Shown here: positions 1 to 64,000 of the stretch, piece after piece
Position numbering within the stretch: position 1 is the stretch's first letter
Layout of the letters: each line of letters starts with the position of its first letter
NCBI RefSeq assembly: GCF_900091465.1
Contig: NZ_FMHV01000002.1
Span: 5,952,001-6,016,000 of the forward strand
Direction of reading: 5' to 3'
Length of the DNA: 64,000 nt
Source: Micromonospora rhizosphaerae
GTDB taxonomy: Bacteria > Actinomycetota > Actinomycetes > Mycobacteriales > Micromonosporaceae
Notes under the pieces: generated by a model
What the model was told of the DNA's origin: nothing
Databases searched by the model: none
What the model saw: the letters and a program-made list of their open reading frames with translations, nothing else
Made by a program: the position numbers and the translations under genes

Positions 1-979
1 CCAGGGTGTCGTCGACGAAGGTGAGGCCGGACGGGTCGGCGAGCTCGGTGAGCCGGTGGGCCAGCCCCTGGAACTCCGCGACCGCGACCGCGAGGGTGTC
101 CTTGCGGGCGACCAGGTCGACGCCGAGCGCGTCGAGCACGGCGAGCGCCACGCAGAGGTTGCCCTCGTTGTGCCGCCCGACCAGAGGCAGCACGGCGCGC
201 GGGAAGAGCGGCTGGTCGCGCAGGTGGAACCACGGCGCGCCATCCGGGCCGGAGGCCACGTGGGTGGCGTCCGGCAGGCCCGCCCGCACGGCCGCCCGGT
301 CGCCCAACTCCAGTGCCAGCCGGAGGTCGGCGCCGTTGACCACCACGGTCCGCGGTCCGTGCGCGAGCAGATTCAGCTTGTCCCGGTAGTACTCCCGCTC
401 GCCGCCGTGCGCGTCGAGGTGCTCGGGAAAGAGCGCGGTTACCACCGCGACCCGCGGCGAGTCGGCCAGGTCGCTGCACTGGTAGCTGGAGAGCTCCAGC
501 ACGTACAGCTCGGCCTCGGGCAGGTCGAGCAGCGGCACACCGATGTTGCCGCCGAAGACGTTGGGCCGGTCCATCGCGGTCAGCAGGTGGCTGATCAGGC
601 TGGACGTGGTGCTCTTGCCCTTGCTGCCGGTGACCCCGACCGTCCGGTCGGCGTGGTCGGCCATCCAGAGCGCGCTGCCCTGGGTGACGGTCACGCCGCG
701 CCGGCGCAGCTCGACCATCCACGGGTGGGTGTTCGGCACCCCCGGCGAGCGCACCACCACGTCGGCGGCGGCCAGCCGGGAGAAGCCCTCCTCGCCGGTG
801 ACCAGGGGTGCAGCCTCCGCGAGCGGGCCCTCCCAGGGCAGGGTGAGGAAGTTGGCGCTGTCGTCGACGACGACCAGGCCGGCCGGGCCGTGCGCGGCGA
901 TCGCGGTCACCGCGGCCCGGCCCTCCCGGCCGGCCCCCCAGACGGCGACGGTACGTCCGCGCAGGTCAGACAGGCGCAC
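1..979 (-). CDS. murD2: MurD-type UDP-MurNAc-L-Ala:glutamate ligase, probably MurD2 (3' end outside window)
   Basis: Mur ligase that adds glutamate to UDP-MurNAc-L-Ala in the cytoplasm at the cost of ATP. The 326 residues present begin with a Rossmann-like nucleotide-sugar domain (VAVWGAGREGRAA) and contain the Mur ligase P-loop GVTGSKGKSTTSSLI and the central-domain block LELSSYQ. The C-terminal domain (roughly 120 residues) lies beyond position 1. The GTG start at 979 is set by a strong ribosome binding site, GGAGGAG, a few bases upstream. It diverges from a murL-like gene 87 bp away. In Xanthomonas oryzae MurD2 adds L-Glu and MurL then epimerises it, so the pairing suggests MurD2 rather than classical MurD. 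Substrate choice cannot be read directly here. A second, standard murD could exist in the dcw cluster. Confidence 0.85.
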   Translation of the reverse strand, partial: MRLSDLRGRTVAVWGAGREGRAAVTAIAAHGPAGLVVVDDSANFLTLPWEGPLAEAAPLVTGEEGFSRLAAADVVVRSPGVPNTHPWMVELRRRGVTVTQGSALWMADHADRTVGVTGSKGKSTTSSLISHLLTAMDRPNVFGGNIGVPLLDLPEAELYVLELSSYQCSDLADSPRVAVVTALFPEHLDAHGGEREYYRDKLNLLAHGPRTVVVNGADLRLALELGDRAAVRAGLPDATHVASGPDGAPWFHLRDQPLFPRAVLPLVGRHNEGNLCVALAVLDALGVDLVARKDTLAVAVAEFQGLAHRLTELADPSGLTFVDDTL

Positions 980-1055
980 GGGTGATCTCCTCCAGCTCGG
1001 CCGGTGCATGGCGGTCAGGTCCGGCGCAGTCGGGCACGGCGGACGAACCAGGGCC

Positions 1056-1061
1056 TAGTAT
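1056..1061 (+). promoter_or_regulatory. -10 box for leaderless murL
   Basis: TAGTAT fits the actinobacterial -10 consensus TANNNT and ends 5 bases before the GTG at 1067. The expected transcription start is therefore on or next to the start codon, which supports a leaderless mRNA. No convincing -35 was seen. Confidence 0.5.
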
Positions 1062-1066
1062 GGCGT

Positions 1067-2416
1067 GTGCCCAACGAGCAGCTCCGGCGGATGGACGCCT
1101 TCACCTTCCCGTCCTACTCGATCGACTTCGCCACCGGCGAGGCGTTGTTCGACTACACGCTCACCGGCCCAGACGGGGAGCAGCGGTTCACCGAGGTGAT
1201 CAGCCTCCCGGTGCCGCCGGAGCCGCCGTCGGACGAGACCGTCGCCACAGTCAACCGGGTCCTCGAACTGCTGCACGTGGTCGCGGGCGTCAGCTACTAC
1301 AAGACCGCCGCCCCGCGCCGGCTGGTGCTGCCCGCGCCGCTCGGCACGGCCGCCGCCGAGCTGGTCACCGCCGTCTACACCAAGGGCCTGGCCGAGTACG
1401 CCTACCGCAACCAGCTGCCACACGTGCTGGAGCTGCGCCCCGAGGTGCCGACCGGCTCGGCCCCCCCGGCCCAGGTGTACGACAACTCCGACCGCCGCCC
1501 GCTCTCGGCCGTCGGCGGCGGCAAGGACTCGATCGTGACGCTGGAGGCGCTGCGCCGGGCCGGCCTCGACCCGGTGCCCTTCTCGGTCAACCCGAACCGG
1601 GTGATCGTCGCGGTCAACCAGGCCTCCGATCTGGTCCCCCTCGCCGCCCGGCGGCGGATCGACCCGGTGCTGTTCGACCTCAACGCCGCCGGCGCGCTCA
1701 ACGGCCACATCCCGGTCACCGCGATCAACTCGCTCATCGCGGTGGCCACCGCCGTGCTGCACGGGCTGGGCCCGGTGGTGATGTCCAACGAGCGCTCCGC
1801 CTCCGACCCGAACCTGATCTGGAACGGTCACGAGATCAACCACCAGTGGTCGAAGGGGGTCGAGGCGGAGGGGCTGCTGCGGGCGGCGCTGGCCGAGCAC
1901 GCCGGGCTCACCGAGCCGTACTTCTCGCTGCTGCGCTCGCTCTCCGAGCTGCACATCGCCCGGCTCTTCGCCGGGATCGACCGGTACGACCACGTGGTGA
2001 CCAGCTGCAACGCCGCTTTCAAGCTGCGCGACGCCAGCGAGCGCTGGTGCCGCGACTGCCCGAAATGCCGATTCGTGTTCCTGGCCCTGGCGCCGTTCAT
2101 GCCGCGCGAGCGGCTGGTGCACATCTTCGGCGGCGACCTGCTCGCCGACCCGGACCAGATCCCCGGCTACCGGGAGCTGCTGGGCGTGGACGGGCACAAG
2201 CCGTTCGAGTGTGTCGGCGAGGTCGAGGAGTCGGTGGTGGCGCTGAGCCTGCTCGCCGAGCAGGACCAGTGGCGCGACGCCCCGGTGGTCCGCGCCCTGG
2301 CCGAGGCGGTCCCGGACACCGCCTGGTCGGCGGCGGCGACCTCCGACGTCTTCACCCCTGGCGGCCCCAACTTCGTCCCCGCCACCTACGCCAAGACCCT
2401 CACCACCCTGCTCTGA
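1067..2416 (+). CDS. murL: MurL-like UDP-MurNAc-L-Ala-L-Glu epimerase
   Basis: Predicted to epimerise the terminal L-Glu of UDP-MurNAc-L-Ala-L-Glu to D-Glu for peptidoglycan synthesis, an alternative to glutamate racemase. The 449-residue protein has a PP-loop-like nucleotide-binding motif (SAVGGGKDSIVTLEAL), a conserved block VMSNERSASDPN and a cysteine motif CRDCPKCRFVF. These are the features I associate with the MurL family characterised in Xanthomonas. It is divergent from the murD-type gene, as expected for the pathway pair. GTG 1067 is preferred because the TAGTAT box sits just upstream; ATG 1091 (MDAFTFPSYS) is the alternative start. It ends before a palindrome shared with the convergent PucR gene. 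Family assignment is from recognition, not a search. Confidence 0.8.
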   Translation: MPNEQLRRMDAFTFPSYSIDFATGEALFDYTLTGPDGEQRFTEVISLPVPPEPPSDETVATVNRVLELLHVVAGVSYYKTAAPRRLVLPAPLGTAAAELVTAVYTKGLAEYAYRNQLPHVLELRPEVPTGSAPPAQVYDNSDRRPLSAVGGGKDSIVTLEALRRAGLDPVPFSVNPNRVIVAVNQASDLVPLAARRRIDPVLFDLNAAGALNGHIPVTAINSLIAVATAVLHGLGPVVMSNERSASDPNLIWNGHEINHQWSKGVEAEGLLRAALAEHAGLTEPYFSLLRSLSELHIARLFAGIDRYDHVVTSCNAAFKLRDASERWCRDCPKCRFVFLALAPFMPRERLVHIFGGDLLADPDQIPGYRELLGVDGHKPFECVGEVEESVVALSLLAEQDQWRDAPVVRALAEAVPDTAWSAAATSDVFTPGGPNFVPATYAKTLTTLL

Positions 2417-2458
2417 CCCGCCGCGCCCGCCCCGCCCCCTTGTCGCCTCAGCCGGGTC

Positions 2459-2513
2459 GATCATGAAGTTATTGCCAAGACACGCCGATGCGGAGGACAA
2501 CAACTTCGTGATC
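2459..2513. terminator. Palindromic bidirectional terminator-like repeat
   Basis: Sixteen-base arms (GATCATGAAGTTATTG at 2459-2474, CAACAACTTCGTGATC at 2498-2513) pair with two mismatches around a 23-base loop. It lies between the converging ends of murL (2416) and the PucR gene (2540). The outer GATC and the AT-rich arms set it apart from neighbouring DNA. It resembles the elements at 10261 and 28505. Confidence 0.6.
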
Positions 2514-2539
2514 GCCGAGCCCGGGGCGGGTGGGGGCGG

Positions 2540-4528
2540 TCAGGGGGTGCGGACGGCGTCGAGGGCGAGCAGGGCGACGTGGAGGGAGAGGCAGGCCTCG
2601 ACCGAGTCGAGGTCGACATCGAGGATCCGGCCGATCCGGGCCAGCCGTTCGTAGAACGCCGGGCGGGACAGGTGCGCCGCGGCGGCCGCCGCCGACTTGT
2701 TCCGGCCCTGCTCCAGGTACGCCCGCAGGGTGCCGAGGAGCTGCTCGCGCGGGTGCTGGGCGTCGTACGCCAGCAGCGCGCCGAGTTCCCGCTCGACGAA
2801 GGTCTGCAACCGGGGCTCGTCGCGCAGCAGGTGCAGCAGGCCGGCGAGCCCGACGTGGGGCAGCCGGAAGATCGGCAGGTCACGCCGGTCCCGGCGGGCC
2901 GCCTCGGCGATCTGCCGCGCCTCGACCAGCGAACGCCCGGCCTCCCGCAGGCTGCTCACCCCGGAACCGGCGGCCACGATCACCGCCGCCGGGCTCCCCG
3001 GCGCGGAGGCTGGCGGCCGCCGGAGCGGACCCACGCCGCTGGTGATCGGCCGGGCCGGGCCGCCGGTGGACCGACCGGCTCCGGTGGAGGTCGGGCGGGC
3101 GGGCCCGTCGCTCGACCGACCGACGCCGCTGGTGATCGGTCGGCCCGGGGCGTCGGTCGATCGACCGACGTCGGCTGAGGCCGGGTGGGCGGGCGCGTCG
3201 GTCGGCCGGGCCACGGCGGGGCCGACCGGCGAACGCGGCGCGGGCGGGCGGGTCGGGGCGGTGTCGAGGCGTACCCGACGCAGCGCGGCGGCGAACGCGG
3301 CCAGCGCCTTCTCCTCGGCCGCGGGGTCGGGCAGGGCGAGCAGCGCGCCGACCGCGTGGTCGTCGACGGCGCTGGTGAGGGCGGTCAGCTTGGCCTCGCG
3401 CAGCGCCTGACCGACCGCCTCGGCCAGATCGCGCAGCCGGGCCGGGCCTGCCTCGGGTCCCGTCTCCGCGCCGAATCCGCCGTCCCCGGGCGGGCCGGCA
3501 TCGGCCAGCGGGTCGTCGGCCCGGTGCCGGACCACCACACCGACCAGGTGCCGGCGGTCCAGCACCACGCCGAGCGCCTTCGCCCGTAGCGCGATCTCGT
3601 CGATCGGGCGGGAGTGGTCGAGCAGGGCGGTGAGCAGGGTGCGGTGGATCTGCCGTTCCAGCCCCTCGGCGTCCCGCCGGATCAGCCGGCCCAGCGCGAG
3701 GGTGGAGGCGGCGCGCTCGATCAGGATGGTCAGCCGGGTGGGCGGGGTGTCCGGGGCCTGGATGGCGGCGACCGGCCCGGCAGTGGACCGGTCCAGACCC
3801 TCGCCGCCGCCCGGCCAGCGCAGCAGTAGCCGGCCCCAGTCCTGACCCCGGGCGCCGACCGTGGTCACCAGCCACCCGCTGTCCGGGTCGTACGCGGTCC
3901 GCCCGGCCGGGCGGATCCGCCGGGAGTGCTGCTCCCAGCCGTCCAGCAGCAGCTCGGCGCTCTCCCCCGCCGGATCGTACGCGAGCACCTGCCGGGCCAG
4001 GTTCTCCAGCACCACCGGGCAGCCGGCCAGCTCGGCGGCCTGCCGGACCACCTCCGCCGGGTCGGCGCCCTCGACCGAGAGCTCGGTGAACCGCTGGTGG
4101 ATCTCCTCGGTCGCGCGCAGCTCGGTGAGCTGGGCGTCCACGATCAGCGCGTGCACCGCCTCGGTGATCCGGACGAACGGGGTGGCCCGCCGCAGCTCGA
4201 CCAGGGGCAGCCCGCGCCGCTCGGCGGCGGCCGCCATCACCCGGGGAACACCGCTGACGTAGCGGCGACCCAGCTCGACCACCAGCCCGGAGACGCCGAC
4301 GTCGGCCAGCGCGCAGATGAACGCGCGCAGCCCGGCGTCGTCGGCGGGCAGCCCGATGCCGGTGGTGAGCACCAGCTCGCCGCCGTTGAGCAGGGTCGCG
4401 ATGTCCGGCACCTCGGCCACGTGCACCCAGCGCACCAGCCGGTCCAGGCCCGCGTCCCCGGCGACCAGGCGCGGGGCGCCGTGGCGGACCGGGTCGAGGG
4501 CGAGAACCTCACGGACGGTAGGGAACAC
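2540..4528 (-). CDS. PucR family transcriptional regulator with repeat insertion
   Basis: Cytoplasmic DNA-binding regulator. The N-terminal 120 residues match the PucR purine-catabolism domain (FPTVREVLALDPV, ELVLTTGIGLP, GVSGLVVELG). The C-terminus carries the PucR helix-turn-helix (LRAYLEQGRNKSAAAAAAHLSRPAFYERL is spread over 2650-2740), and a GGDEF-related segment precedes it. The protein is about 662 residues, longer than I expect for the family. The excess is mainly a Pro/Ser/Gly-rich insertion at residues 438-498 made of four 15-residue repeats (type GRSTDAPGRPITSGV). GTG 4528 is chosen because TAGCGT at 4536-4541 is a good -10 box seven bases upstream; GTG 4537 would overlap that box. 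Target genes are unknown and no purine-degradation genes are adjacent. Confidence 0.8.
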   Translation of the reverse strand: MFPTVREVLALDPVRHGAPRLVAGDAGLDRLVRWVHVAEVPDIATLLNGGELVLTTGIGLPADDAGLRAFICALADVGVSGLVVELGRRYVSGVPRVMAAAAERRGLPLVELRRATPFVRITEAVHALIVDAQLTELRATEEIHQRFTELSVEGADPAEVVRQAAELAGCPVVLENLARQVLAYDPAGESAELLLDGWEQHSRRIRPAGRTAYDPDSGWLVTTVGARGQDWGRLLLRWPGGGEGLDRSTAGPVAAIQAPDTPPTRLTILIERAASTLALGRLIRRDAEGLERQIHRTLLTALLDHSRPIDEIALRAKALGVVLDRRHLVGVVVRHRADDPLADAGPPGDGGFGAETGPEAGPARLRDLAEAVGQALREAKLTALTSAVDDHAVGALLALPDPAAEEKALAAFAAALRRVRLDTAPTRPPAPRSPVGPAVARPTDAPAHPASADVGRSTDAPGRPITSGVGRSSDGPARPTSTGAGRSTGGPARPITSGVGPLRRPPASAPGSPAAVIVAAGSGVSSLREAGRSLVEARQIAEAARRDRRDLPIFRLPHVGLAGLLHLLRDEPRLQTFVERELGALLAYDAQHPREQLLGTLRAYLEQGRNKSAAAAAAHLSRPAFYERLARIGRILDVDLDSVEACLSLHVALLALDAVRTP

Positions 4529-4582
4529 GGCCGTCACGCTACCCTGCGTGACCCTGCATTTCGACAGCCGTCCGGCCGCCCC

Positions 4583-5203
4583 TCACCAGCTCGCCGTCCA
4601 GCGGTACCAGCCAGCGCCGAGCGGTCTGAAGACGGGCGATTCGAAGGAACCGTTCGCCAGCGAGGCGGTGGGTCCGTCGGGCAGGTAGGCGAAGCCGGCG
4701 TCGTCGAAGAAGGCCCCGTTCTCCTCGTAGAAGACGACTCCGCCCGGCACGAGGTAGGCGGTGGTGATGCGGTAGCTGCCCACCGTCGCCGGCACCCGCA
4801 CCCGGTCGAACCCGGTCGCCGAGCGGCGTTGGGGCAGCTCCGCCACCACGGTCTCGAACGCGTCCCGGCTCAGCGCCCAGCGCGCCCGCAGCGGAACGCC
4901 GGTGACCAGCAACGCGAGCACGACCACCGCCATGGCCGGCGCGACCGGCAGCCACCCCGGCCAGGTCCGACCTGCGCTGTGCGACAACTGCGCTCCGACC
5001 GTCCAGAGCAGGACGGCGACGCCGAGCACGGCCACGGCGGCCGCCGCGAGCAGCACGGCGACTCCGGGAACGCTGAACGCCCACAACAGGCAGCCGGCAC
5101 CCCCGGCGGCGACCACATGGGCCCCGCACACCACGCCACGGCGAGCGGTGACCGGGTTCACGGGCGCGACCCTACCGATCGGGACGCCCGCCGTGGGGGT
5201 CAC
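4583..5203 (-). CDS. Hypothetical membrane protein
   Basis: A 206-residue protein with three hydrophobic segments in its first half (roughly residues 24-42, 46-68 and 87-103), then a soluble C-terminal domain of about 100 residues containing VGSYRITTAYLVPGG and ending GWYRWTASW. I do not recognise a family. The GTG start overlaps the stop of the upstream methyltransferase gene as GTGA (5200-5203), so the two are probably translationally coupled. A plain reading is an inner-membrane protein with an extracytoplasmic beta-rich domain. Confidence 0.65.
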   Translation of the reverse strand: MTPTAGVPIGRVAPVNPVTARRGVVCGAHVVAAGGAGCLLWAFSVPGVAVLLAAAAVAVLGVAVLLWTVGAQLSHSAGRTWPGWLPVAPAMAVVVLALLVTGVPLRARWALSRDAFETVVAELPQRRSATGFDRVRVPATVGSYRITTAYLVPGGVVFYEENGAFFDDAGFAYLPDGPTASLANGSFESPVFRPLGAGWYRWTASW

Positions 5204-6009
5204 AGTGGGTCGTCGCGGCCCAGTTCCCAGCAGGCGACGGCGGTGGCCGCGGCGACGTTGAGCGAGTCCACGCCGCGCCGCATCGGAATCACCACCCGGA
5301 CGTCGCTGCGGTCCATCGCAGCCCGGGTCAGGCCGGCCCCCTCGGCGCCCATCAGCAGCGCCGCGCGGGCCCGCTGGGCCGCGTCCAGCCGCTGGATCGG
5401 CACCGCGTCCGGGGCGGGCGTCATCGCCAGCACCGTGAACCCCGCCGCCCGGACCTGCGCCAACGCGTCCGGCCAGGGCTCAAGTCTCGCGTACGGGACG
5501 GCGAAGACCTCCCCCATGCTGACCCGTACGCTGCGCCGGTAGAGCGGGTCGGCACAGGACGGGGAGAGCAGCACCGCGTCCACGCCGAGCGCGGCCACCG
5601 CCCGGAAGATCGCGCCGAGGTTGGTGTGGTTGTTGACGTCCTCCAGGATGACCGCCCGCTTGGCGGAGTCGAGCACCTCGGCGGCGCTCGGCAGCGGCTT
5701 GCGGTGGAACGACGCCAGCACGCCCCGGTGCACGTGGAAGCCGGTGGCCCGCTGCAGCACGTCCTGGGTGGCGGCGTAGACCGGCGCGTCCCCGGTGTCC
5801 AGGTCGGCGAGCTGGTCGACCCGTTTCGCGTCGACCAGGTACGACCGGGCCGGGTAGCCGGCCCGCAGCGCCCGCCGCAGCACCAGCTCCCCCTCGGCGA
5901 TGAACAGGCCGTGCGGGGGCTCCCAGCGGGTACGCAGCTCGACGTCGGTCAGCGCCCGGTAGTCGGCGATCCGGTCGTCGTCGGGGTCGGTGATCTGGTG
6001 GACGGGCAC
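5200..6009 (-). CDS. TrmH/SpoU family RNA 2'-O-methyltransferase
   Basis: Uses S-adenosylmethionine to methylate a ribose in tRNA or rRNA. The 269-residue protein has a substrate-binding N-terminal region (LFIAEGELVLRRAL) and the SPOUT-class knot: VILEDVNNHTNLGAIFRAVA (motif 1), LLMGAEGAGL (motif 2) and IPMRRGVDSLNVAAATAV (motif 3). All three conserved motifs are present, so it should be active. The start is GTG 6009. It overlaps the downstream membrane-protein gene by four bases. The target nucleotide cannot be inferred. Confidence 0.85.
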   Translation of the reverse strand: MPVHQITDPDDDRIADYRALTDVELRTRWEPPHGLFIAEGELVLRRALRAGYPARSYLVDAKRVDQLADLDTGDAPVYAATQDVLQRATGFHVHRGVLASFHRKPLPSAAEVLDSAKRAVILEDVNNHTNLGAIFRAVAALGVDAVLLSPSCADPLYRRSVRVSMGEVFAVPYARLEPWPDALAQVRAAGFTVLAMTPAPDAVPIQRLDAAQRARAALLMGAEGAGLTRAAMDRSDVRVVIPMRRGVDSLNVAAATAVACWELGRDDPL

Positions 6010-6058
6010 CCGACGATTCTGCCTGGCAGCTCCGGCCCGGCAAGCGCAGGCCGGCCTG

Positions 6059-6616
6059 TCACGCCCGCGCGTAGCGGAGCAGCACGGACCGGCCGTCGAA
6101 GCCCCGGGTCTCGGCGAGCCGCAGGTCGAGGCGGTCCTTGGCGGGAAAGACGGGCTTGCCGCCGCCGAGCACGACCGGATGCACGACGACCTGGTACTCG
6201 TCGATCAGGCCCAGCTCGGTCAGCGCCGCGGCGGCGCCGGAGCCGCCGGTCAGCAGCAGCTCCCCGCCGGGCTGCGCCTTGAGCGCGGCGACCTCCGTGG
6301 CCAGGTCGCGGCCGATCACCCGGGCGTCGAACTCGGCGCTCTCCAGCGTACGGGAAATGACGATCTTGGGGGTGCGGCGCCAGATCGGCGCGAAGGCCAG
6401 GTCGTGCGGGTCCTGCGACCTGGACTCGGCCCGCGGCCAGTACCAGGACATCAGCTCCCACACCCGGCGGCCGTAGAGGAAGGCGTCGGCCCGGCCGGTC
6501 AACTCGAAGGAGTACGCGGACAGTTCCGGCCCCATCGCCGGCCAGTCGAACTCGCCGTTCGGCCCCTCGATGAAGCCGTCGACGGACTGGTGCACCCAGT
6601 AGACGAGCTTGCGCAT
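6059..6616 (-). CDS. Dihydrofolate reductase family protein (RibD C-terminal fold)
   Basis: A 185-residue protein with the DHFR/RibD-C fold: N-terminal strand and loop MRKLVYWVHQSVDGFIEGPN, FLYGRRVWELM, and the nucleotide-binding TGGSGAAAAL followed by DEYQVVVHPVVLGGGKPVF. Such proteins are common in actinobacteria, and most have no proven substrate; NADPH-dependent reduction is the family expectation. The ATG start is preceded by GGAGG at a spacing of nine bases. It diverges from the dTMP-kinase-like gene across about 170 bp that contain a run of seven T at about 6706, unusual in this GC-rich DNA. Confidence 0.8.
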   Translation of the reverse strand: MRKLVYWVHQSVDGFIEGPNGEFDWPAMGPELSAYSFELTGRADAFLYGRRVWELMSWYWPRAESRSQDPHDLAFAPIWRRTPKIVISRTLESAEFDARVIGRDLATEVAALKAQPGGELLLTGGSGAAAALTELGLIDEYQVVVHPVVLGGGKPVFPAKDRLDLRLAETRGFDGRSVLLRYARA

Positions 6617-6789
6617 GGCAGTGTCCCTCCTGCTCCCGGCGCCCCCGCGGCGCTCTCACCGGTGGGTCGGCGCCGCCGGACCGGATCCGACAGCCGGCGC
6701 GGATTTTTTTCCGGCGGATCTCGGGCACCACCTCCCCGCCCCGCCGGGGGCCCCGGACGGCTTGCGCGGCCCCGATACCGTCCTGGCCC

Positions 6790-7391
6790 ATGGCCCGCCC
6801 CGTGATGATCGCCCTGGTCAGTGTCGACGGCTCCGGCAAGAGCACCCAGGCCCGGGCGCTGACGCGGCGGCTGATCGCACGGGGCACGCCGGCGACCTAC
6901 TTCGAAAACGCGGGCGGCCGTCCGCTCTGGAACCGGCTCGCCCTGGCGCTCGGCCGTCGGGACGGGGTGGCGCTGTTCGGTCGAACCCTCTATCCGCTCG
7001 TCGAAGCGACGGTGCGCGCGGCGGCGATGGGCCGCACGCTGCTCTGGTGCCGGTTGACGGGGCGGACGGCGGTGCTGGACCGGTGGACGTACTGCCAGCA
7101 CGTGATCACGGCGGCCGCGGTGACCGCGGCCGGCGGCTGGTCCGGACGGCCTACGCGCTCTTCCCCCGCCCGGCGGTGGTCTGCTTCCTGGCCACGTCGC
7201 CCGCGGTGGCGCAGCGGCGGGTGCTCGCCCGGGGCATCGACACCGAGGAACTGGCCCACCTGCGCGCGCTGGACGCCGCCTACCGGGCGCTGCCGGAGTT
7301 CGGGTCGTTCGTGGTGGTGGACGGCGACGGCGGGCCGGACGACGTGGCGGCCGCGCTGGACGGGGTGGTCGGGGCGCTGGTCGACCGATAA
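6790..7391 (+). pseudogene. Thymidylate-kinase-like gene with single-base frameshift
   Basis: P-loop nucleotide kinase related to dTMP kinase (VSVDGSGKSTQARALTRRLIARG at the start, DRWTYCQHV in the middle). The reading frame breaks at about 7139: the first frame ends coherent sequence at TAAGGW, and a second frame resumes with VRTAYALFPRPAVVCFLATS and ends VVGALVDR at 7391. One extra G in TGGTCC (7139-7140) would restore W-V-R-T-A-Y. The reconstructed length is about 200 residues, normal for the family. TACCGT at 6776-6781 lies eight bases before the ATG, suggesting a leaderless mRNA. Because the same missing-G defect occurs in moxR and the roadblock gene, a sequencing error is likelier than decay. 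Confidence 0.75.
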
Positions 7392-7432
7392 CCAGCCGCG
7401 GCGGGCGGCCGGTCTGGCTACGCTTGTCGATC

Positions 7433-7861
7433 ATGGACTATCGCCTGGTGGACCGGCTGCCCACGGTCGAGGAGTTCGTCGCCGTCACCACCGCCGTCGG
7501 CTGGGCCGACGCGTACGACCGGGCGGCGATCCCGGCCTCGCTGGCCGCCTCGCTGCACGGCGTGGTCGCCGTCGAGGGTGACCGGGTGATCGGGATCGGC
7601 CGGCTGGTCGGCGACGGGGTGATCTACCACTACCTGCAGGACCTGGCCGTGGTGCCGGAGCGGCAGCGGCGGGGCGTCGGCGGGGCGATCCTGTCGCGGC
7701 TGGAGGAGTGGATCGCCGGTCGCGCCTCGTCGCGGACCTTCGTCGGCCTCTTCGCCGCCGGGGAGTCGGTCAGCCTCTACCGCCGCTTCGGGTACGCGGT
7801 GCACGACGAGATGCCCGGCATGTTCCGGGTCGGTCCGTACCGGCCGGCTGCCGCGGACTGA
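7433..7861 (+). CDS. GNAT family N-acetyltransferase
   Basis: Acetyl-CoA-dependent acetyltransferase of 142 residues. Motif A is clear (LQDLAVVPERQRRGVGGAIL, residues 72-91) and motif B follows (LYRRFGYAV). The substrate is unknown. The ATG at 7433 lies eight bases after TACGCT (7419-7424), a good -10 box, so the mRNA is probably leaderless. The gene ends at the repeat element that also terminates the convergent penicillin-binding protein gene. Confidence 0.8.
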   Translation: MDYRLVDRLPTVEEFVAVTTAVGWADAYDRAAIPASLAASLHGVVAVEGDRVIGIGRLVGDGVIYHYLQDLAVVPERQRRGVGGAILSRLEEWIAGRASSRTFVGLFAAGESVSLYRRFGYAVHDEMPGMFRVGPYRPAAAD

Positions 7862-7864
7862 GGT

Positions 7865-7919
7865 GTTAAGAAGGGGCCCCTGCCATACCGGAGGCGTTAA
7901 GAAGGGGCCCCTCCTTAAC
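7865..7919. repeat. Duplicated GTTAAGAAGGGGCCCCT element, terminator-like
   Basis: GTTAAGAAGGGGCCCCT occurs at 7865-7881 and again at 7896-7912. The second copy continues to 7919 and forms a 24-base palindrome (GTTAAG arms around AGGGGCCCCT). It separates two converging genes (stop codons at 7861 and 7923), so termination in both directions is likely. My recollection is that related elements are frequent in Micromonospora genomes; this needs a genome search. Confidence 0.6.
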
Positions 7920-7922
7920 CGA

Positions 7923-10145
7923 TCAGCGGCGGTGCTTCTGGAGCCAGCGCAGCAGGTCCGACGGGAGGCCGCGGTCGGACTGCCCGGACTGGTTGCCGGG
8001 CTGCCGCCGGTCGCCGGGCTGCGGGGTCGGCTGCGGCTCCGGTCGCTGCGGGTTTCCGGCGAGCTCGCGGCTCGGCGCGGTGAAGTCCTCCACCGGCTCT
8101 CCGTTCACCGCGGTCCGGATCACCCGGGCCACCGCGTCGATCACCCTCGCCTGCACCGCCGCGCCGACAAAATCGGTCGAGTCGTCCGGGTTGGCGGCGA
8201 TGCCGGCGACCGCGACCTGCGGGGTGAACCCGACGAAGGTCTCAGTGGCGTTCTGCTCGGAGCTACCGGTCTTGCCGGCGACCGGCCGGCCCACGATCCG
8301 GTCGACCGAGGTCGCCGTGCCGCCGTTGCACTGCCCGTACGCCGACTGCTGGCCCACCGGGCAGCGGGCCGCGTCGGTGGCCGCCCGGGCCACGTCGGTG
8401 TCGAGCACCTTCTCGCAGGACGGCTGACCGACGTCCACCTTGTCGCCGTTCGCGGCGGTCACCGAGACCACCGGCAGCGGCGAGCAGTACGTCCCCTCGG
8501 CGGCCACGGTGGCGTACGCGTTCGCCAGGTCGAGCGGGGTGGTGGCGGCCACCCCGAGGGTGAACGCGCCCCAGTTCTCCGGGTCGTCCTTGGCGAAGGC
8601 GGCGTCGGAGTCGGCCCGGAAGGTGATGCCGAGCCGCTGCGCCATCTCGACCACCTTCGCCGGACCGACCTGCTCGGCCAGCCAGACGAAGTACGTGTTC
8701 ACGGAGCGGCCGAAGCCGTCCCACATCATCCGGTACCCGTCCATCCACTCCGGGTTGGCGTTGGCCGGGCACCACCTGCCGTCGCAGGCGCCCTCGCCCT
8801 CGGCGGCGTACCGGGTGGGCAGCTTGCTGGGCGCATCGAAGCCGGTGGAGAGCGGCTTGCCGGCCTCCAGCGCGGCGAGCATGGTGAAGAGCTTGAAGGT
8901 GGAGCCGGCCTGGTAGCCGTCCACGCTGGCGCCGCCGGAGATCAGCGGGTTGACCGTGTTCGGGCGGTTGGCCTGCCCGGCGGGGTTGTCGGCCAGGCTG
9001 TAGTGCCGGTTGACCGCCATGGCGAGCACCCGGCCGGTGCCCGGCTCCACCGCCGCGATGGGCAGGGCGCGCTTGTTGCCGTACCCGTAGACGGCGGTGG
9101 CCTGCTTCTGCGCGGTGGCCTGGACCTGCGGGGCAAGCGAGGTGACCACCGTGTAGCCGCCGCGGCGCAGCGCCTGCTCCCGCTCCTTGACCGTGGCGCC
9201 GAAGGCCGGCTGGCCCAGCCACCACTGGCGGAGGTAGTCGCAGAAGAAGCCCCAGTCGTCGTGCCCCTGGGCGACCGCGGTGCAGCCGTTGGGCTGGGCG
9301 GCCGGGTGCAGGGTCAGCTTCTCGGCCTTCGCCGCCGCGGCCTGCGCCGCGGTGATCGCTCCGGTCTGGGCCATCGAGTCGAGGACGTAGGCCCGGCGCT
9401 CCAGCGCCCTGTTCTTGTCCCCGTCGATCGGGCTGTACGCGTCCGGCGACTGCACCAGCCCGGCGAGCAGGGCCGCCTCGCCGAGGGTGAGCTCGGCGGG
9501 CGACTTGGCGAAGTAGCGCTGGCTGGCCGCCGCGACCCCGTACGCGCCGGAGCCGAAGTAGGCGATGTTCAGGTAGCGGTTGAGGATCTCGTCCTTGCTC
9601 AGGCTCTTCTCCAGCGCGCTGGCGTACCGGATCTCCTGGAGCTTGCGCCCGACGGTCTGCTCGGTGGCGGCCTGCCGCTCCTCGGAGGTGCGGGTGGGAT
9701 CGGTCTTGAGCACGTTGCGGACGTACTGCATGGTCAGGGTGGAGCCGCCCTGCTGGGTTTGACCGCCCGTGACGTTGGCGACCAGGGCCCGGGCGATGCT
9801 GCGCAGGTCCGCGCCGCCGTGCGAGTAGAACCGCCGGTCCTCGGCCGCCACGATCGCCTGGCGCATCACCGGCGCGATCTCGGCCAGCGGCACATCCGTG
9901 CGGTTCACGTCGTAAAAGGTGGTGATCAGCGTCTTGCCGTCGTTCGCGTAGAGGTAGGAGCGCTGGGGCTGCGCGGGGGTACGCAGCGCGTCGGGCAGCT
10001 CCGCGTACGCCCCGAGCGCCGACTTCGTGACGAGGCCGCCGATCAGGTTGCCTGGGAGGGCGGCGACGGCGAGGACGAGCCCGGCGAGAACGCCGGTGAG
10101 GAGCACGGTGAAGAGCCGCAACAGCGGCGACCGGGGTGACGGCAT
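7923..10145 (-). CDS. Bifunctional class A penicillin-binding protein
   Basis: Membrane-anchored peptidoglycan glycosyltransferase and transpeptidase of 740 residues. An N-terminal membrane anchor (residues 10-33) is followed by the GT51 domain with catalytic AAEDRRFYSHGG (Glu about residue 100), GGSTLTMQYVRN and the LSKDEILNRYLN block. The transpeptidase domain has SxxK as STFK (about residue 412), SVN as SVNTYF (about 481) and KTG as AGKTGSSE (about 625). The C-terminus is a Pro/Gln-rich tail. ATG 10145 (MPSPRSP) is chosen because it begins right before the anchor; the open frame runs further upstream into non-coding sequence. No division or mre genes are adjacent. Confidence 0.9.
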   Translation of the reverse strand: MPSPRSPLLRLFTVLLTGVLAGLVLAVAALPGNLIGGLVTKSALGAYAELPDALRTPAQPQRSYLYANDGKTLITTFYDVNRTDVPLAEIAPVMRQAIVAAEDRRFYSHGGADLRSIARALVANVTGGQTQQGGSTLTMQYVRNVLKTDPTRTSEERQAATEQTVGRKLQEIRYASALEKSLSKDEILNRYLNIAYFGSGAYGVAAASQRYFAKSPAELTLGEAALLAGLVQSPDAYSPIDGDKNRALERRAYVLDSMAQTGAITAAQAAAAKAEKLTLHPAAQPNGCTAVAQGHDDWGFFCDYLRQWWLGQPAFGATVKEREQALRRGGYTVVTSLAPQVQATAQKQATAVYGYGNKRALPIAAVEPGTGRVLAMAVNRHYSLADNPAGQANRPNTVNPLISGGASVDGYQAGSTFKLFTMLAALEAGKPLSTGFDAPSKLPTRYAAEGEGACDGRWCPANANPEWMDGYRMMWDGFGRSVNTYFVWLAEQVGPAKVVEMAQRLGITFRADSDAAFAKDDPENWGAFTLGVAATTPLDLANAYATVAAEGTYCSPLPVVSVTAANGDKVDVGQPSCEKVLDTDVARAATDAARCPVGQQSAYGQCNGGTATSVDRIVGRPVAGKTGSSEQNATETFVGFTPQVAVAGIAANPDDSTDFVGAAVQARVIDAVARVIRTAVNGEPVEDFTAPSRELAGNPQRPEPQPTPQPGDRRQPGNQSGQSDRGLPSDLLRWLQKHRR

Positions 10146-10260
10146 GGACCCAGGATTGCCGCGAAAGCCACTATCCGACCACCCCACCAGGCAACTGTCA
10201 GCCACCTCACGGCAACCACCCAGCCACTCCTCCCGCTCGTCCCCGGCGGCGTCAGCGCGT

Positions 10261-10317
10261 TGATCAAGAGGTTTGCGTCCATTTCCTGGCCTCTCGGGGA
10301 CGCAAACCTCTTGATCA
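10261..10317. terminator. Perfect 20-bp palindrome at gene 3' end
   Basis: The arms TGATCAAGAGGTTTGCGTCC (10261-10280) and its exact complement at 10298-10317 flank a 17-base loop. It lies 13 bases downstream of the stop of the minus-strand membrane-protein gene (10330) and upstream of the penicillin-binding protein gene. It is probably a terminator. It resembles the elements at 2459 and 28505. Confidence 0.65.
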
Positions 10318-10329
10318 CCGCAGGCCAGG

Positions 10330-11136
10330 TCATCCGGTGGGGAGGGGGCCACCACCCGGGGACGAGCCGGGCGGGGTGGGGGTGGATACGCTGGCGTTGG
10401 CGGCGTCGCGGGCGATGGCCGCGGGGACCAGGCGGCCGGCGCGGTAGCCGATGCCGATGCCGGCTACCAGCGCGAAGAGCGCGCCGAAGGTCTGCAACGA
10501 GCCGATCAGGGCGCCCGCGAGGCCGAGCAGCGGGGCGGCGATCATCAGCATCACCCCGTCGCCGTAACTGAACATCCCGGACCGGGCGACCGACCAACCG
10601 GTGAGCAACCACCCCAGGCTGTACCAGGTGGCCCCGAACAGGACCAGGCTGCGCGCGGTGGTGCCGAAGACCGGGGCCTGCTCGGACAGCCCGGCGAACG
10701 GCAGCATCAGCACGACGCCGGCGATGCTGACCAGCAGCCCGGCCGTGGCGATCCGGCGGCACCGGGTGGCGGCGAGCAGGCCGGTCAGCGCCAGCAGCGC
10801 GAGCAGGCCGAGCCAGACCGCGGCCACCCAGCCGACCAGGTAGAGCTGCCCGCCGTCGGCCGGGTAGGGGTCGTTGCCCACCCCGCCGTCGCTGGCCATC
10901 GCCACCGCGCCGTAGAGGATCGCGTACGCGGGCAGCAGCCAGACCGCCGCGCGGGCGAAGCGCCGCACCGACCAGGCCCAGCTCGCGTTGGTGGCCGGGG
11001 CGGCCGGTCCGGGGTCGGGAACGAAGGGCATCACCCCGAACCCGCCCCCGGTACGCCGGGTGCCCAGCGGACCGGCGGGATCGTGCGCGCCGGGGACGGG
11101 CTCCCTCGACCACAACCTGTTCGCCGGATCGTTCAT
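10330..11136 (-). CDS. Hypothetical multi-pass membrane protein
   Basis: A 268-residue protein with a Pro/Gly-rich cytoplasmic N-terminus (about 55 residues) and six probable membrane helices between residues 60 and 240 (for example AVWLLPAYAILYGAVAM, LAALLA-type helices, MLMIAAPLLGLAGALIG). A Pro/Ser-rich tail follows. I do not recognise a named family. GAGGTGAGG just upstream supports ATG 11136. It lies downstream of the SPFH gene on the same strand, 150 bp away, so a separate transcript is possible. Confidence 0.65.
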   Translation of the reverse strand: MNDPANRLWSREPVPGAHDPAGPLGTRRTGGGFGVMPFVPDPGPAAPATNASWAWSVRRFARAAVWLLPAYAILYGAVAMASDGGVGNDPYPADGGQLYLVGWVAAVWLGLLALLALTGLLAATRCRRIATAGLLVSIAGVVLMLPFAGLSEQAPVFGTTARSLVLFGATWYSLGWLLTGWSVARSGMFSYGDGVMLMIAAPLLGLAGALIGSLQTFGALFALVAGIGIGYRAGRLVPAAIARDAANASVSTPTPPGSSPGGGPLPTG

Positions 11137-11287
11137 GCCTCACCTCGCTCCGCGTGCGGGCGGCGCGGGACGCGCCGGCGCCCCGGCTCCTGGTCACCAC
11201 CCGTCCTCTCGGACCGATCGTGGCAGGCGCCGGGGCGCTGCATGAGGCTTTTTCGCATTTACCGGCCGGGCTCGGACGGTGGTCGGG

Positions 11288-12394
11288 TCAGCCCCGTTCG
11301 CGCCGGTCCGTCGGGTCGTGGAGCAGGCTCTCCGGGGAGACCGGCTCCGGCGCCGGCAGCCCCTGCGGGGCGTTGCCGCCGGTGGCCTGCGCCTCCGCGA
11401 CGCGTACCTCGTCGTGGATCTCCTGGGCCGCGGTGGCCGCCGCCTGCGCCGCCTCGGCGGCCTCCCGCTCCACCTCGCCGGCGCCCTTGGCGGCCTCCGG
11501 CGACGGGACGTCGCCGACCATGTTGGCCAGCCCGCCGAGCGCGCCGCCCATCCCCTCCAGGGCCTTGGTCAGCTCCGCGGGCACGATCCAGACCTTGTTG
11601 GCGGAGCCGTTGGCGATCTGCGGCAGCGCCTGGAGGTACTGGTAGGCGAGCACCTTCTGGCTCGGGTTGGCCTGGTGGATCGCGTCGAAGACGGTCCGGA
11701 TCGCCTTCGCCTGGCCCTCCGCCTGGAGGATGCGGGCCTGGCGGTCGCCGTCGGCGCGGAGCACGGCGGCCTGCTTCTCACCCTCGGCGGTGAGGATCTG
11801 CGACTGCTTCAGACCCTCGGCGTTGAGGATCGCGGCCCGGCGGTCCCGCTCGGCGCGCATCTGCTTCTCCATCGAGTCCCGGATGCTCGGCGGCGGCTCG
11901 ATCGCCTTTATCTCCACCCGGGTGACCTTGATGCCCCACCGGCCGGTCGTCTCGTCCAGCACCCCGGAGAGGTGCCGGTTGATCTCCTCGCGGCTGGTCA
12001 ACGCGCGCTCCAGATCGAGCGAGCCGATCACGTTGCGCAGCGTGGTCACGGTGAGCTGCTCGATGGCCTGGAGGAAGTTCGAGATCTCGTACGTGGCACG
12101 GACCGAGTCGACCACCTTGAAGTAGAGGACCGTGTCGATCGAGACCACCAGGTTGTCGGAGGTGATCACCGGCTGCGGCGGGAAGCTGACCACCTGCTCC
12201 CGCATGTCGACCTTCGTGCGGACCGCGTCGATGTACGGGACCAGCAGGTTCAGCCCCGGGCTCAGGGTGCGCTTGTACTTGCCGAGCCGCTCGACCACGT
12301 CCTGGCGCTGCTGCGGCACGATCCGCACCGCCTTGATCAGCGTCACCACCACGATCACCGCCGCGGCGATCAACAGGACCGCTGCAAACTCCAT
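11288..12394 (-). CDS. SPFH/Band 7 (stomatin-like) membrane protein
   Basis: A single N-terminal membrane helix (residues 3-20) precedes the Band 7 domain (VRIVPQQRQDVVERLGKYKR, PGLNLLVPYID, VITSDNLVVSIDTVLYFKV, IEQLTVTTLRNVIGSLDLER). A long charged coiled coil (EKQMRAERDRRAAILNAEG) and an Ala-rich tail follow. Proteins of this family oligomerise at membrane microdomains and pair with NfeD. The neighbouring upstream gene encodes an NfeD-like protein, so the two form a classic unit. ATG 12394 is chosen because AGGTG lies six bases upstream; GTG 12403 would overlap the nfeD stop as GTGA. Length is about 368 residues, normal for the family. Confidence 0.9.
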   Translation of the reverse strand: MEFAAVLLIAAAVIVVVTLIKAVRIVPQQRQDVVERLGKYKRTLSPGLNLLVPYIDAVRTKVDMREQVVSFPPQPVITSDNLVVSIDTVLYFKVVDSVRATYEISNFLQAIEQLTVTTLRNVIGSLDLERALTSREEINRHLSGVLDETTGRWGIKVTRVEIKAIEPPPSIRDSMEKQMRAERDRRAAILNAEGLKQSQILTAEGEKQAAVLRADGDRQARILQAEGQAKAIRTVFDAIHQANPSQKVLAYQYLQALPQIANGSANKVWIVPAELTKALEGMGGALGGLANMVGDVPSPEAAKGAGEVEREAAEAAQAAATAAQEIHDEVRVAEAQATGGNAPQGLPAPEPVSPESLLHDPTDRRERG

Positions 12395-12399
12395 ACCGT

Positions 12400-12873
12400 T
12401 CACCTTTTCGCTTCGGGCAGCTCGCCCGGGGTGGAAATGTCGTCCTGCCAGACCAGGGCGGTGGCGCCCCGGACCTTTATCACCTGCACCCGCTCACCGG
12501 GGGCGAACCGCTGCGTCGCGTCGTACGACCGGGCGCTCCACAGCTCACCGTCGATCTTCACCAGGCCCTGCTCGGCGTCCACCGGCTCCAGCACCAGCGC
12601 CGTCGCGCCCTCGATCGCCTCCACGCCGAACGCCTGCTCCCCGCTCTCCAGCGCCGAAAGCGCGTGCCGACGGATGACCGGCCGGACCAACGCCACGGAG
12701 AGGGCGGAGACCACCGTGAAGATCAACGCCTGGAGCGCGACCGGGGCACCGAGCGCGGCGGCGCCGGCGGCGGCGAACGCGCCCGCGGCGAACATGATCA
12801 GAAAGAGCGTCGTCGTGAAGATCTCGGCGACCGCCAGCACCACACCCAGCACGACCCACAGCAGCGCGTCCAC
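12400..12873 (-). CDS. NfeD-like membrane protein
   Basis: A 157-residue protein with two or three membrane helices in the first 75 residues (LLWVVLGVVLAVAEIFTTTL, AAGAAALGAPVALQALIF). A C-terminal OB-fold NfeD domain follows (GATALVLEPVDAEQGLVKID, GELWSARS, RVQVIKVRGATALV). NfeD proteins act with SPFH partners in membrane organisation or quality control, and the SPFH gene follows directly. GTG 12873 is taken as the start because it opens the first hydrophobic segment; the open frame extends upstream without a domain. Confidence 0.85.
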   Translation of the reverse strand: MDALLWVVLGVVLAVAEIFTTTLFLIMFAAGAFAAAGAAALGAPVALQALIFTVVSALSVALVRPVIRRHALSALESGEQAFGVEAIEGATALVLEPVDAEQGLVKIDGELWSARSYDATQRFAPGERVQVIKVRGATALVWQDDISTPGELPEAKR

Positions 12874-12967
12874 ACCACGATCGTGACACGCGAATGCACG
12901 CGCCACCGCCCCGTGATGATCAGTAAGCTCGGCGGGACCCGTGCCGCCCGAGGAGAGGAGGACGACC

Positions 12968-14281
12968 GTGCCCCTGCTGCCCGAGACCGTCCGACAGGTC
13001 GACGCCCTGGTCACCCGGGCCCAGGCCGAGGGAACCGCGCCGTCACTCGCCCTCGGGGTGGTGCGGGACGGGTCGCTGGCGCACCTCGCGGCCGCCGGAG
13101 AACACCCGCGGCCGGACGCCGACCTGCAGTACCGGCTCGGCTCGATCACCAAGACGATGACTGCCGTGCTGGTCATGCAGCAACGCGACGCCGGCCGGCT
13201 CGCCCTGGACGACCCGCTGGACAAGCACCTGCCCGGCACCCCGGTCGGCGCGCTCACCCTCCGCCAGCTGCTCGGGCACGCCAGTGGCCTCCAGCGGGAG
13301 CCGGACGGCCGGTGGTGGGAGCGGACCGAGGGTGCCGACCTGGCCACCCTGCTGGCCGGGCTGACCACGGACAAGATCGCCTACCCGCCGCACCGCGTCT
13401 ACCACTACTCCAACCTGGCGTACGGGCTGCTCGGCGGCGTGCTGGAGCAGGTCACCGGGATGCCCTGGTTCGACCTGCTCCGCGAGCGGATCCTCGAACC
13501 GCTCGGCATGCGCCGGACCACCTTCCACGCCACCGAGCCGTACGCCCGGGGCTACGTGGTGCACCCCTGGCACGACACGCTGCGCGAGGAGCCGCGTACC
13601 GACACCGGGGCGATGGCGCCGGCCGGCCAGCTCTGGTCGACGATCGAGGACCTGGGCCGGTGGGCCGCGTTCCTGGCCGACCCGACTCCGGCCGTACTCG
13701 CGCCGGAGACGCTGTCCGCCATGTGCGCGCCGGTGGTGATCAGCGACCTCGACTCGTGGACCGGCGGGCACGGCCTGGGGGTGGAGCTCTACCGGGTCGG
13801 CGACCGGGTGTACGTCGGCCACGGCGGCTCGATGCCCGGGTACGTCGCCGGCCTGGCGGTGCACCGGCCGAGCCGCACCGCCGCGGTCGCCTTCGCCAAC
13901 TCGTACGGCCTGCGCAAGGGGCACCACATCGTGGGGCTGGCCCGAGAGGTCCTCACCCTGGTGCTGGACGCCGAGCCGCCCCGGGTGCAGCCGTGGTGCC
14001 CGGCCGACGCGCCGCCCCCGGCCGACCTGGCCGAGCTGACCGGCCGCTGGTGGTGGATGGGCCTGGAGTACGAGTTCCGCGCCGACGCCGGCGACCTGCT
14101 GGGCGGCCCGGTCGGCCAGCCGGTGCTCCGGTTCACCCCGGAGGGCCCGGACCGCTGGCGCGGCCGCTCCGGCGGCCAGAGCGGCGAGATCCTCACGGTC
14201 GTCCGGGACGAGGCCGGCCGGCCGGTGGCCCTGGACATCGCCACCTTCGTCTTCACCCGCTCCCCCGACCAGGAACCCTGA
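12968..14281 (+). CDS. Serine hydrolase of the beta-lactamase/esterase family
   Basis: A 437-residue protein of the class C beta-lactamase-like family. The catalytic Ser-Lys lies in SITKTMTAVL (SxxK), the Tyr in YHYSNLAYGLLG (YxN), and HGG replaces KTG in VYVGHGGSMPGYVAG, the usual pattern of esterases and D-aminopeptidases in this family. No signal peptide is seen, so it is probably cytoplasmic. A C-terminal domain of about 90 residues (TGRWWWMGLEYEFRADAGD) resembles the lipocalin-like tail of such proteins. GTG 12968 follows GAGGAGAGGAGG directly and is preferred over the ATG-less upstream frame. Confidence 0.85.
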   Translation: MPLLPETVRQVDALVTRAQAEGTAPSLALGVVRDGSLAHLAAAGEHPRPDADLQYRLGSITKTMTAVLVMQQRDAGRLALDDPLDKHLPGTPVGALTLRQLLGHASGLQREPDGRWWERTEGADLATLLAGLTTDKIAYPPHRVYHYSNLAYGLLGGVLEQVTGMPWFDLLRERILEPLGMRRTTFHATEPYARGYVVHPWHDTLREEPRTDTGAMAPAGQLWSTIEDLGRWAAFLADPTPAVLAPETLSAMCAPVVISDLDSWTGGHGLGVELYRVGDRVYVGHGGSMPGYVAGLAVHRPSRTAAVAFANSYGLRKGHHIVGLAREVLTLVLDAEPPRVQPWCPADAPPPADLAELTGRWWWMGLEYEFRADAGDLLGGPVGQPVLRFTPEGPDRWRGRSGGQSGEILTVVRDEAGRPVALDIATFVFTRSPDQEP

Positions 14282-14330
14282 CCCCGAACCCGGCACCCGC
14301 ACACCGTCGGCAACCGAGGCACCCAACCCC

Positions 14331-14357
14331 CCGCCACCGCCACCGCCACCGCCACCG
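14331..14357. repeat. CCACCG hexamer microsatellite
   Basis: About four to five tandem copies of a CCACCG/GCCACC hexamer lie in the gap after the serine hydrolase gene. It shows no reading frame of its own. Confidence 0.6.
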
Positions 14358-14388
14358 CTCCACCCTGCCCTGCCGCCAGGATGGTTCA

Positions 14389-14456
14389 GCCGCTACAGAC
14401 CTGATGACGCGAACGAATCACGCCCGATCCATTCACGTCATCAGACTCGTAGCAGC
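14389..14456 (-). terminator. Long imperfect inverted repeat downstream of DUF3097 gene
   Basis: Arms of 27 bases (14389-14415 and 14430-14456) match at 20 of 27 positions. The core CTGATGACG/CGTCATCAG is perfect. Most mismatches are transitions, and several become G-U pairs in minus-strand RNA, so the fold is best as the 3' end of the DUF3097 transcript (stop at 14538). The rest of the 14282-14537 gap holds only the hexamer repeat. Confidence 0.45.
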
Positions 14457-14537
14457 GAAAAGGACCCGAAACCCCGACCGCGACCGGACCTCGCAGCCCG
14501 CCCACGGCCCTGACCGCAACCACGAAAAGAGCCTGCG

Positions 14538-15350
14538 TCAGGCAGGTTCTGTCACGAAGTCGATCAACCGCTCCATCGCGTTGATCAGTGGCGTCTCCAC
14601 GTCGGCGAAGCTGTCCACCCGGGACAGGATGTGCCGCCACATGTCCGCCGGCTCGGCCACCCCGAGGGCCGCGCAGACCCCCTCCTTCCAGGGGCGGCCC
14701 GGCGGCACCACCGGCCAGACCGGGATGCCCAGCGCCGTCGGCTTCACCGCCTGCCACACGTCGACGTACGGGTGGCCGGTGACCAGCACGTGCGGCGAGG
14801 TCACCCGGGCCACGATCCGGCTCTCCTTCGAGCCGGGCACCAGGTGGTCGACCAGCACCCCGAGCCGCCGGCCGGGGCCGGGGGCGAAGTCGCGCACCGC
14901 GGCGTCGAGAGCGTCGATGCCGTCGAGCGGCTCCACGACCACGCCCTCGACCCGCAGGTCGTCGCCCCAGATCCGCTCGACCAGGGCGGCGTCGTGCACA
15001 CCCTCGACCCAGATCCGGCTGGCCCTGGCCACCCGCGCGGGTACGTCGTCGACCGCGATCGAGCCGGAGGCGGTACGCCGCCGCGCGGCCGGCACCGGGG
15101 CGCGTGCCGGCCTGCGGAGCGTGACCGGCTGGCCGTCGAGCAGGAACGCCGCCGGCAGCAGCGGGAAATTGCGCCGCCGGCCGTGCCGGTCCTCCAGCAC
15201 CACCGCGCCGGACTCGAAGCCGACCACCGCGCCGCAGAAGCCGGAGTCGACGTCCTCGACCACGAGATCCGGCTCGGCGTCCACCTCCGGGATGACCTTC
15301 CGCCGTCGCCAGTCCGCCGCCAGCACGTCCTCGCCGTATCGCCGCGCCAT
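14538..15350 (-). CDS. DUF3097 family protein
   Basis: A 270-residue actinobacterial protein recognised by MARRYGEDVL at the N-terminus, the FCGAVVGFESGAVVLEDRHG block, RIWVEGVHDAALVERIWGDDL and HLVPGSKESRIVARV with GHPYVDVWQAVKP. The acidic and glycine positions in the second half resemble a Toprim-type fold, but that is inference. Function is unknown to me. ATG 15350 lies seven bases after a TAGCGT -10 box (15358-15363), giving a leaderless mRNA. Confidence 0.85.
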   Translation of the reverse strand: MARRYGEDVLAADWRRRKVIPEVDAEPDLVVEDVDSGFCGAVVGFESGAVVLEDRHGRRRNFPLLPAAFLLDGQPVTLRRPARAPVPAARRRTASGSIAVDDVPARVARASRIWVEGVHDAALVERIWGDDLRVEGVVVEPLDGIDALDAAVRDFAPGPGRRLGVLVDHLVPGSKESRIVARVTSPHVLVTGHPYVDVWQAVKPTALGIPVWPVVPPGRPWKEGVCAALGVAEPADMWRHILSRVDSFADVETPLINAMERLIDFVTEPA

Positions 15351-15611
15351 GTCGATCACGCTAAACCCGCCCCTGCGCCGCCACCTCCCGACGCGCCGCC
15401 CGCCCTTGTCGATCAGGGAGTTGTGCCACCGAACAAAAGGAGTCGAGTGGCGGAAAACGAGCGCCACGACTCCATCATCGGCGGTGACCTGGGCGGTGGC
15501 CGACGCGCCGAGCGGACCCGCGACACGGGGTGAAGCGGGCAGTTCCGGGCAGGTGACGCGGCCGGGGCGGCAGTCGAGACAGGGCCGGTGCGGACCACGT
15601 ACCCTTTCCGC

Positions 15612-16406
15612 ATGTCCTCCCCCGCAGCGGGCGCGGCCACGCTGGCTCCGCGCCGGTCCAGCCGGTTCGTTGCCTGGGTGCGCGCCTGGCGCGCCGGCCT
15701 GGTCCCCTTCGACGAGGTCGCCGACGTCATCGCCGGCGACGAGGAGCACCTGGTCGCGGACGCCCCCGGCACCTGGACCGACGTGCCGCTGCGGGACGCG
15801 CTGCCCATCCTGGCGAAGCTCTCGCCGGACGAGATCCGCCTGGTCCTGCCCGCGCCGGGTGACCCGCGCGGGCTGCCCGGTCCCGGCGACTTCGCCGGCG
15901 CGGCGCTGCTCGCCGGGGAGGCGGTGATCGCGAGCGGGCTCGGGCTGATCCCGGAGGTGCGTACCCACATCTCCGGCTCCGGGGTGACCTTCGAGACGGT
16001 GCTCTGGCGGGTGTACCCGCTGCCCGCCGACGCGCCGGCGGCGTCGCTCGCCACGCCCGGGGCGGCCGAGGCGGAGGCCGAACTGGCCGCGGCGCTGGCC
16101 GAGACGACCGCGGCCCTGACCCGACTCGACGTGGCCCAGTGGCGACCCGAGCTGGCCGGGGCCCTCGCGGCGCTGCGCCGCCCGGACGCCGCGACCGACC
16201 TGCCGCCGGGCTTCGACCCGCGCGCCCGGCGGCTCTTCGCCCGGGCCGCGGTGCTGGACCGGGTGCTCGCCCTGGCCGGGCACAGTGCGCCCGGCGGGGC
16301 GATCAACAACTACGAGGCCCAGCAGCGCGACGCCGCACTGCGGCCGCTCACCACCGCCTGCCGGCAGGCCCTGGTGGCCGCCTGCAACGCCCCGCTGCGC
16401 CCCTGA
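15612..16406 (+). CDS. Conserved actinobacterial protein of unknown function
   Basis: A 264-residue soluble protein. The N-terminal half is well ordered (FVAWVRAWRAGLVPFDEVAD, LRDALPILAKLSPDEIRLVL, FAGAALLAGEAVIASGLGLIP). A helical Ala-rich second half ends near ALTTACRQALVAACNAPLRP-type sequence. I do not recognise a catalytic motif. The ATG lies six bases after TACCCT (15600-15605), so the mRNA is probably leaderless. It converges with the HAD gene with a gap of only six bases. Confidence 0.7.
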   Translation: MSSPAAGAATLAPRRSSRFVAWVRAWRAGLVPFDEVADVIAGDEEHLVADAPGTWTDVPLRDALPILAKLSPDEIRLVLPAPGDPRGLPGPGDFAGAALLAGEAVIASGLGLIPEVRTHISGSGVTFETVLWRVYPLPADAPAASLATPGAAEAEAELAAALAETTAALTRLDVAQWRPELAGALAALRRPDAATDLPPGFDPRARRLFARAAVLDRVLALAGHSAPGGAINNYEAQQRDAALRPLTTACRQALVAACNAPLRP

Positions 16407-16412
16407 GGCCGG

Positions 16413-17192
16413 TCAGACCTCGTCGATCAGGTCGGCGACGGAGTCGACGATGCGCGACGGCCGGTACGGGTAGCGCTCCGCCTCCGCGCGGGAGCTGATC
16501 CCGGTCAGCACCAGGATCGTCTCCAACCCGGCCTCCAGCCCGCAGAGGATGTCGGTGTCCATCCGGTCGCCGATCATCGCGGTGCTCTCCGAGTGCGCGT
16601 CGATGGTGTTCAGCGCCGAGCGCATCATCATCGGGTTCGGCTTGCCGACGAAGTACGGCTCCACCCCGGTCGCCTTGGAGATCATCGCGGCGACCGAACC
16701 GGCGGCCGGCAGCGCGCCCTCCACCGACGGGCCGGTGGCGTCCGGGTTGGTACAGATGAACCGGGCGCCGTCGTTGATCAGCCGAATCGCCTTGGTGATC
16801 GCCTCGAAGCTGTAGGTGCGGGTCTCCCCCAGCACCACGTAGTCGGGGGCGAAGTCGCTGAGCACGTAGCCCACCGCGTGCAGCGCCGTGGTCAGGCCGG
16901 CCTCGCCGATCACGTACGCGGTGCCGCCCGGCCGCTGGTCGTCCAGGAACTTGGCGGTGGCCAGGGCGGACGACCAGATCGCCTCCTCCGGCACGTCCAG
17001 CCCCATCCGGGCCAGCCGGGCCTGGAGGTCCCGCGGCGTGTAGATCGAGTTGTTGGTCAGCACCAGGAACGGCTTGCCGGAGGCCCGGAGCCGCTTGACG
17101 AACTCCGGCGCGCCCGGCACCGGCTGGCCCTCGTGCACCAGCACGCCGTCCATGTCGGTGAGCCAGCTCTGCACCGGCTTGCGGTCATGCAT
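16413..17192 (-). CDS. HAD-IIA family sugar-phosphate phosphatase (NagD-like)
   Basis: A 259-residue haloacid dehalogenase hydrolase with cap type C2a. Motif I is WLTDMDGVLVHEG (Asp nucleophile and acid), motif II is FLVLTNNS, the conserved Lys is in YFVGKPNPMMMRSAL, and motif IV is MIGDRMDTDILCGLEAG. The length matches NagD-type phosphatases, which act on small phosphorylated metabolites such as nucleotides or sugar phosphates. A GGGGA ribosome binding site supports ATG 17192. The upstream same-strand neighbour is hemH, 36 bp away. Confidence 0.9.
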   Translation of the reverse strand: MHDRKPVQSWLTDMDGVLVHEGQPVPGAPEFVKRLRASGKPFLVLTNNSIYTPRDLQARLARMGLDVPEEAIWSSALATAKFLDDQRPGGTAYVIGEAGLTTALHAVGYVLSDFAPDYVVLGETRTYSFEAITKAIRLINDGARFICTNPDATGPSVEGALPAAGSVAAMISKATGVEPYFVGKPNPMMMRSALNTIDAHSESTAMIGDRMDTDILCGLEAGLETILVLTGISSRAEAERYPYRPSRIVDSVADLIDEV

Positions 17193-17228
17193 CAGTCGTC
17201 CCCAGGGGTGTCGAAGGTCGGTCGAGGC

Positions 17229-18260
17229 TCAGGGACGGCGGGCCGGGGGCACGCAGCACGGCGTCGGGCAGGTGTCCCACATCGGCAGCTCGCCGAGGCG
17301 GCGGCGCAGCCGCTCCCCGTCCGGCGCGGTCCGCTCGGTCACCAGCTCGCGGACCATCGCCACGAACCGCGGGTCGGTGCCCGGCGTGCCGGCCCGGACG
17401 AACTCCAGACCGAGCTGCTTGGCCGTCTCCAGCGCCTCGCTGTCCAGGTCCCAGACCACCTCGAGGTGGTCGGAGACGAACCCGATCGGGCTGACCACCA
17501 CGCTGGTGACGCCCCGCTCGGCGAGGGTGGCCAGGTGGTCGTTGATGTCCGGCTCCAGCCACGGCACCTGCGGCGGGCCGGACCGGCTCTGCCAGACCAG
17601 GTCGTACGGCAGGTCGGGGGCGGCCGCCGCGTGCACCAGCCGGGCGGTCTCCTCGAGCTGGGCGGTGTACCGGCCGCCGTGCGGGCCGGCGGTGGCGGCC
17701 GCCGACACGGGTACGGAGTGCGCGGTGAAGACGATCCGGGTGGTGTCCCGCTTCGCCGGGTCGAGCTGGGCCAGCGCGGCCTTCACCGCGTCGGCGTGCG
17801 GCTCGACGAATCCCGGGTGGTCCCAGAACTGCCGCAGCTTGTCGATCACAGGAGCGTCCTGGCCGACCGCGGCCCGGGCCGCGGCGATGTCCTCCTGGTA
17901 CTGCCGGCAGGAGGAGTAGCCGCCGTACGCGCTGGTGACGAAGGCGAGCGCCCGCTTGACCCCGTCGTCGCGCATCTGCGCCACGGTGTCGGCGAGCATC
18001 GGGTCCCAGTTCCGGTTGCCCCAGTAGACCGGCAGGTCGACGCCGTGGCCGGCGAAGTCCGCGCGGATCGCGGCCAGCAGCTCCCGGCACTGCTGGTTGA
18101 TCGGGGAGACCCCGCCGAAGTGCAGGTAGTGCTCGGCGACCTCGGCGAGCCGCTCCGGCGGCACGCCCCGCCCCCGAGTCACGTTCTGCAGGAACGGCAG
18201 CACGTCCTCGGGCCGCTCCGGGCCGCCGAAGGAGACCAGCACCAACGCGTCGTACGACAT
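17229..18260 (-). CDS. hemH: Ferrochelatase (coproporphyrin III type)
   Basis: Inserts ferrous iron into a porphyrin in the last part of heme synthesis; actinobacterial members act on coproporphyrin III in the coproporphyrin-dependent pathway (family knowledge). The 343-residue protein has the N-terminal YDALVLVSFGGPERPEDVLP, the iron-site His region FTAHSVPVS and PIGFVSDHLEVVWDLD. A cysteine in SAYGGYSSCRQY and a C-terminal cluster (DTCPTPCC) resemble the [2Fe-2S] ligands of actinobacterial ferrochelatases. It is likely co-transcribed with the HAD gene downstream and the inhA-fabG genes upstream (71 bp gap). Confidence 0.9.
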   Translation of the reverse strand: MSYDALVLVSFGGPERPEDVLPFLQNVTRGRGVPPERLAEVAEHYLHFGGVSPINQQCRELLAAIRADFAGHGVDLPVYWGNRNWDPMLADTVAQMRDDGVKRALAFVTSAYGGYSSCRQYQEDIAAARAAVGQDAPVIDKLRQFWDHPGFVEPHADAVKAALAQLDPAKRDTTRIVFTAHSVPVSAAATAGPHGGRYTAQLEETARLVHAAAAPDLPYDLVWQSRSGPPQVPWLEPDINDHLATLAERGVTSVVVSPIGFVSDHLEVVWDLDSEALETAKQLGLEFVRAGTPGTDPRFVAMVRELVTERTAPDGERLRRRLGELPMWDTCPTPCCVPPARRP

Positions 18261-18330
18261 GGGCCCATTCTCCCCCGACGGCCGTGACAGCCCGGCGACC
18301 ACCCCGGGACGGGCGGGTTTCGGTGTTGTC

Positions 18331-19098
18331 TCAGGCGCCGATCGCGTGGTAGCCGCCGTCGACGTGGACGATCTCGCCGGTGGTGGCCGGGAACCAGTCC
18401 GACAGCAGCGCCAGGCAGGCCCGGGCGGCCGGCTCCTGGTCGGTGAGGCTCCAGCCGAGCGGGGCGCGCTCGGCCCAGGCGTCCTCGAACTGCTCGAAGC
18501 CGGGGATGGACTTGGCCGCGATGGTGCGCAGCGGGCCGGCGGCCACCAGGTTGCTGCGGATGCCCTGCTTGCCCAGGTGCAGCGCCAGGTAGCGGGAGGC
18601 GGACTCCAGCCCGGCCTTGGCCACGCCCATCCAGTCGTAGACCGGCCAGGCCTTGGTGGCGTCGAAGGTGAGGCCGACCACCGCGCCGCCCGTAGACATC
18701 AGCGGCAGCGCCGCCATGGCCAGGGACTTGTAGGAGTACGTGGAGACCTGCAGCGCGGTCGCCACGTCCTCCCACGGGGCGTCGAGGAAGCCGCCGCCGA
18801 GGCAGCTCTGCGGAGCGAAGCCGATCGAGTGGACCACCCCGTCGAGGCCGTCGACGTGCTCGCGGACCTTGTCGGCGAGGCCGGCGAGGTGCTCCGTGTT
18901 GGTCACGTCGAGCTCGATCACCGGGGCCGGCTCGGGCAGCCGCTTGGCGATCCGCTCGACCAGGGAGAGCCGCCCGTAGCCGGTGAGGACCACCTGGGCC
19001 CCGTTCTCCTGGGCGAGCTTCGCCACCGCGAAGGCGATCGAGGCGTCGGTGATGACGCCGGTGACCAGCAGCCGCTTACCGGCGAGCAGTCCGGACAT
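18331..19098 (-). CDS. inhA: Enoyl-ACP reductase (FabI/InhA type)
   Basis: NADH-dependent reductase for the last step of each type II fatty-acid elongation cycle. The 255-residue SDR protein has the divergent FabI cofactor motif (LLVTGVITDASIAFAVAKLA), LDGVVHSIGFAP, and the catalytic Tyr-Lys region VYDWMGVAKAGLESASRYLA with LGKQGIRSNLVAAGPLRTIAAKSIPGF, typical of InhA/FabI. It follows fabG with 21 bp between them, the arrangement known from mycobacteria (mabA-inhA). A GGAGG site supports ATG 19098. Confidence 0.92.
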   Translation of the reverse strand: MSGLLAGKRLLVTGVITDASIAFAVAKLAQENGAQVVLTGYGRLSLVERIAKRLPEPAPVIELDVTNTEHLAGLADKVREHVDGLDGVVHSIGFAPQSCLGGGFLDAPWEDVATALQVSTYSYKSLAMAALPLMSTGGAVVGLTFDATKAWPVYDWMGVAKAGLESASRYLALHLGKQGIRSNLVAAGPLRTIAAKSIPGFEQFEDAWAERAPLGWSLTDQEPAARACLALLSDWFPATTGEIVHVDGGYHAIGA

Positions 19099-19119
19099 GT
19101 GCAGTTCCCTCCGTCTTTC

Positions 19120-19824
19120 TCAGTGGCCCATGCCGAGGCCGCCGTCGACCGGGATCACGGCGCCGGAGATGTAGCCCGCCGCGTCCGAGGCGAGCCACGC
19201 GACCACGCCGGCGACCTCCTCCGGGGCGGCGAACCGGCCGGCCGGGATGGCCTTGCGGTACTCGGTACGACGATCCTCGGGCAGCGCGGCGGTCATGTCG
19301 GTGTCGATGAAGCCGGGCGCGACCACGTTGGCGGTGATGTTCCGGCTGCCCAGCTCGCGGGTGATCGAGCGGGCCACGCCGACCAGGCCGGCCTTGCTGG
19401 CCGCGTAGTTGACCTGGCCCGGGCCGCCGTACAGGCCGACAACCGAGGAGATGAAGATCATCCGGCCCCACTTCGCCCGGAGCATCTTCGCCGACGCCCG
19501 CTTGGCGCACCGGAACGAGCCGGTCAGGTTGGTGTCCACGACCCGGGTGAACTGCTCCTCGGACATCCGCATCAGCAGCGTGTCGTCGGTGATGCCGGCG
19601 TTGGCGACCAGCACCTCCACCGGCCCCAGCTCGCCCTCGATCGTGGTGAAGGCCGCGTCGACGGAGTCGGAGTCGGTGACGTCACACTTCACGCCGAAGA
19701 GCCCCTCGGGGGCCTCGCCGCTGCGGTAGGTCACCGCCACCCGGTCGCCCTGCTTGGCGAAGGCCTGCGCGATGGCCAGGCCGATCCCCCGGTTGCCGCC
19801 GGTCACCAGCACGGTACGGGCCAC
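19120..19824 (-). CDS. fabG: 3-oxoacyl-ACP reductase FabG (MabA type)
   Basis: NADPH-dependent reduction of 3-oxoacyl-ACP in fatty-acid elongation. The 234-residue classical SDR has TGGNRGIGLAIAQAF, the NAGITDD block, the catalytic Ser in FISSVVGLYG and YAASKAGLVGVARSI, ending in VDGGLGMGH. It is the first gene of the fabG-inhA unit, possibly extended to hemH and the HAD gene. GTG 19824 is chosen because AGAGGGGG lies six to seven bases upstream; longer in-frame extensions read through the promoter region. Confidence 0.92.
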   Translation of the reverse strand: MARTVLVTGGNRGIGLAIAQAFAKQGDRVAVTYRSGEAPEGLFGVKCDVTDSDSVDAAFTTIEGELGPVEVLVANAGITDDTLLMRMSEEQFTRVVDTNLTGSFRCAKRASAKMLRAKWGRMIFISSVVGLYGGPGQVNYAASKAGLVGVARSITRELGSRNITANVVAPGFIDTDMTAALPEDRRTEYRKAIPAGRFAAPEEVAGVVAWLASDAAGYISGAVIPVDGGLGMGH

Positions 19825-19861
19825 GGGTCCCCCTCTGCTCAGCTGATCCACGTCGGTCCGG

Positions 19862-19885
19862 AGCCTAGGGGTTACCGGCAGGTAA
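19862..19885 (-). promoter_or_regulatory. Candidate fabG promoter with TTACC-N4-GGTAA palindrome
   Basis: On the minus strand TAGGCT (19862-19867) fits a -10 box, about 38 bases before the fabG start. Directly upstream is the perfect inverted repeat TTACC-N4-GGTAA (19872-19885), placed where a repressor would block the promoter. The cognate regulator is unknown. Confidence 0.4.
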
Positions 19886-19981
19886 GCGCTAACGGAGGAG
19901 CCCGCGCAGCGGGGTCGGTCGGCCCACCGGACGGGCCCTGCGAACCGGTCGGCCGAGTGCGGCGGGCCGGCGCGCCGGGTG

Positions 19982-20141
19982 TACGATGATCGGCGTTTGC
20001 GGGCGTTGGATCGCCCGCGATTTCGGGCCCCGCCGACCGCAGGAGGTGATCGCTGTGCGAGATAGCGATCCTCCCAGTCGTGGCCGGGCCGACCGTCAGC
20101 CCCGCTGAGCCACGACTCAGTCAGGTGAGCTGACCCAGCTC
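19982..20141 (+). ncRNA. Structured leader with start-codon hairpin and alternative stems
   Basis: TACGAT (19982-19987) is a good -10 box. Downstream are a hairpin GCGGGCG/CGCCCGC, then AGGAGGTGATC (20041-20051), close to a full complement of the 16S rRNA 3' end. GATCGCT (20048-20054) pairs perfectly with AGCGATC (20064-20070), leaving a GTG start in a nine-base loop, and GGAG can pair with CTCC at 20071-20074. A 9-bp stem (20076-20084 with 20109-20117) competes with CTGAG/CTCAG (20105-20120). GTCAG/CTGAC (20120-20134) competes with GAGCTG/CAGCTC (20127-20141). The architecture resembles a translational or attenuation switch. Not a family I recognise. Confidence 0.45.
20055..20108 (+). CDS. 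17-codon leader ORF
   Basis: GTG start eight bases after the core of AGGAGG, encoding VRDSDPPSRGRADRQPR. Five of 17 residues are arginine (codons CGA, CGT, CGG, CGT, CGC) and there is one Pro-Pro. The start codon lies in the loop of a perfect 7-bp stem, and the stop codon lies in the loop of the next 9-bp stem, so translation would change the folding of both. It may be a regulatory leader peptide. The strong Shine-Dalgarno sequence supports translation, but no homology is known to me. Confidence 0.45.
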   Translation: MRDSDPPSRGRADRQPR

Positions 20142-20318
20142 CCGCTCCCCCGCACCGCCCGTTTCCTCGGCCTCCGGCCGGGGCGACCGTGCTGCGCCGC
20201 CCTCGCCCGGGCCGGCCGCGGAGGAGCCCCCCGGTCACGACTTCGTGTGCGCGTCCTGATCCACCCCTGCGGTCCGGCACGTCCGCCCCGGACCGTCCAG
20301 TCGCCACGGAGCCGTCCC

Positions 20319-20405
20319 ATGAGCCGTTACGTCGCCCCGCTGGGCTTCACCCTCGCCGCCGTCTGGGTCGCGGTCCTCTTCGTCCTGGCCGGCGGCGGTC
20401 ACTGA
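20319..20405 (+). CDS. 28-residue single-span membrane peptide
   Basis: ATG start with GGAG seven bases upstream. The peptide begins MSRYVAPLGFTLAAVW and continues as one hydrophobic helix ending LAGGGH, consistent with a tiny single-pass membrane protein. It is the only other credible plus-strand ORF in the isolated 19982-20405 unit and ends 30 bases before the convergent VWA gene. Function unknown; small one-helix proteins often attach to larger membrane complexes. Confidence 0.5.
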   Translation: MSRYVAPLGFTLAAVWVAVLFVLAGGGH

Positions 20406-20435
20406 CCGCCGCCGGCCCTCGGCCGCCGCGCCCGG

Positions 20436-21386
20436 TCAGAGCAGGCGCGACGACCAGAGCAGGCTCAGCCCGCCGGCGCAGAGCGCGAAGAGCAGCGCGA
20501 TCCCGGCGTACCACTGGGTGATCTCGCGCGGCTCGGTGCGGAACCCGATCGAGCTGCCCATGTCCTGATAGACCTGCTTCAGCTCGCTGACCGAGGCGGC
20601 CTCGTAGAAATACCCCTCCGTGGTCTCCGCGAGCTGCGCCAGGGCCAGCCGGTCCACCGGCACCCGCTGCAGCTGGCCGCCGATGTCCACCTGCCCGGCG
20701 TCGGTGCCGAAGGCGATGGTGGAGACCGGCACGTTCGCCGCCTGCGCCGCCGCCGCCGCGTCCTCGATTGACCGGCCGGAGGTGCGGTAGCCGTCGGAGA
20801 GCAGCACGATCCGAGCCGGTGGGATGCCGGCCGCCCCGTCGGCGGGCACCGAGCGGATCGCCTCGAGGCAGGTGAAGACCGCCTCCCCGGTGGCGGTGGC
20901 CTCGGCCAGCACCAGCCCGTCGATCGCGGTGGTCACCGCCTCCCGGTCCTTGGTCGGCGACACCAGCACGTTCGCGGACTTGGCGAAGGAGACCAGCCCG
21001 AGGTTGTAGCTCTCGGGCAGCTCGCCGACGAACTGCTTGGCCGCCTCCTGGGCGGCCTCCAACCGGTTCGGCGCCACGTCGTCGGCCTGCATGGAGAGCG
21101 ACACGTCGATGGCGAGCATGACGGTGGCCCGTTCCAGCGGCTCCTTGGTGTCCATCGCCGGGCGGGCCATGGCGGTGGCCAGCGTCAGCAGGCAGAGCAG
21201 GAACGCGGTGGCCGCCGCGTGCCGCCGCCAACCGAGCCCCTTGGGCGCGAGGGTCCGCAGCAGGTCCACGTTGGTGAACCGCATCGCGTACGCCCGGCGG
21301 TGCAGCTGCCGCCAGACGTACGCGGCGGCCAGGGCGAGCACCGGCAGCACGGCCAGCAGCCACCACGGTTGCAGAAAACGGATCAT
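20436..21386 (-). CDS. VWA domain membrane protein (BatA/BatB-like)
   Basis: A 316-residue protein with N-terminal membrane segments (residues 8-25 and 57-73) and a C-terminal segment (about 292-312), flanking an extracytoplasmic von Willebrand A domain. The MIDAS motif is intact (VMLAIDVSLSMQADDVAPNR, with a later IVLLSDGYRTSG). VWA, DUF58 and MoxR proteins form a conserved unit thought to act in complex assembly or stress tolerance. The ATG overlaps the upstream DUF58 stop as ATGA, showing translational coupling. Confidence 0.88.
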   Translation of the reverse strand: MIRFLQPWWLLAVLPVLALAAAYVWRQLHRRAYAMRFTNVDLLRTLAPKGLGWRRHAAATAFLLCLLTLATAMARPAMDTKEPLERATVMLAIDVSLSMQADDVAPNRLEAAQEAAKQFVGELPESYNLGLVSFAKSANVLVSPTKDREAVTTAIDGLVLAEATATGEAVFTCLEAIRSVPADGAAGIPPARIVLLSDGYRTSGRSIEDAAAAAQAANVPVSTIAFGTDAGQVDIGGQLQRVPVDRLALAQLAETTEGYFYEAASVSELKQVYQDMGSSIGFRTEPREITQWYAGIALLFALCAGGLSLLWSSRLL

Positions 21387-22357
21387 CGTGTCGTCCCTCG
21401 GGTGCGGGCGTGCCGCTGCGCGGCCACGAAACGCACCATGTCCAGCAGCCAGTCTCGGTCGGTACGCAGCCGCAGGTGGGCCGCGCCGGCGGCGCGCAGT
21501 TCGGCGGCGATCGCCGCGCGCTGGGCGGCGGCCGCCTCGGCGTACCGGCGGCGCAGTCGCGGGTCGGCCGTCTGCACCTCGTGCAGCTCCCCCGTCTCCG
21601 GGTCGATCACCGGCAGCACCCCCACGTCGGGTAGCTCCAGCTCGCGCGGGTCGACCACCTCGATCGCCAGCACGTCGTGCCGGACCCGCAACTTACGGAG
21701 CGGCCGGCCCCACTGCTGTGGGGGAGCCAGGAAGTCGGAGATGACCACCGCCACGCCGCGCCGCCGCGGTGGCCGGTTGAGCATGTCGACCAGGGCGCCG
21801 AGGTCGCTGCGTCCGGGGCGGATCTCGGCCCCGGCGATCGCCCGGAGCAGCCCCTGCGCCTCCTTGCGACCGCCGCGGGCGGGCAGCCGCAGCAGGGTTC
21901 CCGGCCCGGTCGCCGGCGACGCGCCCCGCCACCGGCCGGCCGGCGCCGGGGCGCCGGTGCCGACCACCGCCCCGATCCGGTTGCCGCCGCGCACCGTCAG
22001 GTGGGCCAGCGCGGCCGCCGCGGCGATCACCACGTCCCGCTTGAGCCACTGCCCGGTGCCGAAGTCCAGGCTCGCCGAGAGGTCCACCGCCAGCCAGGTC
22101 TCCAGCTCCCGGTCGGCCACCGTACGCCGGACGTGCGGCATCGTCGTCCGCGCGGTGACCGGCCAGTCCATCCGGCGTACGTCGTCGCCGGGGCGGTACT
22201 CGCGGGACTCCCCCGCCTCGCTGCCCGGCCCGGGTAGCAGTCCGGCGTAGTCGCCCTGGAGCAGGCCGTCCAGCTTGCGGGTGACCAGCAGCTGCAACCG
22301 CGACAGCACCAGCGCGCTGCGGTCCCCGCCGGCCGCGGCGGGCATGGCTGGGGTCAC
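21383..22357 (-). CDS. DUF58 domain protein
   Basis: A 324-residue protein with the DUF58 signature RRMDWPVTARTTMPHVR preceded by GESREYRPGDDV, and a VWA-like core (TWLAVDLSASLDFGTG, VAVVISDFLAPP). It contains no clear membrane helix. It is the middle gene of the moxR-DUF58-VWA unit and overlaps both neighbours by four bases (GTGA with moxR, ATGA with the VWA gene). The GTG at 22357 is fixed by that overlap. Confidence 0.88.
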   Translation of the reverse strand: MTPAMPAAAGGDRSALVLSRLQLLVTRKLDGLLQGDYAGLLPGPGSEAGESREYRPGDDVRRMDWPVTARTTMPHVRRTVADRELETWLAVDLSASLDFGTGQWLKRDVVIAAAAALAHLTVRGGNRIGAVVGTGAPAPAGRWRGASPATGPGTLLRLPARGGRKEAQGLLRAIAGAEIRPGRSDLGALVDMLNRPPRRRGVAVVISDFLAPPQQWGRPLRKLRVRHDVLAIEVVDPRELELPDVGVLPVIDPETGELHEVQTADPRLRRRYAEAAAAQRAAIAAELRAAGAAHLRLRTDRDWLLDMVRFVAAQRHARTRGTTR

Positions 22358-23459
22358 GGCCGCTGCCCGGGCCAGCCGGCGCCGGACGGTGCGCCCGGTG
22401 GCGGCGGGGTGGCCTGCTGCCGGGGCGCGACCGACGGCACCGGGATGGTGGACATCACCCGGTGCACGATGTGGTCGGCCGGCACGTCGTCGGCGAGCGC
22501 GTCGTAGCTGAGCACCAGCCGGTGCCGCAGGATGTCCGGGGCGATGTCCTGCACGTCCTGCGGCAGGGCGTAGTCCCGGCCGCGCAGCAGCGCCAGCGCC
22601 CGGGTGGCCCGGACCAGCCCGAGCGAGGCGCGCGGGCTGGCACCGTACTGGATGAGCTGCGCGACGTCCGGCATGCCGTGTTCGGCCGGGGTACGCGTGG
22701 CCAGCACCAGCCGGACCGCGTAGTCCACCAGTGCGTTGTGCACGAAGACCTGGTCGGCCTTGCGCTGCAGGGCGATCAGGTCGGAGGGGCTGAACACCCG
22801 CGCCGGCTCGGGCGGGGCGACGCCCATCCGGTAGACGATCTCGCGCTCCTCGGCGTCGGTCGGGTAACCCACCACGATCTTCATCAGGAAGCGGTCCCGC
22901 TGCGCCTCCGGCAACGGGTAGACCCCTCCTGCTCGATCGGGTTCTGCGTCGCCATCACCAGGAACGGGTCGGGCACCCGGTGGGTCTCCCCGCCGATCGA
23001 CACCTGACGCTCGCTCATCACCTCCAGCAGCGCCGACTGCACCTTGGCCGGCGCCCGGTTGATCTCGTCGGCGAGCAGGAAGTTCACGAAGACCGGCCCC
23101 AGCTCGACGTCGAACTTCTCGCTGGACTGCCGGTAGATCCGGGTGCCCATGATGTCGGCCGGGACCAGGTCGGGGGTGAACTGCACCCGGGCGAAGGAGC
23201 CACCGATCACGCGGGCCAGGGTCTCCACGGCGAGCGTCTTCGCCACGCCGGGCACCCCCTCCAGCAGGCAGTGGCCGCGGGCGAGCAGGGCGACGAGCAT
23301 CCGCTCGACCATCCGGTCCTGACCGACGATCACCCGCTTGATCTCGAACAACGCCCGTTCCAGCAGGGTGGCGTCCTCGGCCGGCGTGGTGACCGCGGGC
23401 GGCGCGTCCGGCACGGCCTCGGTCGGGGTCGGGGCGTCGGGCGTGGTCGGCTGGGCCAC
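22354..23459 (-). pseudogene. moxR: MoxR family AAA ATPase gene with one-base frameshift
   Basis: AAA+ ATPase of the MoxR class, a chaperone-like partner of the VWA protein. Walker A is EGVPGVAKTLAVETLA, Walker B is FLLADEINRAPAKVQ, and sensor 1 is MATQNPIEQEG. After IEQEG the frame is lost at a run of four C on the plus strand (22923-22926). A fifth would give GVYPLPEAQRDRFLMKI and continue in frame to the end (ASPRASLGLVRATRALALL). Both halves are otherwise intact, total about 368 residues, so the gap is probably a homopolymer error. GGAGG four bases before GTG 23459 sets the start. First gene of the operon. Confidence 0.85.
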
Positions 23460-23554
23460 CGGTCCTCCACAGCATGATCGGTTGTCGCGGCGTGGTGCGT
23501 ATCAAGACTGTCATGCCCGGCTGAGAGCCGAGGTCGGGAGAAGCCGATTTTCGC

Positions 23555-23596
23555 CACGCCGTCCGACGCCACCGGCGAGCACGCCGTCCGACGCCA
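23555..23596. repeat. 17-bp direct repeat
   Basis: CACGCCGTCCGACGCCA occurs at 23555-23571 and 23580-23596, a period of 25, in the gap between moxR and the next plus-strand gene. It could be a regulator site pair or chance duplication. The remaining gap (23460-23748) holds the moxR ribosome binding site and no clear ORF. Confidence 0.5.
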
Positions 23597-23748
23597 GGAA
23601 AACGCTGAACACGGGTGGACAGAAAGGGGTACGGCGTGTGTACGATTCACCCCGTCGCCGGGCGGCTCCCCCCGTGGCCGCCCGGCGCCAAACTCCCGGG
23701 CTGCGCCCGGCGCTGGCCTTCCCGGCGCCCCGGCCTAGACTCGCCCGG

Positions 23749-23979
23749 ATGACCACTTCCGCCCCCGCCGAGGATGCGCTGGTCTGCTCCGCGCGTGGGT
23801 GTCGCGCTCCCGCCGTCTGGGCGTTGCGCTGGAACAATCCCCGGCTGCACGACCCCGACCGGCGCAAGACCTGGCTGGCCTGTCCCGACCACCGGGAGTC
23901 GCTCGGCGCCTTCCTCGACGGGCGCGGCTTCCTGCGCGAGGTCGTGCCGGTGACCGGATCGCCTACCCTCGAAGGGTGA
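23749..23979 (+). CDS. Small conserved cysteine/histidine protein
   Basis: A 76-residue protein with paired cysteines and histidines (LVCSARGCRAPAVWALRWNN, then WLACPDHRESLGAFL), a likely zinc-binding CxxxxC and CxxH arrangement. Proteins of this type are widespread in actinobacteria without a proven role. TAGACT (23736-23741) lies seven bases before the ATG, so the mRNA is probably leaderless. It precedes two bacterial PH-domain protein genes on the same strand, 22 bp away. Confidence 0.75.
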   Translation: MTTSAPAEDALVCSARGCRAPAVWALRWNNPRLHDPDRRKTWLACPDHRESLGAFLDGRGFLREVVPVTGSPTLEG

Positions 23980-24001
23980 GCGAGCGCAGCGGATCACCGC
24001 G

Positions 24002-24529
24002 GTGAACGATGACGACCTCGCCGGGCCGACGCCGGCCCCGGCCCGCCCCCTGGAGCCCTGGCCGGACACCGTCCGCTGGCAGCCGATCTCCGACGACCTG
24101 ATCTGGGTGGAGCTGATCCGGCTGGGCATGGTGCTCGCCGTCCTGCTGACCGGGCTCGCCCTCGGCTGGGCGCTCACCGGTAACTGGCTCTTCGGCGCCG
24201 CCCTCGGCGTCGTGGTGCTGCTGGCCGGCTGGCGGACGGTCACCATCGTCCGGGCGGTGCACGCCTGGGGGTACGCCGAGCGGGAGAACGACCTCCTGGT
24301 CCGGCACGGGCTGCTGGTCCGGCGGCTCTCCATCGTCCCGTACTCGCGGATGCAGTTCGTCGACGTCAGCGCGGGGCCGCTGGAGCGGGCGTTCGACCTG
24401 GCCACCGTGCAGCTGCACACGGCGGCGGCGGCGAGCGACGCGCGGGTGCCCGGGCTGCGGCCGGCGGAGGCGTCCCGGTTGCGCGACCGGCTGACCGCCC
24501 TGGGCGAGGACCGGGCGGAGGGACTGTGA
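24002..24529 (+). CDS. Bacterial PH domain membrane protein (YdbS-like)
   Basis: A 175-residue protein with two membrane helices (about residues 40-58 and 63-80) and one bPH_2 domain (VRHGLLVRRLSIVPYSRMQFVDVSAGPLERAFDLATVQLHT). It forms a pair with the larger downstream PH-domain protein, overlapping by four bases (GTGA at 24526). Such YdbS/YdbT pairs are linked to membrane or lipid stress in other bacteria. The start is GTG 24002. Confidence 0.85.
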   Translation: MNDDDLAGPTPAPARPLEPWPDTVRWQPISDDLIWVELIRLGMVLAVLLTGLALGWALTGNWLFGAALGVVVLLAGWRTVTIVRAVHAWGYAERENDLLVRHGLLVRRLSIVPYSRMQFVDVSAGPLERAFDLATVQLHTAAAASDARVPGLRPAEASRLRDRLTALGEDRAEGL

Positions 24530-25893
24530 GCCACGGCCCGGTCGGGCCGGCCTGGCCCGCGTTGCCAGGGCCGCCGCCCCCGCCCGCCGAGGAGCCGCGG
24601 CAGCGACTGCACCCGCTCAGTCCGGTCCTGCACGGCGCGAAGTCGCTGGTGGTGGTGATCGCCGGTCTCTCCTGGTCCACGCTGTCCCGGGTCGGCTTCG
24701 GCTGGTTCGCGGTGATGGCGGCCGTGCTCGCCCTCGGCGCGACCGTGCTCGCCGTGATCAGCTGGTTCAACACCGGCTATCACGTGGTGGGCCGGGAGCT
24801 GCGGGTGCACGAGGGGCTGATCTGGCGGCGTACCCGGGCGATCCCGTTGGAACGGCTCCAGGCCGTCGAGGTGGTCCGGCCGCTGCTCGCCCAGCTCACC
24901 GGGCTCGCCGAGCTGCGCCTCGAGGTGGTGGGCGGGGGGAAGACCGAGGCGCCGCTGGCCTACCTGAGCGTGGCCGAGGCGACCGCGCTGCGCCGGCGTC
25001 TGCTCGCGGTGGCCGGCCGGGCGCCGGAGACCGTCTCGCCGGCCGGCGAGGCCGCGCCGGCGCCCACCGAGCGCTGGCTGCACACGGTGCGTAACCAGGA
25101 CCTGCTGGTCAGCCAGCTGCTCACCCCGCAGGCCTTCCTGCTCCCGTTCGGCCTCGTCTTCGTCGTGGCGCAGTTCCTCTCCGAGGGTTCCTGGTCGTTC
25201 ATCGCCGTCGCCAGCACCTTGACCGCGATGGCCGGCGTGCTGCTGCAACCCGTCCGCCGGGTCCTCGACGACTGGAGCTTCCGGCTCGACCGCGACGACG
25301 ACACGCTGCGGATCCGCAACGGCCTGCTGGAGACCCGGGCGCAGACGGTGCCGCTGGACCGGGTGCAGACCGTCGGGGTGACCTGGCCACTGCTCTGGCG
25401 GATGAAGGGCTGGCTGCGGCTGCGGCTGGAGGTGGCCGGCTACTCGGCCGCCGAACCGGACGACCGGAACCGGCCCGACCGGCTGCTGCCCGTCGGCGAC
25501 GTGCGGACCGGCGAGCTGGTCGTCGCGGAGGTGCTGCCCGGCGTAAGCCTCACCGCCCTGCCGCTGACCCCGCCGCCGCGACGGGCCCGCTGGCTGCGTC
25601 CGCTCAGCCGCTCGGCGGTCGGCGCCGCGCTCGACGACCGGGTCTTCGCCGTCCGCTCCGGCCTGCTCACCCGGCGGCTGGTGATCGTGCCGTACGCCCG
25701 GATCCAGAGCGTGCGGGTGACCCAGGGGCCGGCGCAGCGGTGGCTGCGGCTGGCCACCGTGCACGCGGACCCGGCCGGCGGCGGCAGCGCGGCCGCGTAC
25801 GACCGGGACCTGGCGGAGGCCTGGGAGCTCGCGGCCGAGCTGACCGCGCGGGCGCACGCCGCCCGGCGCGCCGGCGGACACCGGCGGCCGTAG
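24526..25893 (+). CDS. Bacterial PH domain membrane protein (YdbT-like, multi-domain)
   Basis: A 455-residue membrane protein with paired helices near residues 40-80 and 190-245 and three bPH_2-type units (VHEGLIWRRTRAIPLERLQAV; IRNGLLETRAQTVPLDRVQTV; VRSGLLTRRLVIVPYARIQSV). The triple repeat is the usual YdbT layout. The GTG start overlaps the upstream PH gene. The last codons enter the 40-bp tandem repeat, whose first copy contains the stop codon, so the C-terminal AGGHRRP is repeat-derived. Confidence 0.85.
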   Translation: MSHGPVGPAWPALPGPPPPPAEEPRQRLHPLSPVLHGAKSLVVVIAGLSWSTLSRVGFGWFAVMAAVLALGATVLAVISWFNTGYHVVGRELRVHEGLIWRRTRAIPLERLQAVEVVRPLLAQLTGLAELRLEVVGGGKTEAPLAYLSVAEATALRRRLLAVAGRAPETVSPAGEAAPAPTERWLHTVRNQDLLVSQLLTPQAFLLPFGLVFVVAQFLSEGSWSFIAVASTLTAMAGVLLQPVRRVLDDWSFRLDRDDDTLRIRNGLLETRAQTVPLDRVQTVGVTWPLLWRMKGWLRLRLEVAGYSAAEPDDRNRPDRLLPVGDVRTGELVVAEVLPGVSLTALPLTPPPRRARWLRPLSRSAVGAALDDRVFAVRSGLLTRRLVIVPYARIQSVRVTQGPAQRWLRLATVHADPAGGGSAAAYDRDLAEAWELAAELTARAHAARRAGGHRRP

Positions 25894-25990
25894 CGCGGAG
25901 CTCAGCGGCCCCGGCGGACACCGGCGGCCGTGGCGCGGAGCTCAGCGGCGCCGGCGGACACCGGCGGCCGTAGCGCGGAGCTCAGCGGTC
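25871..25990. repeat. Three tandem copies of a 40-bp unit
   Basis: Units at 25871-25910, 25911-25950 and 25951-25990 share CCGGCGGACACCGGCGGCCG then T(A/G)GCGCGGAGCTCAGCGG, with very few differences. The block lies between converging genes and contains both their stop codons: TAG of the PH gene in copy 1 and TGA of the PAP2 gene in copy 3. There are no unique spacers, so it is not CRISPR. Confidence 0.85.
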
Positions 25991-27103
25991 GGCCGGTACC
26001 GCCGACCGGTCGGCGGCGGCCGACGGAGCCCGCTCCGGCTCACCCCGAAGGGCGGACCCGTCGGCGGCGGGGACCCGCTCCGGCTCCGCCCCGCGGGCCG
26101 ACCGGTCCGGCTCCCCGGCCGGTCCGGCGGAGACCGACGCGGCTTCGGGCCGCCGGGCCCGCCGGGCCGCCCACCCGCGCTCGGCCAGGCCGATCACCAG
26201 GAAGGTCACCCCCACGTACGCCCAACCGACCAGCACGTCGATCACGTAGTGCTCGCCGCAGTAGACCAGCGTGAAGGTCATCGCCAGCGGGTACGCCAGC
26301 AGCAGCGGCCACCAGCGCCGGCGGGTCGAGCGGAGGAAGAACAGCACCACGAAGAGGGCGAACGCGGTGTGCAGGGAGGGCATCGCGGCCACCGGGTTGG
26401 AGGCGATCTGGCCGGCGTTGAGCAGGTTGCCCGCGCCGTGCATGCCGAACGCCTTCCACCCCCGGGTGGAGATCCGGGCGACCTCGGTGAGCAGGCCGTT
26501 CTGCGCGGCCCACCACGGCGGGGCGGCCGGGTAGAGGAAGTAGGTGAGCAGCCCCGTGGCGCAGAGGAAGCCCCAGCGCCGCATGAACGCCGCCCACCGA
26601 GCCCGGTTGCGCAACCAGAGCACCCCGGCGGCGGCCAGCGACACCACGAAGTGGGAGAAGTAGACCCAGCTCGCCAGCACGTCCCACCAGTGCACCTCCG
26701 GCCGGTAGAGGTGCTGCTGCAACCAGACCGTGGGCACCTCGCCGCCGGTGGCCCAGCCGAGCATGAACCGGTCGGCGATGATCAGCTCCATGGCGTGCGG
26801 CGTCGCCCCGTTGTCGGCGAAGCCCCGGGAGAGGTTGTACGCGACGAGCAGCAGCACCACCGGGATCCAGTCCCGGGCGAAGCGCAGGTGGCTGCGCCAC
26901 GGCCGGGAGGAGTTCCAGGCGATGGTGGCCGCCCAGATCCAGACGAAGGCGTACGCGGGGTCGGTGGGCAGGCCGATGGCGAGCCACGCGGCCACGAAGG
27001 CGATCCCCCAGATCGCCATCGCCACCGCCCGGCGACGCCCGCCGTCGGGCGATTTGGGGGCATCGGTGCGGGCGGGGGGCTGGGGATCAGTCACGACGGC
27101 CAT
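25982..27103 (-). CDS. PAP2-family phosphatase or phosphotransferase, integral membrane
   Basis: A 373-residue multi-pass protein (six or more helices) of the AUR1/inositol-phosphorylceramide-synthase-like PAP2 branch. The catalytic motifs read VAAMPSLHTAFALFVVLFF (conserved His) and CGEHYVIDVLVGWAYVG (His and Asp). It probably transfers or removes a phosphate group on a lipid at the outer face. A charged Pro/Ala-rich tail of about 60 residues ends in the tandem repeat. ATG 27103 lies eight bases after TAACCT (27112-27117), giving a leaderless mRNA. The longer frame upstream is not needed. Confidence 0.85.
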   Translation of the reverse strand: MAVVTDPQPPARTDAPKSPDGGRRRAVAMAIWGIAFVAAWLAIGLPTDPAYAFVWIWAATIAWNSSRPWRSHLRFARDWIPVVLLLVAYNLSRGFADNGATPHAMELIIADRFMLGWATGGEVPTVWLQQHLYRPEVHWWDVLASWVYFSHFVVSLAAAGVLWLRNRARWAAFMRRWGFLCATGLLTYFLYPAAPPWWAAQNGLLTEVARISTRGWKAFGMHGAGNLLNAGQIASNPVAAMPSLHTAFALFVVLFFLRSTRRRWWPLLLAYPLAMTFTLVYCGEHYVIDVLVGWAYVGVTFLVIGLAERGWAARRARRPEAASVSAGPAGEPDRSARGAEPERVPAADGSALRGEPERAPSAAADRSAVPADR

Positions 27104-27215
27104 CGCGGTCAAGGTTAACGGCGGGTGAGGCATCGACCGACGCCGGTCACCCGGCAGCGGGCGGCGACGCTACGGACACCGCGCGGCTCCGGCCCGGCTC
27201 GTCTAGGCTTTGCCC

Positions 27216-27620
27216 ATGCAGGAGCAGCCGGAGTCGCCCTTCGCGCCGGGCCTGACCGCCCGGGTCGAGCTGACCGTCACGGACGCCGACACCGCCCAGG
27301 CGGTGGGCTCCGGCGACGTGCCGATGCTCGGCACGCCCCGGGTACTCGCCCTGGCCGAGGCCGCGACCGTGGCCGCGACGGCGACCCGGATGCCGAGCGG
27401 GCAGACCACGGTCGGGCTGCGGGTGGAGCTGGACCACCGGGCCCCCACCCCGGTCGGCCGGACCGTGGTGGCGCGGACCCGCCTCGCCAAGGTCGACGGC
27501 CGGCGGCTGCTGTTCGAGGTGGCGGTCACCGACGGTGGCGAGACCGTGGCCGAGGGGCGGGTCGAGCGAGTGCTGGTCGACCGGCAGCGCTTCGTCGAGC
27601 GTGCGTCGCGGGCGTCATGA
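27216..27620 (+). CDS. Hot-dog fold thioesterase (FlK-like)
   Basis: A 134-residue hot-dog protein resembling fluoroacetyl-CoA thioesterase FlK and related actinobacterial proteins: AQAVGSGDVPMLGTPRVLALAEAATVAA, then SGQTTVGLRVELDHRAPTPVG and the core FEVAVTDGGETVAEGRVERVLVD. The conserved Thr and Glu of the active site are compatible. TAGGCT (27204-27209) lies six bases before ATG 27216, so the mRNA is probably leaderless. The stop overlaps the next gene as ATGA. Confidence 0.8.
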   Translation: MQEQPESPFAPGLTARVELTVTDADTAQAVGSGDVPMLGTPRVLALAEAATVAATATRMPSGQTTVGLRVELDHRAPTPVGRTVVARTRLAKVDGRRLLFEVAVTDGGETVAEGRVERVLVDRQRFVERASRAS

Positions 27621-28447
27621 CCGTCCGGTTCGTCGAGGTCGCCGACCGCGTCCACGTACTGCGCGAGCCGCTGCTGCGGGTCAACGTGACACTCGTCGTC
27701 GGCGACGGCGCGGCGCTGCTGGTGGACACCCTCTCCACCGAGGGGCAGGCACGTGAGCTGGCCGAGGCGGCGCGGGCGGTCACCCCGCACCCGTGGACGG
27801 TGGTCAACACCCACCACCACTTCGACCACTGTTTCGGCAACGCCACCCTGGCCGCCGACCCGCCCCGACCGGTGTACGCGCACGAGCTGGCCGCCGAAGC
27901 GCTGCGCGAGCGCCCCGACCAGGTGCGCCGGGCGGCGTACGAGGAGATCCGCAACGAGCAGCCGGCCCTCGCCGCCGAGCTGGCCGACACGGTGCTGCTC
28001 GCCCCGACGCACCCGGTGCTCACCGAGACCGCGCTGGACGTCGGCGGCCGGCGGGTGGTGCTGCGCCATCCCGGGCGCGGGCACACCGACGCCGATCTGG
28101 TGGTGCACGTGCCGGACGCGGACGTGCTGGTCGCCGGCGACCTGGTCGAGCAGGGCGGCCCGCCGGCCTTCGAGGAGTCGTACCCGCTGCAGTGGCCGGA
28201 CGCGGTCGCGGAGCTGCTGCGGCTCACCACGCCGGCGACGGTGGTGGTGCCCGGGCACGGGGAGCCGGTGGACGCCGAGTTCGTCCGCGCCCAGCACGCC
28301 CAGTTCGTCCAGCAGTCCTGGTTGATCCGCGCCGGCCACACCGGCAGCGCCCCGCCCGAACGGGTGGCCGCGGACTCCCCGTTCGGCGCCCGCGCCGGCC
28401 TCATCGCCGCCCACCGCGGCTACGCCGAACTCACCGGCACCGCCTAA
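27617..28447 (+). CDS. MBL-fold metallo-hydrolase
   Basis: A 276-residue metallo-beta-lactamase-fold hydrolase. The zinc motif is VVNTHHHFDHCFGNATL (HxHxDH written HHHFDH), with later ligands at HPGRGHTDADLVVHVPD, VLVAGDLVEQGG and VVPGHGEPVD. No signal peptide is present. It may be a glyoxalase-II-like or quorum-lactone-type hydrolase; the substrate is not inferable. It is translationally coupled to the thioesterase gene upstream (ATGA overlap). Confidence 0.85.
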   Translation: MTVRFVEVADRVHVLREPLLRVNVTLVVGDGAALLVDTLSTEGQARELAEAARAVTPHPWTVVNTHHHFDHCFGNATLAADPPRPVYAHELAAEALRERPDQVRRAAYEEIRNEQPALAAELADTVLLAPTHPVLTETALDVGGRRVVLRHPGRGHTDADLVVHVPDADVLVAGDLVEQGGPPAFEESYPLQWPDAVAELLRLTTPATVVVPGHGEPVDAEFVRAQHAQFVQQSWLIRAGHTGSAPPERVAADSPFGARAGLIAAHRGYAELTGTA

Positions 28448-28504
28448 ACCCTCCCCTCACCCGCCCCACCCCCCGCCGACCCCGCCCCCGCTGCCGCCCT
28501 CATC

Positions 28505-28578
28505 CGCGATCTTGCAGTTCTGGTTGCCGATCGATCCCGGTTTACGCCTTTCATCCCAACCAGAAGTGCAAGATCGCG
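28505..28578. terminator. 22-bp near-perfect palindrome at gene 3' ends
   Basis: Arms at 28505-28526 and 28557-28578 pair at 21 of 22 positions (CGCGATCTTGCA with its complement at the outer ends), around a 30-base loop. It lies between the converging MBL gene (stop 28447) and the sugar kinase gene (stop 28629). Related in layout to the elements at 2459 and 10261. Confidence 0.6.
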
Positions 28579-28584
28579 AGCCTC

Positions 28585-28628
28585 GGGCGGGGGGCGGGGG
28601 GCGGGGGGCGGGGGGAGGGGGCGGGGCG
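28585..28628 (+). other. G-run tract, possible G-quadruplex
   Basis: Five or more runs of four to six G separated by single C or A bases, immediately beside the stop codon of the sugar kinase gene. The pattern satisfies the usual G-quadruplex motif on the plus strand and could stall polymerases. Confidence 0.55.
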
Positions 28629-29561
28629 TCAGGTTGGGAAGCGGGCGGCGACGGCGGGCCGGGTGGGCATGGAGATGGCGCCGCCGGGGGATTCGCAGAC
28701 CAGGGCGGCCACCCGCAGGCCGAAGGCCACCCGCTGTTGCCAGCCGACGGGGTCCTCCGGCTCCCCGTCGACGAGCAGGTCGGCGATGAGCGCTCCCATC
28801 ACCGAGTCGCCGGCGCCGGTGGCGTCCAGCGCCCGGACCTTGGGCGCCGGGATCCGTACCAGGTCGGACCCGGCGGTGACCAGCGCGCCGTCCTCGCCGA
28901 GGGTGACCACCACGGTCGCCGCGCCCAGTTCCCGCAGGTACGCCGCGACCCCGTCGACCGGCTCGCCGGGATAGAGCACCTCGGCGTCGGCGGTGCTCAG
29001 CTTGACCAGATGGGCGCTCGCCGCGAACTCGGCCACCACCTCACGCAGCGCGGACAGCGCCCCGGGAGCTCCCAGCAGCCGGGGGCGGACGTTCGGGTCG
29101 AACACCCGCAGCGCCCCGGCCATCCGCCAGGCCCGCCGCGCGGCGGCCAGCACCGGCGGGTGCAGCAGCACGATCGACCCGCAGTAGAGGACGTCGGCGC
29201 CCTCGACCAGCGCCACATCGAGGTCGTCGGCGGTGAGCAGGGCGTACGACCTCGGCTCACCGTAGAAGCGGAAGTCCGGTTCGGGGCCGGCGAAGGTGGC
29301 CACCGCCAGCGCCGTCGGCGCCGGTACGGTCACCGTCCCCGCCACCCCGACGCCCGCCGAGACGAGGAAGGCGCGGATCCGGTCGGCCAGCGCGTCGTCG
29401 CCGAGCGATCCGACGAACTGGACGCCACCGCCGAGCCGGGCCACCGCCACGGCCACGTTGAGCGGCCCGCCACCGATCGCCGGTCGGTAGACGGGCTGCC
29501 CGTCGACATCGGTGTCGAGCAGGTCGACCAGCGCCTCGCCGAGCACCACCGCGTATCCCAT
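28629..29561 (-). CDS. PfkB-family carbohydrate kinase (fructokinase-like)
   Basis: A 310-residue ribokinase-family sugar kinase. The N-terminal substrate region is VLGEALVDLLDTD, with GGGPLNVAVAVARLGG (PfkB signature 1) and DATGAGDSVMGALIADLL (signature 2 with the catalytic Asp and anion hole). ATP-dependent phosphorylation of a hexose such as fructose is likely, but the sugar is not fixed by motif. AAAGGGAT precedes the ATG. It follows asnB on the same strand, 68 bp away. Confidence 0.88.
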   Translation of the reverse strand: MGYAVVLGEALVDLLDTDVDGQPVYRPAIGGGPLNVAVAVARLGGGVQFVGSLGDDALADRIRAFLVSAGVGVAGTVTVPAPTALAVATFAGPEPDFRFYGEPRSYALLTADDLDVALVEGADVLYCGSIVLLHPPVLAAARRAWRMAGALRVFDPNVRPRLLGAPGALSALREVVAEFAASAHLVKLSTADAEVLYPGEPVDGVAAYLRELGAATVVVTLGEDGALVTAGSDLVRIPAPKVRALDATGAGDSVMGALIADLLVDGEPEDPVGWQQRVAFGLRVAALVCESPGGAISMPTRPAVAARFPT

Positions 29562-29629
29562 GGGGATCCCTTTCGTCCGTCGCCGCCGTACCCCCGATCC
29601 TCGCCCATCGGCCGGGGGTGGCGCGCGGC

Positions 29630-31591
29630 TCAGCGGACCATGCTGCCGACCACCGGCTTGGTGAGCAGAGCGGACTGGTTGCGCTGGATGCCGGGGTCAA
29701 GGGTCTTCGCCACGAAGATGGCGTGCCAGATGCAGAAGATCAGCACGGTCCACACCTTGCGGGAGTTGTCCGCCTCTTCCCGCTTGTGCTCCTCGAGCAG
29801 CCGCATCGCGTACGGCAGGTCGATCAGGTCACCGGCGCCGGAGGTGGCCAGCACGTGCCGGGCCCACTCGTACATCTCGCCGCGCAGCCAGACGCGGGTC
29901 GGGGTCGGGAAGCCCAGCTTCTTCCGGTTGACGATGGCCGGCGGCACGACGCCCTGCAACGCCTGGCGCATCGCGTACTTGGTCGCCTCGGAGCGGGGCG
30001 GGAGCTTGAGGTCCACCGGGATGGTGGCCGCGACCTCGAAGACCTCCCGGTCCAGGAACGGCACCCGCACCTCCAGCGAGTGCGCCATCGAGATCCGGTC
30101 GGCCTTGACCAGGATGTCGCCGCGCAGCCAGGTGTAGAGGTCGACGTACTGCATCTTGGTGACGTCGTCCAGCTCGGGGCACTCGGCGTAGATCGGCGCG
30201 GTGACGTCGGTGTAGCGCACCGAGGGGTCGTAGCGGCGCAGCAGGTGCTGCTTCTCCTCCTCGGTGAACATCCGGGCGTTGCCGTAGTAGCGCTGCTCGA
30301 TCGGGGTGGTGCCGCGCTCCAGGAAACTCTTGCCCTTGACGCCCTGAGGGATCGCCTTGGAGACCGCTCGCAGCCCCTTCTGCACCCCGCCCGGCAGCCC
30401 GTTGACGGTGCTCAGCGAGAGCGGCTCGCGGTAGATCGTGTAGCCGCCGAAGAACTCGTCCGCGCCCTCGCCGGAGAGGACCACGGTGACGTGCTCGGCG
30501 GCCTTCTTGGCCACGAAGTAGAGCGGCACGAGCGCGGGATCGGCCACCGGGTCGTCCAGGTGCCAGACGATCTTCGGCAGCGCCTCAATCATGTCCTGCG
30601 GCCCGATCTTGGTCGGGATGGTGGTGACGTCGAGGTGCCGGGCCGAGTCCTGGGCGACGTCGATCTCGGAGTAGCCGGGCACGTCGTACCCGACGGTGAA
30701 GGTGAGGATGTTCGGGTTGAACTCGCGGGCCAGGGCGACCACGGCGGTGGAGTCGATGCCGCTGGAGAGGAACGAGCCGACCGGCACGTCCGAGCGCATG
30801 TGCATCCGGACGCTCTCCCGCAGCGTCTCCCGGATCTGGTGGTAGAGCTTCTGCTCGTCGGAGACCGGGGTCGGCCGGAACACCGGCCGGTACCACCGGC
30901 GCACCTCGATCCGACCGCCCGGGGTCCAGGTCAGGTACTCCCCCGACCCGATCCGGCTGATCCCCTTGTGCAGGGTGCCGGGCTCGGGGACGTACTGCAG
31001 GGTCAGGTAGTGGCTCAGGTTGGCCGTGTCGATCCCCGCGTCGCCCTGGTACGCCGACTGGGCGAACGGCAGCAGCGCCTTCTTCTCCGAGGCGAGGTAG
31101 AGCCCGTCGGCGGTCTCCAGGTAGTGCAGCGGCTTGATGCCGAAGTAGTCCCGGGCGCCGAACGCCCGCCGCTCCTGCCGGTCCCAGATCACGAAGGCGA
31201 ACATGCCCCGCAGCCGGCTGAGCACCTGCTCGCCCCAGTGGTGGTACCCGGCGACGATCACCTCGCCGTCGCCGTTCGTGGCGAACTGCGCGCCGAAGTC
31301 CCGGATGAGCTCCTCGCGCAGCTCGATGTAGTTGTAGATCTCACCATTGAAGGTGAGCAGGTAGCGGCCGTCCGCGTAGGGCAGCGGCTCGTGACTGAGC
31401 GCCACGTCGATGATCGCCAGACGCTTGTGCGCGAACACTCCGTCCGCGTACCGGCCGGAGGCGTCGCCGACCACCTCGACACCGGTCTCGTCCGGGCCGC
31501 GGTGGTGCAGGCACTCCAGTGCTCCGGCGATGTTGTCGCGTTGGGCGGCGGCGTCACCGCGCGCGCTGAAGAAGGCCAGGAGTCCGCACAT
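29630..31591 (-). CDS. asnB: Asparagine synthetase, glutamine-hydrolysing
   Basis: Makes asparagine from aspartate and glutamine-derived ammonia with ATP. The start ATG 31591 gives MCGLLAFF, placing the glutaminase nucleophile Cys at residue 2 after Met removal. The N-terminal Ntn domain has RLAIIDVALSHEPLP and FNGEIYNYIELR. The synthetase domain has the PP-loop FLSSGIDSTAVVALA and VVLSGEGADEFFGGY. Length is 653 residues, somewhat longer than many AsnB enzymes because of extended C-terminal sequence (about residues 560-653). An alternative ATG at 31600 would add MTT. Weak GGAAAG lies upstream. Confidence 0.92.
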   Translation of the reverse strand: MCGLLAFFSARGDAAAQRDNIAGALECLHHRGPDETGVEVVGDASGRYADGVFAHKRLAIIDVALSHEPLPYADGRYLLTFNGEIYNYIELREELIRDFGAQFATNGDGEVIVAGYHHWGEQVLSRLRGMFAFVIWDRQERRAFGARDYFGIKPLHYLETADGLYLASEKKALLPFAQSAYQGDAGIDTANLSHYLTLQYVPEPGTLHKGISRIGSGEYLTWTPGGRIEVRRWYRPVFRPTPVSDEQKLYHQIRETLRESVRMHMRSDVPVGSFLSSGIDSTAVVALAREFNPNILTFTVGYDVPGYSEIDVAQDSARHLDVTTIPTKIGPQDMIEALPKIVWHLDDPVADPALVPLYFVAKKAAEHVTVVLSGEGADEFFGGYTIYREPLSLSTVNGLPGGVQKGLRAVSKAIPQGVKGKSFLERGTTPIEQRYYGNARMFTEEEKQHLLRRYDPSVRYTDVTAPIYAECPELDDVTKMQYVDLYTWLRGDILVKADRISMAHSLEVRVPFLDREVFEVAATIPVDLKLPPRSEATKYAMRQALQGVVPPAIVNRKKLGFPTPTRVWLRGEMYEWARHVLATSGAGDLIDLPYAMRLLEEHKREEADNSRKVWTVLIFCIWHAIFVAKTLDPGIQRNQSALLTKPVVGSMVR

Positions 31592-31701
31592 GGTGGTCAT
31601 CTTTCCACGCGGCCCGAGCGGCCGTCGCGGCACCGCAGGCTCTCCCCGCCACGGTCCGCGCGGTACCGTCTGGACCAGCGACGAGGCGGAGGAGGCGGAT
31701 C

Positions 31702-33186
31702 ATGGCCGAGGAGCGGGCGCAGCAGGGCAAGCCGGCGGACGGCACCGAATCGCACGACCCGGACTTCCCGGAGGCGTTCCTAGCGTTCATGCGGCAGGGC
31801 TGGCGGGACACCGAGCTGCCGGTCGGCCCGCGGCCGGAGGTGCCCAACTACGCCAAGCGGCGGGCGGCCATCTCCGCGGCCTTCCCCGGCGAGACCCTGG
31901 TCATCCCGAGCGGCGGGGAGAAGGTACGCGCCAACGACACCGACTACCGGTTCCGACCGGGCAGCGACTTCGCGTACCTGACCGGCGACCTCGACCCGGA
32001 CAGCGTGCTCGTGCTGCGGCCGAACGGCTCCGGGCACGACGCGACGCTGTACATGCGGCCCCGGTCGTCCCGGGTGACCGACGAGTTCTTCCGCAGCCGC
32101 AACGGCGAGCTCTGGGTGGGCCGACGGCCCACCCTGGCGGAGAAGTCGACCGAGCTGGGCCTGCCGACCGCCGACCTGACCGAGCTGGACGCGGCGCTGG
32201 CCGACCTGGCGCCGCGGCGTAGCCGGGTGCTGCGCGGCTTCGACGCCCGGGTGGACACGGCGGTCCGCCCCTGGGACGGCGCCCGCGCCGAGGACCAGCC
32301 GGCCCGCGACCGGGAGCTGGCCATCGCGATCTCGGAGCTGAAGCTGGTCAAGGACGAGTGGGAGATCGCCCAGCTCCAGGAGGCCTGCGACGCCACGGTG
32401 CGCGGCTTCGAGGACGTCGCCCGGGCGCTGCCGGCGGACCGGGCGGTCTCCGAGCGGCTGCTGGAGGGGATCTTCGCGCTGCGCGCCCGGCACGACGGCA
32501 ACGATGTGGGGTACGGCTCGATCGTCGGCGCCGGCGAGCACGCCACGATCCTGCACTGGGTGCACAACCACGGCACCGCTCGCCCGGGCGAGCTGCTGCT
32601 GATGGACATGGGCGTGGAGAACCGCAACCTCTACACCGCCGACGTCACCCGGGTGCTGCCGGTCAACGGCCGGTTCACCCCGCTCCAGCGTCAGGTGTAC
32701 GACGCCGTCTACACCGCACAGCAGGCCGGCATCGACGCGATCAAGCCGGGGGTGGCGTTCCGGGAGGTGCACCTGACCGCCATGCGGGTGCTCGCCGAGG
32801 CGCTCAAGGACCTGGGGCTGCTGCCGGTGAGCGTGGACGAGGCGATGGACCCGGCCTCCACGATCTACCGCCGCTGGACGCTGCACGGCACCAGCCACAT
32901 GCTCGGCATCGACGTGCACGACTGCGCCAACGCGCGCAAGGAGATGTACCGGGACGGCCCGCTCGGCGAGGGCTACGTGCTGACCGTGGAGCCGGGCCTC
33001 TACTTCCAGCCGGAGGACGAGCTCGTCCCCGAGGAGTTGCGCGGCATCGGCGTCCGCATCGAGGACGACATCCTGGTCACCGCGAACGGTGCGGTGAACC
33101 TCTCGGCCGGCCTGCCGCGCCGCTCAGACGAGGTGGAGACCTGGCTGGCCGAGCAGCGCGAGGCCGGGCCGCGCCTGCCGGGCTGA
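31702..33186 (+). CDS. pepP: Xaa-Pro aminopeptidase P
   Basis: Removes N-terminal residues from peptides with proline in second position, cytoplasmic. The 494-residue protein has an N-terminal domain (FRPGSDFAYLTGDLDPDSVL) and the pita-bread metallopeptidase domain. Its metal ligands are visible: LLLMDMGVENRNLYTADVTR (two Asp), TLHGTSHMLGIDVHD (His), LTVEPGLYF (Glu) and GVRIEDDIL (Glu). The start ATG 31702 is preceded by GGAGGAGG, six bases away. A 58-bp terminator hairpin follows. Confidence 0.92.
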   Translation: MAEERAQQGKPADGTESHDPDFPEAFLAFMRQGWRDTELPVGPRPEVPNYAKRRAAISAAFPGETLVIPSGGEKVRANDTDYRFRPGSDFAYLTGDLDPDSVLVLRPNGSGHDATLYMRPRSSRVTDEFFRSRNGELWVGRRPTLAEKSTELGLPTADLTELDAALADLAPRRSRVLRGFDARVDTAVRPWDGARAEDQPARDRELAIAISELKLVKDEWEIAQLQEACDATVRGFEDVARALPADRAVSERLLEGIFALRARHDGNDVGYGSIVGAGEHATILHWVHNHGTARPGELLLMDMGVENRNLYTADVTRVLPVNGRFTPLQRQVYDAVYTAQQAGIDAIKPGVAFREVHLTAMRVLAEALKDLGLLPVSVDEAMDPASTIYRRWTLHGTSHMLGIDVHDCANARKEMYRDGPLGEGYVLTVEPGLYFQPEDELVPEELRGIGVRIEDDILVTANGAVNLSAGLPRRSDEVETWLAEQREAGPRLPG

Positions 33187-33210
33187 CCCCGGGAGTACGA
33201 CCACAGCGGC

Positions 33211-33268
33211 GGGCCCCGCCGCCGGCGTCTGCGACGTTTCCGTCGTTTCGACACCGGTGGCGGGGCCC
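33211..33268 (+). terminator. Terminator of pepP
   Basis: GGGCCCCGCCGCCGG (33211-33225) pairs with CCGGTGGCGGGGCCC (33254-33268), with one mismatch and a 28-base loop, 25 bases after the pepP stop codon. Confidence 0.6.
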
Positions 33269-33372
33269 GTCGGCGTTTGCGCGCTCGGCACCGTTCCGGA
33301 CCCACTTGCCGCCGTTTTGCCCTGTCGCCCGATCTGGGGTAAATGCGGGTTTTCCTCGGGTAAGTCCTCGTC

Positions 33373-33460
33373 GTGAGGATCCTTCCCATACGGTGGCGAT
33401 CGGAGGCTGCAACCGATTTGTAGCTTGTCGCCCCGCCTCGGGCGGTGCGACCCGTCTGAT
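33373..33460 (+). promoter_or_regulatory. Upstream element of first beta-helix gene (shared with copy 2)
   Basis: Shares with 35492-35580 the blocks GTGAGGA, TTCCCATACGGTG and CAACCGATTTGTAGC (33410-33424) followed by GTCTGAT, in the same order and near-identical spacing. TACGGT could be the -10 box. The GCTGCAA/TTGTAGC flank is a weakly broken palindrome. A further hairpin GTCGC/GCGAC-type stem sits before the start codon, and the two copies differ in sequence there but keep pairing. Confidence 0.5.
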
Positions 33461-33484
33461 TGCACGAAAGGGCGGAAGGCTCTG

Positions 33485-35230
33485 ATGTCCAACGACGTAA
33501 CGACTCCCGACGGCGGGGCCCCGATGCCCCCGCCGACGAACAGGCGGCGGGCGCTCTGGGTCGCCACCGGCGTGGCCGGGCTGACCGGCGTCGTCGGTCT
33601 GGCGGCGCTGGGCGGCCTCGCCGCTCGGGACAACAAGTCCGACCGGACGGACCGCGTGGCCGACACGCAGGCCGCCACGGCCCAGCAGAAGGTCAGCGGC
33701 GACGACGGCGGTAAGAAGGCTGATGCGGATGAGCAGAACGAACGGGACCAGAAGGGGGATGGCAAGGAAAAGGGTGAGCGCGGTGAGGTGCAGGAGGTCC
33801 CGTGTGACGAGGACGCGCTGATCGACGCGATCCGCGAGGCCAACCGGGACGGGGGCGGCACGCTGAAGCTGGCCCGGGACTGCACCTACAAGCTGCACGA
33901 GGCCATCGACAAGACCGCCACGGGTCTGCCGACGATCAAGGAGGAGATCACCATCAAGGGTGAGGGCTCCACGATCAAGCGGGACTCCGAGGACGGCTTC
34001 CGGATCTTCCGGGTCGCCGAGGGTGGTGACCTGACCCTGAAGGACCTCACCGTCACCGGCGGCAACGTGGGCGAGAACAAGAAACCCGTCAAGTACGTGC
34101 CGAGACCGATGTCGCGGCCCACGCACGACAAGGACAGCGGGGAGGACGGCGGTGGGCTGCTGGTCCAGCGGGGCGGCGAGGCCACCCTGGTGCAGACCAA
34201 GTTCACCCTCAACAGCGCCGACGACAACGGCGGCGCGATCGCCAACTTCGGCGAGGTCGAGGTCCAGAACAGCACGCTCGACAACAACCACGCCGGCGAC
34301 AACGGCGGCGCCATCTTCAACGCCGGTGTCCTGGAGGTCGAGGGGTCCAACGACGGCAAGGGTGGCGAGTCCCGCATCACCAACAACACCGCCGGCGAGA
34401 ACGGCGGCGGCATCGCCAACGGCACCAAGCGCAAGCACCACGGCCCGAGGCCCGGCGGGACAGACCTCGTCGGCGGCCGCGACGGCGACCACGACGACGA
34501 CCACGACGACGGCAAGGCCGGCACCGTGGAGATCGAAAAGACCCTGATCGAGGGCAACAAGGCCGACAAGAACGGCGGCGGCATCTCCAGCAACGGCGGC
34601 TTCGTCGACGTCAGCTGGACCTCCATCGACAACAACACCGCCAGCGACAACGGCGGCGGCATCTACGCCGTCGACACCGTCCTCACGGTCGAGCGCAGCA
34701 AGCTCACCAAGAACCACGCCGGCAAGGACGGCGGCGGCATCTACAACGTCAGCAGCGAAGAGCGGGAACACCCCAACGCCCAGCGCCACGACAAGGACAA
34801 GGACAAGGGCGGCACCGCCACCGTCACCGACAGCGAGATCCTCGAGAACAGCGCGGGCCGCTTCGGCGGCGGCATCTTCAACGGCGAACCCGTCGAAGAA
34901 CACAACGGGCACCCCGCCCCGGCCGCCCAGCCCAACCACGAGGACCACGAGGACTTCGAGGCGACCCTGACCCTGCGCAACACCAAGATCGCCAAGAACT
35001 TCGCCGGCGAGAACGGCGGCGGCATCTACAACAACGAGGGCAAGGTCACCCTGACCAACAGCCACGTCACCGAGAACAAGGCCCAAGTCGAGAACAACAA
35101 GGACACCGAAGACATCGCCGGCGGCATCTTCAACAACGACGGCAAGGTCACCCTCGACGACGACTCCACCGTAACCAGGAACGACCCCAGAAACTGCGCC
35201 GGAGACCCCATCGAAGGCTGCGACGACTGA
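33485..35230 (+). CDS. Secreted/anchored beta-helix repeat protein, copy 1
   Basis: A 581-residue protein with a short cytoplasmic N-terminus, one hydrophobic helix (about residues 22-46), a charged linker rich in Asp, Lys and Glu, then a CSLREA-like start (CDEDALIDAIREANRDGGGT) and a right-handed parallel beta-helix. Repeats of the type DNNHAGDNGGAIFN and ENGGGIYNNEGKVTLT recur about ten times. A His/Asp-rich loop (GDHDDDHDDGKAG) interrupts the helix. It is probably surface-exposed, but catalytic or binding role is unknown. From residue 70 on it appears identical to copy 2. N-terminal halves differ, so each copy has its own anchor. Confidence 0.75.
   Translation: MSNDVTTPDGGAPMPPPTNRRRALWVATGVAGLTGVVGLAALGGLAARDNKSDRTDRVADTQAATAQQKVSGDDGGKKADADEQNERDQKGDGKEKGERGEVQEVPCDEDALIDAIREANRDGGGTLKLARDCTYKLHEAIDKTATGLPTIKEEITIKGEGSTIKRDSEDGFRIFRVAEGGDLTLKDLTVTGGNVGENKKPVKYVPRPMSRPTHDKDSGEDGGGLLVQRGGEATLVQTKFTLNSADDNGGAIANFGEVEVQNSTLDNNHAGDNGGAIFNAGVLEVEGSNDGKGGESRITNNTAGENGGGIANGTKRKHHGPRPGGTDLVGGRDGDHDDDHDDGKAGTVEIEKTLIEGNKADKNGGGISSNGGFVDVSWTSIDNNTASDNGGGIYAVDTVLTVERSKLTKNHAGKDGGGIYNVSSEEREHPNAQRHDKDKDKGGTATVTDSEILENSAGRFGGGIFNGEPVEEHNGHPAPAAQPNHEDHEDFEATLTLRNTKIAKNFAGENGGGIYNNEGKVTLTNSHVTENKAQVENNKDTEDIAGGIFNNDGKVTLDDDSTVTRNDPRNCAGDPIEGCDD
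33691..35230 (+). repeat. Copy 1 of 1,540-bp direct repeat
   Basis: The block 33691-35230 appears identical, base for base in the stretches compared and in translation in all frames, to 35799-37338 (offset 2,108). It covers most of the coding region including the stop codon and stops sharply on both sides. Confidence 0.85.
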
Positions 35231-35246
35231 ACCCACCACATAGCGC

Positions 35247-35289
35247 GGGAGTCCCTCTCCGCCGCCCATCGCGGCGGAGAGGGGCTCCC
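35247..35289 (+). terminator. Terminator of beta-helix copy 1
   Basis: A hairpin with arms GGGAGTCCCTCTCCGCCGC and GCGGCGGAGAGGGGCTCCC separated by a short loop lies 17 bases after the copy 1 stop codon. The rest of 35231-35604 (374 bp) contains a 10-bp palindrome and the shared upstream element; no ORF was seen. Confidence 0.6.
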
Positions 35290-35461
35290 TCCGCCTTCCC
35301 GCGGCCGGGGACGCACCCTGTGCCGGTACGCGTGGTCCGTCACGGTTGACGCGCCCGGAGACGATCGCGAGATTTCCGCCCCTGAAGCCGTCCTTCGCCA
35401 CCCCAGCGCCGCGGCTGCTCGCCCGGGTGCCCTCCTCCCCTCTCCGCCGTACGTCTACCTA

Positions 35462-35490
35462 ATGTGCGCTTCTTTCGCATAAGCGCACAT
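35462..35490. promoter_or_regulatory. 10-bp-arm palindrome upstream of copy 2
   Basis: ATGTGCGCTT (35462-35471) pairs exactly with AAGCGCACAT (35481-35490) over a nine-base loop, just before the shared GTGAGGA block. It could be an operator or a terminator. It is not present before copy 1. Confidence 0.5.
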
Positions 35491-35491
35491 G

Positions 35492-35580
35492 GTGAGGAAG
35501 ATTCCCATACGGTGTTCTTCAGCAGCTACAACCGATTTGTAGCGAAGGTCGCCTTCCAGGGTGAAGCGACCTTGTCTGAT
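35492..35580 (+). promoter_or_regulatory. Upstream element of second beta-helix gene
   Basis: Counterpart of 33373-33460. GTGAGGA, TTCCCATACGGTG and CAACCGATTTGTAGC (35529-35543) are conserved. Here GCTACAA/TTGTAGC around CCGAT is a perfect palindrome. Downstream, AAGGTCGCCTTC and GAAGCGACCTT form a hairpin that differs in sequence from copy 1. Confidence 0.5.
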
Positions 35581-35604
35581 ACAAGGAGAGGGCAGAGAAC
35601 TCCG

Positions 35605-37338
35605 ATGTCCAACTACCTTCGCAATGACGATGAGGCCCCCCGCGAGAAGACCTCCCCGATTCGTCGTCGTCGGCTCTGGCTCGCCACCGGCGTCGCGGGC
35701 CTCACCGGAGCGGTCAGCCTGGCGGGCGTGGCCTACGCCACCACCGGGGCCACCGGCGCCCATCGGCTGGCCGACGTGAAGTGGTCCACAGCCCAGCGGG
35801 TCAGCGGCGACGACGGCGGTAAGAAGGCTGATGCGGATGAGCAGAACGAACGGGACCAGAAGGGGGATGGCAAGGAAAAGGGTGAGCGCGGTGAGGTGCA
35901 GGAGGTCCCGTGTGACGAGGACGCGCTGATCGACGCGATCCGCGAGGCCAACCGGGACGGGGGCGGCACGCTGAAGCTGGCCCGGGACTGCACCTACAAG
36001 CTGCACGAGGCCATCGACAAGACCGCCACGGGTCTGCCGACGATCAAGGAGGAGATCACCATCAAGGGTGAGGGCTCCACGATCAAGCGGGACTCCGAGG
36101 ACGGCTTCCGGATCTTCCGGGTCGCCGAGGGTGGTGACCTGACCCTGAAGGACCTCACCGTCACCGGCGGCAACGTGGGCGAGAACAAGAAACCCGTCAA
36201 GTACGTGCCGAGACCGATGTCGCGGCCCACGCACGACAAGGACAGCGGGGAGGACGGCGGTGGGCTGCTGGTCCAGCGGGGCGGCGAGGCCACCCTGGTG
36301 CAGACCAAGTTCACCCTCAACAGCGCCGACGACAACGGCGGCGCGATCGCCAACTTCGGCGAGGTCGAGGTCCAGAACAGCACGCTCGACAACAACCACG
36401 CCGGCGACAACGGCGGCGCCATCTTCAACGCCGGTGTCCTGGAGGTCGAGGGGTCCAACGACGGCAAGGGTGGCGAGTCCCGCATCACCAACAACACCGC
36501 CGGCGAGAACGGCGGCGGCATCGCCAACGGCACCAAGCGCAAGCACCACGGCCCGAGGCCCGGCGGGACAGACCTCGTCGGCGGCCGCGACGGCGACCAC
36601 GACGACGACCACGACGACGGCAAGGCCGGCACCGTGGAGATCGAAAAGACCCTGATCGAGGGCAACAAGGCCGACAAGAACGGCGGCGGCATCTCCAGCA
36701 ACGGCGGCTTCGTCGACGTCAGCTGGACCTCCATCGACAACAACACCGCCAGCGACAACGGCGGCGGCATCTACGCCGTCGACACCGTCCTCACGGTCGA
36801 GCGCAGCAAGCTCACCAAGAACCACGCCGGCAAGGACGGCGGCGGCATCTACAACGTCAGCAGCGAAGAGCGGGAACACCCCAACGCCCAGCGCCACGAC
36901 AAGGACAAGGACAAGGGCGGCACCGCCACCGTCACCGACAGCGAGATCCTCGAGAACAGCGCGGGCCGCTTCGGCGGCGGCATCTTCAACGGCGAACCCG
37001 TCGAAGAACACAACGGGCACCCCGCCCCGGCCGCCCAGCCCAACCACGAGGACCACGAGGACTTCGAGGCGACCCTGACCCTGCGCAACACCAAGATCGC
37101 CAAGAACTTCGCCGGCGAGAACGGCGGCGGCATCTACAACAACGAGGGCAAGGTCACCCTGACCAACAGCCACGTCACCGAGAACAAGGCCCAAGTCGAG
37201 AACAACAAGGACACCGAAGACATCGCCGGCGGCATCTTCAACAACGACGGCAAGGTCACCCTCGACGACGACTCCACCGTAACCAGGAACGACCCCAGAA
37301 ACTGCGCCGGAGACCCCATCGAAGGCTGCGACGACTGA
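35605..37338 (+). CDS. Secreted/anchored beta-helix repeat protein, copy 2
   Basis: A 577-residue paralogue of copy 1. The N-terminal 65 residues, including the hydrophobic helix (residues 22-44, RRRLWLATGVAGLTGAVSLA), are divergent but related. The remaining 512 residues appear identical to copy 1 (linker, CSLREA-like start, ten or so NGGG-type beta-helix coils, His/Asp-rich loop). AAGGAG lies somewhat far (about 16 bases) from the ATG. The pattern points to recent duplication or gene conversion of the passenger region with separately evolving anchors. Confidence 0.75.
   Translation: MSNYLRNDDEAPREKTSPIRRRRLWLATGVAGLTGAVSLAGVAYATTGATGAHRLADVKWSTAQRVSGDDGGKKADADEQNERDQKGDGKEKGERGEVQEVPCDEDALIDAIREANRDGGGTLKLARDCTYKLHEAIDKTATGLPTIKEEITIKGEGSTIKRDSEDGFRIFRVAEGGDLTLKDLTVTGGNVGENKKPVKYVPRPMSRPTHDKDSGEDGGGLLVQRGGEATLVQTKFTLNSADDNGGAIANFGEVEVQNSTLDNNHAGDNGGAIFNAGVLEVEGSNDGKGGESRITNNTAGENGGGIANGTKRKHHGPRPGGTDLVGGRDGDHDDDHDDGKAGTVEIEKTLIEGNKADKNGGGISSNGGFVDVSWTSIDNNTASDNGGGIYAVDTVLTVERSKLTKNHAGKDGGGIYNVSSEEREHPNAQRHDKDKDKGGTATVTDSEILENSAGRFGGGIFNGEPVEEHNGHPAPAAQPNHEDHEDFEATLTLRNTKIAKNFAGENGGGIYNNEGKVTLTNSHVTENKAQVENNKDTEDIAGGIFNNDGKVTLDDDSTVTRNDPRNCAGDPIEGCDD
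35799..37338 (+). repeat. Copy 2 of 1,540-bp direct repeat
   Basis: Partner of the block at 33691-35230, offset 2,108. Left edge: copy 1 has A at 33690 where copy 2 has G at 35798. Right edge: identity ends with the stop codon. Confidence 0.85.
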
Positions 37339-37375
37339 GCGACCGAACAGCGGACGGCCGGACAGGTGAAGAAGT

Positions 37376-37407
37376 CGGCCCCCTGCCACCACGGTGGCAG
37401 GGGGCCG
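37376..37407. terminator. Bidirectional terminator after beta-helix copy 2
   Basis: CGGCCCCCTGCCACC and GGTGGCAGGGGGCCG form a 15-bp perfect stem with a two-base loop. It lies between copy 2 (stop 37338) and the convergent amylopullulanase gene (stop 37419), so it can serve both. Confidence 0.75.
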
Positions 37408-37418
37408 ATCCGCGCGAA

Positions 37419-40400
37419 CTACTGCTGGACGAAGACCGCCACGCTGCGGGCCGGCACGGTGAAGGTGCCGCTCGCCGGGTCGAACGCGGCAGTCCGGAGC
37501 GCCGGGTCGGCCGAGTTCGCCAACACCGGGTGCAGGGCCACGTTCGCCCCGCGCAGGCCGGTCACCGTCTGCTCCGCCGCCTCCGGGGTGGCGTTGAAGA
37601 TCACGGTCACCGACTTCCACTTCCCGTCCAGGCCGCGGGCGTCCAGCGTCATGGTGAGGACGCCGGGCCTCTCGTCCTTGCCGGAGAGCGGGAAGGCCAC
37701 CCGCCGCTGCACCTGGTCGGCCGTGGTCAACCCGAACACCGGCGAGGACTCGCGGATCTTCAGCAGCTCGGCGTACCGGGCGTCGGCCAGGTTGATCGCG
37801 GCGCAGTCCGGCACCAGCTTCGGGTCGGCCAGCAGCGGCTTGGCGTACGGCCACTTGCTCTGGTTGTCCTGCGCGGGCGGGAGGCCGGCGCCGAAGCCGT
37901 TGCCCTGGGTGCAGTCCCAGCGGATCTGGTTGAACCAGTCACCGGAGTTGAACGAGTTGCGGTCCAGCGACTTCGACCGCAGCCGCTCCGAGCCGGCCGT
38001 AACGAAGCCGGTCCCCTGCGCCATCACCACCGTGCTCAGGGCGAGCACCTGCATCCGGGTGCGGTCCACCGCCGAGGTGCCCTGCGGCAGCTTGTACGCC
38101 AGCGCGTCGTAGAGGATCTCGTTGTCGTGCGCGTCGACGTAGGTGACCGCCTCGCCGGGTGCGGCGGTGTAACCGGCCGGTGAGCCGTTGTAGTCCACCT
38201 GCGCGCCCGTGACCGGGTTGCCGGACGAGCCGGTGAACCGGTAGCCGGCGAGGTTGCCGGCCAGCCCGACCTTGATCAGGTCCTGCTGGTGCAGCAGCCG
38301 GGCCTTCTGCTCGGCCGCCGAGCCGTTGACCGGGTCGCCGTTCGGGTCGGTGTACAGCCCCGACGCGAAGCCCTGGAGCCGCGGATTGCCGTCGAACGGT
38401 CCGCCGCCACGCACCGCGTCGCGCAGCCGATCGTTGAACGTGCCCACGCCGGTGCCCGCCATGTTGGCCTGGGTGGCCTGCACGAACCGGGCGTCGTTGG
38501 CGACCTCGCCGAAGTTCCAGCCCTCGCCGTAGAGCAGGATCTTCTTCCCGTCCACGCCGTCCCTGGCCACCGTGAGCTGGTCCAGGGCGGCCCGCACGGC
38601 CAGGATGTTCGCCTTCGGGTGGTGACCCATCAGGTCGAACCGGAAACCGTCCACCTTGTACTGCCTGGCCCAGGTGACCACGGAGTCCACCACCAGCTTG
38701 CCCATCATCGCGTGCTCCGGGGCGGTGTTGGCGCAGCAGGTCGAGTTGGCGACGCTGCCGTCCTCCAGCAGCCGGTGGTAGTACCCCGGCACCACCTGAT
38801 CGAGCACCGACTTGGGGTCGGTCCCGGCGGCCGAGGTGTGGTTGTAGACGACGTCCATCACCACGCGTAGGCCGGCGTTGTTGACCCCGGCGACCATCTG
38901 CCGGAACTCGGTGGTCCGCTTCGCCCCGGCCGGGTCGACGGCGTAGCCCCCCTCCGGCACGGTGTAGTGCAGCGGGTCGTACCCCCAGTTGTAGCCGTCG
39001 GAGTCGGCCACGACCGCGACGCACTTCTGCTGCTCGTCGGAGTCCGGCGGCAGTGCGGCCAGGTCGCAGGCCGGCTGCCGCTGGTCGGCCCGCCGCTCGG
39101 GGATGGTGGCGAAGTCGAAAGCCGGGAGCAGGTGCAGGTAGTTGACCCCCGCGTCACCGAGCGCCTTGAGGTGCTTCATGCCCGCCGTGTTCGGGTCGGT
39201 GAAGGCGAGGTAGGTGCCCCGCCGCTCGGCCGGCACGCTGGCGTCGGCGATGGAGAAGTCGCGGATCGACACCTCCTGGATGTGCGCCTTCGACGACGGC
39301 ACCGCCGCCGGCTTGCCCAGCGTCGCCCAGCCGGCCGGGGCCAGCGCCGGGTCGGCCAGGTCGACGATCTGGCTGTGCGTCGAGTCCGGCGCGAGCGCCA
39401 CCGAGTACGGGTCGGTCACCGCCGCGGTGACCACCTTCTGCGCCGCCGGCTGCCAGGCCTCGACCTGGTAGCGGTAGTACTTGCCATTCCAGCCCCGGGC
39501 GCCGCGCACCGACCAGACGCCGGTGCGGTCGTTACGGCTCATCGGTACGGCCCGTGGCTCGGCCGTGGGCGAGTCGAAGAGCTGCAGCGACACGGTGCGG
39601 GCGGTCGGCGCCCAGACGGCCAGGGTGGGCACCTCGTCGGCGAAGGTCGGGCCGAGCTTCGCGCCGGTGGCCGCCCGGTAGACGTCGTCGAGCACGCCCG
39701 GGATCTGCACCCCGGTGGCACCGAGCAGCTTGCCCTCGGCGTCCCGCTCGGTCACCACCAGCTGGCCGCGCAGCGCCGCCGGCACCTTGGCCAGGTCGGC
39801 CTGGTCCAGCGTGAAGGCGTGGTACGCCCACAGGTGCGGGAAGGCCGTCCGCTGGGCCTCGGTGAGCCCGTTGCGCTGCGCCCGCAGCGGCAGCGAGGTG
39901 TACGTCCCGGACAGCTCGCCGTCCGCGATGGTCAGTCCACCGGCTGGGGCGGCGACCAGGGCGTACTGCTTGCCGTCGGTCGGCCCGGTCTGCCAGGCGA
40001 TGGTGGACCGGTCGATCCACTGCGCCTTCTGCTTGGTGATGTCCAGGTCCTTGGCCACGCCGGAGGAGGTCGACGGGAGCAGGCGGCCCTTGACGCCGGC
40101 GAGCAGCCAGACCTCACGAGCCGCGCTGGCGAAGTCCAGCCGCTGATCCTCGGGGTGATCCTTCTCGTCCCCCTTGTGGACGATGTAGCTGAGCCCGGTG
40201 GCCCCGGCGGCCAACGGCACCCGGAAGACCGCGCCGAAGGCGTCGATGCTGGCGGGTCTCAGCGGGCTGGACCAGTCGGTCGGGTTGGCGGCGCCGTCCC
40301 AGAGGTGCAGGCCCCAGCCGTCGTAGTTGCCGTCGGCCCGCCGCCAGTGGATGACCGCGGTGTTCTCGTCGACCGCCGGGTCCGGCTCGCCCGTGGCGGC

Positions 40401-42917
40401 CTGCCGGGTCGGATAGAGCGTGCTGTCGCCCTGCTTGACCCAGACCTCACCGGTCTGCGTCACGTCGATCGCGCGGTCGTTCGCGACGTCCTTGTTCCCG
40501 TTCTTGTCCACCACGAGGAAGCCGACCGACTTGGCGCCCGGCTTCAGCTTGACCCAGGCGAACCGCCCGAAGGAGTCCTCACCCGCGAACGGCTGCCCCT
40601 TGGGCCACTCGGTCTGGTACGCCGGGTCGATGTCGCCCCAGGTGTAGAGACCCCAGTCGTCGTACCCGCCGGCCGGGCGCTGGTAGTGCACCACCGCCCA
40701 GTCCCGCGACGCGCTCTGCGCCGGCGTGCCGACGGTGCCGGTGGAGCGGGTGCTGGCGATCCGGCCCCTGCCGTCGCGGACCACGGCCTTGTACTCGACC
40801 CTGGTCCCGCCGGCCAGGCCGGTCAGGTCGTGGTAGACGGTGTACGGAGCCTCGTGCGCGCTGCCCAGCAGGGTCCACTTGCCGCCGGGGACCCGGGCGG
40901 CGAACGTGACGGTGGCCAGCGGGTCGCCGGTGACCTTCGCGGTGACGGCCGCCTTGGTGGCGACCGGGGCGTCACCCGGCTCGGTGATGGTGATGCCCGG
41001 CGCGGCGTCGGCCTGCGGGATCGGCGTGCCGGCCCGGTAGACCACCGCCGACATCGGCGGCACGGTGAGCGAGAGCTTGCCGTCGGCACCCGCGACCGGG
41101 GCGGCGGAGTCGCCGTAGATGCCGGCGAAGGTGGCACCGGCCGACCAGGTGTCCACGGAGACAGTCTGCGCGCTGGCGGCGTTGTTCACCGCCACGACGT
41201 ACTCGGTGCGGTCGGCCGGGGCGATCCGGGAGAAGGCGAAGACGCCGGCGGCGTCGGCCGCGTACCGGGTGACCTGGACGCCGTCCCGCAGTGCCGGGTG
41301 CGCCTGGCGCAGCCTGCCCAGCTCCGCGATGGTGCGGTACAGCGGGTGGTCCGGGTCGTACTGGTCGCTGGCGTGGGTGCGGTCGGTGCCGATCAGGTCG
41401 TCGTCGAGGTAGTCCGGCACCTGGGTGGCGAACATGTCCTGCCGGGCGTCCTTGTCCCCGCCCGGGCCGGTGAAGCCCTGCTCGTCGCCGGAGTAGACGA
41501 CCGGCTGGCCGCGGGTGAGGAACATCAGCTGGTGGGCGAGCTGGTCGCGGCGCAGCTGGGCGGCGTCGTCCCCGCCGTTGGCGGCGATGAACGAGCCGAT
41601 CCGGCCCATGTCGTGGTTGCCGAGGAAGGTGGTCAGCCGGTTGGCGTCGGTGTCCCGGGCGGCGTAGAGGTCGTCGCGGGCGTACATGTCGGCGAGGGCC
41701 CTGGCGGAGCCGTCGGCCGCGGTGTAGCCGCGCGCCGCCTCCTGGAACGAGAAGTCGAGGGTGGCCGGCAGGCCGCCGCGCCGGACGTACGTCGACTCGA
41801 TCTCCTGGTCGGCGCTGTAGACCTCGCCGAACATGAAGAAGTCCTGCTTGCCGGCCTGCTCGGCGGCCCGCTCGATGCCCCGGCTGAACTGCGGCCAGAA
41901 GTCGAGATTGGCGTGCTTGACGGTGTCCAACCGGAAGCCGTCGACGCCCGTGGCGCCGATCCAGTCCCCGTAGATCTTGGTCATCCCGCGCACCACCTCG
42001 GGCCGCTCGGTCCAGAGGTCGTCGAGGCCGAAGAAGTCGCCGTACTCGCTGTTCTCGCCGGCGAAGGTCGAGTCGCCCCGGTTGTGGTACATGGTCGGGT
42101 CGTTCAGCCAGGCCGGGACCTTGACCGTCGCGTCGGCCGGGGTGGCGAAGGTCGGCGTGTACGGGAAGGACTTCGGGTTGACGTCCGGGAAATCCCGGGT
42201 CCCGTCGGCGTAGTTGCGGTCCTCGAAGGCCCGGCCCTGGGCATCCCGGTACGGCGCCGTCTTCTTGTCGACGTAGGCGTACCTGTTCTCGGCGTACTTG
42301 ATGACGTCGGCGGTGTGGTTGACGATGACGTCGAGGTAGACCTTGATGCCCCGCTGGTGGGCGAGCGTCACCAGGTTCTTCAGGTCGTCCTTCGTGCCGA
42401 AGTGCGGGTCGACCTGGGTGAAGTCGGTGATCCAGTAGCCGTGGTAGCCCGCCGAGACGTCCGCGCCGCTGCCCTGCACGGGCCGGTTCTTGAAGACCGG
42501 GGCGAGCCAGATGGCGGTCGTCCCCAAACCCTGGATGTAGTCCAGCTTGTCGATGACGCCCTTGAGGTCGCCGCCGTGGTAGAAGCCCTTGTCCTTCGGA
42601 TCCAGCCCGGTGCTGAGCCGGTCGCCGGGGTAGCCGCCGTCGTCGTTGCGCTTGTCCCCGTTGGCGAAGCGGTCCGGCAGGACAAAGTAGAACTGCTCCG
42701 CCTTCGCGGCGTTGCTGCCGGCCCTGAGGAGCGCCTCGGCCGAAGGCTCCTGGCGCCACTGCGCCGCGCCGGCGGCCGCGAGGAGGTCGGTGCCGGAGGT
42801 TCGCTGCGTGGCATCGGCGCCGAGCTGGTGAACGGCGACCGGCACGCCGACGAGGGCGAGGGTGAGGGTGGAGATGAAGGCGAGCAGCGCCTTGCGGGAT
42901 ATCGGCGGGGGTTTCAT
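37419..42917 (-). CDS. Secreted alpha-amylase-pullulanase fusion
   Basis: Secreted starch-degrading enzyme of 1,832 residues. A signal peptide ([14 protein letters not shown] then hydrophobic) precedes a GH13 alpha-amylase module (GFRLDTVKH, Asp about 331; FMFGEVYS, Glu about 363; LGNHDMGRI, Asp about 435). Two CBM41-type starch-binding domains follow ([38 protein letters not shown]). A pullulanase N2 domain, a CBM48 ([18 protein letters not shown]) and a pullulanase GH13 module follow ([11 protein letters not shown], Asp about 1427; [11 protein letters not shown], Glu about 1463; VDAHDNEI, Asp about 1596). Both catalytic triads are intact, so it should cut alpha-1,4 and alpha-1,6 links. GGAAGG lies six bases before the ATG. 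Confidence 0.93.
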
Positions 42918-42950
42918 CGACGGCCTTCCTCTGGTCGCTGATTCGCCCGC

Positions 42951-42990
42951 ACGCTAACCGTCGCCGAAACATTCTGCAATACCTTGCAAA
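42951..42990 (-). promoter_or_regulatory. Promoter and operator-like repeats of the amylopullulanase gene
   Basis: On the minus strand TTGCAG (42974-42979), a 17-base spacer and TAGCGT (42951-42956) make a good sigma70-type promoter, giving a 5' leader of about 26 bases. TTGCAAGG followed by TATTGCAG (42972-42990) overlaps the -35 box and resembles a LacI/MalR-type operator. Similar TTGCAAG and CGCAAG half-sites recur to 43020. Confidence 0.55.
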
Positions 42991-43153
42991 CCAAGTCGCA
43001 ACAAAGCAGTCTACTTGCGAAACGGGATCAAAGGCCGGAGCAGCCCGAGCCGTTGACCGGTGCAGAATTCCAGGCCGGTGGTGCTGATCTTCTCGGCCTG
43101 GGCTGCAGAGCGCCCGGCTCGTCACTCCACCGCTTCGACCAGGGGCGACGCGG

Positions 43154-43828
43154 TCAGCCGATGGCGCAGGCGGCGCCGTTCACGGTGCACTCGCCCGGAC
43201 GGTCTCCGGTGCCGGTGCGGGTGAACCGCATCTGCACGGTCGCGCTTCCCCCCGACCCGAGCGGGCCGGTGCTCGTCAGCACGAACACCCCATTGCCCTG
43301 CGAGCTGACCGACACCCCAGAGGCGGAGGACGCCTGGACGCTCTTGACGTTGCCGCCGAAGAGCAGTTCCACCCGCCAGTTCTGGCTCCGGGCCGATCCG
43401 TTGGTGACGGTCAGCCGGGCCTCGAAGAAGTCCCGCTCGCTCCGGGTGACCTGGTACCGCGCGGTCACCGTGCCGGTACGCGCCACGCCCGGCGCGCCGG
43501 CCGCCGAGGCGGAGGGGCGGGCGGAACTGGCCTTGGGCGACGGGCTCTCGCTGCCGGACGGCGTCGGCGAAGCGTTGGCGTCGACGCTGGCCAACGGGAC
43601 GTCGGCCGGCGGGGCGGAGGCGGTCGGCGCCGACATCGTGGGCAGGTACATCGGTGGCGCCGGCGCCGGCGCCGCCTGGCGCACCGGCTCCGGCCCACGC
43701 AGCGAGAAAAGGACTATGAGCAGCAGGGCCGTCAACAGGCCGACACCCAGCACCACGACGACCCAGGGCGCCGACGTCAGCACCCTCGGTGCGGGCGGCG
43801 TTTGCCCGTCGTCATGCCCCACGCTCAT
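43154..43828 (-). CDS. Membrane-anchored protein with CBM2-like domain
   Basis: A 224-residue protein with a cytoplasmic N-terminus, one membrane helix (residues 22-43), a Pro/Ser/Ala-rich extracytoplasmic linker of about 75 residues and a C-terminal CBM2-like beta domain (VTARYQVTRSERDFFEARLT, NWRVELLFGGN, GSGGSATVQMRFTR). CBM2 domains bind cellulose or chitin; here the domain is anchored, so it may instead mediate surface interactions. GGGGGGA precedes the ATG. The gene lies immediately upstream of the secreted glucan hydrolase on the same strand. Confidence 0.7.
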   Translation of the reverse strand: MSVGHDDGQTPPAPRVLTSAPWVVVVLGVGLLTALLLIVLFSLRGPEPVRQAAPAPAPPMYLPTMSAPTASAPPADVPLASVDANASPTPSGSESPSPKASSARPSASAAGAPGVARTGTVTARYQVTRSERDFFEARLTVTNGSARSQNWRVELLFGGNVKSVQASSASGVSVSSQGNGVFVLTSTGPLGSGGSATVQMRFTRTGTGDRPGECTVNGAACAIG

Positions 43829-43943
43829 AAAGTCCCCCCTCGTCGAGCCGACGCGCCAGCGTAGCCATGATTGTCAGAAGGTCGCACGTGGGCGGTCGGG
43901 GTTCCGACCGTCCGGTTGGCGGGACGCAGAAAACGGATAGCCG

Positions 43944-44096
43944 ATGAGCGGCGCTTCGGATCTACTCACGACCATGCCCGCGTTGATTCCACCCACCGAA
44001 CGGGTGCGCACCAGCTTTCTCGCCGCGATGGCCGAGTTCCGCGCCGAGGGACGCGGCGACCGGCAGGACCACTCTATGGTCACGGCTCACCGCTGA
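43944..44096 (+). pseudogene. Truncated GNAT acetyltransferase remnant
   Basis: A 50-residue ORF (starts MSGASDLLTTMPALIPPTER, continues RTSFLAAMAEFRAEGRGD) matches the typical N-terminus of a GNAT acetyltransferase but ends after SMVTAHR, before the acetyl-CoA motif. It has a poor ribosome binding site. I read it as a decayed fragment, not a working gene. Confidence 0.5.
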
Positions 44097-44111
44097 CCGC
44101 CACTCTGAGTT

Positions 44112-44519
44112 TCACGCCGTGCGGATGACGGTGCAGATGGCCGGGCCGTCCTCGGTGGCGCGCAGCAGATAGCGGTAGCGCTCCCCCGGCACCGCCCGCC
44201 CCTGGCTGTCCAGGAACTCCCACCGCACTGCGACCTCGGTGAGCAGCGCGGAGACCGCCTGCACGTCCTCGATCTGCGCGTTCGCCGCGACGAGTTCGCG
44301 CTCCTGGTAGTCCGGTGCCGCGCCGACGAAGGAGAGCGCCACCGCGGCCGGCGAGGTGAACGAGAAGCTGTAGGTGTCGGCGACCACCAGCCCGGGCAGG
44401 GCGTAGCAGCCGGCGATGCCGGGCACGTCGCCGGCGGTCAGCGCCACGCCGTACCGGTCGAAGAAGTCGGTCAGCGCGTCGAGATCGGTGGAAGCTCTCA
44501 CGCGGGTCTCAATTGCCAC
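44112..44519 (-). CDS. SnoaL/NTF2-like protein
   Basis: A 135-residue protein with the cone-shaped NTF2/SnoaL fold pattern: ALTDFFDRYGVALTAGDVPGIAGCY at the N-terminus, then alternating strands ending in VAVRWEFLDSQGRAVPGERYRYLL and ICTVIRTA. Members range from polyketide cyclases to binding proteins; no catalytic residue is diagnostic here. The start is GTG 44519. It is immediately followed by the YiiX-like gene on the same strand with only a short gap. Confidence 0.65.
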   Translation of the reverse strand: MAIETRVRASTDLDALTDFFDRYGVALTAGDVPGIAGCYALPGLVVADTYSFSFTSPAAVALSFVGAAPDYQERELVAANAQIEDVQAVSALLTEVAVRWEFLDSQGRAVPGERYRYLLRATEDGPAICTVIRTA

Positions 44520-44541
44520 CGACGGGTCACGGCAAACCTGG

Positions 44542-45204
44542 TCAGCGCGGCGGAATGCGCACCTCGATCTCGGCGCCGAGCTGAGCGCCCCCGGAGAGGT
44601 GGAGGTCGTCCCCGCTCCAGAACCGCCCCGGGTCGTACCAGTTCGGACGCCGACCGGCCGGCAGCAGGCCCATCGCCTCGTAGGTCACCGCGACCACCTC
44701 GGCGCAGTACGCGGTCTCCAGCGCCCGGTCGCCCACCGGCACGCGGTCACCGTCGGGGGCGGACGGAGCCGGGCGCCGCAGGTTCGGAACCCGTCCCCGC
44801 AGCCAGCGCCAGGCGAGTTGGGCGGTGGACGGGAACGGCGTGCCGTCGAGCCGGGCGACGCTGCGCAGCACCGCCTCCTCCATCCCGGCGTCGGCCGGCG
44901 GTTCGAGCTGGCGTAGCCAGGCCCGCTGGCCGTACCGGTTGGCCCACACGCAGACCGCGTCCCGCAGATCGTGCAGCTGCACGCCCCGCTGGTGGGCGCC
45001 GGTCCACATGTCCGGCAGCGACCGCCCCAGCTCGGCGTGCCACATCAACGGCGGCATGTCGTCCAGCACCACGGCCATGCCCACGTGGTTGACGGGGCTG
45101 TTGGTGGTGAACTGGATGGCGCGGTCCGGCGCGCTGCGGCCCCGGAACACCCACACGTCGCCGGTCCGGGTGAGCTCCACGGCCTCGTCCAGGCTGATGC
45201 TCAC
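44542..45204 (-). CDS. YiiX/permuted papain-like hydrolase family protein
   Basis: A 220-residue protein with a permuted NlpC/P60-like pattern: catalytic His in TTNSPVNHVGMAVVLD and Cys in LETAYCAEVVAVTYEAMGL, with the Tyr-Asp region NWYDPGRFWSG later. Members are amidases or lipid-linked peptidases, mostly uncharacterised. AGGAGG lies seven bases upstream of GTG 45204. The protein ends EVRIPPR. Sequence between 43829 and 43943 shows only spacer. Confidence 0.7.
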   Translation of the reverse strand: MSISLDEAVELTRTGDVWVFRGRSAPDRAIQFTTNSPVNHVGMAVVLDDMPPLMWHAELGRSLPDMWTGAHQRGVQLHDLRDAVCVWANRYGQRAWLRQLEPPADAGMEEAVLRSVARLDGTPFPSTAQLAWRWLRGRVPNLRRPAPSAPDGDRVPVGDRALETAYCAEVVAVTYEAMGLLPAGRRPNWYDPGRFWSGDDLHLSGGAQLGAEIEVRIPPR

Positions 45205-45297
45205 GCCGTCGCCTCCTGGACATCCGCTGACGGCAGGAGGCCCGACCGCGGGGTGTTTCGCTCGCTGCGCTCGCTCATGGACGACTACCCTAAGCCG

Positions 45298-45489
45298 ATG
45301 CGGCAACGGATGCGGTGGTGGAAGGTGCTCGGGCTGGCCGGCCTCGCCGGGGTCGCGGCGTCCGGGGTGGTCATCGCCCGGGCGGAGCGGAGGCGCCGGG
45401 CGTACACCCCGGAGGAGATCCGGGGCCGGTTGCGCGAGCGGCACGCGCAGGCCGCAGGAAGCATCCCCTCCGCCGAAGAGCGGCGCTGA
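45298..45489 (+). CDS. Small single-helix membrane protein
   Basis: A 63-residue protein with a basic N-terminus, one hydrophobic helix (LGLAGLAGVAASGVVIA) and a charged C-terminal tail (RRRRAYTPEEIRGRLRERHA). TACCCT (45286-45291) lies six bases before ATG 45298, giving a leaderless mRNA; ATG 45277 is an alternative. Divergent from the YiiX-like gene. Function unknown. Confidence 0.65.
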   Translation: MRQRMRWWKVLGLAGLAGVAASGVVIARAERRRRAYTPEEIRGRLRERHAQAAGSIPSAEERR

Positions 45490-45698
45490 TCCCGATTCAG
45501 TTCGCCGATCCGGTCGCATGCGCGACCGTTCTACCGTCGGTTCGTGGAGGACGGGAGGAGGCCGCGATGAGCGGCCGGGGCGGCCGGCGGTCAGGTCCGG
45601 AAGGGACAGCCGGCGGAGCTGGCCCGAGCTGCGCCCCCAGCCGGCACCGCGACCAGCAGCGACCGCGCCGCAGTGCCGGATCCTCGGCTGACCGGCGG

Positions 45699-46067
45699 TC
45701 ACTCGCCCGTCCGGCGCACCGCCTCGTCGAGCGCCTCGGGGGTACGACCGACCACCGCGCCACCGTCGTCGAGCAGCAGGATCGGGCGCTGGATCAGCTC
45801 CGGATGGGCCACCATCGCCTCGATCCAGCGCGCTTCGCTGGCGTCGTCCCGGGCCCAGTCGGCCATGCCCTGAGCGACCGCGGCCGGCTCTCCGGTCCGG
45901 CAGACGTCCCACGCCCGGGCGTCGAGCCGGCGCAGCACCTCGGTCAACTCTGCCGCGCTCGGCGGCTGCTCGAGGTACGCCCGCAGCCGGTACGGCACCC
46001 GAGCCTCGTCCAGGGTCGCCCGGGCACCAGCGCACTTCGAGCAGGCCGGGTTGTGCCAGATCTCCAT
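45699..46067 (-). CDS. ArsC/Spx-family reductase-like protein
   Basis: A 122-residue thioredoxin-fold protein of the ArsC/Spx family. The N-terminal nucleophile motif is MEIWHNPACSKCAGARA, a CxxC, with family positions RLRAYLEQPPSAAEL and ELIQRPILLLDDGGAVVGR. True arsenate reduction needs a downstream Cys partner not obvious here, so activity is uncertain; it may be a general thiol reductase. The start is ATG 46067. Confidence 0.75.
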   Translation of the reverse strand: MEIWHNPACSKCAGARATLDEARVPYRLRAYLEQPPSAAELTEVLRRLDARAWDVCRTGEPAAVAQGMADWARDDASEARWIEAMVAHPELIQRPILLLDDGGAVVGRTPEALDEAVRRTGE

Positions 46068-46717
46068 GACCGGACATGGTGGCAGACCTCGCCGGCCAGT
46101 CGCCACAAGGCCCACGTGCCAGAGTCAGCGGACCTCTGACGGAGCGTGACTTTCCCGCGTCGCGGGCAATGTTGCACCCTGAGTGACTGTCTTCGGTCGA
46201 CGCCGCCGGCGTCCCCTCGGTCCTGCCGCGACGGACGGGGCTGACCAGCACCTGTCCGATCGGCGGCGCCAGCCGCGGACAACCCTCGCATCCAACGCAG
46301 CGTCTCGGCGAGCCTGCGAGGCCGCATCCTTCGCCAGCCCGGCCACCGGCCTGAGGGCATCCGAGCCGACGCCCATCAGAGACGGTCTGCCCGAATGTCC
46401 GGATTCACTGCAGACCGGATGCGTACGCTGCCCGGCTTGCGGGCCCGATGTCCGGTTCGGGGCCACTCCGGCGGCGGAATGACGCCCGCCCCCGGGTCGT
46501 TGAACATGGCGTAACCTGCGGCGCCCCCGGCGCCGACGACGGGTCACCCGGATGCCACCCCCGCGGAATGTGCGGCTGGCCCGGACGGTTACACCCCCGG
46601 GACACCCGAGCAGGCCCCCGGCCGCAGGGCCCCTTCTCACCCCCCCCTTTTTCATCGCGGCGCGCCGCACCCCCGCGCGCGTCGCCGTGCACCCCCGAAC
46701 GAAAGGCCTCGATCACC
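46068..46717. other. 650-bp gap before the C39 peptidase gene
   Basis: No credible gene was found. Both strands carry short open frames without motifs or ribosome binding sites. The 46140-46480 part is compositionally more mixed than neighbouring coding DNA. A C8-T5 run occurs at 46640-46652. A GAAAGG site (46701-46706) serves the next gene. I see no RNA gene. Confidence 0.5.
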
Positions 46718-47368
46718 ATGCGTACCAACCTGATCCGCAAGGCTGCCCTGACCGCTGCCGGCCTCACCGTCACCGGCGGCGCCATCGCCGCCCCCGCCGT
46801 CGCCGCCCAGGCCACCCCGGCCGAGAAGGCCGCGCAGGTCCAGACCGACCGCAAGACCAGCGGCGAACGCGAACTCAACGTCCGCTACCAGGCCCAGCCG
46901 AACTTCTACTACTGCGGCCCCGCCGCCACCCGCAACGCCCTGAGCGTGCAGGGCAAGGACATCAACGTCGACGCCATGGCCAAGGAGATGGGCACCACCG
47001 AAGCCGGCACCAACTCCATCAACGACATCACCCCGGTGCTGAACAAGGAAACCGGCAAGAACGCCTACCGCAGCACCGAAATCCGCGACAACAAGGCCGA
47101 CGACAAGCAGACCGACAAGCTGCGCACCGACCTCGTCCGCACCATCGACGACGGCCGCGCCGTCGTGGCCAACATCGCCGGCACCGCCACCGACACCGAC
47201 GGCAACACCCACTCCTTCGAGGGCGGACACTACATCAGCGTCGTCGGCTACCACGACGACGGCCACACCGTGACGATCGCCGACTCAGCCGACCCGAACC
47301 AGGCCTCCTACCGGATGAGCGTGGACAACCTGGCCGACTGGATCGCCACCCGCGGCTACGCCGCCTGA
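46718..47368 (+). CDS. Secreted C39-family peptidase-like protein
   Basis: A 216-residue protein with a cleavable signal peptide (MRTNLIRKAALTAAG then hydrophobic, AxA near residue 30) and a papain-like C39 domain. The catalytic Cys is in NFYYCGPAATRNALS, the His in EGGHYISVVGYH and the Asp in VTIADSADPN. Without an attached ABC transporter it acts as a secreted protease or peptide-processing enzyme, substrate unknown. Codon use is biased toward C-ending codons, including runs of GCC. GAAAGG lies eleven bases upstream. A terminator hairpin follows. Confidence 0.8.
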   Translation: MRTNLIRKAALTAAGLTVTGGAIAAPAVAAQATPAEKAAQVQTDRKTSGERELNVRYQAQPNFYYCGPAATRNALSVQGKDINVDAMAKEMGTTEAGTNSINDITPVLNKETGKNAYRSTEIRDNKADDKQTDKLRTDLVRTIDDGRAVVANIAGTATDTDGNTHSFEGGHYISVVGYHDDGHTVTIADSADPNQASYRMSVDNLADWIATRGYAA

Positions 47369-47379
47369 CACACCAACAC

Positions 47380-47413
47380 CGAAGGGCCGACCCCACCCGG
47401 GGCCGGCCCTTCG
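47380..47413. terminator. Bidirectional terminator
   Basis: CGAAGGGCCG (47380-47389) and CGGCCCTTCG (47404-47413) form a 10-bp stem with a 14-base loop between converging genes (C39 stop 47368, DedA stop 47426). Confidence 0.75.
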
Positions 47414-47425
47414 TCGTGTCTGGGG

Positions 47426-48082
47426 TCAGCGGTCGCTGCCGGCCCGGACCGGCTCGGCCTCGTCGGCCACCTCCACGGGCTCGAGCCGGCGCGCGCGGCG
47501 GCGCAGCCACCAGGTGCTGGCGAGGCCGGCGAGCACCGCGATCACCAGCCCCGCCCAGGAGATGTCCTTGAGCCAGTGCTCGGCCGCCCGGCCCACGGTG
47601 AAGAGCAGGTAGGTGGTGCCGAACGCCCAGACCAGGCCGCCGGCGGCGTTGGCCAGCAGGAATCGACGGTACGGGACGTGCAGCGCGCCCGCGAGGGGCC
47701 CGGCGAGGATCCGCAGCAGGGCCACGAAGCGGCCGAAGAAGACCGCCCAGACCCCGTGTCGGGCGAAGCTCTGCTCGGCGCGGGCGAGGTGCGCAGGGCC
47801 GAGATGTCGAGGGAAGCGCCGGCCGAGCCGGACGAGCAGCGGACGACCGCCGCGCCGGCCCACCGCGTACCCGACGGAGTCGCCCACGATCGCGCCGAAC
47901 GCCGCCGCGCTGGCCACCCACTCCGGCTCGACGACCCCGGTGGCGGCGAGCAGGGCGGAGCTGACCAGGACGATCTCGCCGGGCAGCGGGACGCCCATGC
48001 TCTCCACGCCGATCACCGCGGCGACGATCAGGTAGACCACGCCCGGCGGCAGCGCGGTAAGCCAGTGCTGTACGTCGACCAC
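47426..48082 (-). CDS. DedA family membrane protein
   Basis: A 218-residue membrane protein of the DedA family (undecaprenyl-phosphate or lipid flippase-related transporters). Visible motifs are VIGVESMGVPLPGEIVLVSSALL, GDSVGYAVGRRGG and the signature FFGRFVALLRILAGPLAGAL. GTG 48082 is chosen because GGAAGGG lies six to seven bases upstream; GTG 48088 is possible but too close. TAGGGT (48109-48114) is a likely -10 box. The 21-residue ORF lies upstream on the same strand. Confidence 0.85.
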   Translation of the reverse strand: MVDVQHWLTALPPGVVYLIVAAVIGVESMGVPLPGEIVLVSSALLAATGVVEPEWVASAAAFGAIVGDSVGYAVGRRGGRPLLVRLGRRFPRHLGPAHLARAEQSFARHGVWAVFFGRFVALLRILAGPLAGALHVPYRRFLLANAAGGLVWAFGTTYLLFTVGRAAEHWLKDISWAGLVIAVLAGLASTWWLRRRARRLEPVEVADEAEPVRAGSDR

Positions 48083-48201
48083 CGCCACCCCTTCCGGTCC
48101 GACCTCGAACCCTACCTCCGGTCCGACGTCCGGGCCGCCCGCTCACCCACCGACCACCCTTCGGGCGCCCCTGCGGCCGGCGTCCGGCGGTCAGGAGGCG
48201 G

Positions 48202-48267
48202 TCAGTTGAACACCGTGATCGGGGCCTGGGAGCCGGGTGAGCAGGCGAGCAGGACGTGATGGATCAT
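48202..48267 (-). CDS. 21-residue peptide ORF with strong ribosome binding site
   Basis: Begins MIHHVLLACSPGSQAPIT and ends VFN. AGGAGG lies seven bases upstream of the ATG. A -35 TTGCTA and -10 CATGGT with a 17-base spacer are readable in front of it, so it is probably transcribed from the acn upstream region, divergently. It has one Cys and no known homologue to me. It could be a leader peptide of the downstream DedA gene or a small free peptide. Its promoter overlaps the AcnR-like palindrome. Confidence 0.45.
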   Translation of the reverse strand: MIHHVLLACSPGSQAPITVFN

Positions 48268-48314
48268 GGCGGCACCTCCTCGTCCCGAACCATGGCACGA
48301 GGTTGCGTCAATAG

Positions 48315-48334
48315 CAAGACGGACGTACGGTTTT
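48315..48334. promoter_or_regulatory. AcnR-type operator upstream of aconitase
   Basis: CAAGACGGACGTACGGTTTT matches the palindrome upstream of acnR (63435-63454) at 17 of 20 positions. AcnR represses aconitase in Corynebacterium glutamicum. It lies between the divergent 21-residue ORF and acnA. Confidence 0.6.
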
Positions 48335-48442
48335 GTTGAAGTGGAGAATCGGCGGTAAGTGTTGCCTAAGCAGGGCGGCGCCCCGGCCGGTGCGACAGAC
48401 TGCTCAGGACTATTCACGGTCGCTGGTGTGAAGGAGTACGAC

Positions 48443-51280
<2,838 letters not shown>

Positions 51281-51290
51281 CGTACCAGCA

Positions 51291-51330
51291 GAAGGGCCCC
51301 TCCCCGCGCGACCGCGGGGAGGGGCCCTTC
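51291..51330. terminator. Terminator of acnA and conservon
   Basis: GAAGGGCCCCTCCCCGCG (51291-51308) and its perfect complement (51313-51330) form an 18-bp stem with a four-base loop between converging genes. Confidence 0.85.
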
Positions 51331-51342
51331 GACGTTCAGAGG

Positions 51343-51948
51343 TCAGTCGCCGGCGGCGCGGCGACGGGCCTCGCGGGTCTTCATGGCGTGCTCCATCAGC
51401 GTGATGAGCACCTCCTTGCTCGACTCCCGCTGCCGGGCGTCGCAGAGCACCACCGGCACCCCCGAGTCGAGGTTGAGCGCCGCCTGCACCTCGTCGAGCT
51501 GGTAGTGTCGGGCACCGTCGAAGCAGTTCACGGCCACCACGAACGGCGTGCCCCGCCCCTCGAAGTAGTCGATCGAGGGGAAGCAGTCGGCCAGTCGACG
51601 GGTGTCGGCGAGCACCACCGCGCCGATGGCGCCGAGCGCCAACTCGTCCCAGACGAACCAGAAGCGGTCCTGGCCCGGCGTGCCGAACAGGTAGAGCACC
51701 AGGTCGTCGCTGATGGTGATCCGGCCGAAGTCCATCGCCACCGTCGTGGTGGTCTTCTGCTCCACCCCGGAGAGGTCGTCGACGCCGACGCCGGTCTCGG
51801 TCAGCACCTCCTCGGTCCGGAGCGGACGGGTCTCGCTGACCGAGCCGACCATGGTGGTCTTGCCGACGCCGAAACCACCGGCGATCAGGATCTTGATCGC
51901 GGTGGGCAGCGCCGCTCCCGCCAGCCGCTCAGAGCGCCCGTAGTCCAT
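51343..51948 (-). CDS. cvnD: Conservon small GTP-binding protein CvnD
   Basis: Ras-like GTPase of about 201 residues. The P-loop is KILIAGGFGVGKTTMVGSVS, switch region KTTTTVAMDFGRI, G3 YLFGTPGQDRFWFVWDELA, and a G4-like region VVAVNCFDGARHY. Starts with MDYGRSERL, overlapping the DUF742 stop codon region by 20 bases, typical of conservons. It is the last gene of cvnA-B-C-D and probably binds the roadblock protein to signal from the sensor kinase. Confidence 0.93.
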   Translation of the reverse strand: MDYGRSERLAGAALPTAIKILIAGGFGVGKTTMVGSVSETRPLRTEEVLTETGVGVDDLSGVEQKTTTTVAMDFGRITISDDLVLYLFGTPGQDRFWFVWDELALGAIGAVVLADTRRLADCFPSIDYFEGRGTPFVVAVNCFDGARHYQLDEVQAALNLDSGVPVVLCDARQRESSKEVLITLMEHAMKTREARRRAAGD

Positions 51949-52315
51949 TGATAACCGCCTCGAAAACGCTGTTGTCGGGAAGGCCCGCCGTGTTGCGTGG
52001 CTCGCGGACCTGCACCAGGCCACGCGCCACCAGATCGCCGAGCAGGACCCGGATGGTGCCCACCGGCAGGTCCAGGTGAGCGGCGATCTCGGCGACGGAC
52101 TGGATCCGCTGGCAGAGCCCGACGATCGCCAGGTGCTCCGGGCCCAGGCCGATCTCGGTGGTCACGTCCGCGCGGGTCGCCGTCACCAGGGAGATCAGGT
52201 CGAACGTGCCGGTGACCGGGCGGGCCCGGCCACGCGTGACGGCGTACGGACGAACCACCGGCCCCGCATGGTCGTCAATCCACTGGTGCTCCGCGGACTC
52301 TCCCTGCACCGTCAT
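51929..52315 (-). CDS. cvnC: DUF742 conservon protein CvnC
   Basis: A 128-residue DUF742 protein with a winged-helix-like fold (VRPYAVTRGRARPVTGTFDL, then LCQRIQSVAEIAAHLDLPVG and VRVLLGDLVARGLVQV-type helix). Such proteins are the third member of conservons. Three bases separate it from the roadblock gene. ATG 52315. Confidence 0.93.
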   Translation of the reverse strand: MTVQGESAEHQWIDDHAGPVVRPYAVTRGRARPVTGTFDLISLVTATRADVTTEIGLGPEHLAIVGLCQRIQSVAEIAAHLDLPVGTIRVLLGDLVARGLVQVREPRNTAGLPDNSVFEAVINGLRAL

Positions 52316-52318
52316 CGG

Positions 52319-52740
52319 CTACTTCTCGCTGGTCGACTGCTCGGCGTTCCGTGTCGGCGATGCGACGTGCCTGCCGACCCGGGTGACCAGCATCGCCATC
52401 TCGTAGGCGATCAGACCGACGTCGGCTTCCTCGTTGGCGAGGACGGCGAGGCAGGCGTTCCGCCCGGCCGCCGTGACGAACAGGAAGGACGACTGCATCT
52501 CGATGATGGTCTGCTGCACCTGGCCCCCGCCGAAGCGCTTGCCCGCCCCCGGGCCAGGCTCTGGATGCCCGCCGCCATCGCCGCGAGGTGCTCTCCGTCG
52601 TCGCGGCTGAGCCCCTGCGAGGAGGCCATCAACAGGCCGTCGGTCGAGAGCGCGACCGCGTGCTCGGCCTGCTTCACCCGACCGACCAGATCATCCAGCA
52701 ACCACGTCAGGTCGGCATTCGATGCCGTCTTCTGGGCCAC
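52319..52740 (-). pseudogene. cvnB: Roadblock/LC7 domain protein CvnB with one-base frameshift
   Basis: Roadblock/LC7 regulator of the conservon (about 140 residues when reconstructed). Coherent N-terminal sequence is DLTWLLDDLVGRVKQAEHAV and GLLMASSQGLSRDDGEHLAAMAAGIQSLARG. A run of five C at 52546-52550 on the plus strand breaks it. A sixth would give ARGAGKRFGGGQVQQTIIEMQ and continue to VASPTRNAEQSTSEK. The total is 422 bases, one short of a multiple of three. Likely a homopolymer sequencing error rather than loss. GAGG precedes GTG 52740. Confidence 0.8.
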
Positions 52741-52837
52741 TCGTCGTCCTCTTCTCCCCCGGCTTGTCGCCGTGCTCGTATGGGGCTGACCGGTCGCGCC
52801 GCGGGGCGGGGTACCCGCACCGGGGCGCGGCGCCGGG

Positions 52838-55441
52838 TCAGGTCGTCTGTTGGTCGCCGTCGTCCGGTTCCGGGCCGTCGTCCGACCGGCTGCCGGCTCC
52901 ACCGAGCAGTCGGGCGGCGTCCGTCCGGCCGCGCCGGGTGCCGGTCTGGTAGGAGCTCATCATCCGGAGCACCTGCTCCGGCGGGCGCACCATGTCCTCG
53001 TCGTCGATGTCCTCGGCGGTCGCCTCGTTCCGCAACTCGGGCACGATGTTGGCCTGCCGGATGCGGACCGGCAGGCCGGACTCCGTCCGGGCCGGTCCCG
53101 CGCCGACCGCCGGCTCCGGCCCGGTGCTCGCCGATGGTGCCGCCTCGGCGCCCGCCACCGCGGCCTCCGCGCCCACCGATGGGGAGAGGGCGACCGCGGC
53201 CGCCGGACCCTCCGCGTCGGAGCGGGCGGCGGACACCGGCAGTCCAGCCGGGAACGTGGGCCCGTCCAGCGCCGGCCGCCCCGACCAGCGTCGCGGCCGG
53301 GACGGCAGTCCGCCCTCGCCCTCGGGTGCGCCGGCCGGGAGCGTCCGGCCCGGTGACCGGGTGGGCAGCGGGTCCTCATCGGCGGCCGTGCCCGCCTCCC
53401 CGTCGGCACGCGGCTGGGGCGGGGCGGGCGGTTCGGCCAGCGCCACTGGCGCCGGGGCGGGCGCGGGCGGCTGCTCCGTGACCGGACCGGCCGGAGCGGA
53501 CGCCCCGGGCACCGGACGGGCGACGGCCGGCACGCCGGCCGGGAACCCGCCCGAGGTGCTCGGGTCGTCCTCGGCGGTGACCAGCGCCGCCGGGATCAGC
53601 ACGATGGCGGTGGTGCCGCCGTACGCCGACTCCTTGAGCTGCACCCGAACGCCATGCCGCTCGGTCAGCCGGCTCACCACGTACAGCCCGAGCCGGGAGG
53701 CGTTGGCCAGGTTCAGCTCGGACCGGTCCACGATCCGGTGATTCGCCGCGGCGAGGTCCTCTCCGGGCATGCCCAGACCGCGGTCCTCGATCTCGATGGC
53801 GAAGCCGTTGGCCACCAGCTGGCCGCGCACCTCGACGGTGGTGTGCGGCGGTGAGAAGGACAGTGCGTTCTCGATCAGCTCGGCGAGCAGGTGGATGACG
53901 TCACCGACGGCGCGGCCGGTCAGCGAGACCTGGCCGAGGGGAAGCACGTTGACCCGGGTGTAGTCCTCGACCTCGGCGACCGCGCCCCGGACCACGTCGA
54001 CCATCGGCACGTTGCGTCGCCAGGCCCGGCCAGGGGTGGAGCCGGAGAGCACGATCAGGTTTTCCGCGTTGCGCCGCATCCGGGTGGCCAGGTGGTCGAC
54101 CCGGAACAGGTCCTCCAGCTCCTCCGCGTCCTGCTCACGCCGCTCCATCGCGTCGAGCAGGGTGAGCTGGCGGTGCACCAGCGCCTGGGTGCGCCGGGCC
54201 AGGCTGAGGAACACCTCACGGACGCTGCGGCGCAGGTCGGCCTGCTCCACCGCCGTGCGGATGGCGGTCTCCTGCACGAGGTTGAACGCCTTGCCCACCT
54301 GGCCGATCTCGTCGTCGCCGAACTCGAGTGGCGGTGCCTCCTTGGCGACGTCGACCTCCTCGCCGTGACCGAGCCGCTCGACCACGCCGGGGAGGCGCTC
54401 GTTGGCCAGCCGGAAGGCCGCCTCGCGCAGCCGCTCAAGCTGCTGCACCAGGGCGCGCGCGGTGGTGATCGACACGATGATCGAGGCGATGACGGCGAGC
54501 AGGCCGAGACCGGCGGCCAGCACCAGTCGGACGATGACACCGACGGCGACCGGGGTGGCCCGATCGACGATCTCGTCGCCACCGGCGAGCACCACGTCGC
54601 CGATCTGGGTCAGGGCGGGGCCGGTGGTGTCGTTCCACTCCGCCACGGTGATCGGCGGCTTGGCGCCGCGACCCTGCATGACCTGGTTCTCCAGGTTGGT
54701 GAGGCGACGGAAGGTGGCCCCGCCCGACATCTCGTCGTAGCGGTGCTGGTCCGTCGCGGGGAGGCGGACGAGCGCCTGGGTGGCGGTGAACTGACGGGCA
54801 CCGACGATCCGGGTAAACTGCGCCTGCTCCGCCGGGGTGATGCGTCCGGCGGCCAGCACGCCGGCGACCAGGGCGTCCTCCTGGGACAGCAGCTCCCGGG
54901 AGCGGTTGAGGCCGATCAGGGCGGCGGTGTCCTCGGCGACCTGCTCGTCATCGAGGTTGCCCAGTGCGTCGTAGACCCGGTAGATCGACTCGATCAGGCC
55001 GGTGAACGTGCCGTTGGCCTCAGCCCGGTCGATGTTCCGGTCATCTACGGCCGCTCGGGTGCGGGGCAGGGCGTCCAGCCCGCCGACCAGCTCGGCGATC
55101 CGCTGGTCGAGGGCGTCGTCGCCGAACAGGTCGACCTGCCAGCTGTCGCTGGACTCCTTGAACTCGGCGGCCAGCTCGTCGGTCCGCTGCCGCATCTTGG
55201 CCAGGGCCGCCCGCTGCCCCTCGTCGGACCGCCCGAGATAGGTCAGCGACGTCCGGCGCTCCAGCTGCAACTGCAGCAGCAGCGGCTCGGTGGGATTGAA
55301 GACCTTGGTGTCGAAGGCCTGCACGCCGAGCAGGTTCATTCCATCGCGGATGGTGACCCAGGCGGTGAAGCCCCAAAGGGCAACCAGCGAGGCGAGCAGG
55401 GCCACAACCTTGGTACGCAGATTCGCACTGCGGGAACCCAT
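52838..55441 (-). CDS. cvnA: Conservon sensor histidine-kinase-like protein CvnA
   Basis: An 867-residue membrane protein with two helices (residues 11-29 and about 300-325) bracketing an extracytoplasmic nitrate-sensing NIT-type domain (residues 45-300). A HAMP-like linker, a dimerisation region and a C-terminal HATPase (LIENALSFSPPHTTVEVRGQ, EIEDRGLGMPGEDL, LGLYVVSRLTERHGVRV) follow. A long Pro/Ala/Gly-rich disordered tail (about 220 residues) ends the protein. It is the sensor of the conservon cvnA-B-C-D. A DHp-type His is not obvious. ATG 55441. Confidence 0.9.
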   Translation of the reverse strand: MGSRSANLRTKVVALLASLVALWGFTAWVTIRDGMNLLGVQAFDTKVFNPTEPLLLQLQLERRTSLTYLGRSDEGQRAALAKMRQRTDELAAEFKESSDSWQVDLFGDDALDQRIAELVGGLDALPRTRAAVDDRNIDRAEANGTFTGLIESIYRVYDALGNLDDEQVAEDTAALIGLNRSRELLSQEDALVAGVLAAGRITPAEQAQFTRIVGARQFTATQALVRLPATDQHRYDEMSGGATFRRLTNLENQVMQGRGAKPPITVAEWNDTTGPALTQIGDVVLAGGDEIVDRATPVAVGVIVRLVLAAGLGLLAVIASIIVSITTARALVQQLERLREAAFRLANERLPGVVERLGHGEEVDVAKEAPPLEFGDDEIGQVGKAFNLVQETAIRTAVEQADLRRSVREVFLSLARRTQALVHRQLTLLDAMERREQDAEELEDLFRVDHLATRMRRNAENLIVLSGSTPGRAWRRNVPMVDVVRGAVAEVEDYTRVNVLPLGQVSLTGRAVGDVIHLLAELIENALSFSPPHTTVEVRGQLVANGFAIEIEDRGLGMPGEDLAAANHRIVDRSELNLANASRLGLYVVSRLTERHGVRVQLKESAYGGTTAIVLIPAALVTAEDDPSTSGGFPAGVPAVARPVPGASAPAGPVTEQPPAPAPAPVALAEPPAPPQPRADGEAGTAADEDPLPTRSPGRTLPAGAPEGEGGLPSRPRRWSGRPALDGPTFPAGLPVSAARSDAEGPAAAVALSPSVGAEAAVAGAEAAPSASTGPEPAVGAGPARTESGLPVRIRQANIVPELRNEATAEDIDDEDMVRPPEQVLRMMSSYQTGTRRGRTDAARLLGGAGSRSDDGPEPDDGDQQTT

Positions 55442-55547
55442 TACACCGTCCCTCGCCTGGTCCTGTAATCCGTCAGCCCGAAGCGCTCACGCGCATCGAC
55501 CCCGGCGCACGCTAGCAGCGTCCGAAGAGTCACTCAAGCGATCCTGA

Positions 55548-57176
55548 TCATGAAGTTCCGCGGCGAGCTCGTTCCGGCGCCCACGAACCCGTCCCGACCA
55601 GGTCCGATCTGGTTCGGGCGAGCTGCCGCGCGGCGATCGTAGCGGCCTTCACGATGAGCACCGGCGTGTAGAGGTCCTTATCGTGCCACAGTGGTGGGTC
55701 GTCACCGCGACCGTCCGCAGTGGTCAGCATGGACAGCCCACGCTTTGCCGCCTCCCGTACGCCCGGCCGGGCCGGCCGCCCGACGCCGAGCAGCACCTGC
55801 AGGGCGTACGCGGTCTCCTCCACCGTCCCGGTCCAGCGACCCCACGAGCCGTCGGCCCGCTGGGTGGCCACCACCCAGTCCACGGCAAGGTCCACGGCCT
55901 CACCGGCGACCCCGGCCGGCGCGTACCGGTCCAGGGCCGCGACCGCGCACGAGGTGGCATAGTACGGCGATGCGTGCCAGCGGTCGGCCCAGCGTCCGTC
56001 GGCCTCCTGCTGGTCCCGCAGCCACCCGGCGAGGGCGGCCGCCCGCGCGCCGTACCGGTCGGCGCCCGCCTCCGAGCGCCGGGCGTGCCAGCCCAGCGCC
56101 TCCAGCACGTGCGCGTTGGTGGTGACCGAACGCCCGTCCTCGCCCTGCCAGGTGCAGAAGTGGCTGCCGAGGTCGTAGTGGAGCAGGCTGGCCGGATCCA
56201 CGGGATGGCCGAGCCGGGCGAGCGCGTAGAGCGTGACCGAGGTGGTGTCCGCGTCGGCCGGCAGCCCCGGGCTGGTGGGTGTGCCCTGTGGCCCGAGCAC
56301 GGCGGCCAGCTCGGCGACCAGCTTCGGCGCCGGGGTGGCCGGCACCCCGGCCCGGGCCAGCGTGCTGAGCGCCCAGGCCCGCTCGAAGACCGTGATCGGT
56401 GTGCAGCAGGGCACCGGCCCGCCGTGCGGGCCGACCGCCGTCTCGAGGTACGCCAGTGCCGCCCGGTCCGCGCCCGCCGGCGACCCGACCCAGGCGGCGG
56501 TGGCCGCCGGGGAGGCGCCGATGCTGCCGGCGACCAAGGAGACGTCGCGGTGCCGCCGGGCGGTGGACCCGAGCACCTCGAACGCGTGCAGCAGCTTCTG
56601 CGGCACCGGCCGCCCCGCGGCCAGCAGCGCGTGCAGCGCGTCGAGCCGGCGCCGGTCCACCCCGGGCAGGCCCGGGAACGGGCTGTCGAACCCGTCGCCC
56701 GGGTGGGCGGCGAACCAGGCGAGGTGGCCGTCGATCCGCTCGACCAGGCCCGGCACGATCAGGTCGGCCGCCGGGGTGTCCGGGAGGGACGGTCTCTCGA
56801 GGAGCCAGCCGGCGAGCACACCCAGGCCACGTCGGGCCGCGGCAGCCAGCTCGGCACGGGACGGCTCCCCCGACCGGTCCCCGCCGCCGGCTCGCAGCGT
56901 GCCGAGCAGCGCCTCCACGGCGCTCACCGTGGGCACCACGGCATAGCCGCCCGGTGCGCCCCAGCCGCCGTCGCGGCGCTGGCTGGCGAGCAGGTACGCC
57001 AACCGCCGCCCGTGACCGGTGAGCCAGGGCGCGTCGGCGACGACCCGCGCGGTCTCGTACACCGAGGGTGTGACCCGGCCCGCCGGTTCGAGCGCCACCG
57101 CGGCGAGCAGCTCGCGGGCCTCCCCGGCCACCTCGGTCCCCGCCTGGGCCTGCGTGTCGATCGAGGACGTGGTCAC
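55548..57176 (-). CDS. Class II diterpene cyclase (copalyl diphosphate synthase-like)
   Basis: A 542-residue alpha-alpha-barrel cyclase of the squalene-hopene/CPS class. The acid motif is LPADADTTSVTLYALARLG, a DxDTT-type variant of DxDD around residues 308-312. The protein has repeated QxxDGSWG-like segments (LASQRRDGGWGAPGG, VATQRADGSWGRWTG). It is expected to protonate GGPP to a bicyclic diphosphate. The GTG start overlaps the class I cyclase stop as GTGA. Third gene of the coupled operon P450-class I-class II. Product stereochemistry cannot be predicted. Confidence 0.85.
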   Translation of the reverse strand: MTTSSIDTQAQAGTEVAGEARELLAAVALEPAGRVTPSVYETARVVADAPWLTGHGRRLAYLLASQRRDGGWGAPGGYAVVPTVSAVEALLGTLRAGGGDRSGEPSRAELAAAARRGLGVLAGWLLERPSLPDTPAADLIVPGLVERIDGHLAWFAAHPGDGFDSPFPGLPGVDRRRLDALHALLAAGRPVPQKLLHAFEVLGSTARRHRDVSLVAGSIGASPAATAAWVGSPAGADRAALAYLETAVGPHGGPVPCCTPITVFERAWALSTLARAGVPATPAPKLVAELAAVLGPQGTPTSPGLPADADTTSVTLYALARLGHPVDPASLLHYDLGSHFCTWQGEDGRSVTTNAHVLEALGWHARRSEAGADRYGARAAALAGWLRDQQEADGRWADRWHASPYYATSCAVAALDRYAPAGVAGEAVDLAVDWVVATQRADGSWGRWTGTVEETAYALQVLLGVGRPARPGVREAAKRGLSMLTTADGRGDDPPLWHDKDLYTPVLIVKAATIAARQLARTRSDLVGTGSWAPERARRGTS

Positions 57177-58081
57177 GTCTTTCCCCAGAAGTCGGTCGAA
57201 CCGTAGAAGCCGCAGCTGAAACCGAGCTGGCGGGTCAGGTAGTCCGCCTGGACCGGGCAGCTCTCCCGCAGCGGAGCGAGCAACGCCCGGGCGCTGCCGA
57301 CCAGCTCTTCGGCCCGCCGGCGCACCTGGTCCGGGTCGGACACCAGCAGCAGGGCGTTGAGGTCGCCCCAACGCACGTCGCGCTCGTAGGTGGCCAGGTC
57401 GTTGACGAGACGGAGAATCCGCTGCACCTCGTCACTGACCGTCACCAGCTCGTCGAGCCGGGCCAGCGTGACCGGGTCGCCGATATGGATCCAGTGCACG
57501 ACGTTGACCACGGTGGAGGCGAGGTTTGCCGCGTTGGCGAGGTACTCGTCGAGGTTGGGCAGCCGGTCGGCCCCGGCCTGCTTCCAGTCCCACTCCCGGA
57601 CCATGGCGTCAAGCACCCGACGCAGCTCCGCCCGCCACATCGGACCGTGGGTCGGGTACGCCCGCGCGGCGGCAAGCTCGTCGCGCAGCTCGGCCAGGAA
57701 GCGGCCGAGGGCGTCGTCCGGCTTTGGGGTGGCGCCGTCGGCCACGGCGAGGCACCTCCCGGTGAGTCGGTCGACGGCCTCGCGCGACTTCGCGTCGTAG
57801 TCGATCAGCCAGTCGAGCGCGAAGATCCAGAGCACCAGGCGGTTGGCGATCCGCAGCTGGCCGGGATCGCACCAGGGAGCGCTGAAGGCCATCGTCATCG
57901 CGATGTTGCCGCACAATGCCGGGTCGAACTCCCGGGGCGCGAAGAGCTCCGGGTACGCGTCCGCGCACTCCTGCAGGTCGCGCTGGCCTTTCGCGGCGAG
58001 GGCGCAGATCCGTCCCTGTTCCGCGGCCATGGTCAGCTGGTCGACGCCGTCCAGCGGCGCCGACCGGGTCACCGGGCTCAC
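57173..58081 (-). CDS. Class I terpene synthase-like protein
   Basis: A 302-residue protein of the class I terpene cyclase fold. Its Asp-rich motif is DWLIDYDAKS (Asp 90, 94, 96) and the second metal motif is NDLATYERD (Asn 227, Asp 228, Thr 231, Asp 235), where the usual final Glu is Asp. It probably ionises the class II product. The GTG start overlaps the P450 stop as GTGA (58078-58081) and its own stop overlaps the class II gene. It resembles the class I partner in a diterpene operon I recall from Salinispora arenicola. Confidence 0.8.
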   Translation of the reverse strand: MSPVTRSAPLDGVDQLTMAAEQGRICALAAKGQRDLQECADAYPELFAPREFDPALCGNIAMTMAFSAPWCDPGQLRIANRLVLWIFALDWLIDYDAKSREAVDRLTGRCLAVADGATPKPDDALGRFLAELRDELAAARAYPTHGPMWRAELRRVLDAMVREWDWKQAGADRLPNLDEYLANAANLASTVVNVVHWIHIGDPVTLARLDELVTVSDEVQRILRLVNDLATYERDVRWGDLNALLLVSDPDQVRRRAEELVGSARALLAPLRESCPVQADYLTRQLGFSCGFYGSTDFWGKT

Positions 58082-59460
58082 GCGGCCACGCTCGCGGCCG
58101 GACGCAGGGTGAGTTCCACTGGGTCGAGGGGCCGCAAGGCCGCCGCCACCTTGATGCCGGGCACCGTCGGCCGCTGGAGGCGGAACCGGTAGCGGCTCAG
58201 CACGGTGGCCACGATCAGCGTCGCCTCCAAATAGAACAGGTGCATACCGATGCACTGGTGCGGCCCGCCGCCGAACGGGAAGTGAGCCCACCGGTGCCGG
58301 GCACGGACCTGCTCGGGGGCGAACCGGTCCGGGTCGAAGACCTCCGGGCGGTCCCAGAACGTCGACATCCGGTGGGTGATCAGCGGGCTGACCACGATGG
58401 TGGCCCCGGCGGGGATCCGCACCCCGCCGATGACGTCCTCCTCGGCGGCCCGACGGGGGAAGAGCCACCCGATCGGGTAGAGCCGCAGCAGCTCCTCGAG
58501 CACCTGTCGGGTGTACCGCAGCTCGCGCAGGTGCTCCCGACGGACCGGGGCGCCGCCGACCACCCGATCGATCTCCTCGTAGAGCCGCTCGGCGACGACC
58601 GGGTCGCGCTCGATGTGCGGCCAGAGCCAGGTGAGCACGCTGATCGTGGTCTCGGTGGTGGTGGCCACCATGGACACCGTGTCGTTACGGACCTGGTGCT
58701 CGTCCAGTCGGCCGCCGTCCGGGGTGCGCCCCCGCCAGAGCGTGGCGATGATGTCGTCGCCGTCGGACTCCGCGGTCTCCTTCGAGGCTCGGACGATCGG
58801 CAGCAGCAGTTCGTCGATGAGCTTGACGGCCCGCCGGAACGCGCGGTCACCGGGCATCGGCACGGCCAGCGGGGCCCACGGCACGAGGATGCGTGGCATC
58901 ACCGACCACGCGACGGCGTCCTGCGCCTCCATGATCCGCAGCGCGTCCGGCACCGAGATCTTGTCGGCAAAGAAGACCCGCATGATCGCCGAGCAGACGA
59001 TCCGGGCCTGTTCGGCCCCCATGTCGACCGGCCGGCCGGCACGGGCCGGACCGTCCAGTTCGTCGACCGCGTCCTCGATGGCCTCGGCGAGCCGGTCCAC
59101 CAGCCCGTCGATTCGGCGCGCGGTGAACAGTGGCTGCAGGACCTGCCGGCTGTTCGACCAGGGCTCGCCATCGCTGAGGATGCCCTGACCGAAGAGCCGC
59201 TGCAGCGGCCGCCACTGCAGGCCGTCGCCGGCGCGCACGTAGTTGCCGGACTTCTCGCGCAGCACCTGCTGGAGGTGCTCCGGACGGGTGACAAGGTAGG
59301 GACGGAACGAACCGAAGTTGAGCCGCACCACCTCGCCCCGCGACCGCTCACCGAACTCCACCAGCGCCCGGGCCGGATCACGGACCAGGTTGGGCAGGAC
59401 GTGGCGCAGCGGGATGGACTCCGCCCGCCGGGGGCGGCCCTCTGTGGCTGTTGGTCCCAC
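58078..59460 (-). CDS. Cytochrome P450
   Basis: A 460-residue P450. Heme-thiolate loop FPFGGGPHQCIGMHL (Cys 403), ExxR as EELLRLYPIG, PERF-type DPDRFAP and I-helix VATTTETTISVL, where the usual AGxxT glycine is replaced. It probably oxidises the diterpene made by the two cyclases. GTG 59460 follows AGAGG at a spacing of ten; ATG 59526 is an alternative. First gene of the operon. No ferredoxin or GGPP synthase is adjacent. Confidence 0.88.
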   Translation of the reverse strand: MGPTATEGRPRRAESIPLRHVLPNLVRDPARALVEFGERSRGEVVRLNFGSFRPYLVTRPEHLQQVLREKSGNYVRAGDGLQWRPLQRLFGQGILSDGEPWSNSRQVLQPLFTARRIDGLVDRLAEAIEDAVDELDGPARAGRPVDMGAEQARIVCSAIMRVFFADKISVPDALRIMEAQDAVAWSVMPRILVPWAPLAVPMPGDRAFRRAVKLIDELLLPIVRASKETAESDGDDIIATLWRGRTPDGGRLDEHQVRNDTVSMVATTTETTISVLTWLWPHIERDPVVAERLYEEIDRVVGGAPVRREHLRELRYTRQVLEELLRLYPIGWLFPRRAAEEDVIGGVRIPAGATIVVSPLITHRMSTFWDRPEVFDPDRFAPEQVRARHRWAHFPFGGGPHQCIGMHLFYLEATLIVATVLSRYRFRLQRPTVPGIKVAAALRPLDPVELTLRPAASVAA

Positions 59461-59542
59461 CTGCGGAGCACCTCTTTCACGGGAAGTCGCCGGATGACCG
59501 TGCTGTGTCACAGTCCCGGGAAGCATGCCACCGCCCGGAGAG

Positions 59543-59569
59543 CTTTCTCTAGACGCGGACAAGAGAAAG
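59543..59569. promoter_or_regulatory. 8-bp-arm palindrome upstream of diterpene operon
   Basis: CTTTCTCT (59543-59550) pairs exactly with AGAGAAAG (59562-59569) over eleven bases, in the 5' region of the P450 gene and across the end of the acetyltransferase pseudogene. It is a candidate operator or the terminator of the pseudogene transcript. Confidence 0.45.
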
Positions 59570-60188
59570 TTTCGCAGGGGAATGTCTCACAGTCCACAAA
59601 GGAAGTCGGATGGGACCGCTCAGGCCCGCAAGTCCCGCCGGTACCCGCCACTCGCCGGCAACCACTCGGTAACCCAGTCCACGATTGACGGCGAGCATCG
59701 CCTCGTTTCCGGCGTCGTTCGTGGTGAACGCCTGCCGGTAGCCGGCCTCGCGGGCCCGGCGCAGGGCGGCGACCTTGACCAGTCGGGCCAGGCCGGCGCC
59801 GCGGTGGGCCCGCCGGGTGCCGGTCATCCCCGACTGGTAGCGGTCCCGGCCGTCGGTCAGGGCCAGGCTGAAGGCCACGACCGCACCGTCCACCAGCCCG
59901 GCGAGCCGCGCCCCGGCCGCGCCGGCCCGGGTGCACCGTCACGTTGGCGAAGCCGAGGCCGGGCTCGGCGCTCTCGTGCAGCAGCCCGGTCCGGGCCACG
60001 CCGAGCAGCTCACCCGCGGACTGCGACAACTCGAGCGCGGCGCGTCTGACGCCGCGCCGCGACCTGGCGCCGTCGTCGGCGACGAGCAGCGCGTACCGCT
60101 CGGCGGCCGGGGCGGTGGCCGCCTGCCAGCGGATGAACTCGGCCGTGGTGACCGGGTGCGGCGCGGCGATTCGGAGCAGCTCGGCCAC
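59549..60188 (-). pseudogene. GNAT acetyltransferase pseudogene with deletion and frameshift
   Basis: The first frame, from GTG 60188, gives an intact N-terminal half ending FANVTVHPGRRGRG, the acetyl-CoA motif. The sequence then continues only in another frame: ARLAGLVDGAVVAFSLALTDG through AGYRQAFTTNDAGNEAMLAVNRGLGYR to 59549. The two halves read like the first and second halves of a double-GNAT protein with the middle missing, and the total is 640 bases, not a multiple of three. GC-rich repeats near the break could have caused a deletion. Confidence 0.65.
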
Positions 60189-60349
60189 GGCCGGGGCGTC
60201 GGACGGTCAGAAGGTGCGTACAGCGACGATCACGGCGAGGCAACGTACCCGAGCGACCAGGCGGCCGCGACTCCCTTCGCAGCGGCGGGGCGCCGCGCCG
60301 GCGCGGGGAACACGGGCGCGTCCGGGCCCCCTGTGCGAGGCTCAGGGGC

Positions 60350-60598
60350 ATGGACGACAAGACCATCCTGAACCGGATCTCCGAACTGGTCGACGAGGAG
60401 CACCGGCTGCGCACGGCCGCGCAGGAGCACGAGGCCGGCACCGATGACGCGGCCCGGGAGCGGCTGCGGGAGCTGGAGGAATCCCTCGACCAGTGCTGGG
60501 ACCTGCTGCGCCGGCGGCGGGCCGCCCGGTCGGCGCACGGCGACCCGGACGCCCAGGGCGAGCGGCCGCTGTCGGAGGTCGAGCGCTACCTCCAGTGA
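60350..60598 (+). CDS. DUF2630 family protein
   Basis: An 82-residue charged helical protein matching DUF2630: MDDKTILNRISELVDEEHRL, LEESLDQCWDLLRRRRAARS, and PLSEVERYLQ at the end. Function unknown; common in actinobacteria. GAGGCT lies seven bases upstream of the ATG, compatible with a leaderless mRNA. Ends 87 bases before the convergent RIO kinase gene. Confidence 0.85.
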   Translation: MDDKTILNRISELVDEEHRLRTAAQEHEAGTDDAARERLRELEESLDQCWDLLRRRRAARSAHGDPDAQGERPLSEVERYLQ

Positions 60599-60684
60599 CG
60601 GCTGCGCCGGGCGCGGGCTGCGTCCTGGCGACGAGGGAGCGACCGGCGTCCCGGGCGGCGCGCTGCCGCCCGGGACGCGTCCGG

Positions 60685-61614
60685 TCAGCGGATGCCCGCC
60701 TCCCGCAGCAGCAGCCCGGTCAGCTCGCCCGGGTCGACGTCCCCGGCCGGCAGGCCGCGCGCGGCGAACCAGCTGCCGACCACCCGGACGTCCCGGGCCA
60801 GGAACTCCGGCCCCTGCGGGTTGGCCACCACGTCGACCACCTGCGGCAGGTCGATCATGACCAGCCGCCCCCGGTGCACCAGCAGGTTGTACGGCGACAG
60901 GTCGCCGTGCGCATACCCGGCCCGGGCCAGCACGACCAGGGCGTCGACCAGCTGCTCCCAGAGATCGCGCAGCTCGGCCGGGTCGGGACGGAGCTGGGCC
61001 AGCCGCGGCGCGGCCTGTCCCTCCTCGGCGTCCCCGACGAACTCCAGCATCAGCTCGGTGCCGAGCAGCTGCACCGGGTACGGCACGGCGATCCGCCCGG
61101 TGGCCGCCCCGATCTCCCAGAGCCGGGCCAGCGCGGCGAACTCCGCCGCGGCCCACTGCCCGGCGATCATCTGCCGGCCGAACGCCGTCCGGCCGGCCAT
61201 CGCCCGGTTCTCCCGGGACCGACGCACCCGGCGTCCCTCCAGGTAGCCGGCGTCGCGGTGGAAGAGCCGGTGCTGGGCGTCCCGGTAGCGCTTGGCCGCC
61301 AGCAGGCAGGACCGGTCGGTCTCCGGCACCGCCCGGCGGACCAGGTGGACGTCCGCCTCCTTGCCGGTCTTGAGCACGCCGAGTTCGATGTCCTTCGCGG
61401 CCAGCTCGGTGACCAGCCACTCCGGGTGGGGTTCCGGCCCGTGCACGGCCTCGTCCCAGGAGGACCAGCGATCCTCGGGGTCGGGCTCGTCGTCGGGCTC
61501 GACGAGGGCCGGCTCGGCGTGCCGGCCGTGCTTCAGGAAATAGGGTTCGTCGTCGTCGAAGCGGCTCTTGCCGCGGCCACGGCGCTCGCGCGCCGGGAGG
61601 TCGTGTTCACGCAC
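60685..61614 (-). CDS. RIO-family serine kinase
   Basis: A 309-residue RIO-type kinase. ATP-binding Lys region LKTGKEADVHLVRRA and LLAAKRYRD; catalytic loop YAHGDLSPYNLLVHRG; metal motif VMIDLPQVVD in place of DFG, as in RIO kinases. An acidic N-terminal extension (FDDDEPYFLKHGRH) is present. Bacterial RIO substrates are unclear. GTG 61614 is chosen as the first start that keeps the conserved REHDLPARERRGRGKSRF block; it has no good ribosome binding site. A 48-codon ORF with a strong site overlaps it. Confidence 0.82.
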   Translation of the reverse strand: MREHDLPARERRGRGKSRFDDDEPYFLKHGRHAEPALVEPDDEPDPEDRWSSWDEAVHGPEPHPEWLVTELAAKDIELGVLKTGKEADVHLVRRAVPETDRSCLLAAKRYRDAQHRLFHRDAGYLEGRRVRRSRENRAMAGRTAFGRQMIAGQWAAAEFAALARLWEIGAATGRIAVPYPVQLLGTELMLEFVGDAEEGQAAPRLAQLRPDPAELRDLWEQLVDALVVLARAGYAHGDLSPYNLLVHRGRLVMIDLPQVVDVVANPQGPEFLARDVRVVGSWFAARGLPAGDVDPGELTGLLLREAGIR

Positions 61615-61679
61615 GGGTTCGGTGATCCCTTGGTCGAGGCTGGTGGAGGCAGGTGGAACGACCCTGCAAAGACGGCCAT
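61533..61679 (-). CDS. 48-residue ORF overlapping the RIO kinase 5' end
   Basis: ATG 61679 has AGGAGG six bases upstream, far stronger than any site for the RIO kinase. It encodes MAVFAGSFHLPPPASTKG and onward in a different frame, ending at 61533 inside the kinase gene. It may be a leader ORF that couples translation to the kinase or a chance frame. Confidence 0.3.
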   Translation of the reverse strand: MAVFAGSFHLPPPASTKGSPNPCVNTTSRRASAVAAARAASTTTNPIS

Positions 61680-61769
61680 GACCGACCTCCTTTCCTCGAC
61701 CGGGCTCCGCCCGGCTGCGCCTGCGCGCGGCACCATGCTCACCGGGGGCCCCCGAAGGGGTCAACCGAT

Positions 61770-62459
61770 TTACCGGCCGACCCGCCCCCGGGGTGCGCGA
61801 GCAGCCGGTTCCGGCTGCTCAGCCAGCACGGTGGCCACCGCCGCGATCAGCCCGTCCGCCGTGCGGGTGGGCGCGAACCGGCGGTCCGACCAGCGACGGC
61901 CCCGGTGCAGCCAGACGCTGGGCAGGCCGATGGCCGCCGCCCCGCCGATGTCCTCCTCCGGGCTGTCCCCGATCACCCAGGCGCCCCGCAGCGGCATCCG
62001 CGCCCGCTGCGCGGCGAGCGCGAAGATGCGCGGGTTGGGCTTGCTGACCCCGGCCTCCTCGGAGATCAACCAGTCGGCGACGTACCGGTCCAGGCCGGTC
62101 CGGCGGATCTTGGCATCCTGCTGGCGGACCACGCCGTTGCTGACCACCACCGGCACCCAGCCGGCGTCGTCGGCGATCCGCAGCGCGCAGGCCACCAGCG
62201 GGTCCAGCCGGGTGTTCGCCACCACCCCGTCGTGCAGCTCCTCGACCAGGTCGATGGCACGGATGCGCAGCTGGTAGCGGTCCCGGACGGCGTCCGCGAC
62301 GTCCCACCGGTCGGTCAGCCCGTCCGCGTCGATGGAGAGCAGCCAGTCGATGTCGGCGGGGGGCGCGCCGATGCCGTCCAGGAAGCGCTCTCCCCATGCG
62401 CGGAACGCCCCGGCCCGGTCAAGCAGGGTGTTGTCCAGGTCCAGCAGGAGCAGCGGCAC
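61770..62459 (-). CDS. HAD family hydrolase
   Basis: A 229-residue HAD hydrolase of the C1-cap type. Motif I LLLLDLDNTLLDRAG, motif II VVVSNGVV, the Lys in AGVSKPNPRIF, and motif III/IV AWVIGDSPEEDIGGAAAIGL. It is probably a phosphatase of a small metabolite. TAAGGT (62466-62471) lies six bases before GTG 62459, so the mRNA is probably leaderless. Confidence 0.88.
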   Translation of the reverse strand: MPLLLLDLDNTLLDRAGAFRAWGERFLDGIGAPPADIDWLLSIDADGLTDRWDVADAVRDRYQLRIRAIDLVEELHDGVVANTRLDPLVACALRIADDAGWVPVVVSNGVVRQQDAKIRRTGLDRYVADWLISEEAGVSKPNPRIFALAAQRARMPLRGAWVIGDSPEEDIGGAAAIGLPSVWLHRGRRWSDRRFAPTRTADGLIAAVATVLAEQPEPAARAPRGRVGR

Positions 62460-62520
62460 GGGGGCACCTTACGGGACCGAGGTGTCCTGCCGACAGGGCC
62501 CAGCCGCCCCGCGCCGTCCG

Positions 62521-63381
62521 TCAGCCGCGCAGCGCCGTTCGGGGGAGCCCCTGGTCGGGAAGGCGGTCGGCGAGCATCGTGTGGGCCGCCCGGGTGGCTG
62601 CCAGGGCACCGGGTTCGAGCGTCGCCACCAGCACCTCCTCCCCCGCGTCGGCGCCGCGGGCCAGCGGGCGCCCCTCCGGGTCGTACACCGCCGCCCCGCC
62701 GTTGAACCGCCACGGGTCGGCGCCGCCGACCGCGTTGGCGAAGACGACGTACATGGTGTTGTCCAGGGCGCGGGCCGCGTAGTAGAGGTCGCGCCGGTGC
62801 TCCGAGCCGGCCAGGTAGCCGCTGGGGCAGAGGTAACCGTGCGCGCCGTCGGCCGCGGCGGCCCGGCCATGCTCCGGAAAGCAGCCGTCGTAGCAGATGC
62901 CGAGGCCGAGGCGCCAGTCACCGACCAGCAGCGTGGCGCCGCGCCGGCCCGCGTCGAACAGCTCGCGCTCGCCGCCCCAGACATGCTGCTTGTCGTACGC
63001 CGACCGCACCGTTCCGGACGGGTCGAAGACGAGCGAGGAGATGGTCCGCCGCCCGTCCGGGTGCCGGACGGCCGCGCCGACCACCACCGTGGTCCCGCCG
63101 TCCCAGGCGGCCCGCCGCAGCGGGTCGAGCCGAGCGTCGTCGACCCGGTCGTCCTCGGCGGCGGCCACGTCCGTGCCGGTCGGGTCGGCGGCCAGGGTCG
63201 GCGGGTGGTACGCCGGCAGGAACAGCTCGGGCAGCACGGCGATCCGGGCGCCGGCGTCGGCCGCCCGGTCGACCAGTCGGGCGGCGGTGGCGGCATTGCC
63301 GGCGACATCGCCGGGGACCGGCTCGGCCTGGACCGCGGCCACGGTCAGCGAATGCTCGGGAAGCGGGGCGGGCGGAGTCAC
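62521..63381 (-). CDS. Carbon-nitrogen hydrolase (nitrilase superfamily)
   Basis: A 286-residue amidase with the Glu-Lys-Cys triad: VLPELFLPAY (Glu), SAYDKQHVWG (Lys) and GLGICYDGCFPE (Cys). It hydrolyses amide or nitrile bonds of a small molecule; the branch cannot be fixed from motifs. TAGGAT (63388-63393) lies six bases before GTG 63381, a leaderless arrangement. It diverges from acnR. Confidence 0.88.
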   Translation of the reverse strand: MTPPAPLPEHSLTVAAVQAEPVPGDVAGNAATAARLVDRAADAGARIAVLPELFLPAYHPPTLAADPTGTDVAAAEDDRVDDARLDPLRRAAWDGGTTVVVGAAVRHPDGRRTISSLVFDPSGTVRSAYDKQHVWGGERELFDAGRRGATLLVGDWRLGLGICYDGCFPEHGRAAAADGAHGYLCPSGYLAGSEHRRDLYYAARALDNTMYVVFANAVGGADPWRFNGGAAVYDPEGRPLARGADAGEEVLVATLEPGALAATRAAHTMLADRLPDQGLPRTALRG

Positions 63382-63434
63382 GCGGCGATCCTAACGGACC
63401 GCGAAGCTGGGTCGATCTTGCAAAAATGGATATT

Positions 63435-63480
63435 CAAGCCGTACGTACGGTTTGCATCGGCCCGGGGCACCTGTCACGAT
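63435..63480 (+). promoter_or_regulatory. acnR promoter with AcnR-type palindrome
   Basis: CAAGCCGTACGTACGGTTTG (63435-63454) is symmetric in nine of ten base pairs and overlaps a -35 TTGCAT (63452-63457). A 17-base spacer leads to -10 CACGAT (63475-63480). Autoregulation by AcnR is the simple reading; acn carries a related site at 48315. Confidence 0.6.
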
Positions 63481-63486
63481 CGTTCC

Positions 63487-64000
63487 GTGCCCAGAGTAAG
63501 TCAGGATCAGCTCGACGCGCGCCGCCAGGAGATCCTCGCCGCCGCGCGGGCCTGTTTCGCCCGGTACGGCTACGAGGGCGCGACCGTACGCCGCCTGGAG
63601 GAGGCCACCGGGCTGTCCCGTGGCGCAATCTTCCACCACTTCCGGGACAAGGACTCGCTCTTCCTGGCCGTGGCCGAGGACGACGCCGCCGCCATGGTGG
63701 AGACGGTGGCCCGCAACGGCCTGGTCCAGGTCATGCAGGATCTGCTCGCCCGGGCGGCCTCCCCGGACACCACCGGCTGGCTCGGCAGCCAGCTCGAGGT
63801 CTCCCGGCGGCTGCGCACCGACCCCGCCTTCGCCAAGCGCTGGGCGGAGCGCTCCGCCGCTATCGCCGAGGCCACCCGGGAGCGGCTGCTCCGTCAGCGG
63901 GAGGCCGGCGTGCTGCGCGCGGACGTGCCGATCGACGTGCTGGCGCAGTTCCTGGAACTGGCCTACGACGGGCTGGTGCTGCACCTGGCGATGGGCCGCC
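63487..64000 (+). CDS. acnR: TetR family regulator AcnR (3' end outside window)
   Basis: TetR-type repressor. The N-terminal helix-turn-helix domain is intact (DARRQEILAAARACFARYGY, LEEATGLSRGAIFHHFRDKDSLF) and the ligand domain begins with LVQVMQDLLARAASPDTTGW, LEVSRRLRTDPAFAKRWAER, close in pattern to AcnR of mycobacteria and corynebacteria, which represses aconitase. 171 residues are present. GTG 63487 lies six bases after the -10 box. It is about 15 kb from acnA, whereas in other actinobacteria I know the two are adjacent. Confidence 0.85.
   Translation, partial: MPRVSQDQLDARRQEILAAARACFARYGYEGATVRRLEEATGLSRGAIFHHFRDKDSLFLAVAEDDAAAMVETVARNGLVQVMQDLLARAASPDTTGWLGSQLEVSRRLRTDPAFAKRWAERSAAIAEATRERLLRQREAGVLRADVPIDVLAQFLELAYDGLVLHLAMGR

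Follow-up and report, generated by a model that had tools for sequence, protein, structure and literature searches.

A conserved leader in front of a microprotein gene of Micromonospora rhizosphaerae looks like an undescribed translation-sensing switch. The unit lies in a single gap between two genes of the window, by which we mean the whole stretch of 64,000 nucleotides that was analysed, and its features are collected in Table 1. A hairpin, P1, encloses the start site of a short upstream ORF (uORF), ORF1; part of ORF1 pairs, as the long-range helix P2, with the spacer that leads to ORF2, and ORF2 encodes a small membrane peptide. Comparison of related sequences establishes the unit with P1, P2 and the two ORFs, and shows that these are conserved and occur together. 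It is fairly probable, judging from this layout, that translation of ORF1 remodels the leader and sets the expression of ORF2, most likely through Rho and/or through access to the ORF2 ribosome-binding site.

Table 1. Features of the leader-ORF2 unit (positions in the window; ORF positions include the stop codon).
Feature	Position	Strand	Basis or remark
-10 box TACGAT, TG in front	19982-19987	+	TAnnnT conserved upstream of the Shine-Dalgarno
ORF1 Shine-Dalgarno AGGAGGTGATC	20041-20051	+	11 nt complementary to the 16S 3' tail
P1 hairpin	20042-20074 (20042-20046/20070-20074 and 20049-20054/20064-20069)	+	GTG in or beside the loop
ORF1 VRDSDPPSRGRADRQPR and TGA	20055-20108	+	17 codons
P2 5' strand	20076-20089	+	in ORF1 codons 8-12; covariation
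Alternative local partner of 20076-20084	20109-20117	+	clade-limited
C-rich, G-poor ORF1-ORF2 spacer, candidate rut region	20109-20318	+	C/G counts
P2 3' strand CCCCGGTCACGACT	20229-20242	+	covariation; complementarity against shuffled spacers
ORF2 Shine-Dalgarno GGAG	20308-20311	+	sequence
ORF2 MSRYVAPLGFTLAAVWVAVLFVLAGGGH and TGA	20319-20405	+	28 codons, single-helix microprotein
15-bp perfect inverted repeat, 1-nt gap, over the ORF2 stop	20387-20417	+	candidate terminator

The preliminary description, made from this one sequence, had listed a -10 box, a Shine-Dalgarno sequence closely complementing the 16S 3' end, a perfect 7-bp stem with the GTG in its loop, a 17-codon ORF and a one-helix peptide of 28 residues. 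All five are present; the frame of the ORF is kept in relatives, the peptide is conserved, and the stem extends further than was described, as far as the Shine-Dalgarno.

The gap is flanked by fabG (19120-19824, minus strand; adh_short_C2 match in a profile search, 1.2e-60) and by a gene for a VWA-domain protein (20436-21386, minus strand; VWA_2 match in a profile search, 1.3e-19). fabG reads away from the unit and the VWA gene toward it, and ORF2 is the sole downstream gene on the plus strand in the gap. Among the 80 named matches listed, the leader has ORF2 as a neighbour in 75, the VWA gene in 71 and fabG in 43, part of the misses being places where the sequence stretch ends; by these counts the leader belongs with ORF2. 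In many species genes have been inserted or moved between fabG and the leader-ORF2 unit, and at L219, L224, L199 and similar named loci the distance from fabG to the element is about 2-5 kb, or the stretch contains no fabG. The region 19996-20160 folds with a z-score of -3.62 (0 of 200 shuffles) and its opposite strand with one of -3.16 (1 of 200 shuffles). Since both strands fold well, the strand is not assignable from folding alone. We propose that the leader and ORF2 would form a separate transcription unit on the plus strand.

A TAnnnT motif is found 26-85 nt upstream of the Shine-Dalgarno sequence in 112 of 115 distinct loci, against 24.6 expected from letter shuffles, and TAnnnT is the -10 motif reported for Actinoplanes SE50/110 (PMC7682106). 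The transcript would start at about 19993-19995. An additional 5' hairpin (19997-20020, TTGCGGGCG...CGCCCGCGA) lies within an insertion of about 36 nt between the -10 box and the Shine-Dalgarno; this insertion is present in part of the genus only and missing in others.

The Shine-Dalgarno of ORF1 is extreme. Three 16S 3' ends of the same genome read GGATCACCTCCT, to which the 11 nt are a perfect complement; the genome has 23 copies of the 11-mer, three of these antisense to 16S. Within it, GGAGGTGA is unchanged in all 55 loci of alignment A1, which holds 55 of the 69 distinct cores. The full 11 nt are broken by a 1-nt insertion after GGAGGTGA in L070, L071 and L091, and by a base change in L135 (A to T) and L081 (C to T). 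The 7-bp stem GATCGCT/AGCGATC holds the GTG (20055-20057) in its loop, and P1 reaches the Shine-Dalgarno through pairing of GGAGG with CCTCC (-17.4 kcal/mol). P1 is paired in 98.3% of 605 cells of A1, the RNAalifold prediction includes it, and its loop and stem are almost invariant across the family. No P1 pair is altered on both sides among the 55 loci, since P1 hardly varies. In the GGAGG half, all 20 changed cells fall on the 3' strand (11 G-U, 9 unpaired), as expected if the Shine-Dalgarno must also pair with 16S rRNA.

ORF1 starts with GTG in 48 of 53 loci and with ATG in the other five, and with nothing else. In every one of 104 distinct loci its frame runs for 11-20 sense codons before a stop, with all three stop codons in use at ten positions; within the nine codons past codon 11 a stop stands in its own frame in 103 of the 104, against 17 and 6 in the other two frames. 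At locus L088 the P1 loop carries a 3-nt insertion that leaves the frame intact. Given the confinement of starts to GTG and ATG, of the stop to its own frame and of this insertion to a multiple of three, ORF1 is, on comparative grounds, a real reading frame, a short ORF under selection as such. Residues 1-8 read V/M-R-[DNS]-S-D-P-[PS]-S, a pattern broken once at residue 2 and once at residue 7; beyond residue 8 the peptide drifts, and its C-terminal half differs between loci. Asp5 and Pro6 are found in 53 of 53 loci, an acidic codon 3 in 42 and Pro7 in 43. The conserved D-S-D-P-P codons sit inside P1. The dN/dS ratio is 0.45 in frame as compared with 0.78 and 0.89 out of frame, a modest difference because the RNA pairing also constrains the sequence. 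Codon 8 (20076-20078) is AGT in 53 of 53 loci, with its first base unpaired in P2 in 18 of 49, so that there is a constraint on this codon beyond P2. An amino-acid attenuator was considered and rejected: ORF1 of the window has no run of a single amino acid, and its C-terminal half varies between loci.

The P2 partner was found by scanning for complements of ORF1 codons 8-12; it lies well beyond the uORF, and in other genera both strands show changes that match. In A4, which aligns all 49 references by sequence only, P2 is paired in 85.1% of 683 cells, with 34 compensatory cells and with both sides altered in 10 of its 14 pairs. None of 500 shuffles attains any of these measures, and helices slid along the same alignment reach at most 13 cells and 49.9% pairing. 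The 49 references come from the diverse set of 53 loci after the near-duplicates L056, L094, L095 and L098 were skipped; that set is without L055, which repeats the locus of G003 and shares its core with L036, and without L102 and L103, which are spurious, and it lacks L077 and L088, which the ORF2 search expression missed and which both show ORF2. A subset, A2, gives 89.3% pairing, 9 of 14 pairs and 26 cells, figures that are favoured by the choice of its 38 loci after the significance of P2 at each locus was known; the 11 loci left out (L078, L081, L083, L086, L087, L089, L090, L093, L099, L100 and L107) are mostly ones that lack P2 or have its partner close by. RNAalifold on A2 returns the helices P1 and P2 and no other.

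Taken locus by locus, 39 of 53 have a P2 5' strand that fits its own spacer better than dinucleotide-shuffled spacers at p < 0.05, and in these 39 the 3' strand starts 53-115 nt before ORF2. In the other 14, among them all three loci of genus g53 and both of g56, P2 is not significant, which counts against the reading we prefer. When 29 variant 5' strands are set against their own spacers, 17 outdo the consensus strand in pairing, 11 fall short of it and 1 is equal to it. At least 12 of 13 P2 pairs are kept in 37 of 37 loci of the same genus.

The preliminary description had placed competing stems at the ORF1 stop codon. A local stem, 20076-20084 with 20109-20117, can indeed form in the genus, where 29 of 37 loci keep 8 or 9 of its 9 pairs; in most other genera it ranks neither first nor second among the matches, and is thus no feature of the family. 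A hairpin conserved at the stop codon was rejected as a candidate, as it reaches p <= 0.05 in 13 of 105 loci with a median of 0.25, near chance. The conserved, covarying partner is instead the P2 3' strand, about 140 nt further on. No conserved competitor for that strand was found, which also counts against our reading, and no family-wide stem competing for the 5' strand.

Rho loading needs C-rich RNA. Between the end of the P2 5' strand and ORF2, C exceeds G in 53 of 53 loci, and the C/G ratio of the spacer is at least 1.42 in 26 of the 53, as against 2.8% of 12146 background windows from the named loci. The C-rich, G-poor stretch after the uORF that a Rho attenuator calls for is present. In five loci the spacer measures only 73-79 nt, which is short for a rut site and counts against our reading.

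ORF2, predicted to be a membrane peptide, is under purifying selection. Its consensus, M(S/N)R(Y/F)VAPLGFTLAAxWVxVLFxL, describes peptides of 24-29 residues with one hydrophobic helix, judged from the sequence, in which M1 and W16 are invariant (47 aligned). Over 37 loci of the same genus the dN/dS ratio is 0.15, with 1.1 and 3.0 for the two other frames; over 49 diverse loci of the 53 it is 0.39, with 1.0 and 1.8 for the others. ORF2 has no match in Pfam or NCBIfam, and a profile of it, run on 246 genomes of the class, matches nothing beyond the source genome and two genomes of its genus. The inverted repeat over its stop codon has no T-run after it and is a candidate two-way terminator, common to ORF2 and the convergent VWA gene.

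How widely is the unit distributed? The query of 439 nt aligned to all 36 same-genus relatives among the 60 genomes searched. A covariance model of the 56-nt core (R1) finds the core at E <= 0.001 in 309 of 354 genomes of the family, in 32 of 44 genera, nearly always in one copy per genome. A search with a DNA pattern returned at least 120 stretches, and the 80 matches listed are from Micromonosporaceae or from metagenome-assembled genomes called Actinobacteria bacterium; the genera of the named records among these 80 we take to be members of Micromonosporaceae. Over 298 genomes of the order, the core model has a single match outside the family at E < 1e-5, G277 (E 4e-6), the next best being at 2e-4. 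Among 394 genomes of the class, the core pattern has some match in 56, among them the source genome and two congeners; the other matches resemble coding sequence, judged by their letters alone. The plasmid and phage collections hold no match to the leader core. Stems and ORFs are therefore kept in relatives, and the proposal of the preliminary description survives that part of its own refuting test which concerns conservation.

Of 21 family genomes examined that lack the core, 19 have no ORF2 match. The remaining two, G566 and G084, have an ORF2 that is cut or bordered by the contig end, so a contig edge cutting off the leader region would explain why the leader is missing there. As far as the searches show, leader and ORF2 are gained and lost together. 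G554 and G595, of the same genus, have neither; unless both parts were missed, the unit is dispensable in them, and this counts against our reading. The tested genomes of genera g26, g29, g33, g34, g45, g48 and others (family f1) are likewise without leader and ORF2, which could reflect loss or a late origin.

What would this arrangement do? Its layout is that of a translation-dependent leader, as ORF1 cannot be read unless P1 and, after it, the 5' strand of P2 are opened. We propose that P1 would hide the Shine-Dalgarno and start codon of the uORF, the message of which also carries the 5' strand of P2; with P1 and P2 formed, the uORF would be silent and the leader closed. Once a 30S subunit captures the start site and the uORF is read, the ribosome would have to open P1 first and the 5' strand of P2 next, and translation would end no earlier than the final bases of that 5' strand. 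The downstream leader would then be re-exposed, and this would set ORF2 expression, most likely by giving Rho access to the C-rich spacer and/or by changing access to the ORF2 ribosome-binding site. It is from the layout that we infer translation of the uORF to be the switch. As for the second route, when the ribosome is modelled by removing P1 and the P2 5' strand, opening the ORF2 site becomes slightly harder, on average by 1.3 kcal/mol (sd 2.2, n=53), a small effect which freeing any strand could produce and which counts against our reading. The simple idea that formation of P2 hides the ORF2 site was rejected, as this crude model points weakly the opposite way. The switch envisaged in the preliminary description, in which translation or a signal remodels the stems, thus keeps its hidden start, its short in-frame ORF, its membrane peptide and the need for translation to remodel the stems, and loses its stop-codon stem, which is limited to a clade.

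Two special cases of the uORF switch deserve consideration. It is tempting to liken ORF1 to MgtL: the D-S-D-P-P nascent chain would make ribosomes drop off at low Mg2+ or when unstable, and the position at which the ribosome stops would decide whether P2 forms, and hence the expression of ORF2, which would be a small membrane peptide serving in ion or envelope stress. We entertain this as a minor possibility. The constancy of Asp5 and Pro6 and the frequent acidic codon 3 speak for it, as do MgtL (EPDP) and mgtQ (Asp2, Glu5), reported to act through such residues (PMC11282234, PMC8092293). The outside match points the same way. G277 has a hairpin of the same kind, and in all three genomes examined of its genus, g87, of another family (L295-L297) we find GGAGGTGATCGC-CGTGAG...GCGATCC[AC]CCCAGT, encoding VSLNPCDPPSSRRG, the form in G277, or VSLNPCDPPSKRQG, with a loop two codons longer and the frame kept; since the longer loop keeps the frame, DPPS is common to ORF1 and the g87 ORF as a peptide. 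This start-codon hairpin with its 14-codon uORF (CDPPS) adjoins a DUF2332 gene, called on L297, and the next gene is MgtC in L297 (PF02308, E 1.6e-36, and PF21770), one of the three outside genomes. The pattern was found in the three g87 genomes and in none of 197 other genomes searched in that family. The parallel with Mg2+ leaders is suggestive. Against it, P1 pairing alone could fix the D-S-D-P-P codons, Asp3 is replaced in 11 of 53 loci and Pro7 in 10, the next gene in L296 encodes an ABC permease (PF00528), the similar gene that starts at the same place in L295 has a frame that looks interrupted, and ORF2 has no known link to Mg2+. The other special case is a sensor of free 30S subunits, in which the extreme Shine-Dalgarno, held by its own mimic of the anti-Shine-Dalgarno, opens only when initiation-competent 30S subunits are abundant. 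The 11-nt complementarity and the invariance of the GGAGG strand in 55 loci while its partner drifts speak for this, yet the full 11 nt are lost in L070, L071, L081, L091 and L135, and a strong Shine-Dalgarno in a strong hairpin is expected of any tightly kept uORF; we regard this sensor as unlikely. A wider version, in which the leader is a lineage-wide sensor of ribosome stability or Mg2+, the D-S-D-P-P nascent chain and the 16S-mimic hairpin making translation of the uORF depend on 30S supply and ribosome integrity and so controlling ORF2, is in our view doubtful.

Three other readings depart from the uORF switch. In a classical leader, a metabolite or an RNA-binding protein would bind P1 or P2, with uORF translation merely the readout; the near-invariance of the P1 loop and stem across the family would suit such a ligand, but no Rfam family matches, and the conserved part consists of two plain helices with no conserved multi-branch pocket, so we think it improbable. 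ORF2 has the size and single helix of a type I toxin, and its strongly folded leader could lock such a message; a single copy per genome in a mostly fixed place, strong purifying selection on ORF2 and the lack of a match to the core in the plasmid and phage collections make this very unlikely. That the region is the minus-strand 5' leader or operator of fabG, which starts at 19824 on that strand, with stems alike on both strands, is hardly credible: conservation on the plus strand covers promoter, Shine-Dalgarno and the two ORFs with their stops, and synteny led us to reject it, fabG being adjacent in 43 of the 80 named matches listed. The translation-sensing switch remains the reading we prefer.

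The preliminary description had recognised no riboswitch family and had called this an undescribed regulatory element, and neither judgement is altered. Rfam 15 has no match at its gathering score in the window, the best in the region being cow-rumen-1 on the minus strand (E 0.0036, 23.8 bits as against a cutoff of 53.4). In a literature search that covered mainly the main text of open-access papers, we found no description of the leader-uORF-ORF2 element and little on RNA regulation in Micromonosporaceae. The kind, a leader uORF, is known; the family that combines a hairpin with a Shine-Dalgarno and 16S mimic, a long-range helix of the uORF and a microprotein is new within the sources searched.

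Its nearest likenesses, as far as the sources cited describe these systems, are the following. The Mbox-uORF1-Rv1805A leader of M. tuberculosis has a short uORF and a pyrimidine-rich stretch followed by a highly conserved small protein, and works by masking of a Shine-Dalgarno and Rho-dependent termination (PMC12810186). A short uORF, a C- or pyrimidine-rich stretch and a conserved small protein are shared with the Micromonospora leader; the latter, however, has no Mbox match, its uORF hairpin itself would sense, and its P2 pairs the uORF message with the spacer. The uORFs in the metE and ppe2 leaders of M. tuberculosis are likewise actinobacterial leader uORFs, translated and raising or lowering the downstream gene, but they sit in B12 riboswitches (PMC11260477). 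The mgtL leader of mgtA resembles that of ORF1 in its short uORF with early acidic residues and prolines, and involves Rho and alternative RNA conformations (PMC11282234); the likeness is by residue pattern, and a Mg2+ pump lies downstream there as opposed to a microprotein here. In Salmonella mgtCBRU, the acidic-codon uORF mgtQ lies over alternative stem-loops and frees a hidden ribosome-binding site (PMC8092293), and like ORF1 it overlaps RNA stems, although it has 8 residues and lies between genes. MgtL and mgtQ both belong to Mg2+ leaders in which early acidic residues destabilise the ribosome (PMC11282234, PMC8092293). Finally, the ilvB-II leader of Corynebacterium is, like ours, a conserved structured actinobacterial leader that proved to be a uORF (PMC10272879); its peptides are enriched in branched-chain residues, of which ORF1 of the window has none beyond the start codon.

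Over most of the family, then, a stretch with a near-invariant core holds a uORF, a covarying long-range helix and an undescribed microprotein. The Micromonosporaceae, with Micromonospora, Salinispora, Actinoplanes and other genera, count among the major producers of antibiotics, and the unit offers a clean, single-copy object on which to test translation-dependent leaders in high-GC bacteria, with a possible link to Mg2+ or to the state of the ribosome. If the sensor reading were true, the leader would be an actinobacterial counterpart of MgtL, independently evolved, with a uORF of the same type standing before mgtC in another family.
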